The notes under the pieces are model-generated. The model was not told the DNA's origin and did no database searches. It saw nothing but the letters and a program-made list of their open reading frames with translations. Source: Salinigranum rubrum (lineage in GTDB: Archaea; Halobacteriota; Halobacteria; Halobacteriales; Haloferacaceae). From it: a stretch of DNA of 64,000 bases. The stretch is from contig NZ_CP026309.1 in NCBI RefSeq assembly GCF_002906575.1, positions 3,968,001 through 4,032,000 of the forward strand. Direction: 5' to 3'. Positions 1 to 64,000 of this stretch are shown in pieces (position 1 is the first letter of the stretch; every line of letters begins with the position of its first letter). The position numbers were made by a program, and so were the translations under genes.

Positions 1-1
1 C

Positions 2-778
2 TCCGACACCGAGGCCGACCGTATCGCCCGCAAACGGGATCGCGAGTTCAACGAGTTTCGAAAACGGTTGAAGGACGCCGACCAGTTCAAGGTCGAGCAG
101 TCGGTGTTCGACGACGCCACCTTCGCCGCCATCTACAAACTCGTCCAGGACGGCCACGTCGAGGCGTTCGGCGGGCCGATCTCCACCGGCAAGGAGGCGA
201 ACGTCTACGAGGCGCTCGGGGAAGACGGCGACATCGCGGTGAAGATCTACCGCATCAACGCCTCCGACTTCCAGCACATGCGCGACTACCTCGACGGCGA
301 CCCGCGCTTCGAGGGCATCGGGAACGACAAGTCGAAGATCGTCCTCGCGTGGACGCGCAAGGAGTTCGCCAACCTCGAACGCGCCCGAAGCGCGGGCGTA
401 CGGGTCCCGAAGCCCATCGCCGTCGAGCGGAACGTCCTCGTGATGGAACTCGTCGGACTCGTCGAAGAGCGCGCGCGCCGCCTCGCGGAGGTGAACGTGG
501 AGAACCCCCAGACCGCGTACGAAGTGGTGAGAGAGTACATGCGACGACTCTACAACGCGGGGCTGGTCCACGGCGACCTCTCGGAGTACAACCTCATCAT
601 CCACGACGGAGAGCTAGTGGTCATCGACCTCGGCCAGGCCGTGACGGTCCACCACCGCAACGCCGACGAGTTCCTCAGACGCGACTGTCGAAACGTGGCG
701 AACTTCTTCACCCGACAGGGGCTGGAGACGAGCCCCGACGACCTCTACGAGTACGTGACAGGCGGAGAGTCCGCGTAA
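2..778 (+). CDS. rio1: Rio1-type serine/threonine protein kinase, 5'-truncated by window edge
   Basis: Atypical RIO-family kinase; in archaea Rio1 is tied to 30S subunit maturation (family knowledge). The reading frame is open from base 2, so the true start lies outside the window; the TTG at 68 is internal. Visible motifs are the RIO nucleotide loop STGKEANVYEA, the catalytic loop HGDLSEYN, and the metal-binding IDLGQAV, all in the expected order. The stop at 776-778 is 82 bases before the next gene. The KH protein downstream (2862) is a second ribosome-biogenesis factor, as in many archaeal genomes. Confidence 0.95.
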   Translation, partial: SDTEADRIARKRDREFNEFRKRLKDADQFKVEQSVFDDATFAAIYKLVQDGHVEAFGGPISTGKEANVYEALGEDGDIAVKIYRINASDFQHMRDYLDGDPRFEGIGNDKSKIVLAWTRKEFANLERARSAGVRVPKPIAVERNVLVMELVGLVEERARRLAEVNVENPQTAYEVVREYMRRLYNAGLVHGDLSEYNLIIHDGELVVIDLGQAVTVHHRNADEFLRRDCRNVANFFTRQGLETSPDDLYEYVTGGESA

Positions 779-860
779 CGTCGACGCCTTCTTCCAGCCG
801 GCGAGACTGTCCGACGGGGCGTAGATAGGGCTATGCGCCCGCGAACGGATTCATTCAGGG

Positions 861-2798
861 ATGAGTGAAGAGCGTCGGAGGCGGGTCGCCGTCGCCTGCC
901 AGGGGGGAGGGGGCCACACCGCGTTCACCGCAGGTGTGCTCGACCGGCTACTGGCCGAACCGAACCCGGCGTACGAGATTGTCGCGCTGACGGGGACGTC
1001 CGGTGGGGGGATCTGTGCGTTTCTCGCGTGGTACGGCCTGGTGAGCGAACCGGACGAGGCGGCGGGTCGGGAGCGGGCGCGGACCCTGCTCGCGCAGGTG
1101 TGGGACGACATCGCGGCGACGAACCCGGTGGTCGCCGCGACCAACCGACTGGGGGTGTGGTGGACGCACGCACGCGACAGCGGCGTCGCGCTGCCGACCG
1201 CGGGACCCTACGACTCGGGGGTGTCGACGTGGACCGAGTGGTACCTCCGACGGGCGCTCGAACGGGCGGTCCCGCCCGAGGAGTTGGCGCGCGTCGTCGC
1301 GACGCTGCCCGAGGGGGCGCCGACGCTCCACCTCGGTGCGGTCGACGTCAGGCGGGGAACGTTCCGGACGTTCACCGAGCGGGACGTGACGGTCGACGCG
1401 GTGCTGGCGTCGACGGCGATTCCGACGCTGTTCAGGGCGGTGACCGTCGCGGACGACGGACGGGAGCGACAGTACTGGGACGGGCTGTTCTCGCAGAACC
1501 CGCCCGTCCGGGACCTCCTGGCCGGCGTCCCGACGGACCGAAAGCCCGAGGAGATCTGGCTGGTCCGCATCAACCCCCAGCGCCGCGAGGACGTCCCGAC
1601 CACGCTCGACGCCATCAGCGACCGTCGGAACGAACTCGGCGGGAACCTCTCGGTCAACCAGGAGTTGGCGTTCATCAGACGGGTCAACGAGTGGGTCGCG
1701 TCGGGCGCGCTCTCGGAGCCCTACCGGCAGGTCGCCGTCCGGTGCGTCGGACTCGACGAGGACCGTCTCGACACCACGCTGACGCCGGCCTCGAAGCTCG
1801 ACTGCCGGCCGTCGTTCATCGACGACCTGCAACGCGAGGGGCGGCGGGCGGCGACCGACTTCCTCGACGCGGAGCGGAACCGACGGCTCGTTCGTGGCAC
1901 CGTCGACGCGCTGTGGAACACCGAGAGTCCCGCCGCGAGCGTCTATCTCGCCGACGACTTCGAACTCCACGCGCCCGACTCCGGGGAAGGGACGGGGCCG
2001 GCAGCCTACGAGGCGTACGTCGGGCGAATCAGGGACGCCTTCGAGGGGTTCGAACTCCACGTCGAGGCCGACGTGGCCGAGGGCGACCGGGTGGCGCTGA
2101 TGTGGGTCGCACGCGGCCGGCACGTCGGCCGGCTCTTCGGCGTCGACCCTTCGAACGAGGTCGTCTCGCTCCGTGGCGTCGAGACCGCCCGGGTCGTCGA
2201 GAGCGAGGGAGGACCGGTCGTCGCCGAGGCGTGGCTCTCCGTCGACGACACCGGGCTGGTGTCGGTGCGCGATGTGACCGACGACCCCCCGGTGCCGGAG
2301 ACGATGGCGACGCCGGTCGTCGCGGACATGGGAGGAACGGCGGAGGCGCGGGAACTCGCCGTCGCCCACGCGGAGCGGCTCTGGGGCGACCACCGTCGCC
2401 CGTCCGAGGTCGCACGGGAACTCGTCGACCGCTCGCACGTCTTCCGCAGGGCGCTCGACGACGTCGAGGGGCGTGACGCGTACGCCGCGTTCGTCCAGTC
2501 CTATCGGGACGCCTTCCCCGACCTCCGGGTGAGCGTCCGGGACGTGGTCGCGGAGGGGGACCGCGTCGTCGTCCGCGCGGCGATGACGGGGACGCACCGG
2601 AACCCGTTCGCGGGCGTCGAACCGAGCGGCCGACGGGTCGAGGCCCGCTGGACGTTCGTCCACGAGGTTGCCGAGGGACGCATCACGGCGACGGGGATGG
2701 TAGACGACCACCGGTGGCTCCGCGACCAGTTGTCGGTCCGGCCGCTCTCCGTGTGGGAGCGAGACGGGACGGAAGCGGTCGAGCGCTCCGACGGGTGA
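861..2798 (+). CDS. Patatin-like phospholipase fused to two SnoaL-like (NTF2-fold) domains
   Basis: 645 residues. The N-terminal part (about 1-340) is a patatin lipase: oxyanion loop GGGGH at 15-19, nucleophile elbow GTSGG with Ser47, and the catalytic dyad Asp in WDG at 206-208. The family hydrolyses acyl ester bonds. The C-terminal half holds two regions resembling SnoaL/ester-cyclase NTF2 folds, about 345-460 and 495-625; both carry a similar AEGDRV core, as if duplicated. No signal peptide or membrane segment is visible, so a cytoplasmic enzyme is likely. Substrate is unknown. The start ATG at 861 follows 82 noncoding bases after rio1. Confidence 0.85.
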   Translation: MSEERRRRVAVACQGGGGHTAFTAGVLDRLLAEPNPAYEIVALTGTSGGGICAFLAWYGLVSEPDEAAGRERARTLLAQVWDDIAATNPVVAATNRLGVWWTHARDSGVALPTAGPYDSGVSTWTEWYLRRALERAVPPEELARVVATLPEGAPTLHLGAVDVRRGTFRTFTERDVTVDAVLASTAIPTLFRAVTVADDGRERQYWDGLFSQNPPVRDLLAGVPTDRKPEEIWLVRINPQRREDVPTTLDAISDRRNELGGNLSVNQELAFIRRVNEWVASGALSEPYRQVAVRCVGLDEDRLDTTLTPASKLDCRPSFIDDLQREGRRAATDFLDAERNRRLVRGTVDALWNTESPAASVYLADDFELHAPDSGEGTGPAAYEAYVGRIRDAFEGFELHVEADVAEGDRVALMWVARGRHVGRLFGVDPSNEVVSLRGVETARVVESEGGPVVAEAWLSVDDTGLVSVRDVTDDPPVPETMATPVVADMGGTAEARELAVAHAERLWGDHRRPSEVARELVDRSHVFRRALDDVEGRDAYAAFVQSYRDAFPDLRVSVRDVVAEGDRVVVRAAMTGTHRNPFAGVEPSGRRVEARWTFVHEVAEGRITATGMVDDHRWLRDQLSVRPLSVWERDGTEAVERSDG

Positions 2799-2830
2799 GG
2801 TCGAATGACGCGGGCAGTCCACGAAGGAAC

Positions 2831-2840
2831 GCTTAAACCG
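2831..2840 (+). promoter_or_regulatory. TATA-like box of the KH-protein gene
   Basis: The motif GCTTAAACCG ends about 22 bases before the ATG at 2862. This is the usual spacing for a leaderless haloarchaeal transcript and argues for the start at 2862 rather than the in-frame ATG at 2805. Confidence 0.6.
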
Positions 2841-2861
2841 CTCCGTCGGATATTTCGGCAC

Positions 2862-3398
2862 ATGCAGCACGTGAAGGTGCCGCAGGACCGCATCGGAGTT
2901 CTCATCGGTGAGGGAGGCGAGACAATGCGCGAGATCGAGCGTCGCGCGGAGGTCCGCCTCGACATCGACTCCGAGAGCGGCAGCGTCGCCGTCGACTCCG
3001 TCGGCGACCCCGTCTCGGGGATGGTGGCACCCGACATCGTCCGCGCCGTCGGCAGAGGGTTCAAGCCCGACGCGGCGCTGTCGCTCCTCGACGACGACCT
3101 GCGGATGTTCGAACTCATCGACCTCGCGGAGTACACCAGGAACAAGAACGACCTCCAACGCCAGAAGGGCCGGCTCATCGGCGAGAACGGGCGGACGAGA
3201 GAGCTGATGGAGGAACTCACCGGCGCCGAGGTGGTCATCTACGGCTCCACCCTCGGCGTCATCGGTCAGCCCGAGGAGGTCGAGGCCGTCCGCCGGGCGA
3301 CGAAGATGATCCTCGACGGCGCGCCCCACGGCGCCGTCTACTCGTTCCTCGAACGGAAACACAACGAACTCACGCGCGGGTTCGACGTCAAGTCCTGA
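2862..3398 (+). CDS. KH-domain RNA-binding protein (archaeal Dim2/Pno1-like)
   Basis: 178 residues with two KH domains. The first begins at the N-terminus (VPQDRIGVLIGEGG, carrying a GEGG variant of the GxxG loop). The second carries KGRLIGENGRTRE. Archaeal members are linked to 16S rRNA 3'-end maturation (family knowledge). An in-frame ATG at 2805 would add 19 residues of poor character and overlap the promoter box at 2831-2840, so 2862 is preferred. The neighbour rio1 also acts in small-subunit biogenesis. Confidence 0.9.
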   Translation: MQHVKVPQDRIGVLIGEGGETMREIERRAEVRLDIDSESGSVAVDSVGDPVSGMVAPDIVRAVGRGFKPDAALSLLDDDLRMFELIDLAEYTRNKNDLQRQKGRLIGENGRTRELMEELTGAEVVIYGSTLGVIGQPEEVEAVRRATKMILDGAPHGAVYSFLERKHNELTRGFDVKS

Positions 3399-3495
3399 GG
3401 CACAGCGCGACACGGCGCTCCATGTTCGACTCGCCGCGCGCGGTGAGCCCGTCTCTGCCTGCACCGGACGCGACACCGAACGGTGAGGAATCACG

Positions 3496-4242
3496 ATGAC
3501 AGACGAGACGGACCGACAGCCACGGTTTTCCACGGACGACGGACAGCCGGTGCCGGCCGTGACCGCCGACGAGATGCGGGAGATCGACCGAATCGCCGTC
3601 GGGGACGTGGGTCCCGAACTCCTGCAGATGATGGAGAACGCCGGCCGGACACTCGCCGGACTCGCCCGGTCGCTCACCGACGAGACGGTGGTCGTCCTCG
3701 CGGGCGATGGGGGCAACGGCGGCGGCGGACTCTGCGCGGCGCGGCATCTCTCGAACCACGGGTGGGACGTCCGGGTGGTGCTCGACCGGCCGAGCGACGA
3801 ACTGACGGGCGCGGCGGCGACGCAGTATCACGTTCTGAAGGGGACGGACGCGACCCTCGGAGCGACGGGCGTCGAGAGCACGGGTCTCAGCGAGGCCGGC
3901 CTCGTCGTCGACGCCGTCATCGGCTACGGGCTCAGTGGGGCGCCGCGGGGACGGGGACGGGACCTCGTCGAGACGGCGAACCGCGCGCCGTCGTCCGTGC
4001 TCTCGCTCGACGTCCCCTCTGGCGTCGACGCGACGACGGGCGAGACGCCGGGGGTTGCGGTCGCGGCCGACGTCGTGCTGACGCTCGCGCTCCCGAAGAC
4101 GGGGCTCGTCGGGGCGAGGGGCGACCTGTGGCTCGCCGACATCGGCATCCCCCGCGAAGTGTACCGTCGTGCCGGCGTCGAGTACGACCAGCCCTTCTCG
4201 GGCGAGACACGGGTCCGCCTGCACGCGAATCCACCCGGATGA
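3496..4242 (+). CDS. nnrE: NAD(P)H-hydrate epimerase (YjeF N-terminal domain)
   Basis: 248 residues. Epimerises the S and R forms of hydrated NAD(P)H so that the dehydratase can repair them. The sequence shows the YjeF_N pattern: LLQMMENAG near the N-terminus, then the nucleotide-binding GDGGNGGGGL, and DVPSGVDATTG near the C-terminus. Many archaeal proteins fuse this domain to the NnrD dehydratase (about 470-500 residues); this one ends after YjeF_N, so the dehydratase must be encoded elsewhere or be absent. Confidence 0.88.
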   Translation: MTDETDRQPRFSTDDGQPVPAVTADEMREIDRIAVGDVGPELLQMMENAGRTLAGLARSLTDETVVVLAGDGGNGGGGLCAARHLSNHGWDVRVVLDRPSDELTGAAATQYHVLKGTDATLGATGVESTGLSEAGLVVDAVIGYGLSGAPRGRGRDLVETANRAPSSVLSLDVPSGVDATTGETPGVAVAADVVLTLALPKTGLVGARGDLWLADIGIPREVYRRAGVEYDQPFSGETRVRLHANPPG

Positions 4243-4332
4243 GACGTGAAATATGTATAAAAAGGAGCGAATCGTGCTAGCAGTTCACGTGATACACCCC
4301 GTCCCCGTGTGGCGGTTTGACCGCAGCGCTAG

Positions 4333-4347
4333 CGAAGCTTTTATATA
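4333..4347 (+). promoter_or_regulatory. Thermosome gene promoter (BRE plus TATA)
   Basis: A purine-rich CGAAG (4333-4337) precedes TTTTATATA (4339-4347), about 28 bases before the ATG at 4375. It is one of the strongest TATA matches in the window, fitting a highly expressed, heat-inducible chaperonin gene. Confidence 0.75.
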
Positions 4348-4374
4348 GAATCACAAACAATCCGCTGGTGTACT

Positions 4375-6060
4375 ATGAGTCAGCGTATGCAGCAGGGACA
4401 GCCGATGATCATTCTCGGCGAAGACTCCCAGCGCACACAGGGGAAGGACGCGCAGTCGATGAACATCACGGCCGGGAAGGCCGTGGCCGAGTCCGTACGC
4501 ACGACGCTCGGTCCGAAAGGGATGGACAAGATGCTCGTCGACTCCTCGGGCGGGGTCGTCGTCACGAACGACGGCGTCACCATCCTCAAAGAGATGGACA
4601 TCGACCACCCCGCGGCGAACATGATCGTCGAGGTCTCCGAAACGCAGGAGGACGAGGTCGGCGACGGCACGACCACCGCAGTGGTCATCGCGGGTGAACT
4701 CCTCGACCAGGCCGAGGAGCTCATCGACCAGGACGTCCACGCCACCACCATCGCGCAGGGCTTCCGACAGGCCGCCGAGAAGGCCAAAGAGGTCCTCGAA
4801 GACAACGCCATCGACGTCTCCGCCGAGGACCGCGAGACGCTCGTGAAGATCGCCTCGACGGCGATGACGGGCAAGGGCGCCGAGTCGGCGAAGGACCTCC
4901 TCGCCGAACTCGTCGTCGACGCCGTGCTCGCCGTCCAGGACGAGGACAGCATCGACACGGACAACGTCAGCGTCGAGAAGGTCGTCGGTGGCTCCATCGA
5001 CAACTCGGAGCTCATCGAGGGCGTCGTCGTCGACAAGGAGCGCGTCGACGAGAACATGCCCTACATGGTCGAGGACGCCAACGTCGCGGTCATCGACGGT
5101 GCCCTCGAAGTCCGCGAGACGGAGATCGACGCCGAGGTCAACGTCACGGACCCCGACCAGCTTCAGCAGTTCCTCGACCGCGAGGAGAAGGAGCTGAAGG
5201 AGATGGTCGACAAACTCGTCGACAAGGACGTCGACGTCGTGTTCGTCGGTGACGGCATCGACGACATGGCCCAGCACTACCTCGCGAAGGCCGGCATCAT
5301 CGCCGCCCGCCGCGTGAAAGATTCCGACCTCAAGCGCATCGCCCGTTCGACGGGCGGCAAGGTCGTCGGCAGCGTCGACGACCTCGACGAGGGCGACATC
5401 GGCTTCGCCGGCTCCGTCGCCCAGAAGGACATCGGCGGCGACGAGCGCCTCTTCGTCGAGGACGTCGAGGACGCCAAGAGCGTCACGCTGGTCCTCCGCG
5501 GCGGCACCGAGCACGTCGTCGACGAAGTCGAGCGCGCCGTCGAGGACGCGCTCGGCGTCGTCCGCACCACGCTCGAAGACGGGAAGGTGCTGCCCGGCGG
5601 CGGCGCCCCCGAGACGGAGCTCTCCCTGCAGCTTCGTGACTTCGCCGGCTCCGTCGGTGGGCGCGAGCAGCTCGCCATCGAGGCGTTCGCCGACGCGCTC
5701 GACGTCGTCCCGCGCACGCTCGCCGAGAACGCCGGGCTCGACCCCATCGACTCGCTCGTGGACCTGCGCCAGAAGCACGATTCGGGCCAGTTCGCGGCCG
5801 GCCTCGACGCCTACTCCGGCGAGGTCATCGACATGGAGGAAGAGGGCGTCGTCGAGCCGCTCCGCGTGAAGACGCAGGCCATCGAGAGCGCCACCGAGGC
5901 CGCGGTCATGATCCTCCGCATCGACGACGTCATCGCTGCGGGCGACCTCAAGGGCGGCGGCAGCGACGACGGCGACGACGAGGACATGCCGCCGGGCGGC
6001 GGCATGGGCGGTATGGGCGGCGGCATGGGCGGCATGGGCGGTATGGGCGGCGCGATGTAA
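4375..6060 (+). CDS. Thermosome (group II chaperonin) subunit
   Basis: 561 residues, typical length for a CCT/thermosome subunit. It builds a two-ring ATP-dependent folding chamber in the cytoplasm. Visible motifs are [10 protein letters not shown] near residues 44-53, the ATP-binding GDGTTT at 96-101, VVTNDG near 62-67, and GGGAPE in the second half of the equatorial domain. The C-terminus is a flexible GGM-repeat tail that points into the cavity in this family. A strong TATA box lies 28 bases upstream. Which of the haloarchaeal paralogues (cct1-3) this is cannot be settled here. Confidence 0.97.
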
Positions 6061-6061
6061 G

Positions 6062-6152
6062 CGAGGTTCCGTAGAAACCTCGTTTCCGAGCGGGGAGCGA
6101 GCGAGGCTGACCGAAGGGAAGCCTCGAAGCGAACGGGGAGTCCCACTCCCCG
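6062..6152 (+). terminator. Three stem-loops in the 3' flank of the thermosome gene
   Basis: Three perfect 7-bp hairpins follow the stop codon: CGAGGTT/AACCTCG (6062-6068 with 6076-6082, then TTTCC), CGAGGCT/AGCCTCG (6102-6108 with 6120-6126), and CGGGGAG/CTCCCCG (6134-6140 with 6146-6152). The first, followed by a short T run, is the best terminator candidate. The rest of 6153-6381 shows no gene. Confidence 0.5.
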
Positions 6153-6381
6153 TGAGCGTACGCGACCCGCGAGGTGTGAAGTCCAGTCTAGGAATTCACA
6201 CCGCTCCACCGCCAGACCGACTGCACTGCACCGCCTCCCGACCGACACCGACCTTCTCCGTTTTTTCGACGCTGAGCGACGGCCATGCGAACCAACCGGG
6301 TCGTCGGACCGAGGACCGAGCGCGTTGCAAATGCATGCACAGGGGAGAACACGACCGGCCACCAAGCCGTAGGTACGAACC

Positions 6382-6954
6382 ATGGAATCGAGCAGACGAC
6401 GGCTGTTGAAGCTGACCGGCGCGACGGCGCTCGGACTGGGTGTCGCAGGCTGTACCGGAGAGTCGAACGACACCGGGTCGGCCGGGTCGGCGGGAGGTGA
6501 CTCGGGGACGGACGCGATTGACACGACGGGGACGGCGACGGCGAACGACGCGATTACGGAGAGCGAAGCCCCCGAGACCGCCGAACCGACCGGGACCGAC
6601 ACGGCGACGGACGCGGGGACCGCAACCGGGACGAGCGCCGGCGTCGAGGGGACGGTCACCGACGAGTCCGAGGACGCCCTGCAGATCGTCGAACACGAGT
6701 ACTACCAGGAAGGCGACGTCGAAGGCGTCAGGGGGACGGTCGAGAACGTCAGCGAACGCGCGTTCACGTACGTCGAGGTCCACCTGGCCCCGAAGAACGA
6801 GAGAGAGGAGACGCTCGACCGCTTCCAGGTCGACAGCCAGGAAGCCATCGACAGTCTCGGACCGGACGAGACGTGGGAGTTCGACGTCGAAATCGACAGC
6901 GAGTTCGAGTTCACCCGGTACGACATCTGGGTGACCGGCAGGACGAGCGAGTAG
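6382..6954 (+). CDS. Tat-exported lipoprotein with FxLYD domain
   Basis: 190 residues. The N-terminus has a twin-arginine signal (SSRRRLLKL) and a lipobox ending at Cys24 (GVAGC), so the protein is probably lipid-anchored outside the membrane. Residues about 25-95 form a Thr/Gly/Asp-rich linker typical of halophile surface proteins. The rest matches the FxLYD beta-sandwich pattern (EHEYYQEG, VRGTVENVSERAFTYVEV). Function of FxLYD proteins is unknown. No clear TATA box is seen close to the start. Confidence 0.82.
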   Translation: MESSRRRLLKLTGATALGLGVAGCTGESNDTGSAGSAGGDSGTDAIDTTGTATANDAITESEAPETAEPTGTDTATDAGTATGTSAGVEGTVTDESEDALQIVEHEYYQEGDVEGVRGTVENVSERAFTYVEVHLAPKNEREETLDRFQVDSQEAIDSLGPDETWEFDVEIDSEFEFTRYDIWVTGRTSE

Positions 6955-7019
6955 GCGAGTCGAAGCGAGCGAGACGGAGTTCACGGTCCGTAGCGAACAC
7001 GGGGGGACTCCCGCAGAAG

Positions 7020-7124
7020 CGAGCACGATGGGATTTGAACCCACGACCATCGGATGTCTTCCCCCGACGGAACACCGACGGGGATAGAAGTCCGACGCTC
7101 TAATCCAGGCTGAGCTACGTGCCC
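7020..7124 (-). tRNA. tRNA-Arg (TCT) with a 29-nt intron
   Basis: Folds fully on the minus strand. Acceptor stem GGGCACG (7118-7124) pairs with CGTGCTC (7021-7027), with discriminator G at 7020. There is a D-arm with GCTC/GAGC, anticodon stem TCGGA/TCCGA, and a T-arm GTGGG-TTCAAAT-CCCAT. The anticodon TCT is followed by A37, then an intron at 7056-7084. CTTC of the anticodon loop pairs with GAAG of the intron, giving a 4-bp helix flanked by 3-nt bulges TAT and ACA, the canonical bulge-helix-bulge at 37/38. The mature length is 76 nt. No CCA is encoded. Confidence 0.93.
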
Positions 7125-7274
7125 TCGTCCGATAGAAAACGACGGCGATACAAAAGGGATACTGATTTGGCTCGGTTTGCGGTGGCGCGACGGTCGCGGT
7201 TCCGGCCGCGACCCGTACGCGAGGTCTCCGCGAGTGAAACGAGTGGAGGCTTGAAGCGACGGAGTCGCTTCAGT

Positions 7275-7335
7275 GGATGAGCGACGAACGAGCAGAGCGA
7301 GTGAGGAAGCGAATCGGCTGGGGAGACCCGTGGCT
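7275..7335 (-). repeat. Dispersed intergenic repeat, copy 1 (partial)
   Basis: On the minus strand this reads GCCACGGGTCTCCCCAGCCG, continues with a GCTC/CTCG-rich stretch, and reaches CGCTCATCC. The same ordered blocks occur at 28181 and 32767. The rest of the 7125-7449 gap shows the tRNA promoter region and no gene. Confidence 0.5.
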
Positions 7336-7449
7336 TCACCGCCCTGGCGACTCCGAGTCGTCTCTCGCCGATGTGTCGCTCCCCCTCGGAACCACACACG
7401 AACTCACTCGTTAGACGAGTTGGATGAAGTCCGGTCACACCGACATCGA

Positions 7450-7830
7450 TTACCCGTCGAACCGATAGAGCGACGTCACGTACGGGAGCCGATTGAACAT
7501 CCACACCGCCACCGGCAGTCCGACGATGGTCACCGCGAGGAACGCAGCGACGTTGGCCCAGAGCCACGAGAGCCACCAGCCCACCACGATGAAGTACACC
7601 GCCCGGACGAGGAGCGAGCGCTGCCCGCTGCCGGAAGTATCGGGGTCGGTGACCGACCGCGGTTCGCGGAGTGTGAGCACCGTGGGGACGAGGTTGATGA
7701 GTTTGATGCCGAGCGGGAGCAAAACGACAGTCGCGTTGAGCAGCCACGCGATGTTCACGACGGCGGGCGTCGCCCACCATCCGACGAAGACGAACCACAG
7801 CGCGCGGACGAGGAGGGACCGTTGGGACAT
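7450..7830 (-). CDS. YccF-domain membrane protein
   Basis: 126 residues with a duplicated motif (QRSLLVRA then W-hW-G-WW) that appears at residue 3 and again near residue 70, each followed by a hydrophobic hairpin; this is the YccF family pattern. Four membrane segments are likely. Function is unknown. The start at 7830 is chosen over 7863 because the TTTTTATC box at 7853-7860 sits 23-30 bases upstream of it, and because the family motif begins right after this Met. Confidence 0.82.
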   Translation of the reverse strand: MSQRSLLVRALWFVFVGWWATPAVVNIAWLLNATVVLLPLGIKLINLVPTVLTLREPRSVTDPDTSGSGQRSLLVRAVYFIVVGWWLSWLWANVAAFLAVTIVGLPVAVWMFNRLPYVTSLYRFDG

Positions 7831-8009
7831 ACCCGGAGGTACGCGGCCAGTCGATAAAAACAACGCTCGACGCGACCGGTGCGTGCCGCCCGGGCGTGAG
7901 AGGCGGGTGGTTCAGAGGAGAAAGACGGAGACTCCGGGGCGAAAGCGACCCACCGGAGCGGCGGCGACGACCCGACGGAGTGAAATGACGTGGGTGAATA
8001 CGGGGCCAC

Positions 8010-8579
8010 ATGAGAGTCATCGGGACCGTCGGCCTCCCCGGCAGTGGGAAAGGCGAGGCTGCGGCCGTCGCGGAGCGGGCGGGCATCCCCGTGGTGACCA
8101 TGGGTGACGTCGTCCGCGCCGAGACCGAAACGCGGGGGCTGCCGCCCGAGGAACACGGGACCGTCGCCCGCGCGCTCCGCGAGGAGAACGGCCCCGCGGC
8201 CATCGCCGAGCGGTCGCTCCCGATGGTCCGAGAGTACCTCGAAACGAACGAGGCGGTCGTCGTCGACGGCCTCCGATCCGGAATCGAGGTGGACGCGTTC
8301 GAGGAGGCGTTCGGCGACGACTTCACGCTCGTGAGCGTCGAAGCGCCGTTCGAGGTGCGCGCCGAGCGACTGGCAGAACGCGGCCGCGACCTGACCGACC
8401 AGGACCGCGACGCGCTGCTCGAACGCGAGCAGCGCGAACTCGAGTTCGGGATGGACGAGGCGATGGAGCGCGCCGACGTCGTCATCAACAACACCGACTC
8501 GCTGGAGGCCTTTCGGGAGAGAGTCCGACGCGTCCTCGACGTGCCGGCCCCCGAGACCGAGACGGAGGGGAGCCGATGA
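8010..8579 (+). CDS. UPF0200-type P-loop nucleotide kinase-like protein
   Basis: 189 residues. A P-loop GLPGSGKG lies at residues 8-15, followed by a MGDVVRAE segment, as in adenylate kinase and dephospho-CoA kinase relatives. The NNTDSLEAF segment near the C-terminus fits the UPF0200 group. The phosphate acceptor is not known. Its stop overlaps the ATG of the next gene (ATGA at 8576-8579), so the two are probably cotranscribed and translationally coupled. Confidence 0.8.
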   Translation: MRVIGTVGLPGSGKGEAAAVAERAGIPVVTMGDVVRAETETRGLPPEEHGTVARALREENGPAAIAERSLPMVREYLETNEAVVVDGLRSGIEVDAFEEAFGDDFTLVSVEAPFEVRAERLAERGRDLTDQDRDALLEREQRELEFGMDEAMERADVVINNTDSLEAFRERVRRVLDVPAPETETEGSR

Positions 8580-8995
8580 CCGACGTGTACAGCATCGACG
8601 CCCGAATCGTCGCCCCGGTCCGGGACACGGAGATCAAAGACCGCGTCGCCGACGCCGTCGCGAACCTCTTCCCGAACGCCGACGTCACGCACGAACCCGG
8701 CCAGGTCGTCGCCGAGACGCACTCGCTGGAACGGTTCTCCGAGCGCCTCCACGAACAGGAGATTCTCGACTCGGCGCGGCGGGAGTTCTTCCGACGCGCC
8801 GACGACGAGGGCTTTTCGTTCGCGCTGAAGAAGCAGGCCGCGTTCAAGGGCGTCGTCAACTTCTCGGTGGGGAACCCCGACGAACTCGGCGACATCGAGG
8901 TGCAGGTGACGGTGCGGTCGCCCTCCGTGGAGGCGTACATCGACTCCATCGCCCCGCCGACGGAGGACGGCAAACCGGTCCGTCCCGACCGCTGA
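8576..8995 (+). CDS. UPF0201-type RNA-binding domain protein
   Basis: 139 residues, overlapping the upstream kinase-like gene by 4 bases. The sequence has the conserved archaeal pattern DARIVAPVRDTE, then LFPNA, then a central ALKKQAAFKGVVNF stretch. The family has an L5-like fold and is thought to bind RNA; no molecular role is proven. The overlap with a UPF0200 gene suggests a shared function. Confidence 0.78.
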   Translation: MTDVYSIDARIVAPVRDTEIKDRVADAVANLFPNADVTHEPGQVVAETHSLERFSERLHEQEILDSARREFFRRADDEGFSFALKKQAAFKGVVNFSVGNPDELGDIEVQVTVRSPSVEAYIDSIAPPTEDGKPVRPDR

Positions 8996-9043
8996 ACTAC
9001 CCGAGAGCAGAAGCGGCCGCCCGTCGTCCCGCGTCTCGGTCGC

Positions 9044-9559
9044 TCACTCGAACAGGTCCGTGTGTCGGTTCGCGAGGTCGGAGTAGTCGCCCGAGGAGTA
9101 CGCCTCGAACGCTTCTTCGACGTCGAACGTCGTCTCCGAGAGCGGCGTCACCGTCGCGGGCGCGCCGCGCGCGAACGACTCCGCGGGGACGTCGAGTCCT
9201 TCGGGGATGACGGTCCCGACGGCGACGATGCTCCCCTCGCCGATGCGGGTGTCCGAGACGGTGGAGTTGAAGCCGACCATCGACCCGTCGCCGACGGTCG
9301 TCTCGTTCAACACGGCGCCGTGGCCGACCATCACGCGGTCACCGAGTCGGGCGGCGTGGAGGACGGCGTTATCGCCGACGTGCGACTGGCCGCCGACGAT
9401 GACCGGTCCGATGTCCCCGCGAAGAACGACCCCGGGCCAGATGCTCGAATCGGGCCCGATGCGGACGTCGCCGACGAGCGTCGCGTCCTGAGCGACGTTC
9501 GCCGAGTCGGCGATGGTCGGCGTCTTCCCCTCGAACTCGTAGCGTCGGCTGTCTGTCAT
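9044..9559 (-). CDS. Gamma-carbonic anhydrase family protein (left-handed beta helix)
   Basis: 171 residues with hexapeptide repeats running from about residue 25 to 130 (for example VGDVRIGPDSSIWPGVVLRG), which form a trimeric left-handed beta helix. Histidines in HVGDNAVLH and VGHGAVL are at the positions used for zinc binding. Whether it is a carbonic anhydrase or a related YrdA/PaaY-type protein cannot be told. It converges on the gene pair at 8010-8995 and is divergent from the tRNA-binding-domain gene at 9632. Confidence 0.85.
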   Translation of the reverse strand: MTDSRRYEFEGKTPTIADSANVAQDATLVGDVRIGPDSSIWPGVVLRGDIGPVIVGGQSHVGDNAVLHAARLGDRVMVGHGAVLNETTVGDGSMVGFNSTVSDTRIGEGSIVAVGTVIPEGLDVPAESFARGAPATVTPLSETTFDVEEAFEAYSSGDYSDLANRHTDLFE

Positions 9560-9631
9560 GGTGAGTGTGTGCGTGGGGCACGGTTGAGTATCTTACTCCG
9601 GATTTATGCGGCGGGGGTGGGAGGAGAGGAC

Positions 9632-9952
9632 ATGACCAGTCCGTTCGACGCCACCATCGTCGTCGGCGAAGTCCTGTCGGCGGAGCCGTTCCCCGAGGCG
9701 CGCAAGCCCGAACTGTTCAAACTCGAAGTCGACTTGGGGGCGCGAACGGTCCAGTCGGCCGCCCAGCTCGGCTACCACCACACGGTCGAGGAGGTCGTGG
9801 GCCGGCAGGTGCTCTGTGCGGTCGACCTCGGCGTCGTCAACATCGCCGGCTTCGAGTCGGAGGCGCTGACCGTCGGGGTCCCCGGCGACGACGGCAAGCC
9901 CGTGCTGGTGACGCCCGACGAGTCGGTTCCGCTCGGCGGGGAACTGTACTGA
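9632..9952 (+). CDS. tRNA-binding (EMAP/CsaA-type OB-fold) domain protein
   Basis: 106 residues: a stand-alone OB fold of the CsaA/MetG-C type (FDATIVVGEVLSAEPFPEA, then KLEVDLG, then GVVNIAGFESEALTVG). Such proteins bind tRNA or act as export-linked chaperones in bacteria; the archaeal role is unclear. The start at 9632 sits about 24-28 bases after a GATTTATGC box (9600-9608), fitting a leaderless message; the same frame extends upstream but overlaps the divergent gene. Confidence 0.82.
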   Translation: MTSPFDATIVVGEVLSAEPFPEARKPELFKLEVDLGARTVQSAAQLGYHHTVEEVVGRQVLCAVDLGVVNIAGFESEALTVGVPGDDGKPVLVTPDESVPLGGELY

Positions 9953-10083
9953 CCGACCGAAAGGGTCGTCCGACCGTCCGGCGCTCGTCGCGCTGGGTCG
10001 CTCGCTGGGGCCGAAACCGGCCGAACTGAGCGGTGAGTGACCAAACCAGTACCTACTCAAGCGTAGGACGAAATCACCGGACA

Positions 10084-10620
10084 ATGAGTCAAAACACCGA
10101 ACGAGCACACGCACACACGATCCGGCTGGAGCTGGTCGACGAACCGGGTGAACTGCTGCGCGCACTCGAACCCGTCGCGGACAACGGGGGGAACCTGCTG
10201 TCGATCTTCCACGAGCGGGGAAGCGTCACGCCGCGCGGTCACATTCCCGTCGAGATCGACGTGGAAGCGACACCGGAACGGTTCGACGACATCGTGACTG
10301 GCCTCCGTGAGGCCGGCATCAACGTCGTGCAGGCGGGCGCGGAACGGTACAGCGAATCCATCACGGTCATCGTCTCCGGACATCTGGTGGATACGGGGCT
10401 CTCTGACACGCTGACACGAATCCGCGAGGAGTCCAACACCTCGATAACGGAACTGTCGCTGTCCGCTCCGGAGGGGACACGGGACGTCTCCAGCGCCCGG
10501 CTGAAGGTGTCGACCGCCATGGGCGAGGTCGAGAGGACGATGGAGGTCATCCGCGACATCGCCGACGACAAGGACCTGCGACTGATCGAACCGCACGACG
10601 TCGCCGGTGCGGACGGATGA
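10084..10620 (+). CDS. ACT-domain amino-acid-binding regulator, hom-linked
   Basis: 178 residues with ACT-type folds: an N-terminal unit (RLELVDEPGELLRALEPVA) and a second unit around 90-165. ACT domains bind amino acids and control biosynthetic enzymes. In haloarchaea such a gene commonly sits directly before homoserine dehydrogenase. Here its stop (TGA, 10618-10620) overlaps the ATG of a decayed hom copy, so the partner it once controlled is gone at this locus. The ATG at 10084 is preferred to 10033, because 10084 begins a normal haloarchaeal N-terminus. Confidence 0.82.
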   Translation: MSQNTERAHAHTIRLELVDEPGELLRALEPVADNGGNLLSIFHERGSVTPRGHIPVEIDVEATPERFDDIVTGLREAGINVVQAGAERYSESITVIVSGHLVDTGLSDTLTRIREESNTSITELSLSAPEGTRDVSSARLKVSTAMGEVERTMEVIRDIADDKDLRLIEPHDVAGADG

Positions 10621-11207
10621 AACTCGCAGTCGTCTGAGCCGGAGCGGTCGGTTCGACGGTGGCAGCGTTCGCCGAGTCGTACGGTCGCACCGTCACGGCG
10701 CCCGCCGACTCGAACAGTGCGGTCGTGGACGAGAGAGGAGTGGACGTTTCGGGTGCACTCGCGCGGAAACGAGAGTCGGGGGACCTCGGCGACGACACGG
10801 AGGCTGCGCTGTACGCGGGGGACGACTGCCTCGTCGAGACGACCCCGACGACGCTGGACGATGCGGAGCCGTCGTTCAGCCACGTCGTGACGGCACTCGA
10901 TGGGGGCCGTCACGTGGTTCTCGGCAACGAGGGGCCGTCGCACAGCGGTGTCGGGAACTAGACGCGCTCGACGAGGAGAGCGACGGCGAGGGACGGTTCG
11001 AGGCCACCATCGGCGGCCCGACCGGTGCGGTCCACGATCCGTGACGCCGGTCCGGAACGGAGCGACGGAGTCCGAGGCGTGTTCAACGGACTGGCCAACG
11101 TCGTCCTCTCGCGGATGAGCGCCGAGGGAGTCGTCCTCGCGGACGCACAGGACCTCAGAATCGCCGAGGTCGTCCCGAACAGTGACGGTGTCGTCGGTCG
11201 AACGTAA
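10617..11207 (+). pseudogene. hom: Homoserine dehydrogenase, decayed and truncated
   Basis: Begins ATG AAA CTC GCA GTC GTC and then hits TGA exactly where the first Gly codon of the GxGxxG dinucleotide site should be (V-V-stop-A-G-A-V-G). The same frame resumes as an NAD-binding domain up to VVLGNEG near 10932. A frame change then gives RELDALDEESDGEGRFEATIGG, and another near 11031 gives TIRDAGPERSDGVRGVFNG and LSRMSAEG. The frame stops at 11207 soon after the DAQDLRIAEV region, so most of the catalytic half is missing. At least four lesions make repair by sequencing correction unlikely. Confidence 0.85.
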
Positions 11208-11701
11208 CACCGAATCTATGATATAAATAATATTACTATATCTCGAAAAGGTTTGTTTCGATGTATTTCATGATATCGACTGGACGTCGTCCAGTTCGTC
11301 TGATAGCGTTCTTAATTCGCCCATAGACCCTGAAATATGCAGTGTGCATACGTTATCCATCGAAGACGCTGTGTCCAACAATATTTCTGTTAAATAATCC
11401 ACTTATTTTCCCATATTCTATTCTATTATCCATATATTTTTCCTATTTATGAGAATAATATCCCAAATGGTGGTTGATTAGTGAATTATTTGAGAATTTA
11501 TACTGGATAGCAGTATTACTTTCGACATAAAATTTTTTCTGATATGTAATCGTATCGCCATTGCGCTTACCGCGAGAGATCCGATTTCGAGGCGTCTGGA
11601 CAGTCGGCTATCTCGACGACGGGCCGCCCACTGTACTTCTCGCCCGTCTCCACTCTCGACGGGGTGTCGTACTCTAGAGTGAAGGACAGTCCCGCGAGAC
11701 G
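11208..11701. other. AT-rich spacer without genes, left edge of the accessory island
   Basis: About 490 bases with much lower GC than the surroundings, especially 11215-11560 (runs such as ATATAAATAATATTACTATA). No plausible coding region was found. It separates the dead hom gene from the catabolic island and has no visible inverted-repeat ends or integrase. Confidence 0.7.
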
Positions 11702-12391
11702 CTACTGTACGGAGTCTTCGGGGCCGACGACGTCGAGTTCCTCGTAGAGTTTGTCGTAGCCCTTCATCTCGAACAGGTACTCGCCGTCTTCGACCCGTTC
11801 TCGCGTGTTCTTTTCGGCGGTCATCTTCTCTTTCGCGGCTTCGAGGACGCGTTCGGCCTCCGCCCTCGGAACGACCGTGACGCCCTCGTCGTCGCCGACC
11901 AGAACGTCTCCGGGGTCGACAGCGACGTTGCCACACGTGACGGTGACGTTGATCGACCCGGCGTTCTGCTTCAGCGGGCCCTGCGGGTGAACGCCGCGTG
12001 CGTACACCGGAAACTCCATCTCGGCGATGTCGAGACGGTCCCGAATCGCGCCGTCGATGACGATGCCCGCGAGGTCGTTCGCCTTACAGGAGGCGCACAT
12101 GAGTTCGCCGAGGTGGCCCGTCTCGACGTAGCCGTTCGCGTCGATGACGAGGACGTCGCCGGGTTCGGCCATCGTGATGGCCTTGTGGATGACGAGGTTG
12201 TCCCCCGGTTCGGCCTTGACCGTCACCGCCGTCCCGGCGAGGTCGGCGCCCTCGTAGACCGGTTTGATGCCGGAGTCCATCGCGAAACGCACGTTTCCAG
12301 TGACGTCCGAGGCGATGGAACTCGGAACGCCCTCGAACGCGGCGACTACCTCACGGTCCGGTCGTTCGATATCCGGGTTTACGGTGTGCAT
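11702..12391 (-). CDS. RraA-like / HMG-CHA aldolase family protein
   Basis: 229 residues. Matches the RraA/4-hydroxy-4-methyl-2-oxoglutarate aldolase fold: SSIASDVTGN near the N-terminus, AEPGDVLVIDANG, then GIVIDGAIRD with the Arg-Asp pair used for substrate and metal binding, and a late DPGDVLVGDDEGV. Enzymes of this fold cleave or decarboxylate 2-oxo acids; others are regulators, so the precise reaction is open. It lies at the far end of the minus-strand group 15661-11702 and is likely part of the same sugar-acid or oxo-acid catabolic set. Confidence 0.82.
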   Translation of the reverse strand: MHTVNPDIERPDREVVAAFEGVPSSIASDVTGNVRFAMDSGIKPVYEGADLAGTAVTVKAEPGDNLVIHKAITMAEPGDVLVIDANGYVETGHLGELMCASCKANDLAGIVIDGAIRDRLDIAEMEFPVYARGVHPQGPLKQNAGSINVTVTCGNVAVDPGDVLVGDDEGVTVVPRAEAERVLEAAKEKMTAEKNTRERVEDGEYLFEMKGYDKLYEELDVVGPEDSVQ

Positions 12392-12547
12392 ACACCGGCG
12401 GACACGCCTGTGCTACGTTAACTTACCGATATCGACAGACGCGGGGAGAAGGAGCGACCACGCATTCGGGGAGGTCGTATGCGGGGGGTCACAGCGACGG
12501 ATGGAGAGACGAGCGGTGCCACGGGTGAGGACGACGAGGCGGAGGAG

Positions 12548-13573
12548 TCAGAACGAGAACATCGGTTTACACGTCCGTCCCGCGAGGAAGTCCTCGAACA
12601 CCGCTGCGGGTTCGTCGGACGTGTACCGGGTGTCGATGATGGTGTCCGCGTCGATGTTCTCCATTTCGAGCATACGGAGCGCCTGTTTGAAGTTCGCCTT
12701 CGTCGCGCCGTACGCGGCCCGGATGTCGAGTTCCGCGCGGACGATAGGCGAGAAGAACAGTTCGCTCGGGTCACCGGGCAAGCCGATGACGACGATCTCG
12801 CCGCCTTTCTTGACCAGGTCGACGGAGCTTTCGATACCCGTTTTGTGTCCCGTGGTGTCGAAGACGGCCTCCACGCCGATACCGTCGGTTCGCGCGTCGA
12901 CGTGTTCCGAAAGGGAGTCGTCCTGAGCGTTGACCGTGTCGATGCCGAGGCGTTCGACGAGCGGAAGTCGGTACTCGGTGTCCTTCCCGATACCCGAGAG
13001 GACGACGTCGGTCCCCATCGAGTCGAGCAACGCCGCCGTCAACACGCCGATGGGCCCCGGTCCCTGAACGACGACCGAGTCGCCTGGCGTGACCGTCGAA
13101 CGCTCGTACACCGACCGGGCCGCGATGCTCAGCGGCTCTGTCAGTGCCGCGTGCTTCGTGGGAATCCCCTCGGGGACCTTGACCAGGTGGTCCTCGTGAA
13201 CGCTCGTGTACTCGGCGTACGCACCGTCGGTGTGCATCCCGGAGATAGTGGTGTTCTGACACACGTTCACCTCTCCGACCTCACACTGGTGGCACTCGCC
13301 GCACGGATGAATGGGGGCTTCAACCGCGGCGTCGCCGGGTTGGAATCGGGTGACGTTTTCGCCGGTTTCGACGACGTGACCGGCGTACTCGTGACCCATG
13401 ATCCGGGGAATCTGGATCCACTCGAAGCCGTCCATCTGCAGGTACGCGTGAACGTCGCTGCCACAGACGCCCGCGTGTTCGACATCGATTAGAACGTCGT
13501 TCGGACCCAGAGAGGGCCGTTCGACCTCGCGCACTTCGACGGATTTCCGTCCTGTCTGAACGATTGCTCTCAT
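12548..13573 (-). CDS. Zinc-dependent MDR alcohol/polyol dehydrogenase
   Basis: 341 residues, full-length medium-chain dehydrogenase. Catalytic-zinc ligands Cys37 and His61-Glu62 are present; the structural zinc lobe has Cys91, 94, 97 and 105; the Rossmann motif GPGPIG lies near 170. Closest in pattern to sorbitol, threonine and galactonate-type NAD(P)-dependent dehydrogenases. It starts 22 bases after the stop of the SDR gene at 13596, so the two are probably cotranscribed. Substrate is inferred only loosely from context as a sugar or sugar acid. Confidence 0.9.
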   Translation of the reverse strand: MRAIVQTGRKSVEVREVERPSLGPNDVLIDVEHAGVCGSDVHAYLQMDGFEWIQIPRIMGHEYAGHVVETGENVTRFQPGDAAVEAPIHPCGECHQCEVGEVNVCQNTTISGMHTDGAYAEYTSVHEDHLVKVPEGIPTKHAALTEPLSIAARSVYERSTVTPGDSVVVQGPGPIGVLTAALLDSMGTDVVLSGIGKDTEYRLPLVERLGIDTVNAQDDSLSEHVDARTDGIGVEAVFDTTGHKTGIESSVDLVKKGGEIVVIGLPGDPSELFFSPIVRAELDIRAAYGATKANFKQALRMLEMENIDADTIIDTRYTSDEPAAVFEDFLAGRTCKPMFSF

Positions 13574-13595
13574 ACTGTGTGTCTGTCGTTGGCGG

Positions 13596-14510
13596 TCACT
13601 CTGCTGGACTGGTGACGTTCGGCGGGCTGTCCCACTCCGAGGCGTCGTCTCTCGGTTCGTAGCCGAGGACCGCCTTCGCGTGTTCGAGGTCGAACCACCG
13701 AGCGGCGTTGTCGCTGACGGCGTAGAACGTGTCGTAGGTCACGGAGTCGTCCGCCAGACAGCACTCGAGCAGATGAGCGAAATCACGCTGGGAAGTCCAC
13801 GTCGCCTTCATGCGCTTTACCATCCGTTCGTACTCCTCGCTACCGCGTTCCCACGACCCGGTCTGTGACTGGTCCCAGACCTCGCCCTCTTTGACTTTGT
13901 GTTCGTCGCTCCGGTCGACACCGCGCTCCGCGTCACCGTACGGGTGGTCGTATCGTTGGGTACGGACGCTGGAGATGCGGAGAGAGTAGATGTGCTCCGG
14001 TGCGCCGTCCCTGCGCGCGTGAGCACGGCACATGTGTTCGCCGAACATCTTCGAGGCGCCGTAGTAGCTGTCGGGTTTCGGGAGAGTCTCGTGGGAGAGT
14101 CGGAACGGGTCGAACTCGCTCGGATAGTCCTCCTCGTAGAGGTCCGGGGCGTGGTCCTCCTCGTAGAGACCCATCACACGCTGGGAGGACGCGAAGACAA
14201 GCGTTTCCACGCCGGCCTCTCTCATCGCCCTGAGCACGTTGTACGTCCCGACGACGTTCGGTTCGATCACCTCCTGAAACCCCGCACCCGCGTCGGACTG
14301 CGCAGCCAGATGGATAACCGCGTCCTGGCCGTCGAACGCCGGTCGGATCGCGTCGTAGTCGGCGATGTCGGCGACGTGAGTCTCGTACTCCGGGTGGTCC
14401 TCCAGGTTCAGGAACGTGAACTCGTACTCGTCCTTGCCGTAGAGGTGATTCAGGATCGCCTCCCCCGCCTCACCGTACGGTCCCGTGACCAATACGCGTT
14501 GCTTACTCAT
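13596..14510 (-). CDS. SDR-family NAD-dependent epimerase/dehydrogenase (uronate-dehydrogenase-like)
   Basis: 304 residues of the extended SDR type. The cofactor loop is GPYGEAG (10-16) and the catalytic pair is Tyr150-x3-Lys154 (YGASK), with VFASSQRVMG upstream supplying the Ser. The overall pattern recalls uronate dehydrogenases and sugar-nucleotide epimerases. An upstream GTTAAATA element (14536-14543, minus strand) could be the promoter. It is followed at 22 bases by the MDR dehydrogenase, supporting a shared oxidation route. Confidence 0.83.
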   Translation of the reverse strand: MSKQRVLVTGPYGEAGEAILNHLYGKDEYEFTFLNLEDHPEYETHVADIADYDAIRPAFDGQDAVIHLAAQSDAGAGFQEVIEPNVVGTYNVLRAMREAGVETLVFASSQRVMGLYEEDHAPDLYEEDYPSEFDPFRLSHETLPKPDSYYGASKMFGEHMCRAHARRDGAPEHIYSLRISSVRTQRYDHPYGDAERGVDRSDEHKVKEGEVWDQSQTGSWERGSEEYERMVKRMKATWTSQRDFAHLLECCLADDSVTYDTFYAVSDNAARWFDLEHAKAVLGYEPRDDASEWDSPPNVTSPAE

Positions 14511-14662
14511 CGTCGTCAGAACCGAGACGCTACGTCTATTTAACTTTATTCACTACTCGAACGTCGAACGCTCGCGTCCACGGGGCCGCCGCGTCGGGCG
14601 AAAGACGGCCGTCAGCGACCCGGCGGCGGCGGTTGCGACGGGGACTCGATACGAGCGTCGGC

Positions 14663-15661
14663 TCAGCCCGGGAGACGCCTTTCAGGTAGTCCCTCCGCCC
14701 GACGGTGGTAGTTCACGAAGTCGAGGACCGCCTCCTCGACGCTCCACTCCTGTGTCAGTCCCAGTTCGTCGTACCACCGTCCGCAGTCGAGTGTCGGGTT
14801 CGCCAGCGCGTCGCCCCAGTCGTCCATCTCCTCCGGCGACGGGTAGTCGATGGTGACCTCCGGCGAGAGCGCCCGGAGCGTCTCCACGATCCGGTCGAAC
14901 TCGTACGCCTCCCGGTTCCCCTGGTTGTACACGAGGTGGTCGAAGGGGCCCATGCCCGCGAGTTCGACGAACCACCGTCCGAGGTCCTTCCCGTAGGAGA
15001 GGTTGATGCCGTCCCACTGCGTCCAGTACGCCGGCACCGTCACGTCGCGGCCGAGACCGGCCTGCCTGACGAACTCGTTCAGTTCCCCGGTCGCACCGAC
15101 GCGCCGGCCGCGTCCCCAGACGCCGCCGAGTCGGACCCCGACGTAGTTCGGCTCGAACTTCCGGTCGTACGTCCGGCCCATGACCTCGTTGACGTACTTG
15201 GTGGCCGCGTACGGGTTACGGACCTTGACGGGGTCGCTCTCGCGGACGGTCGGGTCGTCCATCCAGTAGTAGTCGTCGACGGTCCCGTACACCGACGCGG
15301 TGCTCGCGAACACACAGGTGGAGACGTCGAAGTCGCGAACCGCGTCGAAGACGTTGTTGGTGCCCACGCAGTTGACCCTGATCGCCTCCGTCGGGTTCTC
15401 CCAGGCCCGGTGGGCCACGTAGGCCGCGAGATGGACGACTCGGGTGGGTTCGTACCGCTCGAACGTCTCCGTCAACTGCTCCGTGTCGGTGACGTCTCCC
15501 CGGATCAGCGTGAGGTCGTCGCGAACGTCCTCGATCACCGCTTCGTTCGGGTACAGGTCGTACACGACGATCTGATCGGCGTCGTACCCCCGGTCGACCA
15601 GCTCGCGAACGACGTAGTTGCCCGCCAGTCCCGTACCGCCTGTGATGAGGTAAGAGTCCAT
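14663..15661 (-). CDS. SDR-family NAD-dependent epimerase/dehydratase
   Basis: 332 residues from the ATG at 15661. The start places the cofactor motif ITGGTGLAG at residues 6-14, and a GTATATG box lies about 36-42 bases upstream; an upstream in-frame start at 15700 would add 13 unlikely residues. The catalytic Tyr-Lys pair is in NPYAATKYV. It has a 30% longer C-terminal substrate domain than simple reductases, like sugar-nucleotide epimerases. The unusually long upstream gap holds candidate IclR operator copies. Confidence 0.83.
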   Translation of the reverse strand: MDSYLITGGTGLAGNYVVRELVDRGYDADQIVVYDLYPNEAVIEDVRDDLTLIRGDVTDTEQLTETFERYEPTRVVHLAAYVAHRAWENPTEAIRVNCVGTNNVFDAVRDFDVSTCVFASTASVYGTVDDYYWMDDPTVRESDPVKVRNPYAATKYVNEVMGRTYDRKFEPNYVGVRLGGVWGRGRRVGATGELNEFVRQAGLGRDVTVPAYWTQWDGINLSYGKDLGRWFVELAGMGPFDHLVYNQGNREAYEFDRIVETLRALSPEVTIDYPSPEEMDDWGDALANPTLDCGRWYDELGLTQEWSVEEAVLDFVNYHRRAEGLPERRLPG

Positions 15662-15964
15662 GCTCAGAACCTGACGGGAGCATGTGAGCCGACGAGACAT
15701 ATACCTGTGCCTCGGAGGTGACGACTGAGGTTCGAGGCCCTCCGTGGAGCCCGATTTCGGCGGTCCACACGCGTTTCAACATATTCAAAGTCGGTACCGG
15801 AGTTCCATGACAGAGTTATAGCTGTAAGAACGCTCCACGCACCCGCCTTCTCTGCCCTTATCACACGATTTTTTGTTATATAAAGAGGGGCAGACACGCC
15901 AGTCGTCGACGCTCGAACGGCCGTCTCCGGGCAGTTCGGCCGAATCCTCCCGTCGACCGCGCTA

Positions 15965-15983
15965 GTTTCAAAATACTCGAACT
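15965..15983. promoter_or_regulatory. Candidate IclR operator, degenerate copy A
   Basis: GTTTCAA-AATAC-TCGAACT: one perfect half-site with the same 5-base spacer as the palindrome at 17104. Its left 11 bases (15965-15975) are the exact reverse complement of 16122-16132. A further lone half-site GTTTCAA lies at 15773-15779. Confidence 0.45.
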
Positions 15984-16113
15984 TTTGGACCGCTTCCGTT
16001 ACACCAGTACGCGTGTAATATTTTTCCGAGGCGCTCGCTCGCGATCCTGTTTTATACTGGTCGTTCGTGCGAATTCGAGGCCAGGGCCGTGTGTTCGGCG
16101 TTCGCCTCACGCG

Positions 16114-16132
16114 ATTTCGACTATTTTGAAAC
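16114..16132. promoter_or_regulatory. Candidate IclR operator, degenerate copy B
   Basis: ATTTCGA-CTATT-TTGAAAC: one perfect half-site plus a 5-of-7 half-site, again with a 5-base spacer. Together with copy A it brackets about 170 bases of the gap (15662-16281) upstream of the SDR gene; a palindromic TTATATAA near 15877 lies outside them. No gene is seen in this gap. Confidence 0.45.
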
Positions 16133-16281
16133 CACGGAGCAGCGCTCCCTGTGGAGCGGTCGCCCTTCGCAGGAGACCGCTTTTCCGACGCGTCGTTCGT
16201 GAGAGACGGGCCTCCGTGGCGACGGCTATCGGGCGCGCTGGAGGCAGTTCAACTTGCTCGAAAAGGGAGGCGCTCGACGGT

Positions 16282-17061
16282 TCACCGCTGAACGAGTTTC
16301 AGTTCGATGATGTTGCGCTTGTCGAAGAGCGCCGGGGCGAGTTCCTCGTTGATTCGCTCCTCGCTCATCCGACTCAGCGGTCCGCTGATGCTGATCGCAC
16401 CCACCACCGAGTCGGTGTCGAGCATGATCGGAACGGCGACGGCCCTGACGCCCGGGAAGTGCTCTCCGTTGTTTATCGCGTACTTCCGTTCCCTGATTCG
16501 GTCGAGTTCCCTGTTGAGTTCCTCGCGCGTTTTGATCGTCGCCGCCGTCGACTGTGGCAGGCCGCGCAGGTCGACGATCCGGTCCACGTCGGCCTCCGGA
16601 AGCTGTGCCAGCATCGACTTCCCGGTCGCCGTCCGGTGGAGGTAGAGGTGAGTCCCGAGCGGGGCGTTGTCGTCGATCGAGTCCGGGTTCTCCGACTTGT
16701 AAAGCTGTACCATGTACCCGTTCTCCATGGTGCCGACGTTCGCGATCTCTCCGTGCTCCTGCTGGAGGTTGTCCACCTCGTTCTTCGCGGCTTTGAACAG
16801 CGCCATCCGGTCCCGCAGTTCGCCGCCGGTGCGGAGGAACCGGAGGCTACAGCGGTAGTTTCCGTCCTCCTTTATCACGTACCCGCTCGCGACGAGCGTC
16901 GCCATGTAGATGTGGGCCGTGCTGACCGGGACGTCGAACGCCGCCGCGATCTCCGAGAGCGTGGCCTCGTCTTCGGTCCGGAGGTGCTCGATTATCCGAA
17001 ACGCTCTACTCACGCTCTTCAACCGCCGTCCGGCCGTTTCATCACCCGTCACGTCGTCCAT
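16282..17061 (-). CDS. IclR-family transcriptional regulator
   Basis: 259 residues. An N-terminal winged helix-turn-helix (about 15-75: AFRIIEHLRTEDEATLSEIA) is followed by an IclR ligand-binding domain with TATGKSMLAQL and FPGVRAVAVPI. IclR proteins repress or activate catabolic operons in response to small organic acids. The start at 17061 is chosen because a TTCTTATT box lies at about 17087-17094; the longer start at 17088 would overlap it. A perfect 7-5-7 palindrome at 17104-17122 sits just upstream of the promoter, suggesting autoregulation. Confidence 0.9.
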   Translation of the reverse strand: MDDVTGDETAGRRLKSVSRAFRIIEHLRTEDEATLSEIAAAFDVPVSTAHIYMATLVASGYVIKEDGNYRCSLRFLRTGGELRDRMALFKAAKNEVDNLQQEHGEIANVGTMENGYMVQLYKSENPDSIDDNAPLGTHLYLHRTATGKSMLAQLPEADVDRIVDLRGLPQSTAATIKTREELNRELDRIRERKYAINNGEHFPGVRAVAVPIMLDTDSVVGAISISGPLSRMSEERINEELAPALFDKRNIIELKLVQR

Positions 17062-17103
17062 AGGAGAATACACCGAGGCGCCGCTCAATAAGAATGTCGT
17101 CTG

Positions 17104-17122
17104 GTTTCAAGAGTGTTGAAAC
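17104..17122. promoter_or_regulatory. Candidate IclR operator, perfect palindrome
   Basis: GTTTCAA-GAGTG-TTGAAAC: two perfect 7-base arms with a 5-base spacer, 10-18 bases upstream of the TATA box of the iclR gene and in front of the neighbouring MBL-hydrolase stop codon. Position at the BRE edge fits an archaeal repressor or activator site. Confidence 0.6.
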
Positions 17123-17195
17123 GCGACCGACCCGACTCAGGGGTCGTGCCGGCCGACGAACGAGCGCGGCAGACGCGGGACGGGAGCGACGTCGC

Positions 17196-17873
17196 CTATT
17201 CGGTTCGCGGGTCCCACTCGTTCCACTCGCGCTCGACGAGGAAGTCGTCGAGTTTCCCCTTGGGGTCGTCGAAGACGTGCGAGCCGTGGAAGACCAGAAG
17301 CGTCTCGAAGTCGTGTTCGAGGAGGTTGTAGAGGTTCAGTTCGGCCGCCCGGTGGTCGTCGTTGAACAACGCCGGCGGAGGGAGGAGATATCCGGCCGGG
17401 AGGCCCCCGCGGTCGGACCCGTCGAGCGTGTCGCCCGAGATCAGGATGCCGCGGTCTTCGAGCAGGAGCGCGGAGGTCGCCTCGGTGTGTCCCGGAACCT
17501 GGATCACGCGGATGTTCCCCTCCAGCAGGTCGCCGTCCTCGTAGGCGACGTCCGGTTCGATGTCGTACCCCTCCTCTTCGAGGTGCGTGTAGAGCTTCGT
17601 CTCGTCGGCCGGCATGAGGAGTTCGGGCGAGAACGCGTCCATCACGTGTTTGAGACCGCCGTGGTGGCCGTGGTCCCCGTGCGTGATGACGACGCGGTCG
17701 ACGGTGCCGTACTCGTCTTCGAGGATGCGAACCAGTTCGTCCCCGTTCTCCCTGAACGCCGTGTCCACCAGCGTCGTCCGCCCGTCGGGGACGTCCCGGA
17801 GGACGAGCACGCGCACGTTCTCGAACTGAATCTGGTCGATACCCTCGGTTACTTCACTCAGGCTCATGTCCAT
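17196..17873 (-). CDS. Metallo-beta-lactamase-fold hydrolase with altered metal motif
   Basis: 225 residues. The fold is recognisable from VVITHGDHGHHGG, VPGHTEATSALLL and GILISGDTLDG. In place of the canonical HxHxDH it reads H-G-D-H-G-H, so one of the usual His ligands is Asp and the usual Asp is Gly; the downstream His and Asp ligands are present. The family includes lactonases and thiolesterases. It may start at 17873 or at the Met two codons on. A CTTTTACAAC box lies at about 17896-17905. A lactonase step in sugar-acid breakdown is possible but unproven. Confidence 0.78.
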   Translation of the reverse strand: MDMSLSEVTEGIDQIQFENVRVLVLRDVPDGRTTLVDTAFRENGDELVRILEDEYGTVDRVVITHGDHGHHGGLKHVMDAFSPELLMPADETKLYTHLEEEGYDIEPDVAYEDGDLLEGNIRVIQVPGHTEATSALLLEDRGILISGDTLDGSDRGGLPAGYLLPPPALFNDDHRAAELNLYNLLEHDFETLLVFHGSHVFDDPKGKLDDFLVEREWNEWDPRTE

Positions 17874-18107
17874 CTAGCGGTTCCCTGATCAGAGTTGTAA
17901 AAGTGTCGGTAGGAAGGAGGGGTCGACCGTCGTTTCGTCCCGTGTGGTCGTCTCAGCCACCTCAGACGACGGGAGCCATGTCGACGGAACCCGATGCGGC
18001 GGCGAGTCGTGACCACCCCCGACCGTGAGGTGGAGACCACCGCGACCGCCGTGTCCGCCATCCGCCTCGGTCGTCGATCGTGTCTCCACCGCAACCACCC
18101 ACATCAT

Positions 18108-18125
18108 AACATTTAATAATTATTA
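18108..18125 (+). promoter_or_regulatory. Promoter region of the dctP gene
   Basis: ACATTTAATAATTATTAG lies 17-34 bases before the ATG at 18142, in an AT-rich pocket. The ATTTAATAA part matches a haloarchaeal TATA box at leaderless spacing. Confidence 0.55.
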
Positions 18126-18141
18126 GCACAGCGGAACAGTC

Positions 18142-19292
18142 ATGGCTCGAGACAAGCAGCCAGCAACGCGACGGAGCGTTTTGAAGAAGGGTGGTCTCGC
18201 ACTGACCGTCGGCACCGTCGGTCTGGCGGGGTGTGCCGGGAGCGGTGGCGGCAACGGCGAGAACAACAGCGGTGGAAGCAGCGGCGGGAGCAGCGGTGGA
18301 AGCGGGGGCGAGAGCAGCGGGACCGAGAGCGGTGGCAGTCAGACCGAATCCGGTGGTTCGTCCGGGGGGGCCAGGAACTCACCATCGACCTGGCGACCAC
18401 GCAGCCACCGGAGAACATCATGGTCCAGGCCATCTCGGAGCACTTCATCGACGCCATCGAGTCCGAAACCGACGGCCGCATCACGGTCAACCTCCAGGCC
18501 GCCACGCTGGGCGGGTCGGAGGACAACATGAGCGCGCTGGAGTCCGGGACGGTCGACATCGTCAGCGAGAGCCCCCCGACGATGGCGCAGCGGTTCGCGC
18601 CGGAGTACTCCTTCGCCGGCGACCCGTTCGTCATCAGGAACATGGAACACTACAAGGCCGTCCAGGAGGAGTACCTGATGCCCGAGGACGGGCTGAACGG
18701 AATCCTGCTGGAGAACGGGCTCCGACTGGGCGATTCGTTCCGCTGGGGGAACCGCGGCTTCACGAGCAACTTCGCCGTGACGACCCCCGAGGACGTCCAG
18801 GGTGTGAAGCTCCGACTCCCGCAGTTCGAGACGTGGACGAGCGTCTGGGGCGAGATCGGTGCGCAACCGACGCCGGTGCCCTTCGACGAACTGTACTCCG
18901 CGCTCCAGACCGGCGTTGCCGACGCCTCCGAGGGACCGATCTCGCAGTTCATGTCGACGAGCCTCTACGAGGTCCAGTCGCACTTCTCGGTCACGAACCA
19001 CCTGCTGGGGGTGAACCACTTCATCATGAACGACGAGTTCTACCAAGGGCTCAGTAGCGACGATCAGGACCTGCTGCGCTCGACAATGCAGGAGGCCACG
19101 GGCCAGATCACCGAGACGATCAGGGAGAACGAACAGACCCTCTACGACCAGGCGCGGGACGAAGGGACCACGATCGTCCAGCGGGACGAGATCGACCGCC
19201 AGGCGTTCGTCGACGCGGGCATGCCGGCCCTGCAGGAACTCTCCGAGTCGAAGTGGGCAGCCGACATCGACGCCGTCTTGGATCTCGCCTGA
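18142..19292 (+). CDS. dctP: TRAP transporter solute-binding protein DctP, frameshifted after the signal peptide
   Basis: The first frame (from 18142) encodes a Tat lipoprotein signal (ATRRSVLKKG, lipobox to Cys31) and a Gly/Ser linker. The mature DctP domain is in another frame from about 18364: QELTIDLATTQPPENIM, LQAATLGGSED, GVKLRLPQFE and a long C-terminal helix region ending at 19292. The join is a G7 run (18364-18370). One more G would give a continuous protein of normal length (about 383 residues). TRAP DctP captures acidic substrates outside the cell and hands them to DctQM, encoded at 21369-23139. Sequencing undercall, phase switching or true loss are all possible. Confidence 0.85.
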
Positions 19293-19476
19293 AGCACGAC
19301 CCGTACCGAACGACGAGGTGCGCTCGACAGCGGGCGTCCGACGAGAGAGCGGGTTCGAGCGACGATTGCGTGTGACTCACCCCGTTTGCTGGCTCTTTCG
19401 TGGGTACGAACCCCGGAAATCCGGTCCGACCGCGACATCGAAGCGAGAGCGGACTCTCTCGAACTCGTGTTCTCTC

Positions 19477-20424
19477 TCACTCTAGCGTGTACCGCTTCCC
19501 GGCACGGAGCGGGAGCACGTCCGTCTCGACTTCGGGAGCGGCGTCGATAGCGTCACGAAGCGCGTCGACGTACCGGTCGGGGTCGTCGACGCTGGGAAAG
19601 CCGTGGCCGATCAGGAACCGATACTCGTCCGGATCGCTCTCGTCGTACGCTTTCGGAATCGGGTAGTCGCCCTCGTGGCGGTAATGGCCCGGAACGAGGT
19701 AGTCGGGCTGGAGGAGGTCGAGAAACAGCATGTCGGTCTTTATCTGATAGTCGAGCGGGTCGTCGTGGGTGCTCAGCGGTTTGCCCAGCGGATACAGGAC
19801 CATGTCCACCTCGTCGGCGAACTCGAGCATCTCGGGGTAGGGAGTGCGGATGTCCCCGAGGGCCAGAATCGAGAAGTCGCTGCGGGTGTCCTCGATGAGG
19901 TACGCGAGATTGGCGACGGGGCCGATGATCTCGTGCGGTGCCGAGATGTTCGGCTCCTCGCCGGGTGCTTCGACCGCAGTGATCCGAACGGGACCGAGGT
20001 CGAGTTCGGACGGGACCTGGTTCGTGGCGTGCGCCGGTTCCTGCCACTTCGGCTTGTCGTTCCGCTCCCCGCCGATCACCGTCTTCTGGTAGTACTTCGG
20101 GAAGAGCACGGTCGGGTCGAACTCGTCCAACAGCGGCAACTCGGGCGACGCGAACCAGTGTTGGGAGTCGAACAGGCAGGGGCGTGAGACGATCAGTTCC
20201 TCCAGGCCGTCGTCGAGCAGGGCGCGGAGCGTCGGGACGTGACAGTGGTCGTTGTGTTCGTGGGTGACGAGCGCGTGGTCGACGCCCGACGTCGGGTTCA
20301 GGTACGGGTCCACCGCGAGGGTGACGTCGCCGATCTCGATCTCCCACGTCCCCGCACCCCACCAAGTGAGGTGAACGGGGTCGGCGAGCGGATGGTCGAC
20401 GTGCACCGGATCGGACGAGAACAT
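19477..20424 (-). CDS. MBL-fold hydrolase, UlaG-like
   Basis: 315 residues. The canonical metal motif HEHNDH is in VTHEHNDHCHV, preceded by LTWWGAGTWEIEIGDVTLAVDP; this layout resembles the UlaG/ascorbate-phosphate lactonase-like branch. A later segment (LALGDIRTPYPEMLEF) carries the next acidic ligand. It sits between dctP and dctQ on the opposite strand. A GCTATAATACG box at 20454-20464 lies 30-40 bases upstream of the ATG. A lactone or phosphoester hydrolase in the island pathway is a reasonable guess. Confidence 0.82.
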   Translation of the reverse strand: MFSSDPVHVDHPLADPVHLTWWGAGTWEIEIGDVTLAVDPYLNPTSGVDHALVTHEHNDHCHVPTLRALLDDGLEELIVSRPCLFDSQHWFASPELPLLDEFDPTVLFPKYYQKTVIGGERNDKPKWQEPAHATNQVPSELDLGPVRITAVEAPGEEPNISAPHEIIGPVANLAYLIEDTRSDFSILALGDIRTPYPEMLEFADEVDMVLYPLGKPLSTHDDPLDYQIKTDMLFLDLLQPDYLVPGHYRHEGDYPIPKAYDESDPDEYRFLIGHGFPSVDDPDRYVDALRDAIDAAPEVETDVLPLRAGKRYTLE

Positions 20425-20521
20425 CTGAATCGACTATCTCTTGTACCAGGTGCGTATTATAGCATGTGGATGCACCCGCCCCCGGAGGGCGGTCAGCCGT
20501 CGAACGTGGCTCGTAGCCCGT

Positions 20522-20553
20522 TCGTCACATCTTCAAATCGTCACATCTTCGAA
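20522..20553. repeat. Two tandem 16-bp direct repeats
   Basis: TCGTCACATCTTCAAA (20522-20537) is followed without a gap by TCGTCACATCTTCGAA (20538-20553), one mismatch. It lies in the short gap between two minus-strand genes, about 60 bases upstream of the TATA box of the UlaG-like gene, where an activator could bind. Confidence 0.6.
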
Positions 20554-20603
20554 GACGCATCGCCCACGAGGAGGTGTATCACTCGCCCCGAACCGGGCGA
20601 CGC

Positions 20604-21119
20604 TCACGAGTCGTCCGTGGGGCAGGGCTCGGCCAGTAACATCCCTTCGTGGCTGTGTGAGTAGATTTCGACCAAGTTGCCGTACGGGTCCGTACAGTAC
20701 GTCAGGAGGTGTTCTTCGTCCTCCTCGAACAGCCGCCAGATCCGTGAGTAGTGCTCACCGCCGCGTTCGTCGATTCGTTCGGCGAGTCCCTCGACGTCCG
20801 GGTCGACGACGCAGATGTGGAAGAATCCGGGCTGTGTGATGTCGCTCCGATTCGACTCCCCAGTACTGGCGAACTCGAAGAGTTCCACCCCGATTCCGTT
20901 CCCGGTCACCAGGTGAGCGACCGTCATCTCGGAGAACTCGCCGAGCACGTCGACGGCCCGTCTGCCGCCGTACCCGTCGTTTCCCGTTACGGCACGGGGC
21001 TCTGTGAGAAGCGTCCATCCGAAGACGTCCCGGTACCAGTCGAGCGCCTCCTCGACGTCGGGAACCGTGACGGCGACGTGGGCGAGACTCCGTGGATACG
21101 GCGTGTCCGTGTCTCCCAT
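20604..21119 (-). CDS. VOC (glyoxalase/dioxygenase-fold) protein
   Basis: 171 residues from the ATG at 21119. Shows the vicinal-oxygen-chelate pattern: HVAVTVPDVEEALDWYRDVFGW at the start, GFFHICVVD in the middle, and DPYGNLVEIYS at the end. His and Glu in these blocks would bind the metal. Members are dioxygenases, epimerases or glyoxalases, so the reaction is open. The alternative start at 21176 lacks support. It lies inside the TRAP-linked island and is likely catabolic. Confidence 0.82.
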   Translation of the reverse strand: MGDTDTPYPRSLAHVAVTVPDVEEALDWYRDVFGWTLLTEPRAVTGNDGYGGRRAVDVLGEFSEMTVAHLVTGNGIGVELFEFASTGESNRSDITQPGFFHICVVDPDVEGLAERIDERGGEHYSRIWRLFEEDEEHLLTYCTDPYGNLVEIYSHSHEGMLLAEPCPTDDS

Positions 21120-21368
21120 GGACGTGCGGTCGACGGACTCGGACAAATGCTTTCGGGTCGCTCCGTTCGACTCCAACGTCCTCCGAGCGGGGTCACAGAC
21201 CCGGCGAGTCGGACGAGGAACCCTCCGACGAACCGGTCAGAGAGCGACGCTACGACGGCAGTTCGGGAAAAGAGCGCGTCACCGACCCGTTTGCGACGGA
21301 GCGGAGCGAGTCCGGTCGAGAAATGTAGGAACAAAGATTTAATACCGTATGACCTGGTTTGGCTATCT

Positions 21369-21848
21369 ATGGCTCAGGACTGGTTCGACAAGCTATCAGT
21401 CTCGATAGGGGTACTACTGCTCGGAGTGATACTCGTCGTCGGGATACTGCAGGTGCTCAATCGGTACATTGGCCTCCCGGTCAACCTCCTGTGGACGTTC
21501 GAGGTGGCGAGGACCCTCCTCGCGTTCATGACGCTCGCGGGCGTCCCCTACCTGTTCAAACACGACTCCGACATCTCGTTCCTCCCCGTCCTCAGGCGGA
21601 TCACGACCCGGACGGACGCGTTCTTGCTGGTGAGAAACGCCATCCTGCTGGTGTTCTCGCTCGTGCTGGTCTGGTCGGCCTACCTCGCGAACATCACGAC
21701 TGGGGACGTGGGACTTCCCATGATCGGATGGTTCAAAGTCGGCTGGGGCTTCATGTTCCTCGGACTGAGCTTCCTGGGCCTCTTCATGTACGTCCTGATC
21801 GACACCCGGAACAGACTCGAAGCGATCAGGAGTGGGACGAATGTCTGA
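21369..21848 (+). CDS. dctQ: TRAP transporter small membrane subunit DctQ
   Basis: 159 residues with four predicted membrane segments (about 12-32, 48-65, 88-108, 128-150), standard for DctQ. Conserved FEVARTLLAFM and the second-half KVGWGFMF fit the family. The start at 21369 follows a GATTTAATAC box (21334-21343) at leaderless spacing. Its stop overlaps the ATG of dctM by 8 bases, so the two subunits are coupled. The frame continues upstream but crosses the promoter and is not coding. Confidence 0.9.
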   Translation: MAQDWFDKLSVSIGVLLLGVILVVGILQVLNRYIGLPVNLLWTFEVARTLLAFMTLAGVPYLFKHDSDISFLPVLRRITTRTDAFLLVRNAILLVFSLVLVWSAYLANITTGDVGLPMIGWFKVGWGFMFLGLSFLGLFMYVLIDTRNRLEAIRSGTNV

Positions 21849-23139
21849 GCTGTTACTGGCTGCCTTCGTCGGATTCCTGATGCTGTTCTACGCCATCGGG
21901 GTCCCCGCGGCCTACTCGCTGGGAGCGACGGTCATCACGATCATGCTCTTACCGATCGGCCCGCCGCTCAATCTGACAGTGCTCACCCAGCGAGTCTGGG
22001 CGGGGATGACCTCCTGGATCCTCCTCGCAGTGCCGTTCTTCCTCTTGGCGGGCAGGATAATGAACGAGACGGGTATCACGGACGACATGTTCGACTTCGC
22101 CACCGAACTCGTGGGGCCGCTCCGTGGCGGACTCGCGCAAGTGAACGTCATCGTCAGCCTGATCTTCTCCGGGATGAGTGGCTCCGCAGTCGCCGACGCC
22201 GCAGGCATCGGCACCGTCGAGTACGAGGCGATGACCTCGAACGACTACGACGGACAGTCGGCGGTCGGTGTCACCGGGGCATCGGCGATAATCGGTCCGA
22301 TCATCCCGCCGAGCATCCCCATCATCATCTACGCCGTGTTGGCCCAGGAGTCGATCGGCACGCTGTTCATCGCCGGTGTCGTTCCGGGGTTCCTCCTCGC
22401 GGGGAGCATGATGGCGACGGTCTACTATCTGGCCTGGAAGAACGACTGGCCCGGCGGGAGCGAGTTCCGACTGACGCGGCTGTTCGAGACGTTCGTCAGG
22501 GCGGCGCCGGGGCTCCTCGCTCCGGCGATCATCATCGGCGGCATTCTCGGTGGTCTGTTCACGGCCACCGAGGCGGCCCTCGTCGCAGTCGTCTACGCGC
22601 TCCTCCTCGGGTTCTTCTACTTCAAGTCCATCACGTTGAGTGACCTCTATCGGGTCGGGAAGGACACGTTCGAGGATACGGCCAGCATCGTCGTCATCTT
22701 CGGCTTCGCGAACCTGTACGCGTACTGGCTGACGCTGGCCGGGATTCCGTCACTCATCGGCGACGCCGTCGTGGGCTTCTCCCCGAGCCCGGTCGTCACG
22801 ATGTTGGCCCTGGCCCTCATCCTCCTGGTGCTGGGAACGTTCATGGAGGGGACGGCGGTCCTCCTGATCATGGTCCCGATGTTAGCGCCGCTGTATCCCC
22901 AGTTGGGGATCGATCCGATTCACTTCGGGATCGTCATGGTGCTGACGCTCATGTACGGCCTCGTCACGCCGCCGTTCGGGCTGATCCTCTTCGTGCTCGA
23001 ACGGATCACCGAAGAGTCGCTGGACGAAGTCATGCGCGCGATGCTCCCGTACTATCTCCCCTTGGCTGTCGTGCTGCTCTTGGTCATCATGGTCCCGTCC
23101 ATCTCCCTGGCGCTTCCCAGGCTCGTCGGGTTGCTCTGA
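21841..23139 (+). CDS. dctM: TRAP transporter large permease DctM
   Basis: 432 residues, about 12 membrane segments. Typical DctM features are SGMSGSAVADAAGIG (about 102-116), the hairpin GASAIIGPIIPPSIP, and the late LTLMYGLVTPPFGLILF. It moves acidic substrates inward with sodium, using DctQ and the binding protein DctP. Overlap with dctQ is 8 bases. The substrate cannot be read from sequence; nearby SDR, MDR and aldolase genes suggest a sugar acid or hydroxy acid. Confidence 0.95.
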   Translation: MSELLLAAFVGFLMLFYAIGVPAAYSLGATVITIMLLPIGPPLNLTVLTQRVWAGMTSWILLAVPFFLLAGRIMNETGITDDMFDFATELVGPLRGGLAQVNVIVSLIFSGMSGSAVADAAGIGTVEYEAMTSNDYDGQSAVGVTGASAIIGPIIPPSIPIIIYAVLAQESIGTLFIAGVVPGFLLAGSMMATVYYLAWKNDWPGGSEFRLTRLFETFVRAAPGLLAPAIIIGGILGGLFTATEAALVAVVYALLLGFFYFKSITLSDLYRVGKDTFEDTASIVVIFGFANLYAYWLTLAGIPSLIGDAVVGFSPSPVVTMLALALILLVLGTFMEGTAVLLIMVPMLAPLYPQLGIDPIHFGIVMVLTLMYGLVTPPFGLILFVLERITEESLDEVMRAMLPYYLPLAVVLLLVIMVPSISLALPRLVGLL

Positions 23140-23202
23140 GCGGCCGGCAGGTTCTCATCGAACACTCGTCCGTTCGATTCGGACATCACGCGCTTCGCGC
23201 CG

Positions 23203-24162
23203 TTAGATGATCAGACCGGATTTCAACAGGACGACGATCGCCGTGACGAGCGGGATCGACAGGAGCGTCGTGACGAAGATGCTCGCAGAGACTAGTTCGG
23301 GCAGCGAAACGCCGTCCACTCGCGCCTCCTGTGCGAACTCGACGACGAAGATGATCGGACCGATCGCGACGGGCATCGCCGTCAGCAGGACGAACACCTG
23401 TGCGACGGTCGAATTCTGAAAGCCCAGGAGGGACGCGACGAGAAGTCCAGCGAGGGGCGACACGCCGAAGCGGAACGCGATCGGTGTCGTCGTCATCGGC
23501 AACGCGCTCCGGTACTCGGTCCGGGACAGTTGCACGCCGAGGATGATGAGCATCACCGGGATGGCTGAATCGCCGAGGAGACCGATAGTCCGCATCGCCA
23601 CGGAATCCGCCGCGGGGGCCACACCGAGAAAACGGATACCAACGGCGGCGATGACGGCGTAAACGAGCGGATAGCGGAAGACCCGTCTGAGGCTTCCCCG
23701 CGCGGACCCACCGCCCGAACGGGACGCGATGAAGAGCCCGACGGTGAAGACGACCGCACCGTGTATCGCCGCGAACAGGACCGCCGTCTGGCGTCCGAGG
23801 CTCCCGAAGGCGAAATCCGCCAACGGAATCCCCAAGCCGCCGGTGTTGCCGAAGACGGCGATCAGCATGAACGCGCTGAGGTGAGCCCCTTCCTTCCCGG
23901 TCCCCCTCCCGAACGCGAAGCTGACCAGAACGACGACAGAGAGGAACGCGACGACCCCGACCGTGATTTTGAGGAGGGCGGTCGCTTCCAGTTCCGTGAG
24001 CGCGATACTGTGAAAGATGAGCGAAGGCGTCAGGATGTATAGGGTCAGGGTGTTGAGCGAGTCCGTCCTGATCTCCTGTCGCTGACTCAGGCCGAACCCC
24101 AGCGAGATGATCACGACGATAGGGAGGATTGACGAGAGGAACACCTCTGTGATGGAGGCCAT
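23203..24162 (-). CDS. AEC-family transporter (auxin efflux carrier fold)
   Basis: 319 residues, about 10 membrane segments in two halves. The discontinuous-helix signatures are visible as VFGNTGGLGIPL in the first half and LGDSAIPVMLIILG in the second. AEC members export or import malate, malonate and other organic acids. The start at 24162 is supported by a GATTTATGC box (minus strand, near 24189-24197); the longer in-frame start at 24210 crosses this box. It converges on dctM, and could return a product acid. Confidence 0.88.
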   Translation of the reverse strand: MASITEVFLSSILPIVVIISLGFGLSQRQEIRTDSLNTLTLYILTPSLIFHSIALTELEATALLKITVGVVAFLSVVVLVSFAFGRGTGKEGAHLSAFMLIAVFGNTGGLGIPLADFAFGSLGRQTAVLFAAIHGAVVFTVGLFIASRSGGGSARGSLRRVFRYPLVYAVIAAVGIRFLGVAPAADSVAMRTIGLLGDSAIPVMLIILGVQLSRTEYRSALPMTTTPIAFRFGVSPLAGLLVASLLGFQNSTVAQVFVLLTAMPVAIGPIIFVVEFAQEARVDGVSLPELVSASIFVTTLLSIPLVTAIVVLLKSGLII

Positions 24163-24398
24163 CGGACGATGGTTCAGACAGTACCTGCATAAATCCTTTC
24201 GTCCAGACACCGTCGTTCGACCGCTGGTCCGCGAGGAGAGGAACGCCCCTTCGAACCACCAGTGGCGGTTTCGTGCCCGTAACTGGGACCGTCAGTCGTG
24301 GAGGTGTCGCGGCCGGCCACGCTCGCGGAACGACGAGCGACGCCCATCGTGTGAGGGGGCCGAAAAAAATTTAACACCGGTTGGAGCAATCATCGGGC

Positions 24399-24830
24399 AT
24401 GGTAGTCGTAGCAGCCGTTGATGACTCGGACAGAGCGAGTGCCGTCGTCGAACACGCCAACGACCTAGCGGAGGCGTTCGGTGACCCGGTTCACGTGGTG
24501 CACGTCATGAAGCGTTCCGAGGTCGTCCAGGCCGAGCAGGACGGCGTCAGCAGCGACGAACCGATGACTGTCGACGAGTTGCGCTCGACCGCTGCGACGG
24601 TCTCTTCGGACGTACTCGATCGGTGTACGGTCGCCGCCGAAACGGAAGCCGTCGGGCTGATCGGTGACCCTGCCTCGGAGATCGTCGAGTACGCATCCGA
24701 ACACGAGGCACGGTACATCGTCGTCAGTCCGCGGCGCCGGTCGCGGACCGGGAAGATGCTGTTCGGAAGCGTGGCACAGTCGGTTCTCCTCGACGCTCCG
24801 TGTCCCGTCGTGTCCCTGCTCGTCGAGTGA
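24399..24830 (+). CDS. Universal stress protein (UspA family)
   Basis: 143 residues: N-terminal VVAAVDDSDRASAVVEHA and C-terminal GDPASEIVEYA, then the ATP-binding region with GKMLFGSVAQSVL and the final APCPVVSLLV, as in UspA proteins. The start at 24399 follows an AAATTTAACACC box (24366-24377) at leaderless spacing. UspA genes often accompany transporters in haloarchaea; a regulatory link to the divergent AEC gene is possible. Confidence 0.88.
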   Translation: MVVVAAVDDSDRASAVVEHANDLAEAFGDPVHVVHVMKRSEVVQAEQDGVSSDEPMTVDELRSTAATVSSDVLDRCTVAAETEAVGLIGDPASEIVEYASEHEARYIVVSPRRRSRTGKMLFGSVAQSVLLDAPCPVVSLLVE

Positions 24831-25516
24831 AGAGTGCGGCGCGGGCGTAGCCGAAGGACCTCGACGGATTCTGTTCGGCCGGCAATGGCAGTACCCGGCG
24901 TCTTCGCTTGGAGGTGACCCGGAAAGAGATAGAGATGAAATAACAATTTGAACACTAAGAAAATTTTCTGATATGTTTACAAATGATGAGAAGATAGGAG
25001 AATCACAAAAACTATATTTCATGAATGTATATAAAAATAAATGGCTTTATAGACGGTAAATTTTCTTTTTGTCCATATATGAGACACTTATATGATATTA
25101 TGTTGGTATCCGACGAAACGACGTACCGCTGATCTCGACGAACCAAGCGACGACAGGATCTCCGTGTTATGGCCCACAAAAAGTCGCTTTCTGGAGGTCA
25201 GCTCACGTTGAACGTTCGTAGATATGTCGTGAGTTCCAACGTATAGTAGTTACAAGTATCTGAGTACTTTTCTAATATATCGCATAAGTTACTTATTAGC
25301 AACACCAGCGTGGACGGAAGCCACTGCTCGCGTGGAACGGACAGAACCGGTCGAGCCACCCGGGTCGTGAGCAGCAGTCCTTTTTGCGGAGAGTGGACGA
25401 CTGCTCACAAATTCCGACTGCGTGTGCCCCAGACCGTATATTTCTATTTTGAATGAGTAGAAATTATACTGTTCGCTTCGAACGTTTTTAATGCGTGGAT
25501 GGAGTAACGAGGCGCA
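24831..25516. other. AT-rich spacer, right edge of the accessory island
   Basis: About 690 bases with no credible gene. GC drops strongly at 24940-25110 and 25240-25310 (for example TGTATATAAAAATAAATGGC). It holds a 13-base palindrome ATAAGT-T-ACTTAT (25284-25296). Near its end, TTTTTAATGC (25487-25496) is the likely aroD TATA box. Confidence 0.65.
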
Positions 25517-26260
25517 ATGAAACCGGACGGGTTCGCGCTTGCTGCCACGACAAATGACCTGACACGGGAGCCAAAAGTCAGAGACGTAGCCGACGTAATC
25601 GAGTTTCGGATGGACAAGGCGGAGGACCCGATCGAACAGTTGTCCGAGTACGACGGCGAACTCTCTCTCATCGCGACCAATCGCGGTCAGTGGTTCGGTG
25701 GGCAGGCGCGAGACACCGGCCGGTTGGACCTCCTGTTCACCGCGTCCGAGTTCGACTGCGTCGAGATGGTCGACATCGAACTGGAGACGGCCCGCGGGAG
25801 CGGCTGGGTGATTCCGGAGTTCCGCGACAACGACGTCGACGTCATCATCTCGTATCACGCCTTCGAGGACACGCCGGACCAAGAGACGCTCGACGCCATC
25901 TTCGAGCAGTGTTCGCAGTACGGCGAGGTCGCGAAGGTGGCGACGTTCGCAGAGTCGTACGGCGATGCGCTCCGGATGCTCAACGCGGTCCACAGGGCGA
26001 CCGACGAAGGAAAGCAGGTGGCCGGAATCGCGATGGGCGGCGTCGGCAGCCACACACGCGCGGTCGCGCCGCTTTACGGCTCGAAACTCGGCTACGCGCC
26101 GCTGCCGTCGGACACCAGCGAGTACGCCCCAGGGCAGATATCGATCCACACGCTGGCCTCGATGATCGAAACGTTCAGTTCGCCCGAACAGTACGAGGCG
26201 CAACTCCCCAATCCGGACGGTGCCGTCGCGAAGAAGTCCGGGGTCGTCGGGACGGAGTGA
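25517..26260 (+). CDS. aroD: Type I 3-dehydroquinate dehydratase
   Basis: 247 residues. Catalyses the third shikimate-pathway step by a Schiff base. The EFR motif is at 29-31, catalytic His114 (SYHAF) and Schiff-base Lys140 (AKVAT) are present, and the substrate-binding GVGSHTRA and QISIH follow. All key residues are intact. A TTTTTAATGC box 21-30 bases upstream gives a leaderless message. It is next to the TRAP island; it may be the only chromosomal copy used for aromatic biosynthesis, or it may take part in quinate breakdown. Confidence 0.93.
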   Translation: MKPDGFALAATTNDLTREPKVRDVADVIEFRMDKAEDPIEQLSEYDGELSLIATNRGQWFGGQARDTGRLDLLFTASEFDCVEMVDIELETARGSGWVIPEFRDNDVDVIISYHAFEDTPDQETLDAIFEQCSQYGEVAKVATFAESYGDALRMLNAVHRATDEGKQVAGIAMGGVGSHTRAVAPLYGSKLGYAPLPSDTSEYAPGQISIHTLASMIETFSSPEQYEAQLPNPDGAVAKKSGVVGTE

Positions 26261-26402
26261 CGTTCGGCACGGTCGACGGTTCTGCGGCCCCTACGACCGA
26301 TTCGACCCGACCGGAGAGCCACGCAGCCGTTCCGCTCGGCGACGGAACGGGGAGACGGAGAGCGCCGAGTCGGTCTGTCGCTCGGAGAACGACCTCAGAG
26401 GG

Positions 26403-27434
26403 TCACGCGGCCAGCAACACCGTCACGGCGAGGCCGATGAACACGACCTTGAACGCGGTGTTGACCGCGATGACCTTCGACCCGAAGGCGGGGCCCCAGA
26501 TGCCGTACTGGAACGGGATGGACCGCTTGAACGTCGACACGGCGAAGGAGACGATGCCCCCGAGGAGCATCGTCGCCACGGCCTGTCGCGGGGTGAACTC
26601 GACGCCGACGAGTGGAGCGATGGTGGCCGCGCCCGCCGTCGTGTCGAGCGCGAAGACGGCGATGACCGGGACGGCGGCGCCGGGGAGGCCGACGACGGTG
26701 GCGAGCGGGTCCGCGACGCTCGTGAGCGCGGTGAGGTCGTAGGTGCGGGTGAGGACGACGACGAGCGTGTAGACGACGGCGAGGCGAGGGACGATACGGC
26801 GCAGTTTCGGCAGCGTCCGGTTCCACGCGTGCTCGACGACCTCACGACGCGTCTCTGGCGCGTCGTCGGCGGGTGGCGCGCCGCCGTCGGTCGAGGTGGT
26901 CACCGTCGCCGAGCGGTCGACGTCGTCTCCTCTCAGGAGGAGCGCGCCGGCGGCGACGCCCGCGAGCGTGATGCCGAGCGCGACGAGCGCCCGCGCGCCC
27001 ACGTACATGACGCCGACCTCGAACCCGAGAATGGGGATGAGGACCGGGACGTAAAAGGTGAAGATGTGCTGGACGAACCCGAAGAACGTGTTGATGGTGA
27101 CGGCGACGAGCGTCGCGCGGTCGGAGAGGCGGCCGGACTCGCGGAACTCCGCGAGCATGCCGTAGCCCGCCGTCGTCGAGGCGGCGGTAGTGAGGATGGC
27201 GGTGCCGACCTCGTCCGGGAGACGCGCGGGGCGCGTGAGGTACCGCGAGAGGCCGGCGACGTGCTCGACGAGGCCGAAGCCGACCGCGAGATTCGCGAGA
27301 AACACCCCGACGGCGATGAAGGCGGCGATGCGCGCGACTCTGGGGAGGACGTCGCCGAGGACGACGAGAAGGTCGGACTGGAGCACGACGAGCGACGCCG
27401 AGGGCACGGTCGGAACTCGGTGACGGGCGGTCAA
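26403..27434 (-). CDS. Nucleoside-recognition (Gate) domain membrane protein
   Basis: 343 residues with about eight membrane segments in two halves, joined by a charged loop at about 165-200. The paired Gate-type helices include ILTTAASTTAGYGMLAEF in the first half and FALDTTAGAATIAPLVG in the second. Related domains occur in spore-maturation and nucleoside-transport proteins; substrate is unknown. It converges on aroD. Confidence 0.8.
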   Translation of the reverse strand: MTARHRVPTVPSASLVVLQSDLLVVLGDVLPRVARIAAFIAVGVFLANLAVGFGLVEHVAGLSRYLTRPARLPDEVGTAILTTAASTTAGYGMLAEFRESGRLSDRATLVAVTINTFFGFVQHIFTFYVPVLIPILGFEVGVMYVGARALVALGITLAGVAAGALLLRGDDVDRSATVTTSTDGGAPPADDAPETRREVVEHAWNRTLPKLRRIVPRLAVVYTLVVVLTRTYDLTALTSVADPLATVVGLPGAAVPVIAVFALDTTAGAATIAPLVGVEFTPRQAVATMLLGGIVSFAVSTFKRSIPFQYGIWGPAFGSKVIAVNTAFKVVFIGLAVTVLLAA

Positions 27435-27489
27435 ATGCGCGTCGGTCGATGTCGGAGCGTGAGAACGTCGACGTCACGCGGTCTGGTTC

Positions 27490-27744
27490 GTGACGAGTTT
27501 CACCGTGGTGACGCTCGTAGCGCTGGCGGGGACGTACCTGAGCCTCTACCGCCGGCTTCCGAACCCCTTCACCCTCAGCCTGGTCGTGTTCTGCGTCGCG
27601 CTGTTGCTGTACGCGCTGACGTCGAACCCCCTCGCCCCGGCCGTCCTCGGCTTCCGACCCACGCCGTTCGGCCCGTTCACGTTCCTCCCGAACCTGTTCG
27701 CGGCCGTCGCCGTCGTGGTGCTGCTGTACCAGAGCCAGCGCTAG
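27490..27744 (+). CDS. Small membrane protein, unknown function
   Basis: 84 residues starting with GTG at 27490. Three hydrophobic segments are likely (about 3-20, 28-48, 62-80), with YRRLPNPFTL between the first two. No family is recognised with certainty. It is divergent from the Gate-domain gene and ends 2 bases before the stop of the convergent gene at 27746. Confidence 0.55.
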   Translation: MTSFTVVTLVALAGTYLSLYRRLPNPFTLSLVVFCVALLLYALTSNPLAPAVLGFRPTPFGPFTFLPNLFAAVAVVVLLYQSQR

Positions 27745-27745
27745 C

Positions 27746-28015
27746 CTACAGCGATCCGGCGACGATGAGGACGATGACCGCGCCCCCGGCGGCGAGCGAC
27801 GCGGTCAGCGAGGCGGCGGAGACGGTCTCGCCCGCGTACCGCGTGCCGAATGCGGCACCGACCAGTCCGGCGGCGATGAGCGCGACGAGGACCGTCTGTG
27901 CGGGGACCAGCCCCAGCGCGCCGCTCAACAGTTGGACCGGAATCGTCACGAGGATACCGAGGAACGGGGCGACGACGTAGGGGCGGTCGCGACCCGGGAG
28001 CGAGCGCGCGGTCAT
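27746..28015 (-). CDS. Small membrane protein, unknown function
   Basis: 89 residues with three hydrophobic segments (about 13-32, 38-57, 68-88) rich in Ala, Val and Gly, and an N-terminal RSLPGRDRPY. Resembles small haloarchaeal integral membrane proteins of no known role. A CCTTTTCAC element near 28036-28046 on the minus strand could be its promoter. Confidence 0.6.
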   Translation of the reverse strand: MTARSLPGRDRPYVVAPFLGILVTIPVQLLSGALGLVPAQTVLVALIAAGLVGAAFGTRYAGETVSAASLTASLAAGGAVIVLIVAGSL

Positions 28016-28180
28016 GACGCGTAGGAGGGTGACCGGTGTGAAAAGGAGTCCGGACGATACTGGTGAGCGGTGGTCGGTGGGTAGACGTGTTGATCGGTGG
28101 AGACGTGTCCGGAAAACGCGTCAACAGAGTGGGCAACGAGACGGCAACCGCGCGGTACACGGGCGCGATGAGGCCACAGA

Positions 28181-28387
28181 CCTCCCCAGCCGACTGCGCT
28201 CCTCGCTCGCTCCGCTCGCTGCGGTGCTCATCCCTCGCACGATGCCGGCGCGGCACGAGGCCGCGCCAGCACGCGCCACCGCTCCGCACTGGTGCGGCCG
28301 GCGGCGATGAGCGAGCGAGCGAAGTGAAGCGAGTGAACGCGCGAGGGCCGGCTCGCGCCTCTGTGCGCGAGCCACCGGCTGGGGAGG
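28181..28387. repeat. 207-bp element with perfect 12-bp terminal inverted repeats
   Basis: Starts CCTCCCCAGCCG (28181-28192) and ends CGGCTGGGGAGG (28376-28387), exact reverse complements. The interior is GC-rich with GCTCGC-type repeats and codes for nothing. The left half matches copies at 32767 and 7275-7335. It looks like a non-autonomous mobile or structured element, but no clear target-site duplication is seen. The rest of the 28016-28528 gap shows no gene. Confidence 0.6.
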
Positions 28388-28528
28388 GTGAGGCTGCGGT
28401 CCACCGAGTCCGTGTACCGTGCGGTCACTCCGTTCTCAGCGACTTTCACCGACGAACCATCGTTCACCCATCGGTACGTTCACTGAGTTACCGGCTCAGA
28501 CGAAACCCCTCGCCCACAGCCCGGCGAC

Positions 28529-29089
28529 TCACACGTACACCTGCACGGTTCCGAACAGCACCACCACCCCCAGAACGTCCGAGGCGTTCGTCACGAGCGG
28601 GATGACGACGTCGTCGGGGTCGAGGCTGAACCGGTAGGCCGCGTACGTCGCGACCAGCGTGACGACGATGGCGAGGACGGCGAGCGCGACACCGCTCGTG
28701 ACGGCGACGGCGAGCACTGTCGACAGCGGGAGGCGCGCCATGCCGAGGAGCGTCGAGAGGAGCCACGCGCCCGCCCCGATGACGGGGAAGACGGTGACCG
28801 AGAGCGCGACGGTGGCGACGGCGTTCCCGGCCAGCGCCTCGTCGCGCGGGTCGAACGAGAGCGTCCCGAGGTGGAAGGCGGTCGAGAGGCGCGCCGCGAG
28901 GATGCTCCCGAGGTTCCCGGCGGTGCCGATGGTGACCGGCACCAACACGAGAAGCGTCGGAAAGCGGAGGAGCGACGACTCGAAGCTCCCGAGGACGAGC
29001 CCCGACCCGATTTCGACCAGCGTGAGCGCCAGGAGGACGGGGAGCATCGCGCGGGTGATGGCCCGGACCGACCACTCGGTGGGCATCAC
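28529..29089 (-). CDS. MgtE-type membrane domain protein, half B
   Basis: 186 residues, about five membrane segments, matching the membrane domain of MgtE/SLC41 divalent-cation transporters: LVLVPVTIGTAGNLGSILAARL and the late VIPLVTNASDVLGV. No cytoplasmic N or CBS domains, which regulate bacterial MgtE. The start overlaps the stop of half A (ATGA, 29086-29089), so the two are made together and probably pair as one transporter. Confidence 0.85.
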   Translation of the reverse strand: MMPTEWSVRAITRAMLPVLLALTLVEIGSGLVLGSFESSLLRFPTLLVLVPVTIGTAGNLGSILAARLSTAFHLGTLSFDPRDEALAGNAVATVALSVTVFPVIGAGAWLLSTLLGMARLPLSTVLAVAVTSGVALAVLAIVVTLVATYAAYRFSLDPDDVVIPLVTNASDVLGVVVLFGTVQVYV

Positions 29090-29673
29090 CCACCGCCTCC
29101 GGCAGCGAGTCCGAGGACGAGCCGAACGGCCAGGAGGAGGAAGAGCACGCCGAAGACGTCACCGGTGGTGGTGACGATGGGGCCGACGAGCGTGTCCGGG
29201 TCGCGGCCGCGTCGGTAGCCGGCGAAGACGACGCTCACGACGACGACGGTCAGGACCGCACCCGACAGGACGCCGGCGACGAGCGCGATGCCGACGAGCG
29301 TCGGGAGCGGGGCAACCGGCGTGCCGAGGGCGGTGAGAAGGGCGAAAACGACGACGGACGCGAACGTCGAGGCGAGGAGACCGTTCGCGATAGCCGCCGT
29401 CGCGGCCGCACCGAGTCGTCGGTCGGCCGCCGAGAGGCGCGGTTCGACGAACCCCTGGTGGAGCGCGGTCGCGACGCGCGCGCCGAACGACCCGTAGACG
29501 TTCCCCCGGGTCGCCAACAGCGCGGGAATGAGGACGAGAAGGCCGGGGACTTCCCGGAGTTCCGGACGCATCCCGCTGAGGACGACGCCCGCGAGGAGCC
29601 CACCGAGCAGACTGGCGACGAGCGCGGGCAGCGCTTCCCGGTAGGCGTCCAGCGCCACCTCACGGACGGTCAT
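29086..29673 (-). CDS. MgtE-type membrane domain protein, half A
   Basis: 195 residues, about five membrane segments, the same domain as the downstream gene: LLVLIPALLATRGNVYGSF and GPIVTTTGDVFGVLF. The Asp in the last motif is the ion-coordinating position in MgtE. A TTTTTACC box (29697-29704) gives leaderless spacing to 29673. Two half-genes suggest a heterodimer for Mg2+ or a related ion. Confidence 0.85.
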   Translation of the reverse strand: MTVREVALDAYREALPALVASLLGGLLAGVVLSGMRPELREVPGLLVLIPALLATRGNVYGSFGARVATALHQGFVEPRLSAADRRLGAAATAAIANGLLASTFASVVVFALLTALGTPVAPLPTLVGIALVAGVLSGAVLTVVVVSVVFAGYRRGRDPDTLVGPIVTTTGDVFGVLFLLLAVRLVLGLAAGGGG

Positions 29674-29804
29674 CGGAGGCGCTTCACGGCGGAAGGGTAA
29701 AAATCGGGCGAGACGGCCGGACGGTCACACTGTCGGTCGTGCCTGTCTCGCTACAGCCGACACTCCGGGTGCGGAAACGCGGTACGGACTGACAGGCGAC
29801 AGTG

Positions 29805-30290
29805 TCAGGAGACGACGAGGTCGTTCGCGTCCCCCGACGGGGAGGCGACGGCCGCGCGGAGGCTGCGTTCGAGCGGCACCGTGAGCGGGCCGAACGCCCG
29901 CCACCGGACACGACCGCCCCGAAGCAAGAGCGCGTATGTCTGCGCCGGACGGTCGAGGACGAGCGCGCGGCGGAACGCGTCGACGTCGGTGTGGGCGGTG
30001 AGCGACCGGACGCCGGAGCGGTCGCCGCCGTCCGTGAGGGTCGGGTGGAGGTCGTCGGTGAGGGAGTCCTCGACGCCGTCGGGGAACTCGGGGAGGACGA
30101 GGAGGTCGTAACACCAGAAATCGGGGGCGGCAGCGGCGAGGTCGTCGACGAGCGGGAGCCACGTCTCGGCCTCGCGACTGAGTTGCGGCGCGAAGCGGAC
30201 GAGAAGCAGCGTCGGACCCGAACCGACGTCAGCCGGAAGCGTTACCGAACGGCCGTCGAGGTCACGGCCGTGGAGTTCGGGGAATCGCAT
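29805..30290 (-). CDS. Thioredoxin-fold-like protein, unknown function
   Basis: 161 residues from 30290. The layout FPELHGRDLDGRSVTLP, then TLLLVRFAP, recalls AhpC/TSA or ATP10-type thioredoxin folds, but only one Cys is present (in FWCYDLLVLP) and no CxxC or peroxidatic site is seen. The start is set by a GCTTATACT box near 30312-30320; the longer frame upstream is not coding. Any redox role is doubtful. Confidence 0.65.
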   Translation of the reverse strand: MRFPELHGRDLDGRSVTLPADVGSGPTLLLVRFAPQLSREAETWLPLVDDLAAAAPDFWCYDLLVLPEFPDGVEDSLTDDLHPTLTDGGDRSGVRSLTAHTDVDAFRRALVLDRPAQTYALLLRGGRVRWRAFGPLTVPLERSLRAAVASPSGDANDLVVS

Positions 30291-30343
30291 GCGAGAGTTA
30301 TTCGAGCAGCGAGTATAAGCTTTCTCGGCGGGTTCGACGGGAA

Positions 30344-31035
30344 CTACTCGCGTCCGAACGCGTCGGCGTAGTCGGCGGCGAACGTCTCGAACGGCGTCGC
30401 GGGTGTCCCAGTAACCGTCTCGACGTCGGGGAACACCTCGCGGCCGTGGCCCGCGTCGAACCACGCCTGCAGTTCGGTGAACGCGTCGACCAGCGCGGGA
30501 GGCATCCCCCGCTCGGCGAGCGACCCGCGCATGTCGGCCTCCGACACCTCGACGTACCGGACGTCGTGACCGAGCGCCTCCGAGAGGACCGCGGCGGCCT
30601 CCTCGTACGTCAGCGCCGCCGGTCCGGTGAGGCGATACGCCTCCCCGTGGTGTTCGTGCCCCTCACTCGTCAGGACCGCGCTCGCGCGATGCCACTTCGC
30701 CGGGAGGAACTCGGCCTCGGCGGCACCGAGCGCCGAGTGACGGACGACGTGGTCGACCCGCTCTCGACGGCGGCGTCGACCGCCGCCCGAACGAGTTCGG
30801 TGTCGTGCGGGACGAACGGCGTGAGGAGGTAGAGCTTCGAGACGCCGTCGAACGCGTCGCGGAGCGACTCCGAGTCCTCGAAGTCGATGCCGCGGACGTC
30901 CACGCTCTCGGGGAAGTCGGCCTTCGAGGGGGTGTGGACGCCCGCGCGGACATCGACGTCCGCCGCCGCGAGCAGGCGGACGAGTTCGCGGCCGGTCGTG
31001 CCGGCCACACCGGTGACGAAGACGGTGTGTGACAT
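30344..31035 (-). pseudogene. NmrA-like NAD(P)-binding protein, broken
   Basis: Starts at 31035 with the cofactor motif VTGVAGTTGREL and reads to VDAAVESG near 30761. There the frame is lost at a CCC on the plus strand (30757-30759). One more G on the coding strand would restore VDHVVRHSALGAAEAEFLPAKWHRAS. This then joins directly to AVLTSEGHE, so about 60-70 residues that usually lie between these blocks are missing, in frame. The C-terminus (LTGPAALTYEEAAAVLSEALG) is normal to 30344. Two independent lesions suggest a true pseudogene. Confidence 0.8.
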
Positions 31036-31223
31036 CCCCGAAGGTACGTCGCGTCAAGAGATAACTACAGCAACCAGACAGAAGAGGGAGGCTCACAGCG
31101 ACGAGACGTCATCCGAGCGTCCCCGAGGCGACGCGGGGGCCGAAAAGCGACGACTGAGACGGTGCCGGCTTCTCGCGGGAAGAACGCGAGTACTCGACGT
31201 GGTACCGAGGTCGAACGGGAGAA

Positions 31224-32675
<1,452 letters not shown>

Positions 32676-32766
32676 TCAGGGTGCGGATTCGACGAGACGA
32701 GAACCGTAGACGTCGAGCGGCGAGGAGGGAAAGACCGCACGGCTGCCGGGGCGCTGACGCCACACG

Positions 32767-32863
32767 CCTCCCCAGCCGATTCCTTCGTTCCGTCGCTTCG
32801 CTCGGTCACTCGGTCATCCCTCGCGTGTCGTCGCGGCCGGAGCCGCGACTGTCGCGCCACCGC
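32767..32863 (+). repeat. Dispersed intergenic repeat, copy 3
   Basis: CCTCCCCAGCCGATT begins the copy, followed by CGTTCCGTCGCTTCGCTCGG, TCATCCCTCGC, an inverted CGCGGC/GCCGCG pair, and GCGCCACCGC. The same blocks in the same order are in the left half of 28181-28387. The right inverted end is absent. The 32625-32974 gap holds this, the srp54 promoter and the lysE promoter. Confidence 0.55.
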
Positions 32864-32974
32864 AGGGGCCGGTCGGCGCGTGGGTCACCTCGCGAACGGG
32901 CCGGGTCGAACTGTACGCGACCCCGGCCGCATCCACACGATACTTACCTACCCCTCGTCAAGCAGACGTACACG

Positions 32975-33595
32975 ATGCTCCCGGTCGGGTCCCTCCTCGG
33001 TTTCGAGTCCACCCTCCTCGTCGCGTACCTCGCGGCGGCGGTGGCGCTCATTCTCGCACCCGGCCCGGACACCATGTACGTCCTCGCCCGCGGCCTCCAG
33101 GGACCCGACGCCGGCGTTCGCTCGGCGCTCGGCGTCGCGACCGGCGTCCTCGGACACACGCTCGCGGCCGCACTCGGTGTCTCGGCGCTCCTGAAGACCG
33201 CGCCGACCGCGTTCACCCTCCTGAAGTACGCGGGTGCCGTGTACCTGATCTACCTCGCGGCGCAGGCACTCCGCACCGACGAGTTCGACCCGACGACCGA
33301 GAGTCACGAGGGCGGGAGCTTCCGGCGCGGCGTGCTCGTGAACGCGCTCAACCCGAAGGTGGCGCTGTTCTTCCTCGCGTTCCTGCCGGGGTTCGCCGGG
33401 TCCGGTCCCGGCGCCCCCACACGAATGGCGTTCCTCGGGGCGCTCTACGCCGGTGTCACCGCAGTCTACCTGTCGAGCGTGGCGCTCGCGTCGAACCGGG
33501 CCGGGCAGTTGCTCGCCCGGAGTCGGCTCTCACGAGGCCTGCAGTACGTCGCCAGCGCCGTGATGGTCGTGCTCGCGGGGACGCTCGTCGTCTAA
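32975..33595 (+). CDS. LysE/RhtB-family exporter
   Basis: 206 residues, six membrane segments. N-terminal LILAPGPDTMYVLARGLQG is the classic LysE/RhtB signature; the central GVLVNALNPKVALFFLAFLP follows. The family exports amino acids such as lysine, homoserine or threonine. The start at 32975 is supported by a GATACTTACC box about 28-37 bases upstream. It converges on the proteasome-like gene, overlapping it by 4 bases at the stops. Confidence 0.9.
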   Translation: MLPVGSLLGFESTLLVAYLAAAVALILAPGPDTMYVLARGLQGPDAGVRSALGVATGVLGHTLAAALGVSALLKTAPTAFTLLKYAGAVYLIYLAAQALRTDEFDPTTESHEGGSFRRGVLVNALNPKVALFFLAFLPGFAGSGPGAPTRMAFLGALYAGVTAVYLSSVALASNRAGQLLARSRLSRGLQYVASAVMVVLAGTLVV

Positions 33596-34134
33596 TCCTC
33601 GTCGACGAGCGTCCAGACGTCGACCGCCTCGCCGGTCTCGGGGTCGCGGGTCGACACGGCCTCGAACACCTCTCGGACGGCCGTCTCGGCCTCGGAGACC
33701 GACTGCTCGGCGACGTCCCGGTCTTCGAGTACACCCAGCGCGAGCGAGGTGCCGGTCCCGAACACGGCCGGGGAGTCCGCGCGCGCCGCCCCGTCCGCGG
33801 AGACGGTCGCAAGCGCCGCACGTCCGTCGTCGTCACGGGTCGCGACGATGGCCTCGGTCCCCGTCTCCGCGGCGACGTCGCTCGCGAGGCGCTCTAACGC
33901 CTCGGACCCGACCGCTCCGCGGTCGAGGCGATACGAGCGGAGGGCGTGTTCGAGTTCGTCGGCGAACTCGCCGACGTTCCTGCCGCTGGCGGCGGCGCCA
34001 ACGTCGCCCTCGTCGGCAGAGAGGTCGAAGACGTGCTCGTAGTCGCGGCTCTTGACGTGTCCGTCTCGAACCTGGAGTCGGTCGCCGGCGACGACGACGC
34101 CGTCCCGGCACCGAAGCCCTACGATGGTGCTCAT
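33592..34134 (-). CDS. Proteasome-like Ntn-hydrolase, divergent
   Basis: 180 residues. The N-terminus STIVGLRCRDGVVVAGDRL resembles a mature proteasome beta subunit (TT-VGIK-DGVVLA-D), with Thr at position 3. No propeptide is seen. A Lys in HVKSRDYEHVF is near the place of the catalytic Lys33. Later parts (SALGVLEDRD-type) fit the fold but are far from the core alpha and beta subunits. It may be a stand-alone HslV/Anbu-like peptidase or an inactive relative. A CCCCTTTTGAC element near 34155-34165 may be the promoter. Confidence 0.78.
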   Translation of the reverse strand: MSTIVGLRCRDGVVVAGDRLQVRDGHVKSRDYEHVFDLSADEGDVGAAASGRNVGEFADELEHALRSYRLDRGAVGSEALERLASDVAAETGTEAIVATRDDDGRAALATVSADGAARADSPAVFGTGTSLALGVLEDRDVAEQSVSEAETAVREVFEAVSTRDPETGEAVDVWTLVDED

Positions 34135-34191
34135 ACCGGAAGAGGGGGGCCGACCGTCAAAAGGGGCCGGCCTGCCCGTGCGCGCCGGGTC

Positions 34192-35598
34192 TCACTCGTC
34201 GGCGGCCAGGAGGCTCTCGACGAGTTCCTCTGGCTCGAACCGGGTGAGGTCGTCGTACCCCTGGCCCACCCCCAAGAAGAGGATGGGCTTCCCGGTGACG
34301 TAGGCGATGGAGATGGCCGCCCCGCCCTGTGAATCGGCGTCGGCTTTCGTGAGGATGGCGCCGTCGATTTCGGCCGCCTCGTTGAACTTCTTCGCCCGCT
34401 GGACGGCGTCCTGCCCGGCGACGGCCTCGTCGACGAACAGCGTCATGTCGGGGTCGACGACGCGGTCGATCTTCTCCAGTTGGGACATCAGGTCGTTCGA
34501 GGTGTGGAGCCGCCCGGCCGTGTCCCCGAGGACGACGTCGATGTCGTGCGCCTCGGCGTACTCGACGGCGTCGTAGATGACCGCCGCCGGGTCACCGCCC
34601 TGTTCGTGGGTGATGATCTTCTTCCCGAGGTTGTCGGCGTGGCGCTGTATCTGCTCGTTGGCGCCCGCGCGGTAGGTGTCGCCGTTCGCCATGACGGTCG
34701 AGATGCCTCGATCTTCGAAGTATCGGGCTAATTTGGCTATCGAGGTGGTCTTGCCGACGCCGTTGACGCCGGTGAAGATGATGGTGACGGGCTTGTCCGC
34801 CTCCTGGATTCGAGAGTCGAAGTCGAACTGGCCGACCGAGATGACCTCCAGCAGCGCCTCGGAGAGCGCCTCGGAGACGAGTTCGGCCGTGGTGTCGACC
34901 TGCTTGCGCGACTCGCCGATCATCTTCTCGCGGATGGTGTCGAGGATGGCCTCCGCGACGTTCATCTCGACGTCGGACTCGAGGAGCGCCATCTCCAGTT
35001 GCCAGAGCGGCTCTTCGAGGTCCTCCTCCTCGATGATGATACGGCCCGTAGCGAACGCCTTGGCGCGCTGGAAGGTGCTGGCGCTCTTGGCCTCCCTGCC
35101 GCCGGCGGCGTCCTCGACGGCCGATTCGACACCCTCGGCCGCGAGCGTCTCGTCCGTGGCAGAGTCCGAGAGGTCGACGTCCTCCGGGACGTCCTCGGCC
35201 TCGCTCTCGGGAGCGACCTCGGCGTCGGCGTCGTCGACGGCGTCCGTCGCTGCCTCGGTCGTGGTCCGCTCGGTGTCGGCCGCGTCGGCCTGGTCGGGAG
35301 ACGTGGCCGCGTCGGCGTCGGCGGACACGTCGCGCGCGGCTTCCGACTCGACCGTCCCGTCGGTGGACGCGGCGTCAGTCGAGGAGGCGTCGGCGGACGT
35401 CGTCTCGTCCTCGTCCTCGGTGTCGACCGTGTCGTCGGTGTCGACGGCGGCCGTGGCTTCGGCGTCGGCCGCGACCGCGTCGTCGGGTGCGGTCTCGGCC
35501 TCAGCGTCGGCCTCGACTTCGGCGTCGGCTTTCTCCTCGGCCGTCTCCTCGACGTCCTTGCGGAAGCTGTTGAGCTTCTCCTTCAGCCCGTCGAACAT
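34192..35598 (-). CDS. ftsY: Signal recognition particle receptor FtsY
   Basis: 468 residues. SRP receptor GTPase at the membrane. After a short start (MFDGLKEKLNSFRKDVEE) comes a very acidic, Ala/Asp/Glu/Thr-rich region to about 160, then the NG domain: GVNGVGKTTS (P-loop), DTYRAGANEQ, LGDTAGRLHTS, and TKADADSQGG. The long acidic linker is a halophile feature and may hold the protein at the membrane. It starts 6 bases after the prefoldin gene. Confidence 0.97.
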   Translation of the reverse strand: MFDGLKEKLNSFRKDVEETAEEKADAEVEADAEAETAPDDAVAADAEATAAVDTDDTVDTEDEDETTSADASSTDAASTDGTVESEAARDVSADADAATSPDQADAADTERTTTEAATDAVDDADAEVAPESEAEDVPEDVDLSDSATDETLAAEGVESAVEDAAGGREAKSASTFQRAKAFATGRIIIEEEDLEEPLWQLEMALLESDVEMNVAEAILDTIREKMIGESRKQVDTTAELVSEALSEALLEVISVGQFDFDSRIQEADKPVTIIFTGVNGVGKTTSIAKLARYFEDRGISTVMANGDTYRAGANEQIQRHADNLGKKIITHEQGGDPAAVIYDAVEYAEAHDIDVVLGDTAGRLHTSNDLMSQLEKIDRVVDPDMTLFVDEAVAGQDAVQRAKKFNEAAEIDGAILTKADADSQGGAAISIAYVTGKPILFLGVGQGYDDLTRFEPEELVESLLAADE

Positions 35599-35604
35599 CT
35601 GCGG

Positions 35605-36081
35605 TTACTCGGCGTCGCCGTCGTCTTCGGCCTGCTGCATCTGCTGCATCTGCTGCATCTGCTGTTGCTGCATCTGCTGTTGCATCTGCTGGGCCTGCTG
35701 TTCGAGCTCGGAGCTCTCGTCTTCGAGCTCGTCGATCTCCTCGCGGACCTCGTCGATGCGGTCGTCGAGGGCCTCCTTCTTGTGGTTCAGCGCCTCCGCG
35801 GCGGCTTCCTGTTCCTGCTCCGCGGCGTAGTTGGCGCCGAGGTCGACGATGATCTCGTCGATGTCCTGGATCTCCGCGCGGACGTACGCGCCGCCGCCGA
35901 GCGGGACCTGCACGGTCGAGCCGGTTTCGAGCGTCTCGATTGCGTCGACGGCCTCTTCGATCTCGTCCTGCTCGTTCTGGTAGTCGTCGATTTCGGCTTC
36001 GAGCTCGTCGATCTCGCCCTGGATGGCCTGCAGTTCCTGGGAGAGCTGCTGGAGCTGCTGGTTGCCGCCGCCACCCATCAT
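35605..36081 (-). CDS. pfdA: Prefoldin alpha subunit
   Basis: 158 residues. Hexameric chaperone that hands unfolded proteins to the thermosome. Two long coiled coils (about 7-50 and 95-140) flank a beta hairpin with VQVPLGGGAYVRAEI. The C-terminus is a Gln/Met-rich tail (QMQQQMQ repeats) before an acidic end. The ATG at 36081 overlaps the stop of the upstream L18a gene (ATGA), so this start is preferred over the next Met. Confidence 0.95.
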   Translation of the reverse strand: MMGGGGNQQLQQLSQELQAIQGEIDELEAEIDDYQNEQDEIEEAVDAIETLETGSTVQVPLGGGAYVRAEIQDIDEIIVDLGANYAAEQEQEAAAEALNHKKEALDDRIDEVREEIDELEDESSELEQQAQQMQQQMQQQQMQQMQQMQQAEDDGDAE

Positions 36082-36254
36082 GCGGCGGTCACCTCCCCGA
36101 GTTCGATCCGGGTGCGCTTGAGGTTGTGCTCGCTGCCGAGCTGCGACAGGACGTGCTCGCGAGCGACCGACTCGTTCGGTGCATCGATACTCTTCGTGAA
36201 CTCTTGGAGCCCGTGCCGGGTCCGGAAGCGGCCGCTCACCGTAAACTGGCTCAT
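36078..36254 (-). CDS. rpl18a: Ribosomal protein L20a/L18ae (LX)
   Basis: A 58-residue gene. It reads MSQFTVSGRFRTRHGLQEF, then AREHVLSQLGSEHNLKR, then IELGEVTAA. This matches archaeal LX (L18ae/L20a), a small 50S protein. It is preceded at 73 bases by aif6 and overlaps pfdA by 4 bases. The position between aif6 and pfdA is the conserved archaeal order, which supports the call. Confidence 0.93.
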   Translation of the reverse strand: MSQFTVSGRFRTRHGLQEFTKSIDAPNESVAREHVLSQLGSEHNLKRTRIELGEVTAA

Positions 36255-36327
36255 GTCTACGCCTGGGAGAAGGAGCGGGAAGAGTCTTCCTACTCGGAGT
36301 TGTCGGGTTCGGCGACCGAGAGCGGAA

Positions 36328-36993
36328 TCAGTCGATGTAGTCGAGGGCGTCCTCGATTCGACCGAGTTCGGGGCCGGTGGTGTCCTCGCCGACGACGTAG
36401 CCCGTCTCGTTGGCGACGAGACCCGACCCCACCAGCGGCGCGCCGTAGTTTACCGTGCCGATGTCGGCGCGGACGTCGAGCAGTTCCTCGAGCGCTTCGA
36501 GTTCCGGCTCTCGCGACTTGGGGTGACAGAGCACGCCGCGGTTGTTCGCGACGGCGGCCGTTCCCACGGTGCGGACGTCCGCGAGGTCGCCGCGTTCGAC
36601 CGGCACGTCGAGCGCCTCTCGGACGACGGCGACGGCGTCGTCGGAGAGCTCCGGGTGAACGTACGCGCCGTAGTCGTTCGCGAGCACGACGTTGCCGGCG
36701 GCGTTGATGCGACCGGGCAGTTCGTACACCGGGAGGTCGGCGGCCTCGACGATGGCTTCGCGCTCGCGCTCCGTCGACCGGCTCGTGACGAGGACTCCGT
36801 TCTCGTTGCCGGTCGCGAGCGCGCCGACGGTCGCGGAGCCGCCGACGGTCGTCCCCAGCGTGGGAACGTCGAGTTCCTCGCCGAGCGCGCTGACGAGGTC
36901 GGCGTCGGCGTCCGGTCGGACGAGCAGACAGTCGTCCGTCGCGCACGCGAAGACACCGATATACGACGAGCCGGCGAAGGAGACGCGGAGCAC
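36328..36993 (-). CDS. eif6: Translation initiation factor aIF6
   Basis: 221 residues, normal length. Binds the 50S subunit and blocks premature joining with 30S. Pentein-fold repeats of about 45 residues are visible; each contains a NxxG-type turn ([40 protein letters not shown]). It begins 6 bases after the L31e stop, in the ribosomal operon. Confidence 0.96.
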
Positions 36994-36998
36994 GTGTG

Positions 36999-37277
36999 TT
37001 ATCGTGCGGGCTCGGCCTCGACGATCGGTTCGCCGTCCTCGACGAACCGTGCGGCGCGGACCCGGAGTTTGCTCGGCGGGTTCTGTTGGCCGCGAGCCCA
37101 GACGGTCTCGTTGAGCGACGGGTCCAGACGGACGTCGCTCTCGTCGACGTTGAAGTGCTTCGCGAGGTGCTCGCGGACGAGCGTCATGGCTCGCCCGGCC
37201 TGTTCGTGGTCCGGGACGGCCTTCACTTTGCGGAGCGGGACGGTGACGACACGCTCTTCGAAGTCACTGGAGCTCAT
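36999..37277 (-). CDS. rpl31e: Ribosomal protein L31e
   Basis: 92 residues with the L31e pattern: [13 protein letters not shown], then [13 protein letters not shown], then [12 protein letters not shown]. Located near the exit tunnel of the 50S subunit. It starts 3 bases after the L39e stop. Confidence 0.96.
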
Positions 37278-37280
37278 CGG

Positions 37281-37433
37281 TTACTCGTCCGTGTCGCTGC
37301 GGCGCCAGTTGCGTCGCTTGGGGTTGCGCTGGACCTCCATGTCCGTCTTCATCATGACCCACGCGGGCACCCGGCTGTTCTGCCGCTCGAGCTTGGCCAG
37401 CCGCTTCTTCTTGGCCTTCGATTTCTTACCCAT
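37281..37433 (-). CDS. rpl39e: Ribosomal protein L39e
   Basis: 50 residues: [19 protein letters not shown], then PAWVMMKT, and a basic [10 protein letters not shown] end. One of the few basic proteins here, as expected for a tunnel-lining ribosomal protein. First gene of the operon rpl39e-rpl31e-aif6-rpl18a-pfdA-ftsY. GATTTTATGC (37459-37468) is 26-35 bases upstream. Confidence 0.96.
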
Positions 37434-38203
37434 AGTGACGGGTACTTCTTGAGCGCCGCATAAAATCTTGTTCTTTCGCGTCTCCGGCGCGAGCGGGCTG
37501 GTCGCACGCGACAGGCGAGCGACCGTCGGTGCCGTCTTCGCTCCGGGCTACCAGGGAGTTTCGTATCGTCGCATACGGTGTACGACGGGAAGACAGCGAT
37601 ATCGAGTAAGCCAGCGGAACCGGACTAAAGCGTCCGAATTCGGCTGTGTGGACCCCAACGGGACGGGAGCGGATGCCGGTACGGGACGCAGCGGGAGACC
37701 GCTCCCGTCTGAAATGTGCGGCTCGCGGACCGACCGAGGGCGGGCCACAGCACCGGACTGCGGGACGAGACCACGCGGGAGCGAAGGGGGGTGAGCGGAC
37801 GTCGACGCTGCGCGACGTCCGTCTCGGCGACGACGGTCGGCCGTCGTGGCTCGACTCGTCGGCGTCGACCGAACACCTGACCCCATCGACGCGACCCGCA
37901 GATTCCTGTTCACGAGCGCACAGCCGAAGCGACGGCAGTCTCTTCTCGGTGAGAAACCCGTGAATACGGCTTCTGGATGCCGATTTCGTCTCCGAACGCC
38001 GAACGGGAACTCCCGAAATATAAACCCGGTACCACGATACGAAACCCCCTGTCGCCGGAACCGCGACGGGCGCCCTCTCGTTTCGTGGCGGACGAACACC
38101 GCGAGTTGTGGACGAGAAGGCGCTCGTGGGCCCGAATCACCTTCGACGAGCGTCGTGTACACGTCTCCGACGGTGCAGCGCCAAAATCCTCCGCCGGAAC
38201 GCC
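37434..38203. other. 770-base gap with one long hairpin, no gene seen
   Basis: Between the divergent L39e promoter and the LOG-type gene's stop. The only clear structure is an 11-bp perfect inverted repeat, GACGGGAGCGG (37662-37672) with CCGCTCCCGTC (37699-37709), loop 26 bases. The open frames here lack haloarchaeal codon bias or family patterns. A small RNA is conceivable. Confidence 0.5.
37458..37468 (-). promoter_or_regulatory. Promoter of the ribosomal/prefoldin/ftsY operon
   Basis: On the minus strand AGATTTTATGC lies 26-35 bases before the L39e ATG at 37433. It is the only good TATA box upstream of the six-gene operon. Confidence 0.65.
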
Positions 38204-38785
38204 TCAGAGTTCCGTGTCGTCGACGACCTGCTCGCGCACGGGCGACTCGTACGCCGCGAAGCGGTCGAGCAGACCGGTCGGGTCGTCGGTGACGACGAGC
38301 AGTTCTCGGTGTCGCGGTTCGACGAAGCCGGCGTCGACCTGCGCGTCGAAGAAGGAGACGAGGCCGTCGTAGTAGCCCGAGACGTTCAACAACCCGCAGG
38401 GGTCGGTGTGAAAACCCAACTGGGCCCAGGTGAGCATCTCGACGAGTTCTTCCAGGGTGCCGAACCCCCCGGGGAGGGCGACGAAGCCGTCGGCGAGGTC
38501 CGCCATTCGGCGCTTCCGGGTGTGCATCGAGTCGACGACGTGGAGGTCGGTCACCCCCTCGTGGGCGACTTCGCGCTCGAACAGCGCCTCGGGGATGACG
38601 CCGATCACCTCGCCGCCGGCGGCGAGCGCGCTGTCGGCGACGGCCCCCATGAGTCCGACGTCGCCGCCGCCGTAGACGAGACCCAGGTCGCGCTCGGCGA
38701 GCAGTCGACCGAACGCCCTGGCGGCGTCCACGAAGGCGGGGTCGGTTCCCGGACGTGAGCCACAGTAGACACAGATACGCTCCAT
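38204..38785 (-). CDS. LOG-family (TIGR00730) Rossmann-fold phosphoribohydrolase
   Basis: 193 residues. Signature GGGDVGLMG (39-47), catalytic RKRRMADLAD region (90-99), and PGGFGTLEE (105-113). LOG proteins release free base from nucleoside 5'-monophosphates, for example cytokinin riboside monophosphate or AMP. The start at 38785 follows an ACTTATATCC box (about 38807-38816) at leaderless spacing; longer upstream frames are noncoding. Confidence 0.88.
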   Translation of the reverse strand: MERICVYCGSRPGTDPAFVDAARAFGRLLAERDLGLVYGGGDVGLMGAVADSALAAGGEVIGVIPEALFEREVAHEGVTDLHVVDSMHTRKRRMADLADGFVALPGGFGTLEELVEMLTWAQLGFHTDPCGLLNVSGYYDGLVSFFDAQVDAGFVEPRHRELLVVTDDPTGLLDRFAAYESPVREQVVDDTEL

Positions 38786-39423
38786 ACGCCCGGGTCTCGG
38801 CGGTCGGATATAAGTCGTCACCGTGTCGGAGCGATTCGATATCGCAACATGTGGTGTATTTTCTCGGAGCGGCAGGCTCGGCGAACGTCCGGAAAACAGC
38901 GTTTCGCGTCCCTCGTGACCCGAATCGACGGTATCAGCCGGGAGATGCGGAGTCGCCGCTCGCGCGACACCCCGATGCGGCAGTGACAGGGCGATACGCG
39001 GTGCCAGAGGACAGCGGTGACGGAGGGACCCCGACGCGTCTGTTCGTGTACGAGGCGAGGCACCTCGGTGCCACACCGACGTTCGCCGCGACACACCGAC
39101 CAGTCTGTCGCTGCCGACGGCGCGACCGAGGCGTGAGAGCCGACGGTGGTGGACGGAACGCAACGACCACGGAACGAGTGCGAAGCACCCAGGCGAGAGA
39201 TGACGAATCCGGCCGTTCAGAGACCTGAACAGCCCGTTCCAGACGGACAAGTCGGTCGGCGGCGGAGCGGGAGGTAAACCGGATAGTGCGATACAGAATC
39301 AGGTCGAGACGGCGACCGTGGGCCTCGCCTCCCACCAGACGTCCCGCTCGCGAGGGAACGCAGAACTCCGTCTCGGAAGCGAGAGACAAGTGAGCAGCGA
39401 CGACCGGGACGAACGGCCGAATC
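38786..39423. other. 638-base gap, no gene or RNA recognised
   Basis: Apart from the TATA box of the LOG-type gene near 38807-38816, nothing convincing is seen: no RNA fold, no repeat copy. Base composition is slightly lower in GC than neighbouring genes, and the open frames look random. Confidence 0.5.
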
Positions 39424-39978
39424 TCAGAGCGGGAACCGCTCGACGGTCGAGTACGACGGCCCGTCGGGCGTCAGGTCCGACCGTTTCAGTCGGACCTCTT
39501 CCACCCGGAAGCTCCCGATGGTCGGGTCCTCCTCGCGGACGACCCGCTGGACGGTCTCCTTCCCCCGAGCGTCGTCCATTCGAGCGAGGGTGACGTGCGG
39601 GGTGAACGCGTGGTCGTCAGGCTCGAACCCGAGGGGGAGGAGTTCGGCCTGGATCGACTCGTGGAGGCGGTTCATCTCGCCCGTGCCCTGCCGGACGCCG
39701 GTCCAGACGACGCTGATGTAGTCGAGCGAGGGGAAGACGCCGAACCCCCCGACGGTCGCCTCGAACGGGCCGACGGCGGCGTCGCGCACGCCGGCTTCGA
39801 CGGCTCCTTCGACCTCGGCGAGGCGGTCCTCCTCGACGTCTCCGAGGAACGCGAGCGTGACGTGCGCCTGGGTGGAGTCGGTGAGTCGGAGACCGGGCGC
39901 GTCGTCGAACCGCCGTTGGGCGTCGACGACCGAGGAGGCGAGTTCGTCCGGGAGGTCGACGGCGACGAAGAGGCGCAT
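39424..39978 (-). CDS. thpR: RNA 2',3'-cyclic phosphodiesterase / 2'-5' RNA ligase
   Basis: 184 residues with both active-site HxT motifs of the 2H superfamily: His39-Val-Thr41 and His128-Val-Thr130. Hydrolyses or seals 2',3'-cyclic phosphates in RNA; in archaea proposed for tRNA ends. The start at 39978 begins MRLFVAVDLP, the normal N-terminus. A tRNA with intron at 7020 shows the genome needs tRNA splicing, but the main ligase there is RtcB. Confidence 0.9.
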   Translation of the reverse strand: MRLFVAVDLPDELASSVVDAQRRFDDAPGLRLTDSTQAHVTLAFLGDVEEDRLAEVEGAVEAGVRDAAVGPFEATVGGFGVFPSLDYISVVWTGVRQGTGEMNRLHESIQAELLPLGFEPDDHAFTPHVTLARMDDARGKETVQRVVREEDPTIGSFRVEEVRLKRSDLTPDGPSYSTVERFPL

Positions 39979-40050
39979 ATCCCCCGCGACACGTCCGAGA
40001 CCCAAAACCGTGACGTAACCCTTACCCACCGTGACCGCCAACCGCGAGGT

Positions 40051-40800
40051 ATGACAGACGACGGCGACCCACCGAAGAGACACCGATTCTCGGAGGGACA
40101 GGGGGTCGACGCCGACTACGACCAGTTCACCCTCGACCCTCCCGAACTCAAGGTCGACCCGACGAAGGTCGACCCGGTCGACTCCCGCGTCCTCTCCGAT
40201 ATCCTCGACCGTCGAAACATCGACCGCGACGACGTCGAGGTCGGCGACCTCATCGAGGTCGGCCTCTCCTACATGGGGATCAACCGCTTCGAGGAGGCGA
40301 CCGAGACGTTCGAACGGGCCGCCCGCTTCGCCGAGGAGGACTCGCTCGACGCCCAGGAAGCGTGGGTGAACAAGGGCGTCGCGCACGCCGAATTAGAGGA
40401 GTACGACGAGGCCATCGGCGCCTACCAGGAAGCCCTGCGGATCGACGACGACTCCGAGCACGCCGCCTCCGCCGAGACGAATCTGGCGTACGCGCTCTGG
40501 GAGTACGGCCACACGGAGCAGGCGCTCGAACACGCCGAGCGCGCGGTCGAAATCGACCCGCGCTTCCCGCAGGCGTGGTACAACCGCGGCTTCTTCCTCT
40601 CCGAGCGCGGCCTCTTCGAGGACGCCGTCAACGCATTCGACAACGCCATCCGCCTGGGAATGCGAAGCGCGGAGGTGCTGGAGGAGAAGGCGCTCGCCCT
40701 GGAAGAACTCGGCGAGAGCGAGGAGGCCGAACGGGTGCAAGAACGCGCCGACGAACTGCGTGAGAAGCGCGAGGAGCGCCTCGTCGAGGACAACAAGTGA
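40051..40800 (+). CDS. TPR-repeat protein
   Basis: 249 residues. An N-terminal disordered acidic part (1-60) is followed by about five TPR-like helix pairs (for example GLSYMGINRFEEATETFERA, AYALWEYGHTEQALEHAERA, WYNRGFFLSERGLFEDAVNAF). TPRs bind other proteins; partner unknown. The stop overlaps the ATG of the DUF424 gene by one base, so they likely work together. Confidence 0.9.
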   Translation: MTDDGDPPKRHRFSEGQGVDADYDQFTLDPPELKVDPTKVDPVDSRVLSDILDRRNIDRDDVEVGDLIEVGLSYMGINRFEEATETFERAARFAEEDSLDAQEAWVNKGVAHAELEEYDEAIGAYQEALRIDDDSEHAASAETNLAYALWEYGHTEQALEHAERAVEIDPRFPQAWYNRGFFLSERGLFEDAVNAFDNAIRLGMRSAEVLEEKALALEELGESEEAERVQERADELREKREERLVEDNK

Positions 40801-41102
40801 TGCTGCTCCGCGAGCGCGACACGCCCGAGGGTCTGTTGGTGTCGGTCTGTGACGCCGACTGCCTCGGCGAGACGTACGAGGAAGGCCCCGTCTCCATCGA
40901 CGTCACGGAGGACTTCTACGGCGGTGACGAGGCCGAACGGGCGACCGAGGAGGCGGTCGTCGACAGTCTCATGCGAGCGACGACGGCCAACATCGTCGGT
41001 GAGAAATCGGTGAGAGTCGCCATCGACGCCGGTATCGTCGACGAGGAGCGCGTCCTCGAAATCGAGGGGACGCTCCACGCGCAACTGCTCTGGCTGCGGT
41101 GA
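40800..41102 (+). CDS. DUF424-family protein
   Basis: 100 residues. Pattern of archaeal DUF424: LLSVCD-like start (LLVSVCDADCLGETYEEG), the Asp/Glu-rich DVTEDFYGGDEA, then MRATTANIVGEKSV. The family has no proven function; conservation with translation genes suggests RNA work. The ATG at 40800 overlaps the last base of the TPR stop codon (TGATG). Confidence 0.82.
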   Translation: MLLRERDTPEGLLVSVCDADCLGETYEEGPVSIDVTEDFYGGDEAERATEEAVVDSLMRATTANIVGEKSVRVAIDAGIVDEERVLEIEGTLHAQLLWLR

Positions 41103-41114
41103 GGGGTGGAGAGG

Positions 41115-42461
41115 TCACCGCGTCGGTCTGAGGACACGCCACGCGATTCTCGGGCGCAACAGCGATGTCGGGGGACGCTCCATCGTGAGGACGCGCACGA
41201 ACGCGTCGGTCAGCCTGCCGTCGGTGTGAGCGTGGCGGAGCAGTCGACCCAGATACCAGTTGAAGAAGGCCGTCCCGCGCGGCTTCTGTCCCCGTGTCTC
41301 GGGAAACCCGAAGTCGGCTCCGACCGCCAGCGACCACGCGATGTCGACGACGCTCGCTGCCCGGTCGAAGAACCGACCCGGGAGGTTCGTCGAGTCGGAC
41401 GCCAGCGCGTGGTGGAGCACCAGCGCTTCGAGCGCGGCGACCGACATGCCTTGTGCGTACACCGGATTGAAACTCGCCACCGCGTCGCCAACGACAAGCA
41501 GGCCCTCCGGGAACCGGTCGAGGGTCTCGTAGCGGTGGCGGCGGTTCGACGGGAACCGGTAGGAGTGGACCCCCTCGGTGGTCCACTCGTGTTCGTCGAC
41601 GAGTCGGGCCAGTTCGGGCACCGGGAGGCGCGCCGCGTAGCCGGCGAACCCTTCGCGGTCCGTCGGCGGCGTCTCGCCGTGGACGCCCGAGAGGTTCACG
41701 ATCCAGCGGTCCCCATCGACAGGGGCGGCCATGCCACCGCGGGTACGGGGGGCCGAGGGCGGGACGAGGTACGTCCGGGTGTCGCCGGCGGGCCGGTCGA
41801 GGAACGCCGTGCTGTAGGCCACGTCGATGGTCACCTCGTCGACCGAGGGCGGGGCGTAGCCGTGCGTCTCCAGCCAGGCCGGGGTCCGACTCGTCCGGCC
41901 GCTGGCGTCGACGACCAGGTCCGCCGGAAGCTCCTCGGACCCGGTGTTCGAACGAACCACGACGCCCTCGACGGTCGTCCCGGCGTCGTCGAGGCAGTAC
42001 TCGGTACAGAGGCAGTTCGTCCGGAGGGAGACGCCGTCGTGGGCGGCGACGTGCCGTCGGACGACGTGTTCGAACAGCGGCCGAGTCGCCGAGACGGTCT
42101 CCATCGACACCGGTCCCTCGGCGAGGAAGTCGCCCTCGTTGTAGAAGTCGACGCCGCGCGTGAAGTCGGTCACCACGCCGCCGCCGGCGACCACGTCCTC
42201 GACACAGCCCGGCAGGAGGTCCGCCATCGTCGCCCGACCGGCCTCCAGCAGGGCGTGAGGGTGTGGCCCCTGCGGCACGCCTCGTCGCGCGGTTGGTTCG
42301 TCGGGCAGACTGTCGCGGTCGAGGACGGTGACCGACTCGAACGCGTCGGCGAGGACGCGCGCCGCGAACAGACCGGCCATGCCCGCGCCCACCACCACCG
42401 CGTGGTCGCCCCGCTCGGACACCCGGGTGCCGTCGTAGCCCGGAATCGTGCTCAGCGTCAT
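41115..42461 (-). CDS. FAD-dependent monooxygenase / geranylgeranyl reductase-like
   Basis: 448 residues. N-terminal FAD-binding VVVGAGMAGLFAARVL, with ARRGVPQG-HPHALLEAG downstream, then LVVDASGRTS, and the second FAD motif GLLVVGDAVASFNPVYAQGMS. This pattern is common to hydroxylases and reductases of the p-hydroxybenzoate hydroxylase class. Substrate unknown; a lipid or aromatic is likely. The ATG at 42461 is preferred over 42503, which adds an atypical basic stretch. Confidence 0.87.
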   Translation of the reverse strand: MTLSTIPGYDGTRVSERGDHAVVVGAGMAGLFAARVLADAFESVTVLDRDSLPDEPTARRGVPQGPHPHALLEAGRATMADLLPGCVEDVVAGGGVVTDFTRGVDFYNEGDFLAEGPVSMETVSATRPLFEHVVRRHVAAHDGVSLRTNCLCTEYCLDDAGTTVEGVVVRSNTGSEELPADLVVDASGRTSRTPAWLETHGYAPPSVDEVTIDVAYSTAFLDRPAGDTRTYLVPPSAPRTRGGMAAPVDGDRWIVNLSGVHGETPPTDREGFAGYAARLPVPELARLVDEHEWTTEGVHSYRFPSNRRHRYETLDRFPEGLLVVGDAVASFNPVYAQGMSVAALEALVLHHALASDSTNLPGRFFDRAASVVDIAWSLAVGADFGFPETRGQKPRGTAFFNWYLGRLLRHAHTDGRLTDAFVRVLTMERPPTSLLRPRIAWRVLRPTR

Positions 42462-42541
42462 GACGGACTGTCGTCGGCGAGACAGTATAGCCGTATTCAG
42501 CACGGGGTTACTGTAAGGAATGTATCAAGAGCTGCGAGAAC

Positions 42542-43474
42542 TCAGTCGCACACGTCGACAACCGTTCCAGTGTCGTCGAGGAGAAAGCGGATCCGGTCCC
42601 CGTCGTGACGGACGGTGAGTCGGAGCGTCACCGGTTCGGTCGAGACGAGGTCCTCCGCCCAGTGGAGTCCGCGAGCGATGCCCGCCCAGGTGGCAGGAAC
42701 GTGTTCGACCCCGTGGTCGTAGTAGAACGACACCAGGGCGGGGTGATGGCTGACCACCGCGTAACTGGGACAGCGCCAGGCGAACTTGCACGTGGTGCAG
42801 ACGAACCGGACGACGCCGAGGAACGACGAGCCACACGCCTCGCAGACCCCGCCGTCCGGGTCGTGGTCCTCGCAGACGGCGAGCGCGGCGTCGACGGCAC
42901 CGCCGCACTCGGGGCAGACGCCCCGGGTCATCGTCTCGAAGCGGTGGATGGAGTAGACGATGGTGGCGGCGAGGACTCCGTCGGGGTCGCGGTCGCGGAG
43001 GCCCGCGGGCGGGAGGCTGAAGCCGAAGAGTTCGCCCCCGCGCCGGGGCCAGTACCCCTCACAGGCGGTACACCGCACCCAGGTCGTCCCGTCCTCGTAG
43101 TCGATGGCCATCCGCGCGCCACACCGCTCACAGGCCGCGTCGACCGGGGTGGGTTCGAGCACCGGGTCGCCCGTGACGCCCCCGGCGACGACCGCCCGGG
43201 CGAGTTTGAGCCCCGGCGCGGTCAGTTCGTATCCCCCTTCGGTTCGTCGGACGAAGTGTTCGGTCAGCCTCCCCAGATGGTAGTTGAAGTTCCCGGTGTC
43301 GGCGACGTCGACCCGGTCGAAGAGTTCGGAGAAGGGAACCGCGTTGTCGGTCGCGTTCGGGTCGTACCGCTCCCACAGCGCCTGCAGGATGCCGAGTCGC
43401 GTCTCGTCGCCCAGAAGCCCGAAGACGCTGTCGGGCGACCGCGTCGCGGCCTCTCCCTCCTCCCTGAACGTCAT
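42542..43474 (-). CDS. Winged-helix regulator with zinc-ribbon domains
   Basis: 310 residues. An ArsR-like winged helix (about 15-85: FGLLGDETRLGILQALWE) is followed by zinc ribbons: CERCG...CTACEG (about 113-140) and CPECGG...CEACG...CTTCKFAWRC (about 190-240). The C-terminal 90 residues resemble haloarchaeal DUF domains found after such winged helices. Likely a DNA-binding sensor. The start at 43474 is where the HTH domain begins; a longer upstream frame is unlikely. Confidence 0.83.
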   Translation of the reverse strand: MTFREEGEAATRSPDSVFGLLGDETRLGILQALWERYDPNATDNAVPFSELFDRVDVADTGNFNYHLGRLTEHFVRRTEGGYELTAPGLKLARAVVAGGVTGDPVLEPTPVDAACERCGARMAIDYEDGTTWVRCTACEGYWPRRGGELFGFSLPPAGLRDRDPDGVLAATIVYSIHRFETMTRGVCPECGGAVDAALAVCEDHDPDGGVCEACGSSFLGVVRFVCTTCKFAWRCPSYAVVSHHPALVSFYYDHGVEHVPATWAGIARGLHWAEDLVSTEPVTLRLTVRHDGDRIRFLLDDTGTVVDVCD

Positions 43475-43609
43475 GTGTTCACGTACCACGAACCGGACGA
43501 TAAAGCTCCGGACACGCAGGCCCCCGTTCGACGGCGCTCGGCGCTCGGTGAGGGACCAGTACCACAGGCGACCGTACGAACTCATCTGGGTCGAGAACGT
43601 ACGCGCGGT

Positions 43610-43828
43610 ATGACACCCTCCAGCGCCCTCCTGTTCAGGCTCGACCTCGTCGTCGGCGCGCTCGTCCTCGTCGCGCTCGCGCTCGTGCTCCTCGCCGTCG
43701 CCGTGAACCCGGTCGTCGGGGTCGTTGGAGGGCTGATCCTGCTCGGCGTCGTCCTCGTGGGCGTCTACAGCTATCTGAACGGCGTTCGCGCGTACGCCGA
43801 AGCGACCACGGGGAACGCGTCACGGTAA
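43610..43828 (+). CDS. Small membrane protein, unknown function
   Basis: 72 residues with two strongly hydrophobic segments (about 8-30 and 34-56) and a short polar tail. No family recognised. It is divergent from the winged-helix gene and 88 bases before sufS. Confidence 0.6.
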   Translation: MTPSSALLFRLDLVVGALVLVALALVLLAVAVNPVVGVVGGLILLGVVLVGVYSYLNGVRAYAEATTGNASR

Positions 43829-43916
43829 CTCGTTCGGACCCGACGCAACCACGTGTCGTTACATTTCGCGTGTCGGACCGAAGGTGTGTTGTTGTTCGAG
43901 TCTTTAGGTATCCCTA

Positions 43917-45194
43917 ATGGAAACGCAGGAATCGTACCCCCTCGACGTCGAGGCCATCCGGGAGCAGTTCCCGATCCTCGGCCGGAAGGTCGGCGGCGAC
44001 CCGGAGACGCCCGGGGAGGGACCCGACGACACCGTCCCCCTCGTCTACCTGGACAACGCCGCGACGAGTCACACGCCCGAGTCGGTGGTAGAGGCCATCT
44101 GCGACTACTACCGCGGCTACAACTCGAACGTCCACCGGGGCATCCATCACCTGAGCCAGGAGGCCTCGGTCGCGTACGAGCAGGCCCACGACCGCGTCGC
44201 CGAGTTCATCGGGGCCGACGGGAGAGAAGAGATCGTCTTCACGAAGAACACCACGGAGTCGATGAACCTCGTCGCCTACGCGTGGGGTCTGTCGGAACTC
44301 GGCCCGGGCGACTCGGTGGTGCTCACCGAGATGGAACACCACGCCTCGCTCGTGACGTGGCAACAGATCGCGAAGAAAACCGGCGCTGAGGTCCGGTACA
44401 TCCGCGTCGACGAGGACGGCTACCTCGACATGGACCACGCGCGCGACCTCATCGACGACTCGACCGAGATGGTCTCCGTCGTGCACATCTCGAACACCCT
44501 CGGCACCGTCAACCCCGTCTCGGAACTGGCGGACGTAGCCCACGAGGTCGGCGCGTACGTCTTCGTCGACGGGGCGCAGTCGGTCCCCACGAGGCCCGTC
44601 GATGTCGAAGAGATCGACGCCGACTTCTTCGCCTTCTCGGGCCACAAGATGTGCGGTCCGACCGGTATCGGCGTCCTCTACGGGAAGGAACACCTCTTAG
44701 ACGAGATGCAGCCGTATCTCTACGGCGGGAGCATGATCCGTTCTGTCACCTACGACGACTCGACGTGGGAGGACCTCCCGTGGAAGTTCGAGGCCGGTAC
44801 GCCCCCCATCGCTCAGGGCGTCGCGCTCCACGCCGCCGTCGACTACCTCGACGACCTGGGGATGGACAAGGTCCAGGCCCACGAGGACCACCTCGTCGAG
44901 TACGCGTACGACCGACTGACCGAGTTCGACGACGTCACCATCTACGGCCCGCCGGGCGACGACAGGGGTGGGCTGGTGTCGTTCAACCTCGACTCGGTCC
45001 ACGCCCACGACCTCTCTTCCATCCTGAACGACCACGGCGTGGCGATTCGCGCCGGCGACCACTGCACCCAGCCGCTGCACGACAAACTCGGGGCTGCGGC
45101 CTCCGCGCGCGCCTCCTTCTACATCTACAACACGCGCGAGGAAGTGGACGCGCTGGTCGACGCTGTCGACGAGGCTCGGCAGTTGTTCGCCTGA
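43917..45194 (+). CDS. sufS: Cysteine desulfurase SufS
   Basis: 425 residues. PLP enzyme that takes sulfur from cysteine for Fe-S cluster assembly. PLP Lys244 is in SGHKMCGPTG, a His pair lies in EMEHHASLVTW, and the persulfide Cys383 is in RAGDHCTQP. The protein is group II. The scaffold gene sufU lies 2.6 kb downstream on the same strand. A CTTTAGGTAT element just upstream may be a weak TATA box. Confidence 0.96.
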   Translation: METQESYPLDVEAIREQFPILGRKVGGDPETPGEGPDDTVPLVYLDNAATSHTPESVVEAICDYYRGYNSNVHRGIHHLSQEASVAYEQAHDRVAEFIGADGREEIVFTKNTTESMNLVAYAWGLSELGPGDSVVLTEMEHHASLVTWQQIAKKTGAEVRYIRVDEDGYLDMDHARDLIDDSTEMVSVVHISNTLGTVNPVSELADVAHEVGAYVFVDGAQSVPTRPVDVEEIDADFFAFSGHKMCGPTGIGVLYGKEHLLDEMQPYLYGGSMIRSVTYDDSTWEDLPWKFEAGTPPIAQGVALHAAVDYLDDLGMDKVQAHEDHLVEYAYDRLTEFDDVTIYGPPGDDRGGLVSFNLDSVHAHDLSSILNDHGVAIRAGDHCTQPLHDKLGAAASARASFYIYNTREEVDALVDAVDEARQLFA

Positions 45195-45478
45195 GACTCG
45201 TCGTCGGTGGTTTTCGAGTCGGCGAGTCGGCCAGTGGGTAGGACGCATCGTTTGTGACAGAAGCGGGAGGTAGCTCTCGTGTCGAGGCTGTCGGTGGTTG
45301 CGTGACAGGGTACGAACACCGTGTCTCTCGCACACCCAGCGAATTTTCACGGACTGGGAACACCCGGGAGAGTATATGCACCCGCCGGTCGGGACACGAG
45401 ACCGGTTTTCAGCCGGTGGGAAGCTGGTCGGATTTATACCCCTCTTCACCCGCAACCCGCACATGTGAGGTGAGACCG

Positions 45479-46003
45479 ATGGCGTACCAACCCGAGACGC
45501 GGCTGAAGAACGAGTTCGCGTTCGAAGCTGACGGCCCGCTCGCGGCCTACTGGATGGCGATGCTGCGCGTCCTGACCGGCTGGTGGTTCTTCCACGCCGG
45601 CGTGACGAAGCTCATCGAGGACGGCCTCGCGTTCACCGCCGGTCCGGCCTACCTGAAAGGGATGACCGGCACGGCGCTCGGTCCCATCCCCGTCTGGACG
45701 GGCACCCACCTCGCGTGGCTCATCGAACCCGGCGTCCCGCTGTTCGAGACGCTCATCGGGCTGGCGCTGATGGTCGGTGCCCTGACCCGATTGGCGGCCT
45801 TCGGCGGGGTCGTCTTCATGACCCTGTTCTGGGTCGGCAACGCCGAATTCGGCCACGGCCTGGTCAACAGCGACCTGATGGGCCTGCTGCTGTTCGTCAC
45901 GATGATCGTGCTCGCGGCGGGGCGGTACTACGGGCTCGACGCGATCATCGAGAAGACCCGCCTGGTGAACGCACACCCGAAGCTCCGGTACCTGCTCGGC
46001 TGA
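45479..46003 (+). CDS. DoxX-family membrane protein
   Basis: 174 residues with four membrane segments (about 24-45, 78-98, 103-123, 132-152). LRVLTGWWFFHAGVTKLIEDG is the DoxX start motif. The family includes the thiosulfate:quinone oxidoreductase subunit DoxD. GATTTATACC (45431-45440) is the likely promoter, giving a 5' leader with GAGGTGAG before the ATG. Next gene starts 14 bases downstream and may encode a partner. Confidence 0.86.
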   Translation: MAYQPETRLKNEFAFEADGPLAAYWMAMLRVLTGWWFFHAGVTKLIEDGLAFTAGPAYLKGMTGTALGPIPVWTGTHLAWLIEPGVPLFETLIGLALMVGALTRLAAFGGVVFMTLFWVGNAEFGHGLVNSDLMGLLLFVTMIVLAAGRYYGLDAIIEKTRLVNAHPKLRYLLG

Positions 46004-46017
46004 GGAGGTGACCACAG

Positions 46018-46311
46018 ATGCAACCACAAGACACCGTCGACAGACTCGCACTGGGACTGGCCGGCGCCACGATGCTCGTCGGCGTCGTCGTCCTCGGTAT
46101 CGTCGAAATTCTCGCGGGACAGCCCTACGGGGCGGCCCCCGTGACGAACGAGGCGGGCGAAGTCGTCGCCACCCCGGCGGTCGACCCCGTGCTCCGGACC
46201 GGCCTCGTCGTCGCGGGCCTCGTGGTGCTGTTCCTCTGGGGCCTCTACAGGATGACGCTGGCCGAGGGGACCGACAGAGAGGAGCGGGCGGGCGCGCCCG
46301 CGAACACGTGA
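46018..46311 (+). CDS. Small membrane protein, DoxX partner
   Basis: 97 residues, two membrane segments (about 11-31 and 62-82) separated by a polar loop. A GAGGAGGTGACC ribosome-binding site precedes the ATG, rare in this window and consistent with an internal cistron of the doxX message. Role unknown; the close link suggests a DoxX complex. Confidence 0.68.
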   Translation: MQPQDTVDRLALGLAGATMLVGVVVLGIVEILAGQPYGAAPVTNEAGEVVATPAVDPVLRTGLVVAGLVVLFLWGLYRMTLAEGTDREERAGAPANT

Positions 46312-46413
46312 CGTGCGCGCGGAGTCCGTCCTGAACCGGCACTTCTCGCTCGCGTACCCGACGTGAGTCCGAGCGGCCGAACCGTTTTTGGAGTCCGGCC
46401 GTGGCATGAACCC

Positions 46414-46998
46414 ATGCAGTCATCCGTCGGTTTTCTCGCAGAACTCGTCGAGGAGACGGTCATCGGTATCCAGCAGAGCCTCATCGATGCGGTCCCGAAT
46501 CTCATCATGGCGCTGGTCTTCGTCACCGTCGCCTACGTCGGAATCAAGATCGTTCTCCGAGTGGTCCGCGGAACGCTCGACGCGATTTACCCCGACGAAC
46601 AGGACCTCATCGTGAACCTCGCGACGACCGTCGTCGGGGTGTTCCTCTGGTTCACGGTGGCGCTCACCCTCCTGAACATACTCGGGATGGGCGACATCGC
46701 CGCGAGCCTCGGGACGGCCGCCGGCTTCATCGCGCTGGGGGTCTCCTACGCGCTGTCGAGCATGATCGCCGACACCGTCGCCGGCGTCTACCTGCTTCGA
46801 GACCCCGATTTCAACCCCGGTGACCGCGTCACGGCCGACGAGACCACCGGCAAAGTGACCGACATCGGTCTGCGCAAGAGCCGGTTCGAACTGGACGGCG
46901 GCGAAACCGTCGTGGTCGCCAACAGCGCCGTCGAGAAGAAGTGGACGCTGGAGGACGAGTCGCTCGCGACGGCGACGGCGGACGAGTCGAGCGGCTGA
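46414..46998 (+). CDS. MscS-like small mechanosensitive channel
   Basis: 194 residues. One or two N-terminal segments (about 27-50), a third at 67-90, then the pore helix GTAAGFIALGVSYALSSMIAD and the beta domain (FNPGDRVTADETTGKVTDIGL) of MscS. Shorter than E. coli MscS (286) because the C-terminal alpha/beta domain is missing. It opens on membrane stretch to let ions out after salt drop. Confidence 0.88.
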   Translation: MQSSVGFLAELVEETVIGIQQSLIDAVPNLIMALVFVTVAYVGIKIVLRVVRGTLDAIYPDEQDLIVNLATTVVGVFLWFTVALTLLNILGMGDIAASLGTAAGFIALGVSYALSSMIADTVAGVYLLRDPDFNPGDRVTADETTGKVTDIGLRKSRFELDGGETVVVANSAVEKKWTLEDESLATATADESSG

Positions 46999-47068
46999 GA
47001 GCCACGGAGCCCCGACGACGCGCGGCCGACGCCGAAAGCGTATCGTCGCTCGCGTGGTACGTGAACAC

Positions 47069-47578
47069 ATGTCTATCAGACAGGCGACACGGGAAGACGT
47101 CGACGCCGTCCGAGCGGTCGCGGAGCGGTCCTGGCGAACCGACTACCGGCCCGCACTGACCCGAGAGACGGTCGAGACGGCCGTCAACGACTGGTACGCG
47201 CCCGAACGCATCGAGGCCGAACTCGGGGCGGAGCGGACGCTCGTGCTCGTCGCGGAAGCGGACGAAATCGTCGGGTTCTCCCACGCGACGTGGAGCGACG
47301 AGGACGCGACGGGGTACATCCTCCGCATTTACGTGGACCCCGACCACCGGCGCGAGCGGATCGGCCGCGCGTTGCTCGAACGAACGTGTGCCGACCTCGG
47401 GGCCGAGGGCGTCGAACGGATCAACGCGATGGTGCTCGCGGCGAACGAACCCGGGGCCGACTTCTACGAGCACTTCGGCTTCGAGTTCGCCGACGAGCGG
47501 ACGACCACCATCGGCGAGGAGACTTACCCGGAGCGAAGGTACGTGCTCGAATCGGGGTCGGACGGGGGGTTCGTCTGA
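47069..47578 (+). CDS. GNAT-family N-acetyltransferase
   Basis: 169 residues. Acetyl-CoA site in RIYVDPDHRRERIGRALLE (motif A, Arg/Gln-x-x-Gly-x-Gly/Ala type), then AMVLAANEPGADFYEHFGF (motif B). Closest to RimI-like single-domain GNATs; substrate unknown. The ATG at 47069 begins the usual MSIRQATREDVDAV N-terminus. Confidence 0.9.
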   Translation: MSIRQATREDVDAVRAVAERSWRTDYRPALTRETVETAVNDWYAPERIEAELGAERTLVLVAEADEIVGFSHATWSDEDATGYILRIYVDPDHRRERIGRALLERTCADLGAEGVERINAMVLAANEPGADFYEHFGFEFADERTTTIGEETYPERRYVLESGSDGGFV

Positions 47579-47760
47579 TCCGGTCGAGCGCGTCGACGGG
47601 TCGCGGGTCGGTACGACCACAGAAATCGGTGGAGAGCGCGGGAGAGAGCGCTTCGGTCGGTCGAAGACGAACCGGATTCACCGGACGCGAGGAGGCGATA
47701 TCGGTGGCTGTGGGCAGTGGCGGAACTGTTTTACAGCGCTCTTCCCTAGCGTGAAACACA

Positions 47761-48180
47761 ATGGGCCTGGGCTCGGACATGTACCGGCAGCAGATCCTCG
47801 ACCACTACAAGAACCCCCGGAACTACGGGGAACTCGAGGACCCGACGTTCACCCACACGGGCGAGAACCCCTCGTGTGGCGACACCATCCGCGTCGACAT
47901 CCAACTCGAAGACGACGGCGAGACCATCGAGTACGCCTCGTTCAGTGGCGACGGCTGTGCCATCTCGCAGGCGTCGGCGTCGATGCTCACCTCGCGACTG
48001 CAGGGGATGACGCTCGACGAACTCGCCGACCTCGACACCGACGACGTCACGGAGATGCTCGGCGTCGACATCAGCCCGATGCGCATCAAGTGCGCCGTCC
48101 TCGCGCGACAGGTCGCCCAGGACGGCGCCCGCATCCACACGGGCGAACTCGAAATCGACCGGACGACGACCGAAGACTAG
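47761..48180 (+). CDS. sufU: Fe-S assembly scaffold SufU
   Basis: 139 residues. Cluster ligands Cys39 (ENPSCGD with Asp41), Cys66 (GDGCAIS) and Cys111 (IKCAVL) are all present, as in SufU/IscU. SufU takes sulfur from SufS or holds nascent clusters. Possible promoter CTGTTTTACAG at 47727-47737. Stops overlap by 4 bases with the convergent methyltransferase gene. Confidence 0.95.
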   Translation: MGLGSDMYRQQILDHYKNPRNYGELEDPTFTHTGENPSCGDTIRVDIQLEDDGETIEYASFSGDGCAISQASASMLTSRLQGMTLDELADLDTDDVTEMLGVDISPMRIKCAVLARQVAQDGARIHTGELEIDRTTTED

Positions 48181-49124
48181 CTTCGCTGCCCGTACAGGTC
48201 GAGGTTCCGCGCGCCGAACCGGAGTTCTCCCGTGTCTCGCTGACGCTTCCGTGCAGTGAGCCACGCGTCCACCGTCTCGTCCGAGAGCCTCCCGCGGACC
48301 GCGTCGGCGACGGTGTCGACGAGGACGGCGAGAAAGTACGCCTCGTCCGCGGGGTACGACTTGCTCTCATCGCCCGCTCCTTCGCCCGCCCGGTCCGTGG
48401 GCTCGACGCACCAGTCCGAGTCGCCGACCGAGACGAGGTCGACGCCGAAGTCGGGGAGGAGCGTTCGGAGCCGTCGACCGGCGCGCGCGCCCAGTCGGTC
48501 ACCCTCGCCGTCGCCGACCATCGTCGCGTGGTACGCGTCGAGAACGGCGTCGTCGGCCGGGTGCGGGGGCGAGAAGGCGGTGCCGCCGTCGAACGTGATG
48601 GGGAAGTAGACGGGACCGCCGGCGGCGACGCCGCTCACGAGTCGCTCGACGTCGGGAGGCGAGAGGAGGTCGACGAACGCCTGCGCGACGAGGACGTCCC
48701 ACCCCCGGGAAGCGACCGCGAGCGCGTCGCCGGCGACGAGGTAGACGTCGATGCGGGCCGGGCCGGAGAGGCGGATGGCCGCGACGGTGGTGGCCCCGTC
48801 GACGTCGGGAACGGGCCCGGGTGCGAGCGAGGGGTCGGCGAGCGACGCGCTGAACCCTTCCTCGCGCGCGGCTTCGAGAACGCGCTCGCGGGCCGTCGCG
48901 AGGAGGTCGGGGTCGGTGTCGACGGCGACGTAGGTGCAGTCGGGGAGGTCCTCCCACGAGAGGAACCGTCGGCAGAACGCCGCGGTGCCCGCGCCGGCTT
49001 CGAGGATTCGCGGCTCGCGCTGTGTGAGGACGTCGTCGCGAAACCGCGCGAGGACCTCCCGGTTCAGCGCGCGGTCGTCGACCGTCGCCTTCGCGGAGAG
49101 GTACCGCTCGAAGTCGCCCTTCAC
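48177..49124 (-). CDS. Class I SAM-dependent methyltransferase, pterin-cluster member
   Basis: 315 residues. SAM motif I ILEAGAGTAAF at about 40-50, the acidic VAVDTDPD after it, then DVLVAQAFVDLL. Last gene of the set MDR-PTPS-GT-MT; its ATG overlaps the glycosyltransferase stop (ATGA). A methyl transfer to a pterin glycoside is only an inference from this context. Confidence 0.83.
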   Translation of the reverse strand: MKGDFERYLSAKATVDDRALNREVLARFRDDVLTQREPRILEAGAGTAAFCRRFLSWEDLPDCTYVAVDTDPDLLATARERVLEAAREEGFSASLADPSLAPGPVPDVDGATTVAAIRLSGPARIDVYLVAGDALAVASRGWDVLVAQAFVDLLSPPDVERLVSGVAAGGPVYFPITFDGGTAFSPPHPADDAVLDAYHATMVGDGEGDRLGARAGRRLRTLLPDFGVDLVSVGDSDWCVEPTDRAGEGAGDESKSYPADEAYFLAVLVDTVADAVRGRLSDETVDAWLTARKRQRDTGELRFGARNLDLYGQRS

Positions 49125-50203
49125 GCTGCCTCCGGCGTGGGCGTGACTGACTCATCCGCCAACCGGGACAGGAACGACCGGACCCGCTCTGCCGTCTCCT
49201 CCCACGGCGGGTGTGCGTGGTACCGGTTGAGTGCGGCCCGGCCCATCCGGGCGAGGCGCGTTCTGTCCCCGGCGAGCGCCGACAGCGCCGCGGCGACGGC
49301 ACCCACGCCCTCGGGCGGGACGAGAAAGCCCGTCTCGCCGTGGGTGACGAGGTCGGTCGCCCCGCCCGAGTGAGTCACCACCGCGGGGAGGCCGAACCCC
49401 ATGCCTTCGAGCGCGGCGATGCCGAACCCCTCGTGTCGGGAAGGAAGCGCGAGGACGTGGCTCCGGCGGAGTACGTCCGCGAGGTCCGCCGTTTCGAGAG
49501 GCCCCGCGAGGGTGACGCGGTCGGCGACGCCGCGACGGCGACACCGGCTTCGAACCCGCGCGGCGTACCGCTCGTCCGGTTGCGGGCCGACGAGCGTGGC
49601 CTCCCACGGGTCGTCGAGCGCCGCGAGCGCGTCGACGAGCGCGAGCGGCCGCTTGCGCGGGACGACCGACCCGAGGAAGACGACCCGAAACGGCGTCTCG
49701 GTCGATCGGGCGTCGACGTCCTCCCCGGAGACGTCGGGGTCGAACTGGTCCGCCGTGGGGGGCGCAACGAGCGTCGGGAGCGGCGACGGAGAGAGCGTCT
49801 CGACCGCGCGTTCGGTCGCCGAACTCGTGCAGACGGCGGCGTCGACGCGGGCGAGAAAGCGGCGTTCGAGCGCGCGGGCGACGGGTGCTTCGGGACCGCC
49901 CTCGTCGCACCGGAGGTGGTGGACGAGGGCGACGACGGGCGTGTCGTCTCCGGGCGACCGACCACAGCGCGGGGCGAACGTCGGGTGGGCGAGTTCGTCG
50001 ACGACGACCACGTCGGCCTGGTTCGAAAACCGTGATAGCGGGGTGGTGGGGGCGTCGGCGACGGCCAGCGGATAGCGCCGCCAGGGGACCGAGTGGACGG
50101 TCACGTCGTCCGTCTCTCGGAGCGAGGCGACGAGGCGGCGGTCGTACCGGAACCCGCCGGAGGTGGTGTCGAAGTCGCCGGGGACGACGAAGGCGACCCG
50201 CAT
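49121..50203 (-). CDS. Glycosyltransferase family 4
   Basis: 360 residues, GT-B fold. N-terminal acceptor domain, then PFRVVFLGSVVPRKRPLALVD, and the donor-site HEGFGIAALEGMGFGLPAVV with the two Glu of the EX7E motif. Adjacent to the PTPS gene (stop at 50204, next start at 50203) and overlapping the methyltransferase, so all three form one operon. Acceptor unknown; a pterin is possible. Confidence 0.88.
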   Translation of the reverse strand: MRVAFVVPGDFDTTSGGFRYDRRLVASLRETDDVTVHSVPWRRYPLAVADAPTTPLSRFSNQADVVVVDELAHPTFAPRCGRSPGDDTPVVALVHHLRCDEGGPEAPVARALERRFLARVDAAVCTSSATERAVETLSPSPLPTLVAPPTADQFDPDVSGEDVDARSTETPFRVVFLGSVVPRKRPLALVDALAALDDPWEATLVGPQPDERYAARVRSRCRRRGVADRVTLAGPLETADLADVLRRSHVLALPSRHEGFGIAALEGMGFGLPAVVTHSGGATDLVTHGETGFLVPPEGVGAVAAALSALAGDRTRLARMGRAALNRYHAHPPWEETAERVRSFLSRLADESVTPTPEAA

Positions 50204-50587
50204 CTACGAGGAGGGAGCGGCGGCGTAGGCGGCGTTGGCGACGTCGTCCTCCCACATGGTGACGGTGAGGCGGTCGACGCCCCCGGTGGAGACCTCCTCG
50301 GAGAGACGCTCGTGGACGACGCGGGCGAACCGCTCGACGCTCGGGTTGTACCCCTCGAACTCCGGGAGGTCGTTGAGCGTCTCGTCCGAGTACCGCGCTT
50401 CGATAGCGTCGAGGGCGGCCTCCACCTCGTCGATGTCGACGAGGTAGTCGTACTCGTTCAACTCCTCGCCGGCGAGTTCGACCTCGACGCGGAAGTGGTG
50501 CGAGTGGAGGTCGCCCTCGGGCCCGGGATTCGGGACGGTGAGGAAGTGCTGGGCGATGAGCGGGCGGACGACGGTGACGGTGTACAT
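50204..50587 (-). CDS. Divergent 6-pyruvoyltetrahydropterin synthase family protein
   Basis: 127 residues, the PTPS/QueD fold. Zinc ligands His14 (AQHFL), His28 and His30 (LHSHH) are kept. The catalytic Cys of QueD, four residues before the first His of the pair, is replaced by Glu24. The usual Asp-His of LDHxYLN reads S-D in YSDETLND. Glu at the Cys site is known from PTPS-III members that make a folate precursor (family knowledge, from memory). So this is unlikely to be a QueD for queuosine-type bases. Upstream ATG 50587 is the only good start. Confidence 0.85.
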   Translation of the reverse strand: MYTVTVVRPLIAQHFLTVPNPGPEGDLHSHHFRVEVELAGEELNEYDYLVDIDEVEAALDAIEARYSDETLNDLPEFEGYNPSVERFARVVHERLSEEVSTGGVDRLTVTMWEDDVANAAYAAAPSS

Positions 50588-50999
50588 GCGCAGGGCGTTG
50601 GGGGAGCGGTTGTAAAGGTGCGTCTCGTGTGGTGTGCGGCCGCATCGTTCGGGACGGGGAGAGTTCGGTGGTGGTCGTGTGGGAGTGGATTCGTCGCCCA
50701 AGAGAGGAGTGACGACGCGAACACCGCACGACACGCGCGGAGGAGCCACGTCCTCCCGCACCGTTTCAGCGGTGGCGTGCGGCGAACGAACGGCGCGGAG
50801 ACACCGAACTGGGGAGGAGCGAGGCAGACACCGCGCGACCATCGTCTTCGTGCGCTCTCCGTCGTCGCGAGCCCCGAACCCGCCGACTGCATCGTGAACG
50901 CCGACGCTATCGACTGCTATCGATTCGTTCACCCACACTCGTCCCGACCGGACCATCGCCGACGGCGCCTGCGATGCGGAGCGTCGACGACAGCGAGGA
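50588..50999. other. 412-base gap without a gene
   Basis: Lies between the start of the PTPS gene and the end of the dehydrogenase gene on the same strand. No TATA box of good quality was found close to 50587 and no repeat copy is evident; short frames here look random. Confidence 0.45.
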
Positions 51000-52043
51000 T
51001 CAGTACTCGAAGAGCACCTGCAGCGCCTCGTCGGGCGACTCGTCGAGCAGTCGGTACGCGTCCGGCGCACTCTCGACGGGAAGCCGGTGCGTCACCAGCC
51101 GCGACGGTTCGAGGTCCGCGAGGAGGTCGAGCACGAGACCCATTCTCCGTTCTTTGTCCCACCGGCCCGCGTGCGCCGGGTCGATGCGCGAAACCTGGCT
51201 GGCCTGCAGGCGGATGTGGCTGCGGTGGAAGCGACCGCCGAGGCCGAGTTCGGTTGGCTTCGCGCCGTACCACGAGCCGATCACGACGCGGCCGTCGTCG
51301 CCGGTGGTATCGAGCGCCGCGTCGAGGGCGGCGGGGTTGCCGGACACCTCGAAGGAGATGTCGGCGCGGCCGTCACCGGTATCGAACGACTCGCCGGCGG
51401 CGTCGGGCGCGAGCGAGGCGTCGGCACCCAGCGACAGCGAGCGTTCCCGGCGGGCGGCGTAGTGGTCGAACGTCACGAGCTTCGAGAGCGGATGGCGCGC
51501 GAGCAGTGCCGTCGTGAGGAGGCCGACGACGCCCTGTCCGAACACCGCGGCGCGCTCGCCGATGCGGGGGCGGCCGTCCATGACGAGACTCACCGCCGTC
51601 TCGACCATCGCGAGGAGGGCGGCGTCCTCGTCGGTGACGCCCGCGGGCAGGCGGACGAGCGTGGACGGGTCGACGCAGAAGTGACTGGCATGGGGATGAA
51701 AGGCGAAGACGCGCCGGCCAACCCAGTCGTCGGTGACGTCGGCGCCGGCGGCCGTGACCCGTCCGACGGTGGCGTAGCCGTACGACAGCGGGTAGGTAGC
51801 GGTGTGTCCGAGTCCGTCGATGGTCTCGTCGAGCGGGAGGTCCGCCGGGACCTGGTCGCGGTAGACGAGCAGTTCCGTCCCCGGGCTGACCGCAGAGAGC
51901 GACGCTTCGACCCGGACCTCGTCGGAGGCGGGCGTCTCGACGGGCGTTCGGACCACTTCGACTCGGCGAGGGGCGACGAAGCGCACCCGTCGCGCCGCGC
52001 CGTCGCCGCCACCGCCGACGTCCGCTCCGCTCTCGGCGGTCAT
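51000..52043 (-). CDS. MDR-family dehydrogenase lacking the usual zinc ligands, pterin-cluster member
   Basis: 347 residues from 52043. Medium-chain fold: SPGTELLVYRDQVP near the N-terminus, GYATVGRV, then the Rossmann AAVFGQGVVGLL. The catalytic-zinc set (Cys, GHE) and structural Cys lobe of true zinc alcohol dehydrogenases are missing, so a zinc-free reductase (like the quinone or 2-desacetyl-2-hydroxyethyl bacteriochlorophyllide type) is likelier. A GCTTTACACC box (52108-52117) and a 12-codon open frame (52078-52040) come before it. Confidence 0.82.
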   Translation of the reverse strand: MTAESGADVGGGGDGAARRVRFVAPRRVEVVRTPVETPASDEVRVEASLSAVSPGTELLVYRDQVPADLPLDETIDGLGHTATYPLSYGYATVGRVTAAGADVTDDWVGRRVFAFHPHASHFCVDPSTLVRLPAGVTDEDAALLAMVETAVSLVMDGRPRIGERAAVFGQGVVGLLTTALLARHPLSKLVTFDHYAARRERSLSLGADASLAPDAAGESFDTGDGRADISFEVSGNPAALDAALDTTGDDGRVVIGSWYGAKPTELGLGGRFHRSHIRLQASQVSRIDPAHAGRWDKERRMGLVLDLLADLEPSRLVTHRLPVESAPDAYRLLDESPDEALQVLFEY

Positions 52044-52213
52044 CGCGTGCCCCCGGACCACCGCGTCCTCCCGTGCATAGCCGGACCGTAGGAGTCGTCC
52101 GGTGTAAAGCTGTCGTGGACGCGGAGCGCTCGGTTCGGAGGTCGTACCGCCGGCTATCCGCTCGTGAAGAGGCCGCGGTGCCGACTCCCGTCACACGGCG
52201 ACAGCCGACCGGG

Positions 52214-52767
52214 TCAGACGATGCGCTCGAAGTACGGCGGCAGCCGTTTTCGGACGAGCGTGTACGGGGCCGCGACGGCGACGGCGAGCGCACAGAGGAG
52301 TCGGACGGTCCCGAGAAGAACACCAGTCCGGGCAGCGCGCCGACGAGCGTCACCGCCAGGTCGTGCGGGGAGCCGTCGTACGGCACCCAGTACCGGGCGC
52401 GGAGCCACCTCCCGCGGGCGTGGAGGTAGACCGCGTCGGGGTTGGTTCGCTCCCAGGGCCGGAGTTCCTCGCCGGCACCGAACGCGTCCATCCCCGCGTG
52501 AACCGCACTCGCAACCGTGAACGCCGCGAGTCCGACGGCGACCGGCGTCCGAGTGACAGAAGCGACGACGAGGACGGGGAGGGCGACGGCCCAGCCGAGC
52601 AGTGGGAAGTGAAGCGTCTTCCGGTGGGTGCCGACGAGGAGGTCGAGGTCGGGGAGGACACCCCCCGCGAAGCCCGCGAGCGCGGCGACGGGCGCGAGTT
52701 CCGGGGCGACGAACAGCACCGGCGTCGTGAGCGCGACGCCGACGACGGCGTGGGAGGTGACCATCAT
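52214..52767 (-). CDS. YdjM/LexA-binding-type membrane metal-dependent hydrolase, frameshifted
   Basis: Starts MMVTSHAVVGVALTTPVLF, then GGVLPDLDLLVGTHRKTLH with the His/Asp metal site of the YdjM (DUF457) family, to LPGLVFFSG near 52310. The frame then runs into nonsense, while the -1 frame continues with TVRLLCALAVAVAAPYTLV and RKRLPPYFERIV to a stop at 52214. The change is at a GGG (near 52310); one more G restores about 184 residues. It is either a sequencing undercall or a broken gene. Confidence 0.75.
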
Positions 52768-52770
52768 GCG

Positions 52771-53124
52771 TCAGTCGCGCTGGAGGAGGAGCACGAGGAC
52801 GACGATGAACCCGATCTGTGCGACCTTGTCGACGATGGCGATGGCGCCGAGTTCGTTGATCCCCTGGACCACCGTCCACGCGAAGATGACGACCTGTCCG
52901 GCGGTGAACGGGATACCGACGGCGTAGAACAGGCGTCGTCGATAGTTCAGAAGGATGGCGGCGATGCCGGCGGCGAAACCGACGGTCGCGACGAGGAACG
53001 AAATCCCGAACGCCCCCGGGAGGAAGCGGACGCCGAGGACGAGGTGGACGATTCCGGACACCGCCGCGAGAGCGACCCCGATCCAGTGGAGCGTCGTCAT
53101 CGAGTCCGTGTCGAGAGTAACCAT
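52771..53124 (-). CDS. Small haloarchaeal membrane protein, unknown function
   Basis: 117 residues with four hydrophobic segments (about 12-30, 36-55, 67-85, 95-113). Promoter TTTTTATCC at 53149-53157 gives leaderless spacing to 53124. Ends 3 bases before the start of the YdjM-like gene, so they may be cotranscribed. No family function known. Confidence 0.68.
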   Translation of the reverse strand: MVTLDTDSMTTLHWIGVALAAVSGIVHLVLGVRFLPGAFGISFLVATVGFAAGIAAILLNYRRRLFYAVGIPFTAGQVVIFAWTVVQGINELGAIAIVDKVAQIGFIVVLVLLLQRD

Positions 53125-53170
53125 ATCACATGTATAACCCACAGAACGGGATAAAAACTCGTGCGCGCCG

Positions 53171-53794
53171 TCAGCGCTGTCGACCCACCGCACGCGCGAG
53201 CGCGAGCAGGTAGCCGAGCCCCGACCGCACCGCCGGTTCGCGCGTCGCCTTCGCCAGGCCGACGGGGCCGACCGGTTCCGCTTCCGCCGCCTCGGCCTCA
53301 CCCACCGCGCGGACGAGGCGGGTCAGCCCCCGCACGGACTCGGGCCGAGACGCCTCGTCGGCGACTTCGCCGAGACGCGACCCGGTCCGGGCGAGTTCGG
53401 CCACCATGTCGTCTTCCAGCGCCGCGGTGAGGAGCGACAGCGCGTCGACGAAGCCGACGAGTTCGTCGAGCGTCCCCGCCCGCTGGAGTTCGACGAGCGT
53501 TTCGAGGGAGGCAGCGAGGTCGTCGCCGCGCTCGCCGACGAGCGTGGCGAGTCGAACCGTCTCCTCGGTGGCGAGGCCGTCGCCCGCCTCGGCGAGCGTC
53601 GCGGCCGTCCCCGCGAGTTCGGCCACCATGTCGTCCTCCAGCGCGGAGGTGCCGAGCGCGACCACGTCGAGCAGTTCGTTCACCGCGTCGAGTCGGCGGA
53701 CGAACGCGGCGACGGCCTCGGGGTTCTCGGCGACGACGGCTTCGAGGGAGTCGTACTCCGAGTCGGCGAGCGCGTCGGTGAATGATTCGCTCAT
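53171..53794 (-). CDS. DUF1641 domain protein with an internal duplication
   Basis: 207 residues, all helical by composition. A segment ALEDDMVAELAGT (about 51-63) recurs as ALEDDMVAELART (about 124-136), each followed by similar helices. DUF1641 proteins are found beside sulfide:quinone oxidoreductase-type genes, as here (next gene 9 bases upstream). Likely a non-catalytic partner of the FAD enzyme. Confidence 0.82.
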   Translation of the reverse strand: MSESFTDALADSEYDSLEAVVAENPEAVAAFVRRLDAVNELLDVVALGTSALEDDMVAELAGTAATLAEAGDGLATEETVRLATLVGERGDDLAASLETLVELQRAGTLDELVGFVDALSLLTAALEDDMVAELARTGSRLGEVADEASRPESVRGLTRLVRAVGEAEAAEAEPVGPVGLAKATREPAVRSGLGYLLALARAVGRQR

Positions 53795-53803
53795 CGAATC
53801 ACC

Positions 53804-54946
53804 TCACAGAAGCCCCCTGGCGGTGAGCCAGTACGACTCGTTGTACGCTAGTTTCGCCCAGTGGACCGGGCGCGACTCGGGGCGCAACTGGGGTTCGTGC
53901 GTGTAGTCGAACGAAACGAACGTCGCCTCGTCCATCCCGGCTTCGAGGAAGCAGACGACCTTGCCGTCGTACGTCGCCGTCGGGACCTGTCCGTGGACGA
54001 GGCTCGTGAGTCGGTCGGCGACGACGCTCGCCTGGTAGTGAGCGGCGCTGCCGGCCTTCGGAGCGGGCACGTCGGCGGCATCGCCGAGCGCGAACACGTC
54101 GTCGGCGTGCGTGGCTTCGAGCGTGGTCCGGTCGACTGCGACCCAGCCGTCGTCGCCGAGGCCAGCCTCACGGATCATCGGCACGCCGTCGTGCGGCGGG
54201 ATGGTGACGAGGAGGTCGTACGCGAGTTCCTCGCCCTCAAGCGACTTCAACACCCCCGCCTCGGCGTCGACCGTCTCGACGTTGAAGAACGTCTCGGCGC
54301 GGATGTCGCGCGCGTCCATCCGAGGAGCGGCCCACTCGGCGATGGTCGGCTTCCCGTGGACGCGCTGGATGGGGTAGGTGTACGTGATGTCCACCTGGTC
54401 GCGGATGCCGCGCTCACGGAGCCAGTCGTCCGCCATGAAGACGAACTCCAGCGGCGCGGCGGGACACATGTGCGGCGTCCCCACGACCGAGAGGACCAGA
54501 TGTCCCTCGGTGAAGTCGGCGAGCGCGTCACGGAGCGCGATTGCTCCCTCCTCGCTGTAGAAGTCGTGGCCCGCCTCCTGCAGGCCGGGAACCTCGTCGG
54601 GGACGATTCGCGCCCCCGTCGCGAGGACGAGGTAGTCGTACGCGAGCGTGTCGCCGCCGTTCAGCGCCAGCCGTTTTTCCTCCGCGTCGATGGCCTCGAC
54701 GCGCGAGAAGCGGAGCGAGACCCGCGGGTCGACGAGGTCGACCACCGGTCGGACGCCGTCTTCAGGGTCGCGCTTGCCGAAGGCGACGTACAGCCAGATG
54801 GGCTTGTAGACGTGCATCTCGCTCTCGTTGACGAGCGTTACCTCGACGTCGCCCGCGTCGATGTCGGGGGCGAGTCGGTCCGCGAGTCGGTTCGCCAGCA
54901 CCGAGCCTCCAGTGCCAGCGCCGACGATGACGATTCGTTGTGTCAT
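53804..54946 (-). CDS. Sulfide:quinone oxidoreductase-like FAD protein
   Basis: 380 residues. FAD motif VIVGAGTGGSVLANRL at the N-terminus, LVLATGARIVP, and the second FAD motif VFALGDAADVPAPKAG. Cys161 (PHMCPAAP) and Cys332 (VVCFLEAG) fit the two redox Cys of SQR; the third Cys of some SQRs (near 128) is missing. The YPIQR loop and C-terminal aromatic region could touch quinone. Oxidises sulfide or a sulfane-sulfur carrier and feeds the respiratory chain. Confidence 0.87.
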   Translation of the reverse strand: MTQRIVIVGAGTGGSVLANRLADRLAPDIDAGDVEVTLVNESEMHVYKPIWLYVAFGKRDPEDGVRPVVDLVDPRVSLRFSRVEAIDAEEKRLALNGGDTLAYDYLVLATGARIVPDEVPGLQEAGHDFYSEEGAIALRDALADFTEGHLVLSVVGTPHMCPAAPLEFVFMADDWLRERGIRDQVDITYTYPIQRVHGKPTIAEWAAPRMDARDIRAETFFNVETVDAEAGVLKSLEGEELAYDLLVTIPPHDGVPMIREAGLGDDGWVAVDRTTLEATHADDVFALGDAADVPAPKAGSAAHYQASVVADRLTSLVHGQVPTATYDGKVVCFLEAGMDEATFVSFDYTHEPQLRPESRPVHWAKLAYNESYWLTARGLL

Positions 54947-54953
54947 GGTTTCT

Positions 54954-55193
54954 TCACCCCGTCGTGCGGACGTAGATGCTCCAGTAGTCGTCGTGCTCGA
55001 CGATTTCGAGGAGTTCGTGGCCCGCCTTGTCGAGCCACTCGGGCACGTCGTCCTTCGAGCCCGTGTCGGAGGTCTGTAGTTCGATGACGGTGCCCGGATC
55101 GGCCTTCTTGACCTTCCCGATGAGGTCCATCAGGGGACCGGGGCAGCCGGCACCGCGCGAGTCGACCGTGACGTCCGGAGTTAGTGTGCTCAT
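54954..55193 (-). CDS. TusA-family sulfur carrier
   Basis: 79 residues. The active Cys lies in GAGCPGPLMDLIGKVK, the CPxP motif of TusA/SirA. Carries persulfide sulfur between enzymes. 8 bases after it is the SQR-like gene; 10 bases before it the DsrE gene ends. Confidence 0.92.
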   Translation of the reverse strand: MSTLTPDVTVDSRGAGCPGPLMDLIGKVKKADPGTVIELQTSDTGSKDDVPEWLDKAGHELLEIVEHDDYWSIYVRTTG

Positions 55194-55203
55194 TGTGATC
55201 GCC

Positions 55204-55602
55204 TCAGATGAACATGACCTGCTTGTCCATCGCGTGGTTCAGGAAGCCAGCGACGCCCAGTTCGTCGTCGAAGACGTCGACGTAGTCATCCAGGGAGCGG
55301 CCCATCAGCTCCATCGCCATGGTACAGGCGTAGATGGAGAGGGGGCCCAGCTCCTTGGCGTCGCGGAGCTGGTCGACGAACAGCGGTACCTGGACGTCTT
55401 CGCGCGTGAGCATCGCCTGCCCGACGGCGCCCGCCTCGAACGACCGGGTTTCGACGGTTTCGTGCTCGAACGCTCCCAGCGCGTTCATCGTCACGAACAT
55501 CTCGACCGGGACGTCCGACGCGGCAGCGACGGACGCGATGGTGCTGGCGGCGGTCAACTCCTCTAGGTCCTCGGAGGCGAGGACGACGGCGAATCCGTTC
55601 AT
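55204..55602 (-). CDS. DsrE-family sulfur carrier (DsrE2-like)
   Basis: 132 residues from 55602. The fold FAVVLASEDLEELTAASTIAS and the Cys in IYACTMAMELMG match DsrE/DsrE2 carriers that take and hand on sulfane sulfur. First gene of the operon with tusA, the SQR-like gene and DUF1641. A TATACAATATTA region (55644-55656) is the probable promoter. Confidence 0.85.
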   Translation of the reverse strand: MNGFAVVLASEDLEELTAASTIASVAAASDVPVEMFVTMNALGAFEHETVETRSFEAGAVGQAMLTREDVQVPLFVDQLRDAKELGPLSIYACTMAMELMGRSLDDYVDVFDDELGVAGFLNHAMDKQVMFI

Positions 55603-55782
55603 CGTGGACACCTACACGTAGAGGGACGCTCGACTCGGAGATAATATTGTATAGAGATTCCAAGATTGTGGGAACGAGCGAGTCGGGCACGTCACGGCTG
55701 ACCGAGCACGCGAGCGTCTCGAACCCCCTACCCGTGGTGCTCGGGACAGGGTTTATACTCCCGTCCGACACTGTGTAGCGAG

Positions 55783-56193
55783 ATGACCGATGGCTGGCAG
55801 CGGCTACGACTGCAAGACCACGAGACGCGAGCGGACAAGCCGGGACAGCGCTGGGAGTTGTCGCCACTTCTCGACATCGAGGCGTTCAATCTGAACGTCG
55901 CGGTGCTCGAACCCGGCGAGCGCCTCTCGCAGAACCACTTCCACTACCACGACGACCAGGAGGAACTGATCCACGTGTCGGACGGGCGGTGTCGGGTCGA
56001 AGTCGCCGACGACCGCTTCGTGGCCGAACCGGGCGACACCGTCCGGTTCGCCGCCGGTCCAGAGGGAGTTCACCTGGTCCACAACCCGTTCGACCGCCCG
56101 TGTCGACTCGTCGCCATCGGCTGGCCGCCGGAGGGGCGCCGGCCGGTCACGCAGGTTCGGACGAGCGAAGAACTACTCGCCGAACGGGAGTGA
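55783..56193 (+). CDS. Cupin-domain protein
   Basis: 136 residues. Single cupin barrel: ERLSQNHFHYHDDQEELIHV (metal-binding His-x3-5-Glu) and GDTVRFAAGPEGVHLVHN. The family covers sugar-binding, oxygenase and storage proteins; no function is assigned. GGGTTTATACTC (55749-55760) gives leaderless spacing. Divergent from the sulfur operon. Confidence 0.85.
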   Translation: MTDGWQRLRLQDHETRADKPGQRWELSPLLDIEAFNLNVAVLEPGERLSQNHFHYHDDQEELIHVSDGRCRVEVADDRFVAEPGDTVRFAAGPEGVHLVHNPFDRPCRLVAIGWPPEGRRPVTQVRTSEELLAERE

Positions 56194-56273
56194 CCGACGG
56201 AGACGCGTGTCGCTCGGGGAACGGTTCGCTGTGAGTGCCGAAAACAAGAGGCCGTCGGCCGCCGGTCGAGCCC

Positions 56274-57305
56274 CTACTCGGGCTTGAGGCCGCCGTCTTG
56301 GACGCGCATCACGGCCTCGCCGTCGGCGAGGTTCGGAGCGTCGACCAGTCGCACGATACGCTTGTCGCCCTTCGACTTGCGGAGGTACATTCTGAACGTC
56401 GAGGTGTGACCGAGGATGTTCCCGCCGATGGGCTGGGTGGGGTCGCCGAAGTACGAGTCGGGGTTGGAGGCGACCTGGTTCGTCACGAGGACGACGCTGT
56501 TGTAGAGATTCCCCACGCGCATCAGGTCGTGGAGGTGCTTGTTGAGCTTCTGCTGGCGGTCCGCCAGTTGGCCACGACCCACGTACTCGGCGCGGAAGTG
56601 AGCCGTGAGCGAGTCGACACAGAGCAGGCGGACGGGCCACTCGCTGTCCTCGTGTTCGGAGGCGATCTCCTTGGACTTCTGCGCGAGGAGGATCTGGTGG
56701 TTGGAGTTGAACGCCTTCGCGACGTGGATCTTGTCGAGGACGCTGTTGACGAGTTCCTCCATCGTCTCCTCGTCGCCGGGCGAGCCCTCGATTTCGCGGT
56801 CGTCGAGCGTCGCCTGGATGACGTCGTCGTCGAGGCCGCGGACCATGTCGTCGATGCGCTCGGGGCGGAACGTGTCCTCGGAGTCGATGAAGATACAGCT
56901 CCCGCGGAGGCCGCCGACTTCGGTGGGGAGTTGCACGTTGACCGCCATCTGGTGGGTGACCTGTGACTTTCCGGCACCGAACTCGCCGTACACCTCGGTG
57001 ATGGACTGCGTTTCGAGGCCGCCGCCGAGGAGGTCGTCGACCTCGTCGATGTGCCACGAGAGTTTGCCGATCTGTTTCCGGCGTTCCAACACTGCGGACC
57101 CGGTCTCGAAGCCGCCGATGTCGGCCGTCTTCCGGGCGGCGTTGATGATGTCCGACGCGGTGGAGTCGCCGATGTCGGCCGTGTTCGACAGTTCGGCGGG
57201 GCTGGCGACCGCGATGGACTGGTAGCTCTCGAAACCGGCTTCTACGAGTTTGTCCGCTGTCGCTGGCCCCACACCGGGGAGGGACTCGAGGTCGTCGTCT
57301 GGCAT
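56274..57305 (-). CDS. radA: DNA repair and recombination protein RadA
   Basis: 343 residues. Archaeal RecA/Rad51. Helix-hairpin-helix N-domain ([12 protein letters not shown], about 9-60), then the ATPase core with Walker A GEFGAGKS (107-114), Walker [12 protein letters not shown], and the [13 protein letters not shown] and NQVASNPD loops. Catalyses strand exchange. No intein is present. Confidence 0.97.
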
Positions 57306-57470
57306 GTATCTCTCCCTTCTGCCCGTTCACACATAAAGCCTCGTTAACAGCGTGGTGAAAGTGAAATCGGACGACGCCAGGGCCGTCGGTCAGAGCGTCG
57401 CGTGAGGGTTCAAATCCGATGCCGCGAGCGAGGGAGCGGCGTCAGTACTCCGAACCGGGCGGGGACGGCG

Positions 57471-58076
57471 TCACTCCCACGGATGCTGCCCGGCGCGGTC
57501 GGGCCACAGCGGGTACCAGTAGCCCTCGTCGTCCTCGACCGAGAGTTCGCCGTCGAGGACGGACTGGAGTTTGAATTCGAGTTTCGAGTCGCGCGAACTC
57601 GTCCCCGTGGGGACGAACGGGTAGTACGCGCCCCGGCGGAAGGAGTACACCCAGTAGACGTTCTTCGACTCGTCCTCGAAGGCAAAGAGGGCCGCGAGCA
57701 GTCGAGAGCCGTAGCCGCGCTCGACGAACTCGTCGGCGGCGAAGTGAACGGAGGTGACGAGGTCCTCGGGGTCCTCGTCGTGAAGAACGAACCAGTGGTA
57801 GCCGTAGTCGTCGCTGTGGCGCCAGTGGTCGGTGCCCGTCTCCTCCTTCCCGGCGTCGAGGATGGCCTCGACCTCCTCCACTGTGGAGGCGAAGTCCGTG
57901 GAGTCGACGTTCGAAAAGCACAGCGCCGCCTCGCCCGCCGAGGGGACGCCGAGATCGGCCTCCATCGTGAGATACGCCGTCGACATCCCGAAGAGGTCCT
58001 CGGGGTCGGCCGCGCGGGTCGCGTCCGCCTCGGCACTCATGCCGAGGACGGACTTGAGCGAGTCGAAGAGGCCCAT
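57471..58076 (-). CDS. pspAB: HtpX-linked PspA-associated protein PspAB
   Basis: 201 residues. MGLFDSLKSVLGMS start, then ADLGVPSAGEAALCFSNVDST, and Trp/Tyr-rich YWVYSFRRGAYYPFVP, fitting the PspAB family encoded next to htpX in haloarchaea. Starts directly after the htpX stop (58077), so the pair is an operon. Probably regulates membrane stress response with HtpX. Confidence 0.82.
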   Translation of the reverse strand: MGLFDSLKSVLGMSAEADATRAADPEDLFGMSTAYLTMEADLGVPSAGEAALCFSNVDSTDFASTVEEVEAILDAGKEETGTDHWRHSDDYGYHWFVLHDEDPEDLVTSVHFAADEFVERGYGSRLLAALFAFEDESKNVYWVYSFRRGAYYPFVPTGTSSRDSKLEFKLQSVLDGELSVEDDEGYWYPLWPDRAGQHPWE

Positions 58077-58961
58077 CTATGCGGTTTCCATCTCCCGTTC
58101 GAGTTCGCGGAGCCGTTCGACCCTCCTGTCAGTGGAGGGGTGCGTCGAGAACACCCGGCCGATGAAGTCGCCCTTGATCGGAATCACGAAGAAAGCGTTC
58201 ATCTCCGAGGTCTCGCGGAGGTCCTCTTTCGGCACGCGGTCCATCCGCCCCTCGATGGTGAGGAGGGCGGACGCGAGCGCGGAGGGCTTGCCCGTGATGA
58301 CGGCCCCGCCCCGGTCGGCAGAGAACTCGCGGTATCGCGACAGTGCGCGGATGAGGAGGAACGAGACGATCCACACCACCAGCGAGACGAGGATGGCGAC
58401 GATGACGGGCGCGCCGCCTCTCTCCCGATTGCCGCCGAGGAACCAGCCCCAGCGGACGATGAGGAACGCCAGCGTCGAGAGGAACGACGCGATGGTCATC
58501 ACCATCACGTCGCGGTTCTTGATGTGGGCGAGTTCGTGCGCGAGGACGCCTTCGAGTTCGTCGTCGTCGAGCGTCCGGAGGATGCCGCGGGTGACACACA
58601 CCGTGGAACTCTTCCGCGAGCGGCCGGCCGCGAACGCGTTCGGAATCGACATCTCGGCGACGGCGACCTTCGGCTTGGGGAGGTCCGCCTGCTGTGAGAG
58701 GCGGGAGACCATCCGGTGGACCTTCCGCATTTCGGCATCGGCCTCGTCCTCCTCGACGACGTGAGCGCCCATACTGTACAGGGCGAGTTTGTCGCTGAAG
58801 AAGAACTGCGCGAACAGGAAGATTCCCATGAACGCGACGACGGGGAGGAGTCGTCCGAAGTACAGACTCAACACGCCGATGAAGACGATGTAGAGGGCGA
58901 ACAGCAGGAACATGGTGAGGACCATCCGACCGCGGAGCCCCCAATCTGGTTTCCACTGCAT
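58077..58961 (-). CDS. htpX: M48-family protease HtpX
   Basis: 294 residues from 58961. Zinc protease in the membrane that degrades misfolded membrane proteins. Two N-terminal membrane segments (about 13-58), the active site HELAH at 142-146 with the third ligand Glu in YREFSADRGG, two more segments (155-215). GGTTTATGCC (58982-58991) gives leaderless spacing. The in-frame start at 59048 crosses the TATA box and is rejected. Confidence 0.93.
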   Translation of the reverse strand: MQWKPDWGLRGRMVLTMFLLFALYIVFIGVLSLYFGRLLPVVAFMGIFLFAQFFFSDKLALYSMGAHVVEEDEADAEMRKVHRMVSRLSQQADLPKPKVAVAEMSIPNAFAAGRSRKSSTVCVTRGILRTLDDDELEGVLAHELAHIKNRDVMVMTIASFLSTLAFLIVRWGWFLGGNRERGGAPVIVAILVSLVVWIVSFLLIRALSRYREFSADRGGAVITGKPSALASALLTIEGRMDRVPKEDLRETSEMNAFFVIPIKGDFIGRVFSTHPSTDRRVERLRELEREMETA

Positions 58962-59178
58962 GGGAGTGTGTACTGGCCCGACGGCATAAACCCTGCCGGG
59001 TGATCGTGTCGTAGGCTGGCACCCCTCAGGAGTGGTATCCACAAACATACAAGATAACGTAACAAACGAGGTCGAACAGGGTGACGTTCGTGACGAATAC
59101 CTAGTTATTCGTCGCTGTGTGACGTATCAGCATACAACCTACGAAAGATTATTATAGACGCGCGCTGGAATAGGTGAT

Positions 59179-59298
59179 ATGGCCGTTGGTCAGACACCCC
59201 AATCGGCGTATCACACGTGCAGTTGCGGGAAAGCCTTCGACACGACGGAGGAACTTCTCGCACACGCACGAGAGGTACACGGCTTCACCCCGTACTGA
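59179..59298 (+). CDS. 39-residue C2H2 zinc-finger microprotein
   Basis: Reads MAVGQTPQSAYHTCSCGKAF and then DTTEELLAHAREVHGFTPY. The Cys-x-Cys and His-x4-His set (CSCGKAF...LLAHAREVH) is a C2H2-type finger. A GATTATTATAGACG stretch (59144-59157) upstream looks like a promoter at leaderless spacing. Such tiny zinc-finger proteins are common but little studied in haloarchaea. Confidence 0.8.
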   Translation: MAVGQTPQSAYHTCSCGKAFDTTEELLAHAREVHGFTPY

Positions 59299-59577
59299 GT
59301 CGAAAAGGGTGCCGACGACGGCACGCGGTTCGTGCGTTCTTTCGCCGCCACACGTAGACGCGAGGAGCGACTTCGTTCGTCACCGGCGGCCGTGGTCGCC
59401 CTGGGAGATGACCCATCGAACCACCGGCGACGCCGTCGGAGTCGTCTTCGGTACGCGCATCTGAGTGGTGCGGCACGCTTCTGGAGGGGGGTGTACGCTC
59501 ACCGGGGGGAGTTCCCCGACGAGAACGCGACACGGAACCGGGCGAGAGGTTTTGTCCACGCCGCGTGTAGCGGTCGT

Positions 59578-60237
59578 ATGTTCGCTGACAGGAGCGACGC
59601 GGGCGAGCGCCTCGCCGACCGGCTCGTGGAGGAGGGTGTCGACGCCGACCTCGTACTGGCCATCCCCCGCGGCGGGCTGCCGGTCGGTCGGGTCGTCGCG
59701 GACCGACTCGGCGCCCCGCTCGACGTCGTCGTCGCGGTGAAACTGGGCGCGCCGGGTAACCCCGAACTCGCGCTCGGCGCGGTGGCGGGCGACGGGAGCG
59801 TCTGGACGAACGACGAGATAGTCTCGCGGCTCGGCGTCGACGACGCGTACCTGCAGGAAGAGCAGGCGCGGGCGCAGGCGGCGGCCTCCCAGAAGCTCCG
59901 CGAGTACCGCCGGGGCGAGTCGCTCGCTCGACTGGATGGGAAGCGCGTCGTCGTCGTCGACGACGGGCTCGCGACGGGCGCGACGGCGCTGGCGTGCGTT
60001 CGACAGGTGCAGGCGGCCGGAGCCGACGAGGTGGTGCTGGCGGTGCCGGTCGCGGCCCCGGACTCCACCGGACGCGTCCGCGACGAGGGCGCGCGAGTGG
60101 TCGCCGTCGAGACGCCCGACTCGTTCGGTGCCGTCGGGCAGTTCTACCGCGACTTCCGGCAGGTGCGCGACGCCGAGGCGCGGTCGTATCTCGGGGAGCG
60201 CGAGAACGAAGAGCGGGGCCGCGGGGACCGAGAGTAG
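59578..60237 (+). CDS. Phosphoribosyltransferase-fold protein
   Basis: 219 residues. VVVVDDGLATGATALA is the PRPP-binding loop; LAIPRGGLPVGRVVADRLG comes before it. Resembles the predicted phosphoribosyltransferases of COG1926, sometimes fused to hydrolases; substrate unknown. The ATG at 59578 starts MFADRSDAGERLADRL, the usual N-terminus of this group. Confidence 0.87.
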   Translation: MFADRSDAGERLADRLVEEGVDADLVLAIPRGGLPVGRVVADRLGAPLDVVVAVKLGAPGNPELALGAVAGDGSVWTNDEIVSRLGVDDAYLQEEQARAQAAASQKLREYRRGESLARLDGKRVVVVDDGLATGATALACVRQVQAAGADEVVLAVPVAAPDSTGRVRDEGARVVAVETPDSFGAVGQFYRDFRQVRDAEARSYLGERENEERGRGDRE

Positions 60238-60292
60238 TCCGACCGACGCGCGGTTCGCGGGGCTTAACCACGGCGACCCGGTAGAGGGGAGT

Positions 60293-61426
60293 ATGACTGA
60301 CGCGGCGTCGCGCGAGTTCTGCCCGCGGTGTGGCGACCCGGTTCCCGAGCGCGAGGAACCCCTGCCGGGTCGGCCGCGCGAGCAGGACGCGGTCCTTTGT
60401 AACGCCTGTTACTTCGCCGACTTCGACCTCGTGGACGCGCCCGACCGCATCGAGGTGCAGGTGTGTTCGGGCTGCGGCGCGGTCCACCGCGGGAACCGCT
60501 GGGTCGACGTGGGCGCGGAGGACTACACCGACGTCGCCATCGACGAAGTCGGCGGCGCGTTGGGCGTCCACCTCTCGGCCGAGGAGGTGCAGTGGGGCAT
60601 CGAACCCGAGCAGGTCGATCAGAACACCATCCGGATGCACTGTCGGTTCTCCGGCGTCGTCCGCGGCACGTACGTCGAAGAGGAGGTGACGGTGCCCGTC
60701 CTCATCGCGCGGGGGACCTGTGACCGCTGTGGGCGCATCGCCGGCGGCTACTACGCGGCCGAGATACAGGTCCGCGCGGACGACCGGGCGCCGACGCGCG
60801 AGGAGACGACACGCGCGGTCGAAATCGCCGAGGCGTACATCGCCGAACGGGAGGCGACGGGTGACAGAAACGCGTTCATCTCCGAGGTGAAAGAGACCGA
60901 CGACGGGGTCGACATCAAGATATCGACGAACCAGATGGGCGGCGGCATCGCCAAGCGCATCACGCGGGAACTCGGCGGGAGCGTCGAGGAGTACCCGACG
61001 CTCGTGACCGAGGACGGCGACGGCAACGAAGTCTATCGGGTCACGTTCGCGGTCCGCCTGCCACCGTACCCGCCCGGGACGGTCATCGACCCCGAGGACG
61101 GCGACGGACCGGTGCTCGTCCGGAGCGCGCGACAGCGCCTCAAGGGCGTCCGACTGACGACGGGTGCGAACTACGAGGCGGCGTACGAGGACGGAATCGC
61201 CCCGGACGCACGCCGCCTGGGGACCCGCGAGGACGCACAGGAGACGACGGTCGTGACCGTCGAGGACGACCACGCGGTGCAGGTGCTCGACCCCGAGACG
61301 TACGAGGCGAAGACGGTCTCACGTCCGGACTACTTCGACCCGGCCGCCGAGGCGGTCCCCGTGCTCAAGAGCCGAGCGGGGCTGCACGTCCTGCCCGAAG
61401 AGGGAGCGGAGACGGAAGACGAGTAG
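60293..61426 (+). CDS. nmd3: NMD3-family 60S/50S-export-factor homologue
   Basis: 377 residues. N-terminal zinc-binding pairs: FCPRCGDP, CNACYF, CSGCGAVH, and CDRCGRIA. The middle ADDRAPTREET and KISTNQMGGGIAKRI fit archaeal NMD3. In eukaryotes the protein carries 60S subunits; in archaea it likely binds 50S. GGCTTAACCA (60261-60270) gives leaderless spacing to 60293. Confidence 0.92.
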   Translation: MTDAASREFCPRCGDPVPEREEPLPGRPREQDAVLCNACYFADFDLVDAPDRIEVQVCSGCGAVHRGNRWVDVGAEDYTDVAIDEVGGALGVHLSAEEVQWGIEPEQVDQNTIRMHCRFSGVVRGTYVEEEVTVPVLIARGTCDRCGRIAGGYYAAEIQVRADDRAPTREETTRAVEIAEAYIAEREATGDRNAFISEVKETDDGVDIKISTNQMGGGIAKRITRELGGSVEEYPTLVTEDGDGNEVYRVTFAVRLPPYPPGTVIDPEDGDGPVLVRSARQRLKGVRLTTGANYEAAYEDGIAPDARRLGTREDAQETTVVTVEDDHAVQVLDPETYEAKTVSRPDYFDPAAEAVPVLKSRAGLHVLPEEGAETEDE

Positions 61427-61529
61427 TCGAGCGGTGTGAGCGGACGCACGAAGGAGAGCGAGGGGACGGCGGGGAGAACGACGAAGGCGGGGAAAACGGC
61501 GGGCTCTGGACGGTTACCGCGAGCAGGGG

Positions 61530-61739
61530 TCAGTCGGCGCTCGCGGAGGGATTGTTCAGCGATGTGTGGGAGACGAACCGTTCCCGAACGGCGATTCCGT
61601 GCTTGCCGAGGGTCCGCACCATCTCGCGCTCCGAGCAGCCGGCCCGGTGGGCGGCCTGAGAGAGGGAGAGCGTTCTGCTGCGGTACAGGGTGAGCGCCGT
61701 GTTGAGGGCGTGTGGGTTCATCGTCGTACAACCACTCAT
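61530..61739 (-). CDS. Small helix-turn-helix protein
   Basis: 69 residues. A helix-turn-helix is visible as LSLSQAAHRAGCSEREMVRTL at about 24-44, followed by KHGIAVRER, as in UPF0175-like or haloarchaeal HTH microproteins. It could be an antitoxin-like or free regulator. A TATACTTAAC box near 61757-61766 supports the start at 61739. Confidence 0.72.
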   Translation of the reverse strand: MSGCTTMNPHALNTALTLYRSRTLSLSQAAHRAGCSEREMVRTLGKHGIAVRERFVSHTSLNNPSASAD

Positions 61740-61995
61740 ACAGATGCCTAGTTGTTAAGTATACCGTGAGATACCGTCACAGACACTCGGTTATTGCCGC
61801 TCTAACGTCCTCAAAGAACAAATTTTTTCGCGCATTCAGTGGACATCCACCTAACGTAATTAACAACCGTGTTAGTTACGTCGAATCCGAGCGGGCAACG
61901 CCGGAGATTCGTTCCATTTCGGAGAACGTTCGGTACGGCGTAACGTGGATGTGCGTCACGAAATCACACGGTAGCGGCGGTGAGGACGCCGCGAA

Positions 61996-63855
61996 TCACT
62001 CGCCCCAGACGTCCGAGAGCGGGTGGCGACTGTCGCGGTCGCGGTCGGACCCCGAAGCGGACCGGGTCGCAGAACGTGACCCGGACGAGGAGGAATCGGA
62101 GGGGGACGACGCGGACGTCGAACCGGACGAGTTCGAAGGGGAGGACGAAGAGGCCGACCGCGACGAGCGGTCGACGCGACTCGGGGAGGGCGTCGCGTCG
62201 ATACCGGCGAGGGCGGCCGCCGGGTCGAAGTCGGGGAGCGTCGGCGCGTGCATGGCGTCGACCTGTTCGCGGAACCACGGCGGGAGGTCGCCCCGGGCGC
62301 GGTCGAACAGGTCGAGGAGGCTCGAATCCGCGAGGTAGGTCGCGCCGTGGTCGTCGGGCGCGCGGACGACACGCCCGCACGCCTGGATCACGGTCCGAAG
62401 CGCGGCGCGGTGGTACCACGCCCACTGGCCGTCCTCCAGTCGACGAGCGACCCGCGAGTCGCTCGTGTTGAGGTACGGTGCCTTACAGAGCACCTGCCAG
62501 CGACAGAGGTCGCCGTTCAGGTCCAGCGCCTCCTCCATCTTCACCGAGAGGAACAGCGTCGGCTCGGAACTCGCCTTCCACTCCTCTAACACCTCGTTTC
62601 GGTCGTCCCTCCCGTGAGCGCGGACGCGCGCGCCGACGCCCATGCCCGCGAGGCGCTCGTGGAGGCGTTCCTGAATGCTGTAGGAGTGACAGTGGACGAG
62701 TCCCTTCTCGTCGGGGTGTCTCGCGAGTAAACGGACGAGCAAGCGGGCGATCTTCGGGACGGTGTCGTCGCGGTGCTCGTACGTCATCTTCCCCTGCGTG
62801 ACGTCGTACAGCGGGCGGTGCTCCAGGGGGAAGGTGTGGGGGACGTCGACCAGGGCGACCCTGTCGGGATTCAGCCCGACGCCGCGACAGAACGCCTCCT
62901 TGTTCAGAATCGTGGCGGAGAGCAGCGCGAATCTGTTCCCTCTGTCCCAGACGGTGTGCTTCAGGTAGCGCGCGGGGTCGAGCGGCTTGATCTGTATCTG
63001 TGAGCCCGCGCCGTCGGGCTGGTCGACGACCCACGTCGTCGGTGACTGGGGGTCTCGGGCGTCGTCGACGAACCACTTCAGTTCCGAGATGAGTTCCTGC
63101 AAGCGGTCCCGACGGGCGGCCTCGTCCGGCGAGAGTTCCTCTTTCGCCAGCAGGTCGTCTTTCGCCCGCGTACAGACGCCGACGAGGGCGTCGGCGAATC
63201 TGATCGTGCGTTCGAGCGGGTCCGACGCCTCCCCCACCGCGGGAACGCGCAGGTCCTCCCAGACGGGAACCGTCCTCGGATTCAGGTCGATGGTCGCGTA
63301 CATCTCGGCCCACTCTGCGAGGCCGTGCGCCTCGTCGACGACGACGACGTCTCGTTTTCGAAAGACGTCGGAGCCCGCGGTCTGCATGAAGTACGCGAGC
63401 GTCATCGCCGCAATCGTTCGGTTGGAGGCGATAGCGCGCGCCGAGTAGTACGGACAGCGGTGTTTGACCGCGCAGTCGAAGCCGCGCTGGCGGGCACACG
63501 GCGCCTGGTTGACCGGCGTGTCCTCCTCGCCGTCGAGAATACAGTTGTAGTTGCGTTTCCCCCGGATGACCTGGAAGTCGTCGAGCAGCGGGTCGGAAGC
63601 GACGTCGTCGAGTTGGGAGACCTGCGGCGTGGTGTAGTACGCGTCGGTCGCGTCTCTGGGCCGGGACTCCTCGACGGTCGCCGCCGCGCCGCAGATGGCT
63701 CGCGCGAGGAGGGACTTCCCGCTCCCCGTCGGTGCGCGGACGAGCACGACGTCGTTGCCGGCGGCGAACGCGTCGCGGATGTCGTGAAGTGCCTGCTCCT
63801 GGGCACCTCTGAACGACGGCGCGGGGAACTCGTCGATAATCCGGGAGGGGTCCAC
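61996..63855 (-). CDS. XPD/Rad3-like ATP-dependent DNA helicase
   Basis: 619 residues, superfamily 2. Walker A APTGSGKS at about 40-47, four Cys for a 4Fe-4S cluster at about 105-135 (spaced in NCILDG, APCARQ, FDCAVK, RCPYY), DEAH box in VVVDEAHGLAEW, motif III LLSATIL, and motif VI QACGRVVRAPDD. Unwinds DNA 5' to 3' in repair. The last 60 residues are Ser-rich with few family features before a conserved-looking PLSDVWG end. Confidence 0.93.
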   Translation of the reverse strand: MDPSRIIDEFPAPSFRGAQEQALHDIRDAFAAGNDVVLVRAPTGSGKSLLARAICGAAATVEESRPRDATDAYYTTPQVSQLDDVASDPLLDDFQVIRGKRNYNCILDGEEDTPVNQAPCARQRGFDCAVKHRCPYYSARAIASNRTIAAMTLAYFMQTAGSDVFRKRDVVVVDEAHGLAEWAEMYATIDLNPRTVPVWEDLRVPAVGEASDPLERTIRFADALVGVCTRAKDDLLAKEELSPDEAARRDRLQELISELKWFVDDARDPQSPTTWVVDQPDGAGSQIQIKPLDPARYLKHTVWDRGNRFALLSATILNKEAFCRGVGLNPDRVALVDVPHTFPLEHRPLYDVTQGKMTYEHRDDTVPKIARLLVRLLARHPDEKGLVHCHSYSIQERLHERLAGMGVGARVRAHGRDDRNEVLEEWKASSEPTLFLSVKMEEALDLNGDLCRWQVLCKAPYLNTSDSRVARRLEDGQWAWYHRAALRTVIQACGRVVRAPDDHGATYLADSSLLDLFDRARGDLPPWFREQVDAMHAPTLPDFDPAAALAGIDATPSPSRVDRSSRSASSSSPSNSSGSTSASSPSDSSSSGSRSATRSASGSDRDRDSRHPLSDVWGE

Positions 63856-63885
63856 ACCGGAGCGTCGTGACTCCGGCGGGTAAAT

Positions 63886-64000
63886 CTAGCGTTCGTTTTT
63901 CTCACCCAGGGCGACGACGTCGGCGCTCGTCACGTCGCGGTCGTCGGGGAGGCGCTCGATGCAGTCGAAACAGAGGAAGTGGTCGCTCCCGTCCGCGAGT
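63886..64000 (-). CDS. C-terminal end of an unknown protein, cut by window edge
   Basis: The last 37 residues before the TAG at 63886-63888: DGSDHFLCFDCIERLP, then DDRDVTSADVVALGEKNER. A Cys-x2-Cys pair suggests half of a zinc ribbon. No family could be named from this fragment. It is the upstream neighbour of the helicase gene on the same strand. Confidence 0.65.
   Translation of the reverse strand, partial: LADGSDHFLCFDCIERLPDDRDVTSADVVALGEKNER

Follow-up and report, generated by a model that had tools for sequence, protein, structure and literature searches.

A haloarchaeal gene cluster with a cysteine-free PTPS-fold protein, probably part of an orphan archaeal-bacterial pathway to a glycosylated, methylated GTP-derived metabolite

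The subfamilies of the well-studied enzyme family COG0720 are distinguished by short motifs: CxxxHGH with its catalytic cysteine in PTPS-I (QueD), CxxxxxHGH in PTPS-II (biopterin), ExxHGH in PTPS-III (folate) and FGPAQ in PTPS-IV (PMC5445326). PF00925 occurs in the genome neighbourhood of PTPS-IV (PMC5445326), and one member, SCO6650, has a crystal structure deposited in 2008 (PDB 3D7J). Our literature search found no established function for this subfamily; one paper cites unpublished work tying it to F420 (PMC5041015). SCO6655 is a GTP cyclohydrolase II whose expression was anticorrelated with predicted flux in one published study. The archaeal GCH III (ArfA) makes a formylamino-pyrimidine ribotide, and the products of both GCH III and GCH II are established to be ring-opened pyrimidines (PMC9478397).

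Four genes lie in order on the minus strand of the window, the 64,000-nucleotide stretch of the Salinigranum rubrum genome analysed here. They encode an MDR dehydrogenase (51000..52043; PF00107, E 2.5e-9), a PTPS-fold protein (50204..50587; PF01242, E 2.8e-25), a GT4 glycosyltransferase (49121..50203; PF00534, E 1.2e-28) and a class I SAM methyltransferase (MT, 48177..49124; motif I ILEAGAGT and predicted structure). ORFs and coordinates agree with the earlier note that the last three overlap or adjoin: the PTPS stop (50204-50206) abuts the ATG start of GT4 at 50203, and the GTG start of MT is overlapped by 4 bp by the GT4 stop. MDR is possibly transcribed separately, since 412 bp separate it from PTPS.

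The description of the PTPS as divergent is borne out by its residues. It contains no cysteine, and in an alignment with bacterial members and the organism's own QueD the position of the QueD cysteine is occupied by Glu24; the zinc-ligand positions His14, His28 and His30 are kept, together with Glu113. The T-fold, the His14 and His28 positions and the anchoring glutamate are shared with QueD, whereas the catalytic cysteine and the CxxxHGH motif are absent. Having no cysteine, the protein also lacks the PTPS-II motif, and it departs from that of PTPS-III in that Glu24 stands four residues before His28 and HSH replaces HGH. Automatic annotation labels the cluster homologues 6-carboxytetrahydropterin synthase, as would be expected of an ordinary QueD for archaeosine with unrelated genes adjoining it, but this explanation is so improbable that we set it aside: beyond the residues, the genome encodes a true QueD elsewhere (CSRPHGH) whose gene overlaps a QueE-like ORF, and the window PTPS has a strict co-occurrence with MT and MDR (see below). 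No que genes (the queE/queC linkage for archaeosine) lie beside the window PTPS.

The best structural match of the PTPS model is instead the PTPS-IV member SCO6650, which is also the nearest solved structure (3D7J; TM 0.82, 30% identity). Bacterial cluster members have the FGPAQ signature, whereas the window protein has PGPEG, within a motif region that reads GPEGDLHSH and was checked across haloarchaea too. The archaeal, PTPS-IV-like form has GPEGxxHSH as against FGPAQxxHGA, with the third histidine kept and an identity of ∼30%. Neighbours common to both forms are MDR, GT4, MT, CDP-alcohol phosphatidyltransferase and a nearby GTP cyclohydrolase, although the archaeal form is paired with GCH III and not GCH II. 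The PF00925 GTP cyclohydrolase II is part of bacterial clusters and of that of one non-haloarchaeal archaeon, haloarchaea having GCH III instead (at least 36 genomes); neither is present in the window.

Homologues of all four genes, likewise arranged as MDR-PTPS-GT4-MT, are found in Streptomyces (additionally with creatininase and RibA), Microbacterium, Peteryoungia and Methylosinus. The cluster occurs in many Alphaproteobacteria, and bacterial clusters often include RibA, RibD_C and CDP-alcohol phosphatidyltransferase. Across 86 bacterial loci we counted PTPS in 83, MDR in 81, MT in 78, GT in 68, RibD_C in 67, CDP-alcohol phosphatidyltransferase in 47 and RibA in 43; no RibD_C was seen in haloarchaeal clusters. 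Archaeal and bacterial cluster families are homologous (hhalign E 1e-75 to 4e-16), the window GT4 to the GT of bacterial clusters among them, and a non-haloarchaeal archaeon carries MT-RibA-MDR-PTPS-GT. The cluster is not specific to haloarchaea, its gene order being widespread in bacteria, and as an archaeal variant of bacterial PTPS-IV clusters the window locus is not categorically new. The earlier remark that no described haloarchaeal pathway matches it agrees with our literature search, in which no described cluster of MDR, PTPS, GT4 and MT content was found.

Co-occurrence of the four families, proposed earlier as a check, was surveyed in 145 haloarchaeal genomes, 88 of them PTPS-positive and 57 PTPS-negative. 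MT is present in 87/88 and MDR in 86/88 of the PTPS-positive genomes; GT4 was detected at E<=1e-30 in 72/88 and is missing at that threshold in the other 16. None of the three occurs in any of the 57 PTPS-negative genomes. CDP-alcohol phosphatidyltransferase (82/88 versus 1/57) and DUF7475 (82/88 versus 2/57 at E<=1e-15) complete a strict haloarchaeal set of MDR, PTPS, MT, GT4 and these two. With Fisher p values for family co-occurrence of 5e-40 to 6e-26 the association is not due to chance, nor is the link to MDR and MT mere block inheritance, since in 27 genomes one of them is present despite lying on a different contig or at a distance of >5 kb. The four genes are one functional unit, and it is widely shared. 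Neither of the two outcomes that the earlier note named as refuting its proposal, a lack of co-occurrence in other genomes or a PTPS that proves to be QueD, was observed. A CDP-alcohol phosphatidyltransferase of the cluster family was not found in the Salinigranum rubrum genome at E<=1e-8; this enzyme is a common, not universal, companion. Creatininase is uninformative as an archaeal cluster marker, being present in 145/145 genomes.

The earlier note took the locus for a tailoring pathway, for example for a glycosylated pterin, and suggested looking for a GTP cyclohydrolase nearby. GCH III, present in 141/145 haloarchaeal genomes, has a cluster gene <=3 kb away in at least 36 of 85 (∼0.3 expected), and in four genomes that have only one copy it precedes the cluster GT by 113-210 bp, away from PTPS and MDR. 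By match counts the adjacent copy is the only one in ∼22/36 genomes, where it must therefore also serve riboflavin synthesis; the proximity may come from a common precursor supply or from common regulation. In Salinigranum rubrum the only GCH III is far from the cluster (C1:1646970), so that the cyclohydrolase link rests on relatives. Because GCH III and GCH II both yield ring-opened pyrimidines, a pterin substrate is not required, and the association with these two enzymes suggests that the precursor is a pyrimidine with an opened ring and not a preformed pterin. The earlier proposal holds in part: the four genes belong together, but a pterin substrate is less well supported than a ring-opened one. 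A pterin made by GCH I is a possible substrate. Pterin glycosides occur in cyanobacteria, and a comparable pathway here would start from a GCH I (MptA type) supplying dihydroneopterin phosphate, with PTPS trimming or rearranging the side chain, MDR reducing it, and GT4 and MT decorating the product. The pterin-anchoring glutamate of the PTPS fold and the suitability of MDR, GT and MT for pterin tailoring give this alternative some weight, but it is rather unlikely, given that the catalytic cysteine of PTPS is absent and that the recurrent neighbours are GCH III and GCH II and not GCH I (as seen without a dedicated GCH I proximity search).

Like GCH III, a RibA with methionine at the tyrosine position goes no further than the formylated product. 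The Streptomyces cluster has such a RibA (LRAMALQ) next to creatininase, resembling the SCO6655-type GTP cyclohydrolase II with its creatininase neighbour, whereas the Alphaproteobacterial cluster RibAs (MRAY) and archaeal L144 retain tyrosine; the substitution was seen only in Streptomyces and is not a general rule.

Riboflavin-type enzymes in the neighbourhood (GCH III, RibA and RibD_C), with the cluster GCH III often the sole genome copy, would also suit a supporting part in the supply of riboflavin or F420, with a PTPS-IV-like enzyme enhancing or controlling the pyrimidine branch common to both. We regard this as improbable, since 57/145 haloarchaea lack the cluster and yet CofG is found in 145/145 and GCH III in nearly all; to our knowledge, neither riboflavin nor Fo synthesis involves GT4, MT or CDP-alcohol phosphatidyltransferase. 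We reject a core F420 role, CofG being universal and the cluster present in 88/145 genomes. Less probable still is a cell-envelope or glycolipid pathway, with the PTPS fold recruited to a sugar or polyol and no pyrimidine involved. CDP-alcohol phosphatidyltransferase, GT4, LPG-synthase membrane domain and sulfatase-like proteins, and sometimes MdoH and FkbM, around the bacterial cluster are what such a pathway would predict, but the base-anchoring glutamate is invariant in PTPS alignments, and two unrelated GTP cyclohydrolase families turn up repeatedly.

The MDR dehydrogenase contains a single cysteine, lacks the Cys/His/Cys ligands of zinc-dependent alcohol dehydrogenases and has SPGTELL in place of the catalytic-cysteine segment. 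Its best NCBIfam match and closest curated model is bchC (E 5.5e-20), but at 71.7 bits against TIGR01202 it falls far under the cut-off of 291 for BchC (3-hydroxyethyl bacteriochlorophyllide dehydrogenase), and we know of no reason to expect a chlorophyll pathway in haloarchaea. Judged by sequence, the enzyme is zinc-free, as noted earlier, and distantly BchC-like; the MDRs of archaea group separately (94/95). MT falls short of the cut-off of every Pfam methyltransferase model that it matches (best E 8.7e-5), but its predicted structure (pLDDT 88.9) matches methyltransferases in the PDB, many of them small-molecule enzymes at 6-22% identity that give no clue to substrate. It belongs to a cluster-specific family of class I SAM methyltransferases.

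Taken with the observed gene content, co-occurrence, cyclohydrolase adjacency in relatives, cross-domain homology and loss of the catalytic cysteine, the locus is probably the haloarchaeal version of an orphan archaeal-bacterial pathway to a metabolite derived from GTP that carries a sugar, a methyl group and perhaps a lipid. We infer its substrate, step order, chemistry, lipid linkage and product, including the sugar, as follows. A cyclohydrolase, GCH III in haloarchaea and GCH II/RibA in bacteria, would first open GTP, giving a 2-amino-pyrimidinone ribotide with or without its formyl group. The ribityl form would then be made by the RibD_C reductase in bacteria and probably by general riboflavin enzymes in haloarchaea. 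The cysteine-free PTPS would bind the 2-amino-4-oxo ring through its conserved glutamate and act on the side chain, its histidine cluster being used for metal. MDR may then oxidise or reduce a side-chain carbinol, GT4 would add a sugar and MT a methyl group, and the CDP-alcohol phosphatidyltransferase of most relatives, not detectable in the window genome, may attach a phospholipid-type group.

More tentatively, haloarchaea, Actinomycetota and Alphaproteobacteria may share one conserved pathway to a class of compound not recognised before, a pyrimidine or pterin that is glycosylated, methylated and linked to a phospholipid. Cyclohydrolases unrelated to each other, GCH III in archaea and an altered GCH II in Streptomyces, would supply the formylaminopyrimidine ribotide, on which the cysteine-free PTPS would perform new chemistry. 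The proposed pathway, if correct, implies a common, overlooked metabolite of both archaea and bacteria; many 6-carboxytetrahydropterin synthase labels would need correction and DUF7475 would gain a first role. The haloarchaeal gene set and the hint of a ring-opened precursor make the question testable in a tractable cluster-bearing haloarchaeon.

The DUF7475 protein (52771..53142, minus strand; PF24287, E 7.4e-10 for the longer ORF) is probably a membrane protein and, being encoded near the cluster in many loci, probably an accessory member of the set. Between its gene and MDR sits that of a YdjM-like membrane protein (52214..52767, minus strand; PF04307 below cut-off), a possible accessory gene with homologues near the cluster in loci L027, L028 and L029; in L055 a gene annotated as metal-dependent hydrolase lies near the cluster. 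Archaeal c17 resembles a bacterial sulfatase-like protein only weakly (hhalign probability 38%).

All four genes that the earlier note had read from the sequence are present in the window as open reading frames on the minus strand. The MDR dehydrogenase (51000-52043), the PTPS-fold protein (50204-50587) and the GT4 glycosyltransferase (49121-50203) are supported by Pfam; the methyltransferase (MT, 48177-49124) scores below Pfam cut-offs and has a predicted structure (pLDDT 88.9) that matches methyltransferases. The GT4 gene starts directly after the PTPS stop codon and its own stop is overlapped over 4 bp by the MT start, with 412 bp separating MDR from PTPS.

The four families travel together across haloarchaea. 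In a survey of 145 haloarchaeal genomes, PTPS was found in 88 and was lacking in 57; MT accompanies it in 87 of the 88, MDR in 86 and GT4 (at E<=1e-30) in 72, and none of the three occurs in any of the 57 others, which bears out the co-occurrence expected of a functional unit. In 27 genomes MDR or MT is present despite sitting on a different contig or at a distance of over 5 kb, so the co-occurrence reflects more than inheritance as a block. Two further families follow the same distribution. DUF7475 (PF24287, at E<=1e-15), encoded in the window at 52771-53142 on the minus strand, occurs in 82/88 genomes with the cluster and 2/57 without, and this tracking suggests that it takes part in the same process. 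In relatives, a CDP-alcohol phosphatidyltransferase is encoded close to the cluster; it is present in 82/88 versus 1/57, and the sole exception (G110) carries a broken remnant of the cluster (locus L154), in which GCH III, DUF7475, the CDP-alcohol phosphatidyltransferase and a short fragment of a GFO/IDH-aldo/keto fusion are left and PTPS, MDR and MT are all missing. The intact fusion, a GFO/IDH/MocA oxidoreductase joined to an aldo/keto reductase (661 residues at L029:13013-14998, for example), was observed in 36 of the 88 cluster-bearing haloarchaea and elsewhere only as the remnant; it is absent from the window's genome.

The possibility that the window PTPS is an ordinary QueD for archaeosine, named in the earlier note as one of two outcomes that would undo the proposal, is ruled out. 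The protein has no cysteine at all (the MDR has one), and alignment places Glu24 at the position of the catalytic Cys, with His14, His28, His30 and Glu113 retained. The genome encodes one other PTPS protein, which has a CSRPHGH motif and whose gene is overlapped at its 3' end by a QueE-like open reading frame, and archaeosine synthesis is therefore served elsewhere in the genome. Judged by the subfamily motifs of PMC5041015 and PMC5445326, the window PTPS departs from PTPS-III, its Glu lying four residues before the His and not three, and lacks the FGPAQ signature of PTPS-IV. Its predicted structure (pLDDT 90.8) is nearest to SCO6650 (PDB 3D7J), a bacterial PTPS-IV protein, followed by QueD.

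Among described systems, the PTPS-IV subfamily, which has RibA neighbours, comes closest. An unpublished link of PTPS-IV to F420 is mentioned in PMC5041015; a place for the cluster in the core F420 machinery is rejected, as CofG is found in 145/145 genomes and the cluster in 88/145. A literature search yielded no description of a pathway or product for this cluster, in agreement with the earlier note, and we rate it as a new version of an already known, functionally unassigned kind.

This kind extends well into bacteria. Scanning genomes with the bacterial PTPS turned up at least 564 relatives, and the order MDR-PTPS-GT4-MT recurs in Streptomyces fungicidicus, Microbacterium, Peteryoungia and Methylosinus, with a CDP-alcohol phosphatidyltransferase, a creatininase and ribA as neighbours in S. 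fungicidicus. Among 86 bacterial loci, MDR is found at 81, MT at 78, GT at 68, RibD_C at 67, the CDP-alcohol phosphatidyltransferase at 47 and RibA at 43. Comparison by hhalign shows homology between the archaeal and the bacterial families (E 1e-75 to 4e-16), and the archaeal MDRs form a group separate from their bacterial counterparts (94/95). In a non-haloarchaeal archaeon (L144) the order is MT-RibA-MDR-PTPS-GT.

The haloarchaeal counterpart of RibA appears to be GCH III. In 36 of the 85 genomes with coordinates listed it is found no more than 3 kb from a cluster gene, almost always on the same strand, against a chance expectation of ~0.3; in G008, G009, G015 and G108 the lone GCH III sits 113-210 bp before the cluster GT, at a distance from MDR and PTPS. 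Two GCH III matches are found in 16/88 cluster-bearing genomes and 2/57 others (p 0.009). The search for a nearby GTP cyclohydrolase that the earlier note proposed thus succeeds in relatives; in the window's own genome the single GCH III is distant from the cluster, so that the link is drawn from the relatives.

These enzymes suggest a starting material. GCH II gives the deformylated form of formylaminopyrimidine ribotide. The Streptomyces cluster RibA (L047:14479-15138) reads LRAMALQ, with Met for Tyr, a substitution that presumably leads to the formylated product, and has a creatininase gene beside it, unlike the alphaproteobacterial cluster RibAs, which keep the Tyr (MRAY). GCH III yields formylaminopyrimidine ribotide, and BrbF, a creatininase relative, is able to deformylate the formylated product (PMC9478397). 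In this way, separate lineages appear to feed one common pyrimidine pool.

What the analysis demonstrates is gene content, gene order, co-occurrence and residues; the substrate, order of steps and product we infer from there. Loss of the catalytic Cys with retention of the Glu for the 2-amino-4-oxo ring implies that the PTPS probably performs a different chemistry; it would hold the ring through the conserved Glu, perhaps with the side chain, ribosyl or ribityl, as its target. Oxidation or reduction by MDR, glycosylation by GT4 and methylation by MT would then follow, and the CDP-alcohol phosphatidyltransferase may attach a lipid-type group where the organism has one.

Flanking the cluster on the plus strand are genes for a SufU-like scaffold (47761-48180) and a SufS-like cysteine desulfurase (43917-45194), which look like ordinary Fe-S assembly genes. 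A sulfide:quinone reductase-like flavoprotein is encoded at 53804-54946 on the minus strand; its top NCBIfam model, a type III selenoprotein subtype, matches below cut-off (E 3.9e-104).
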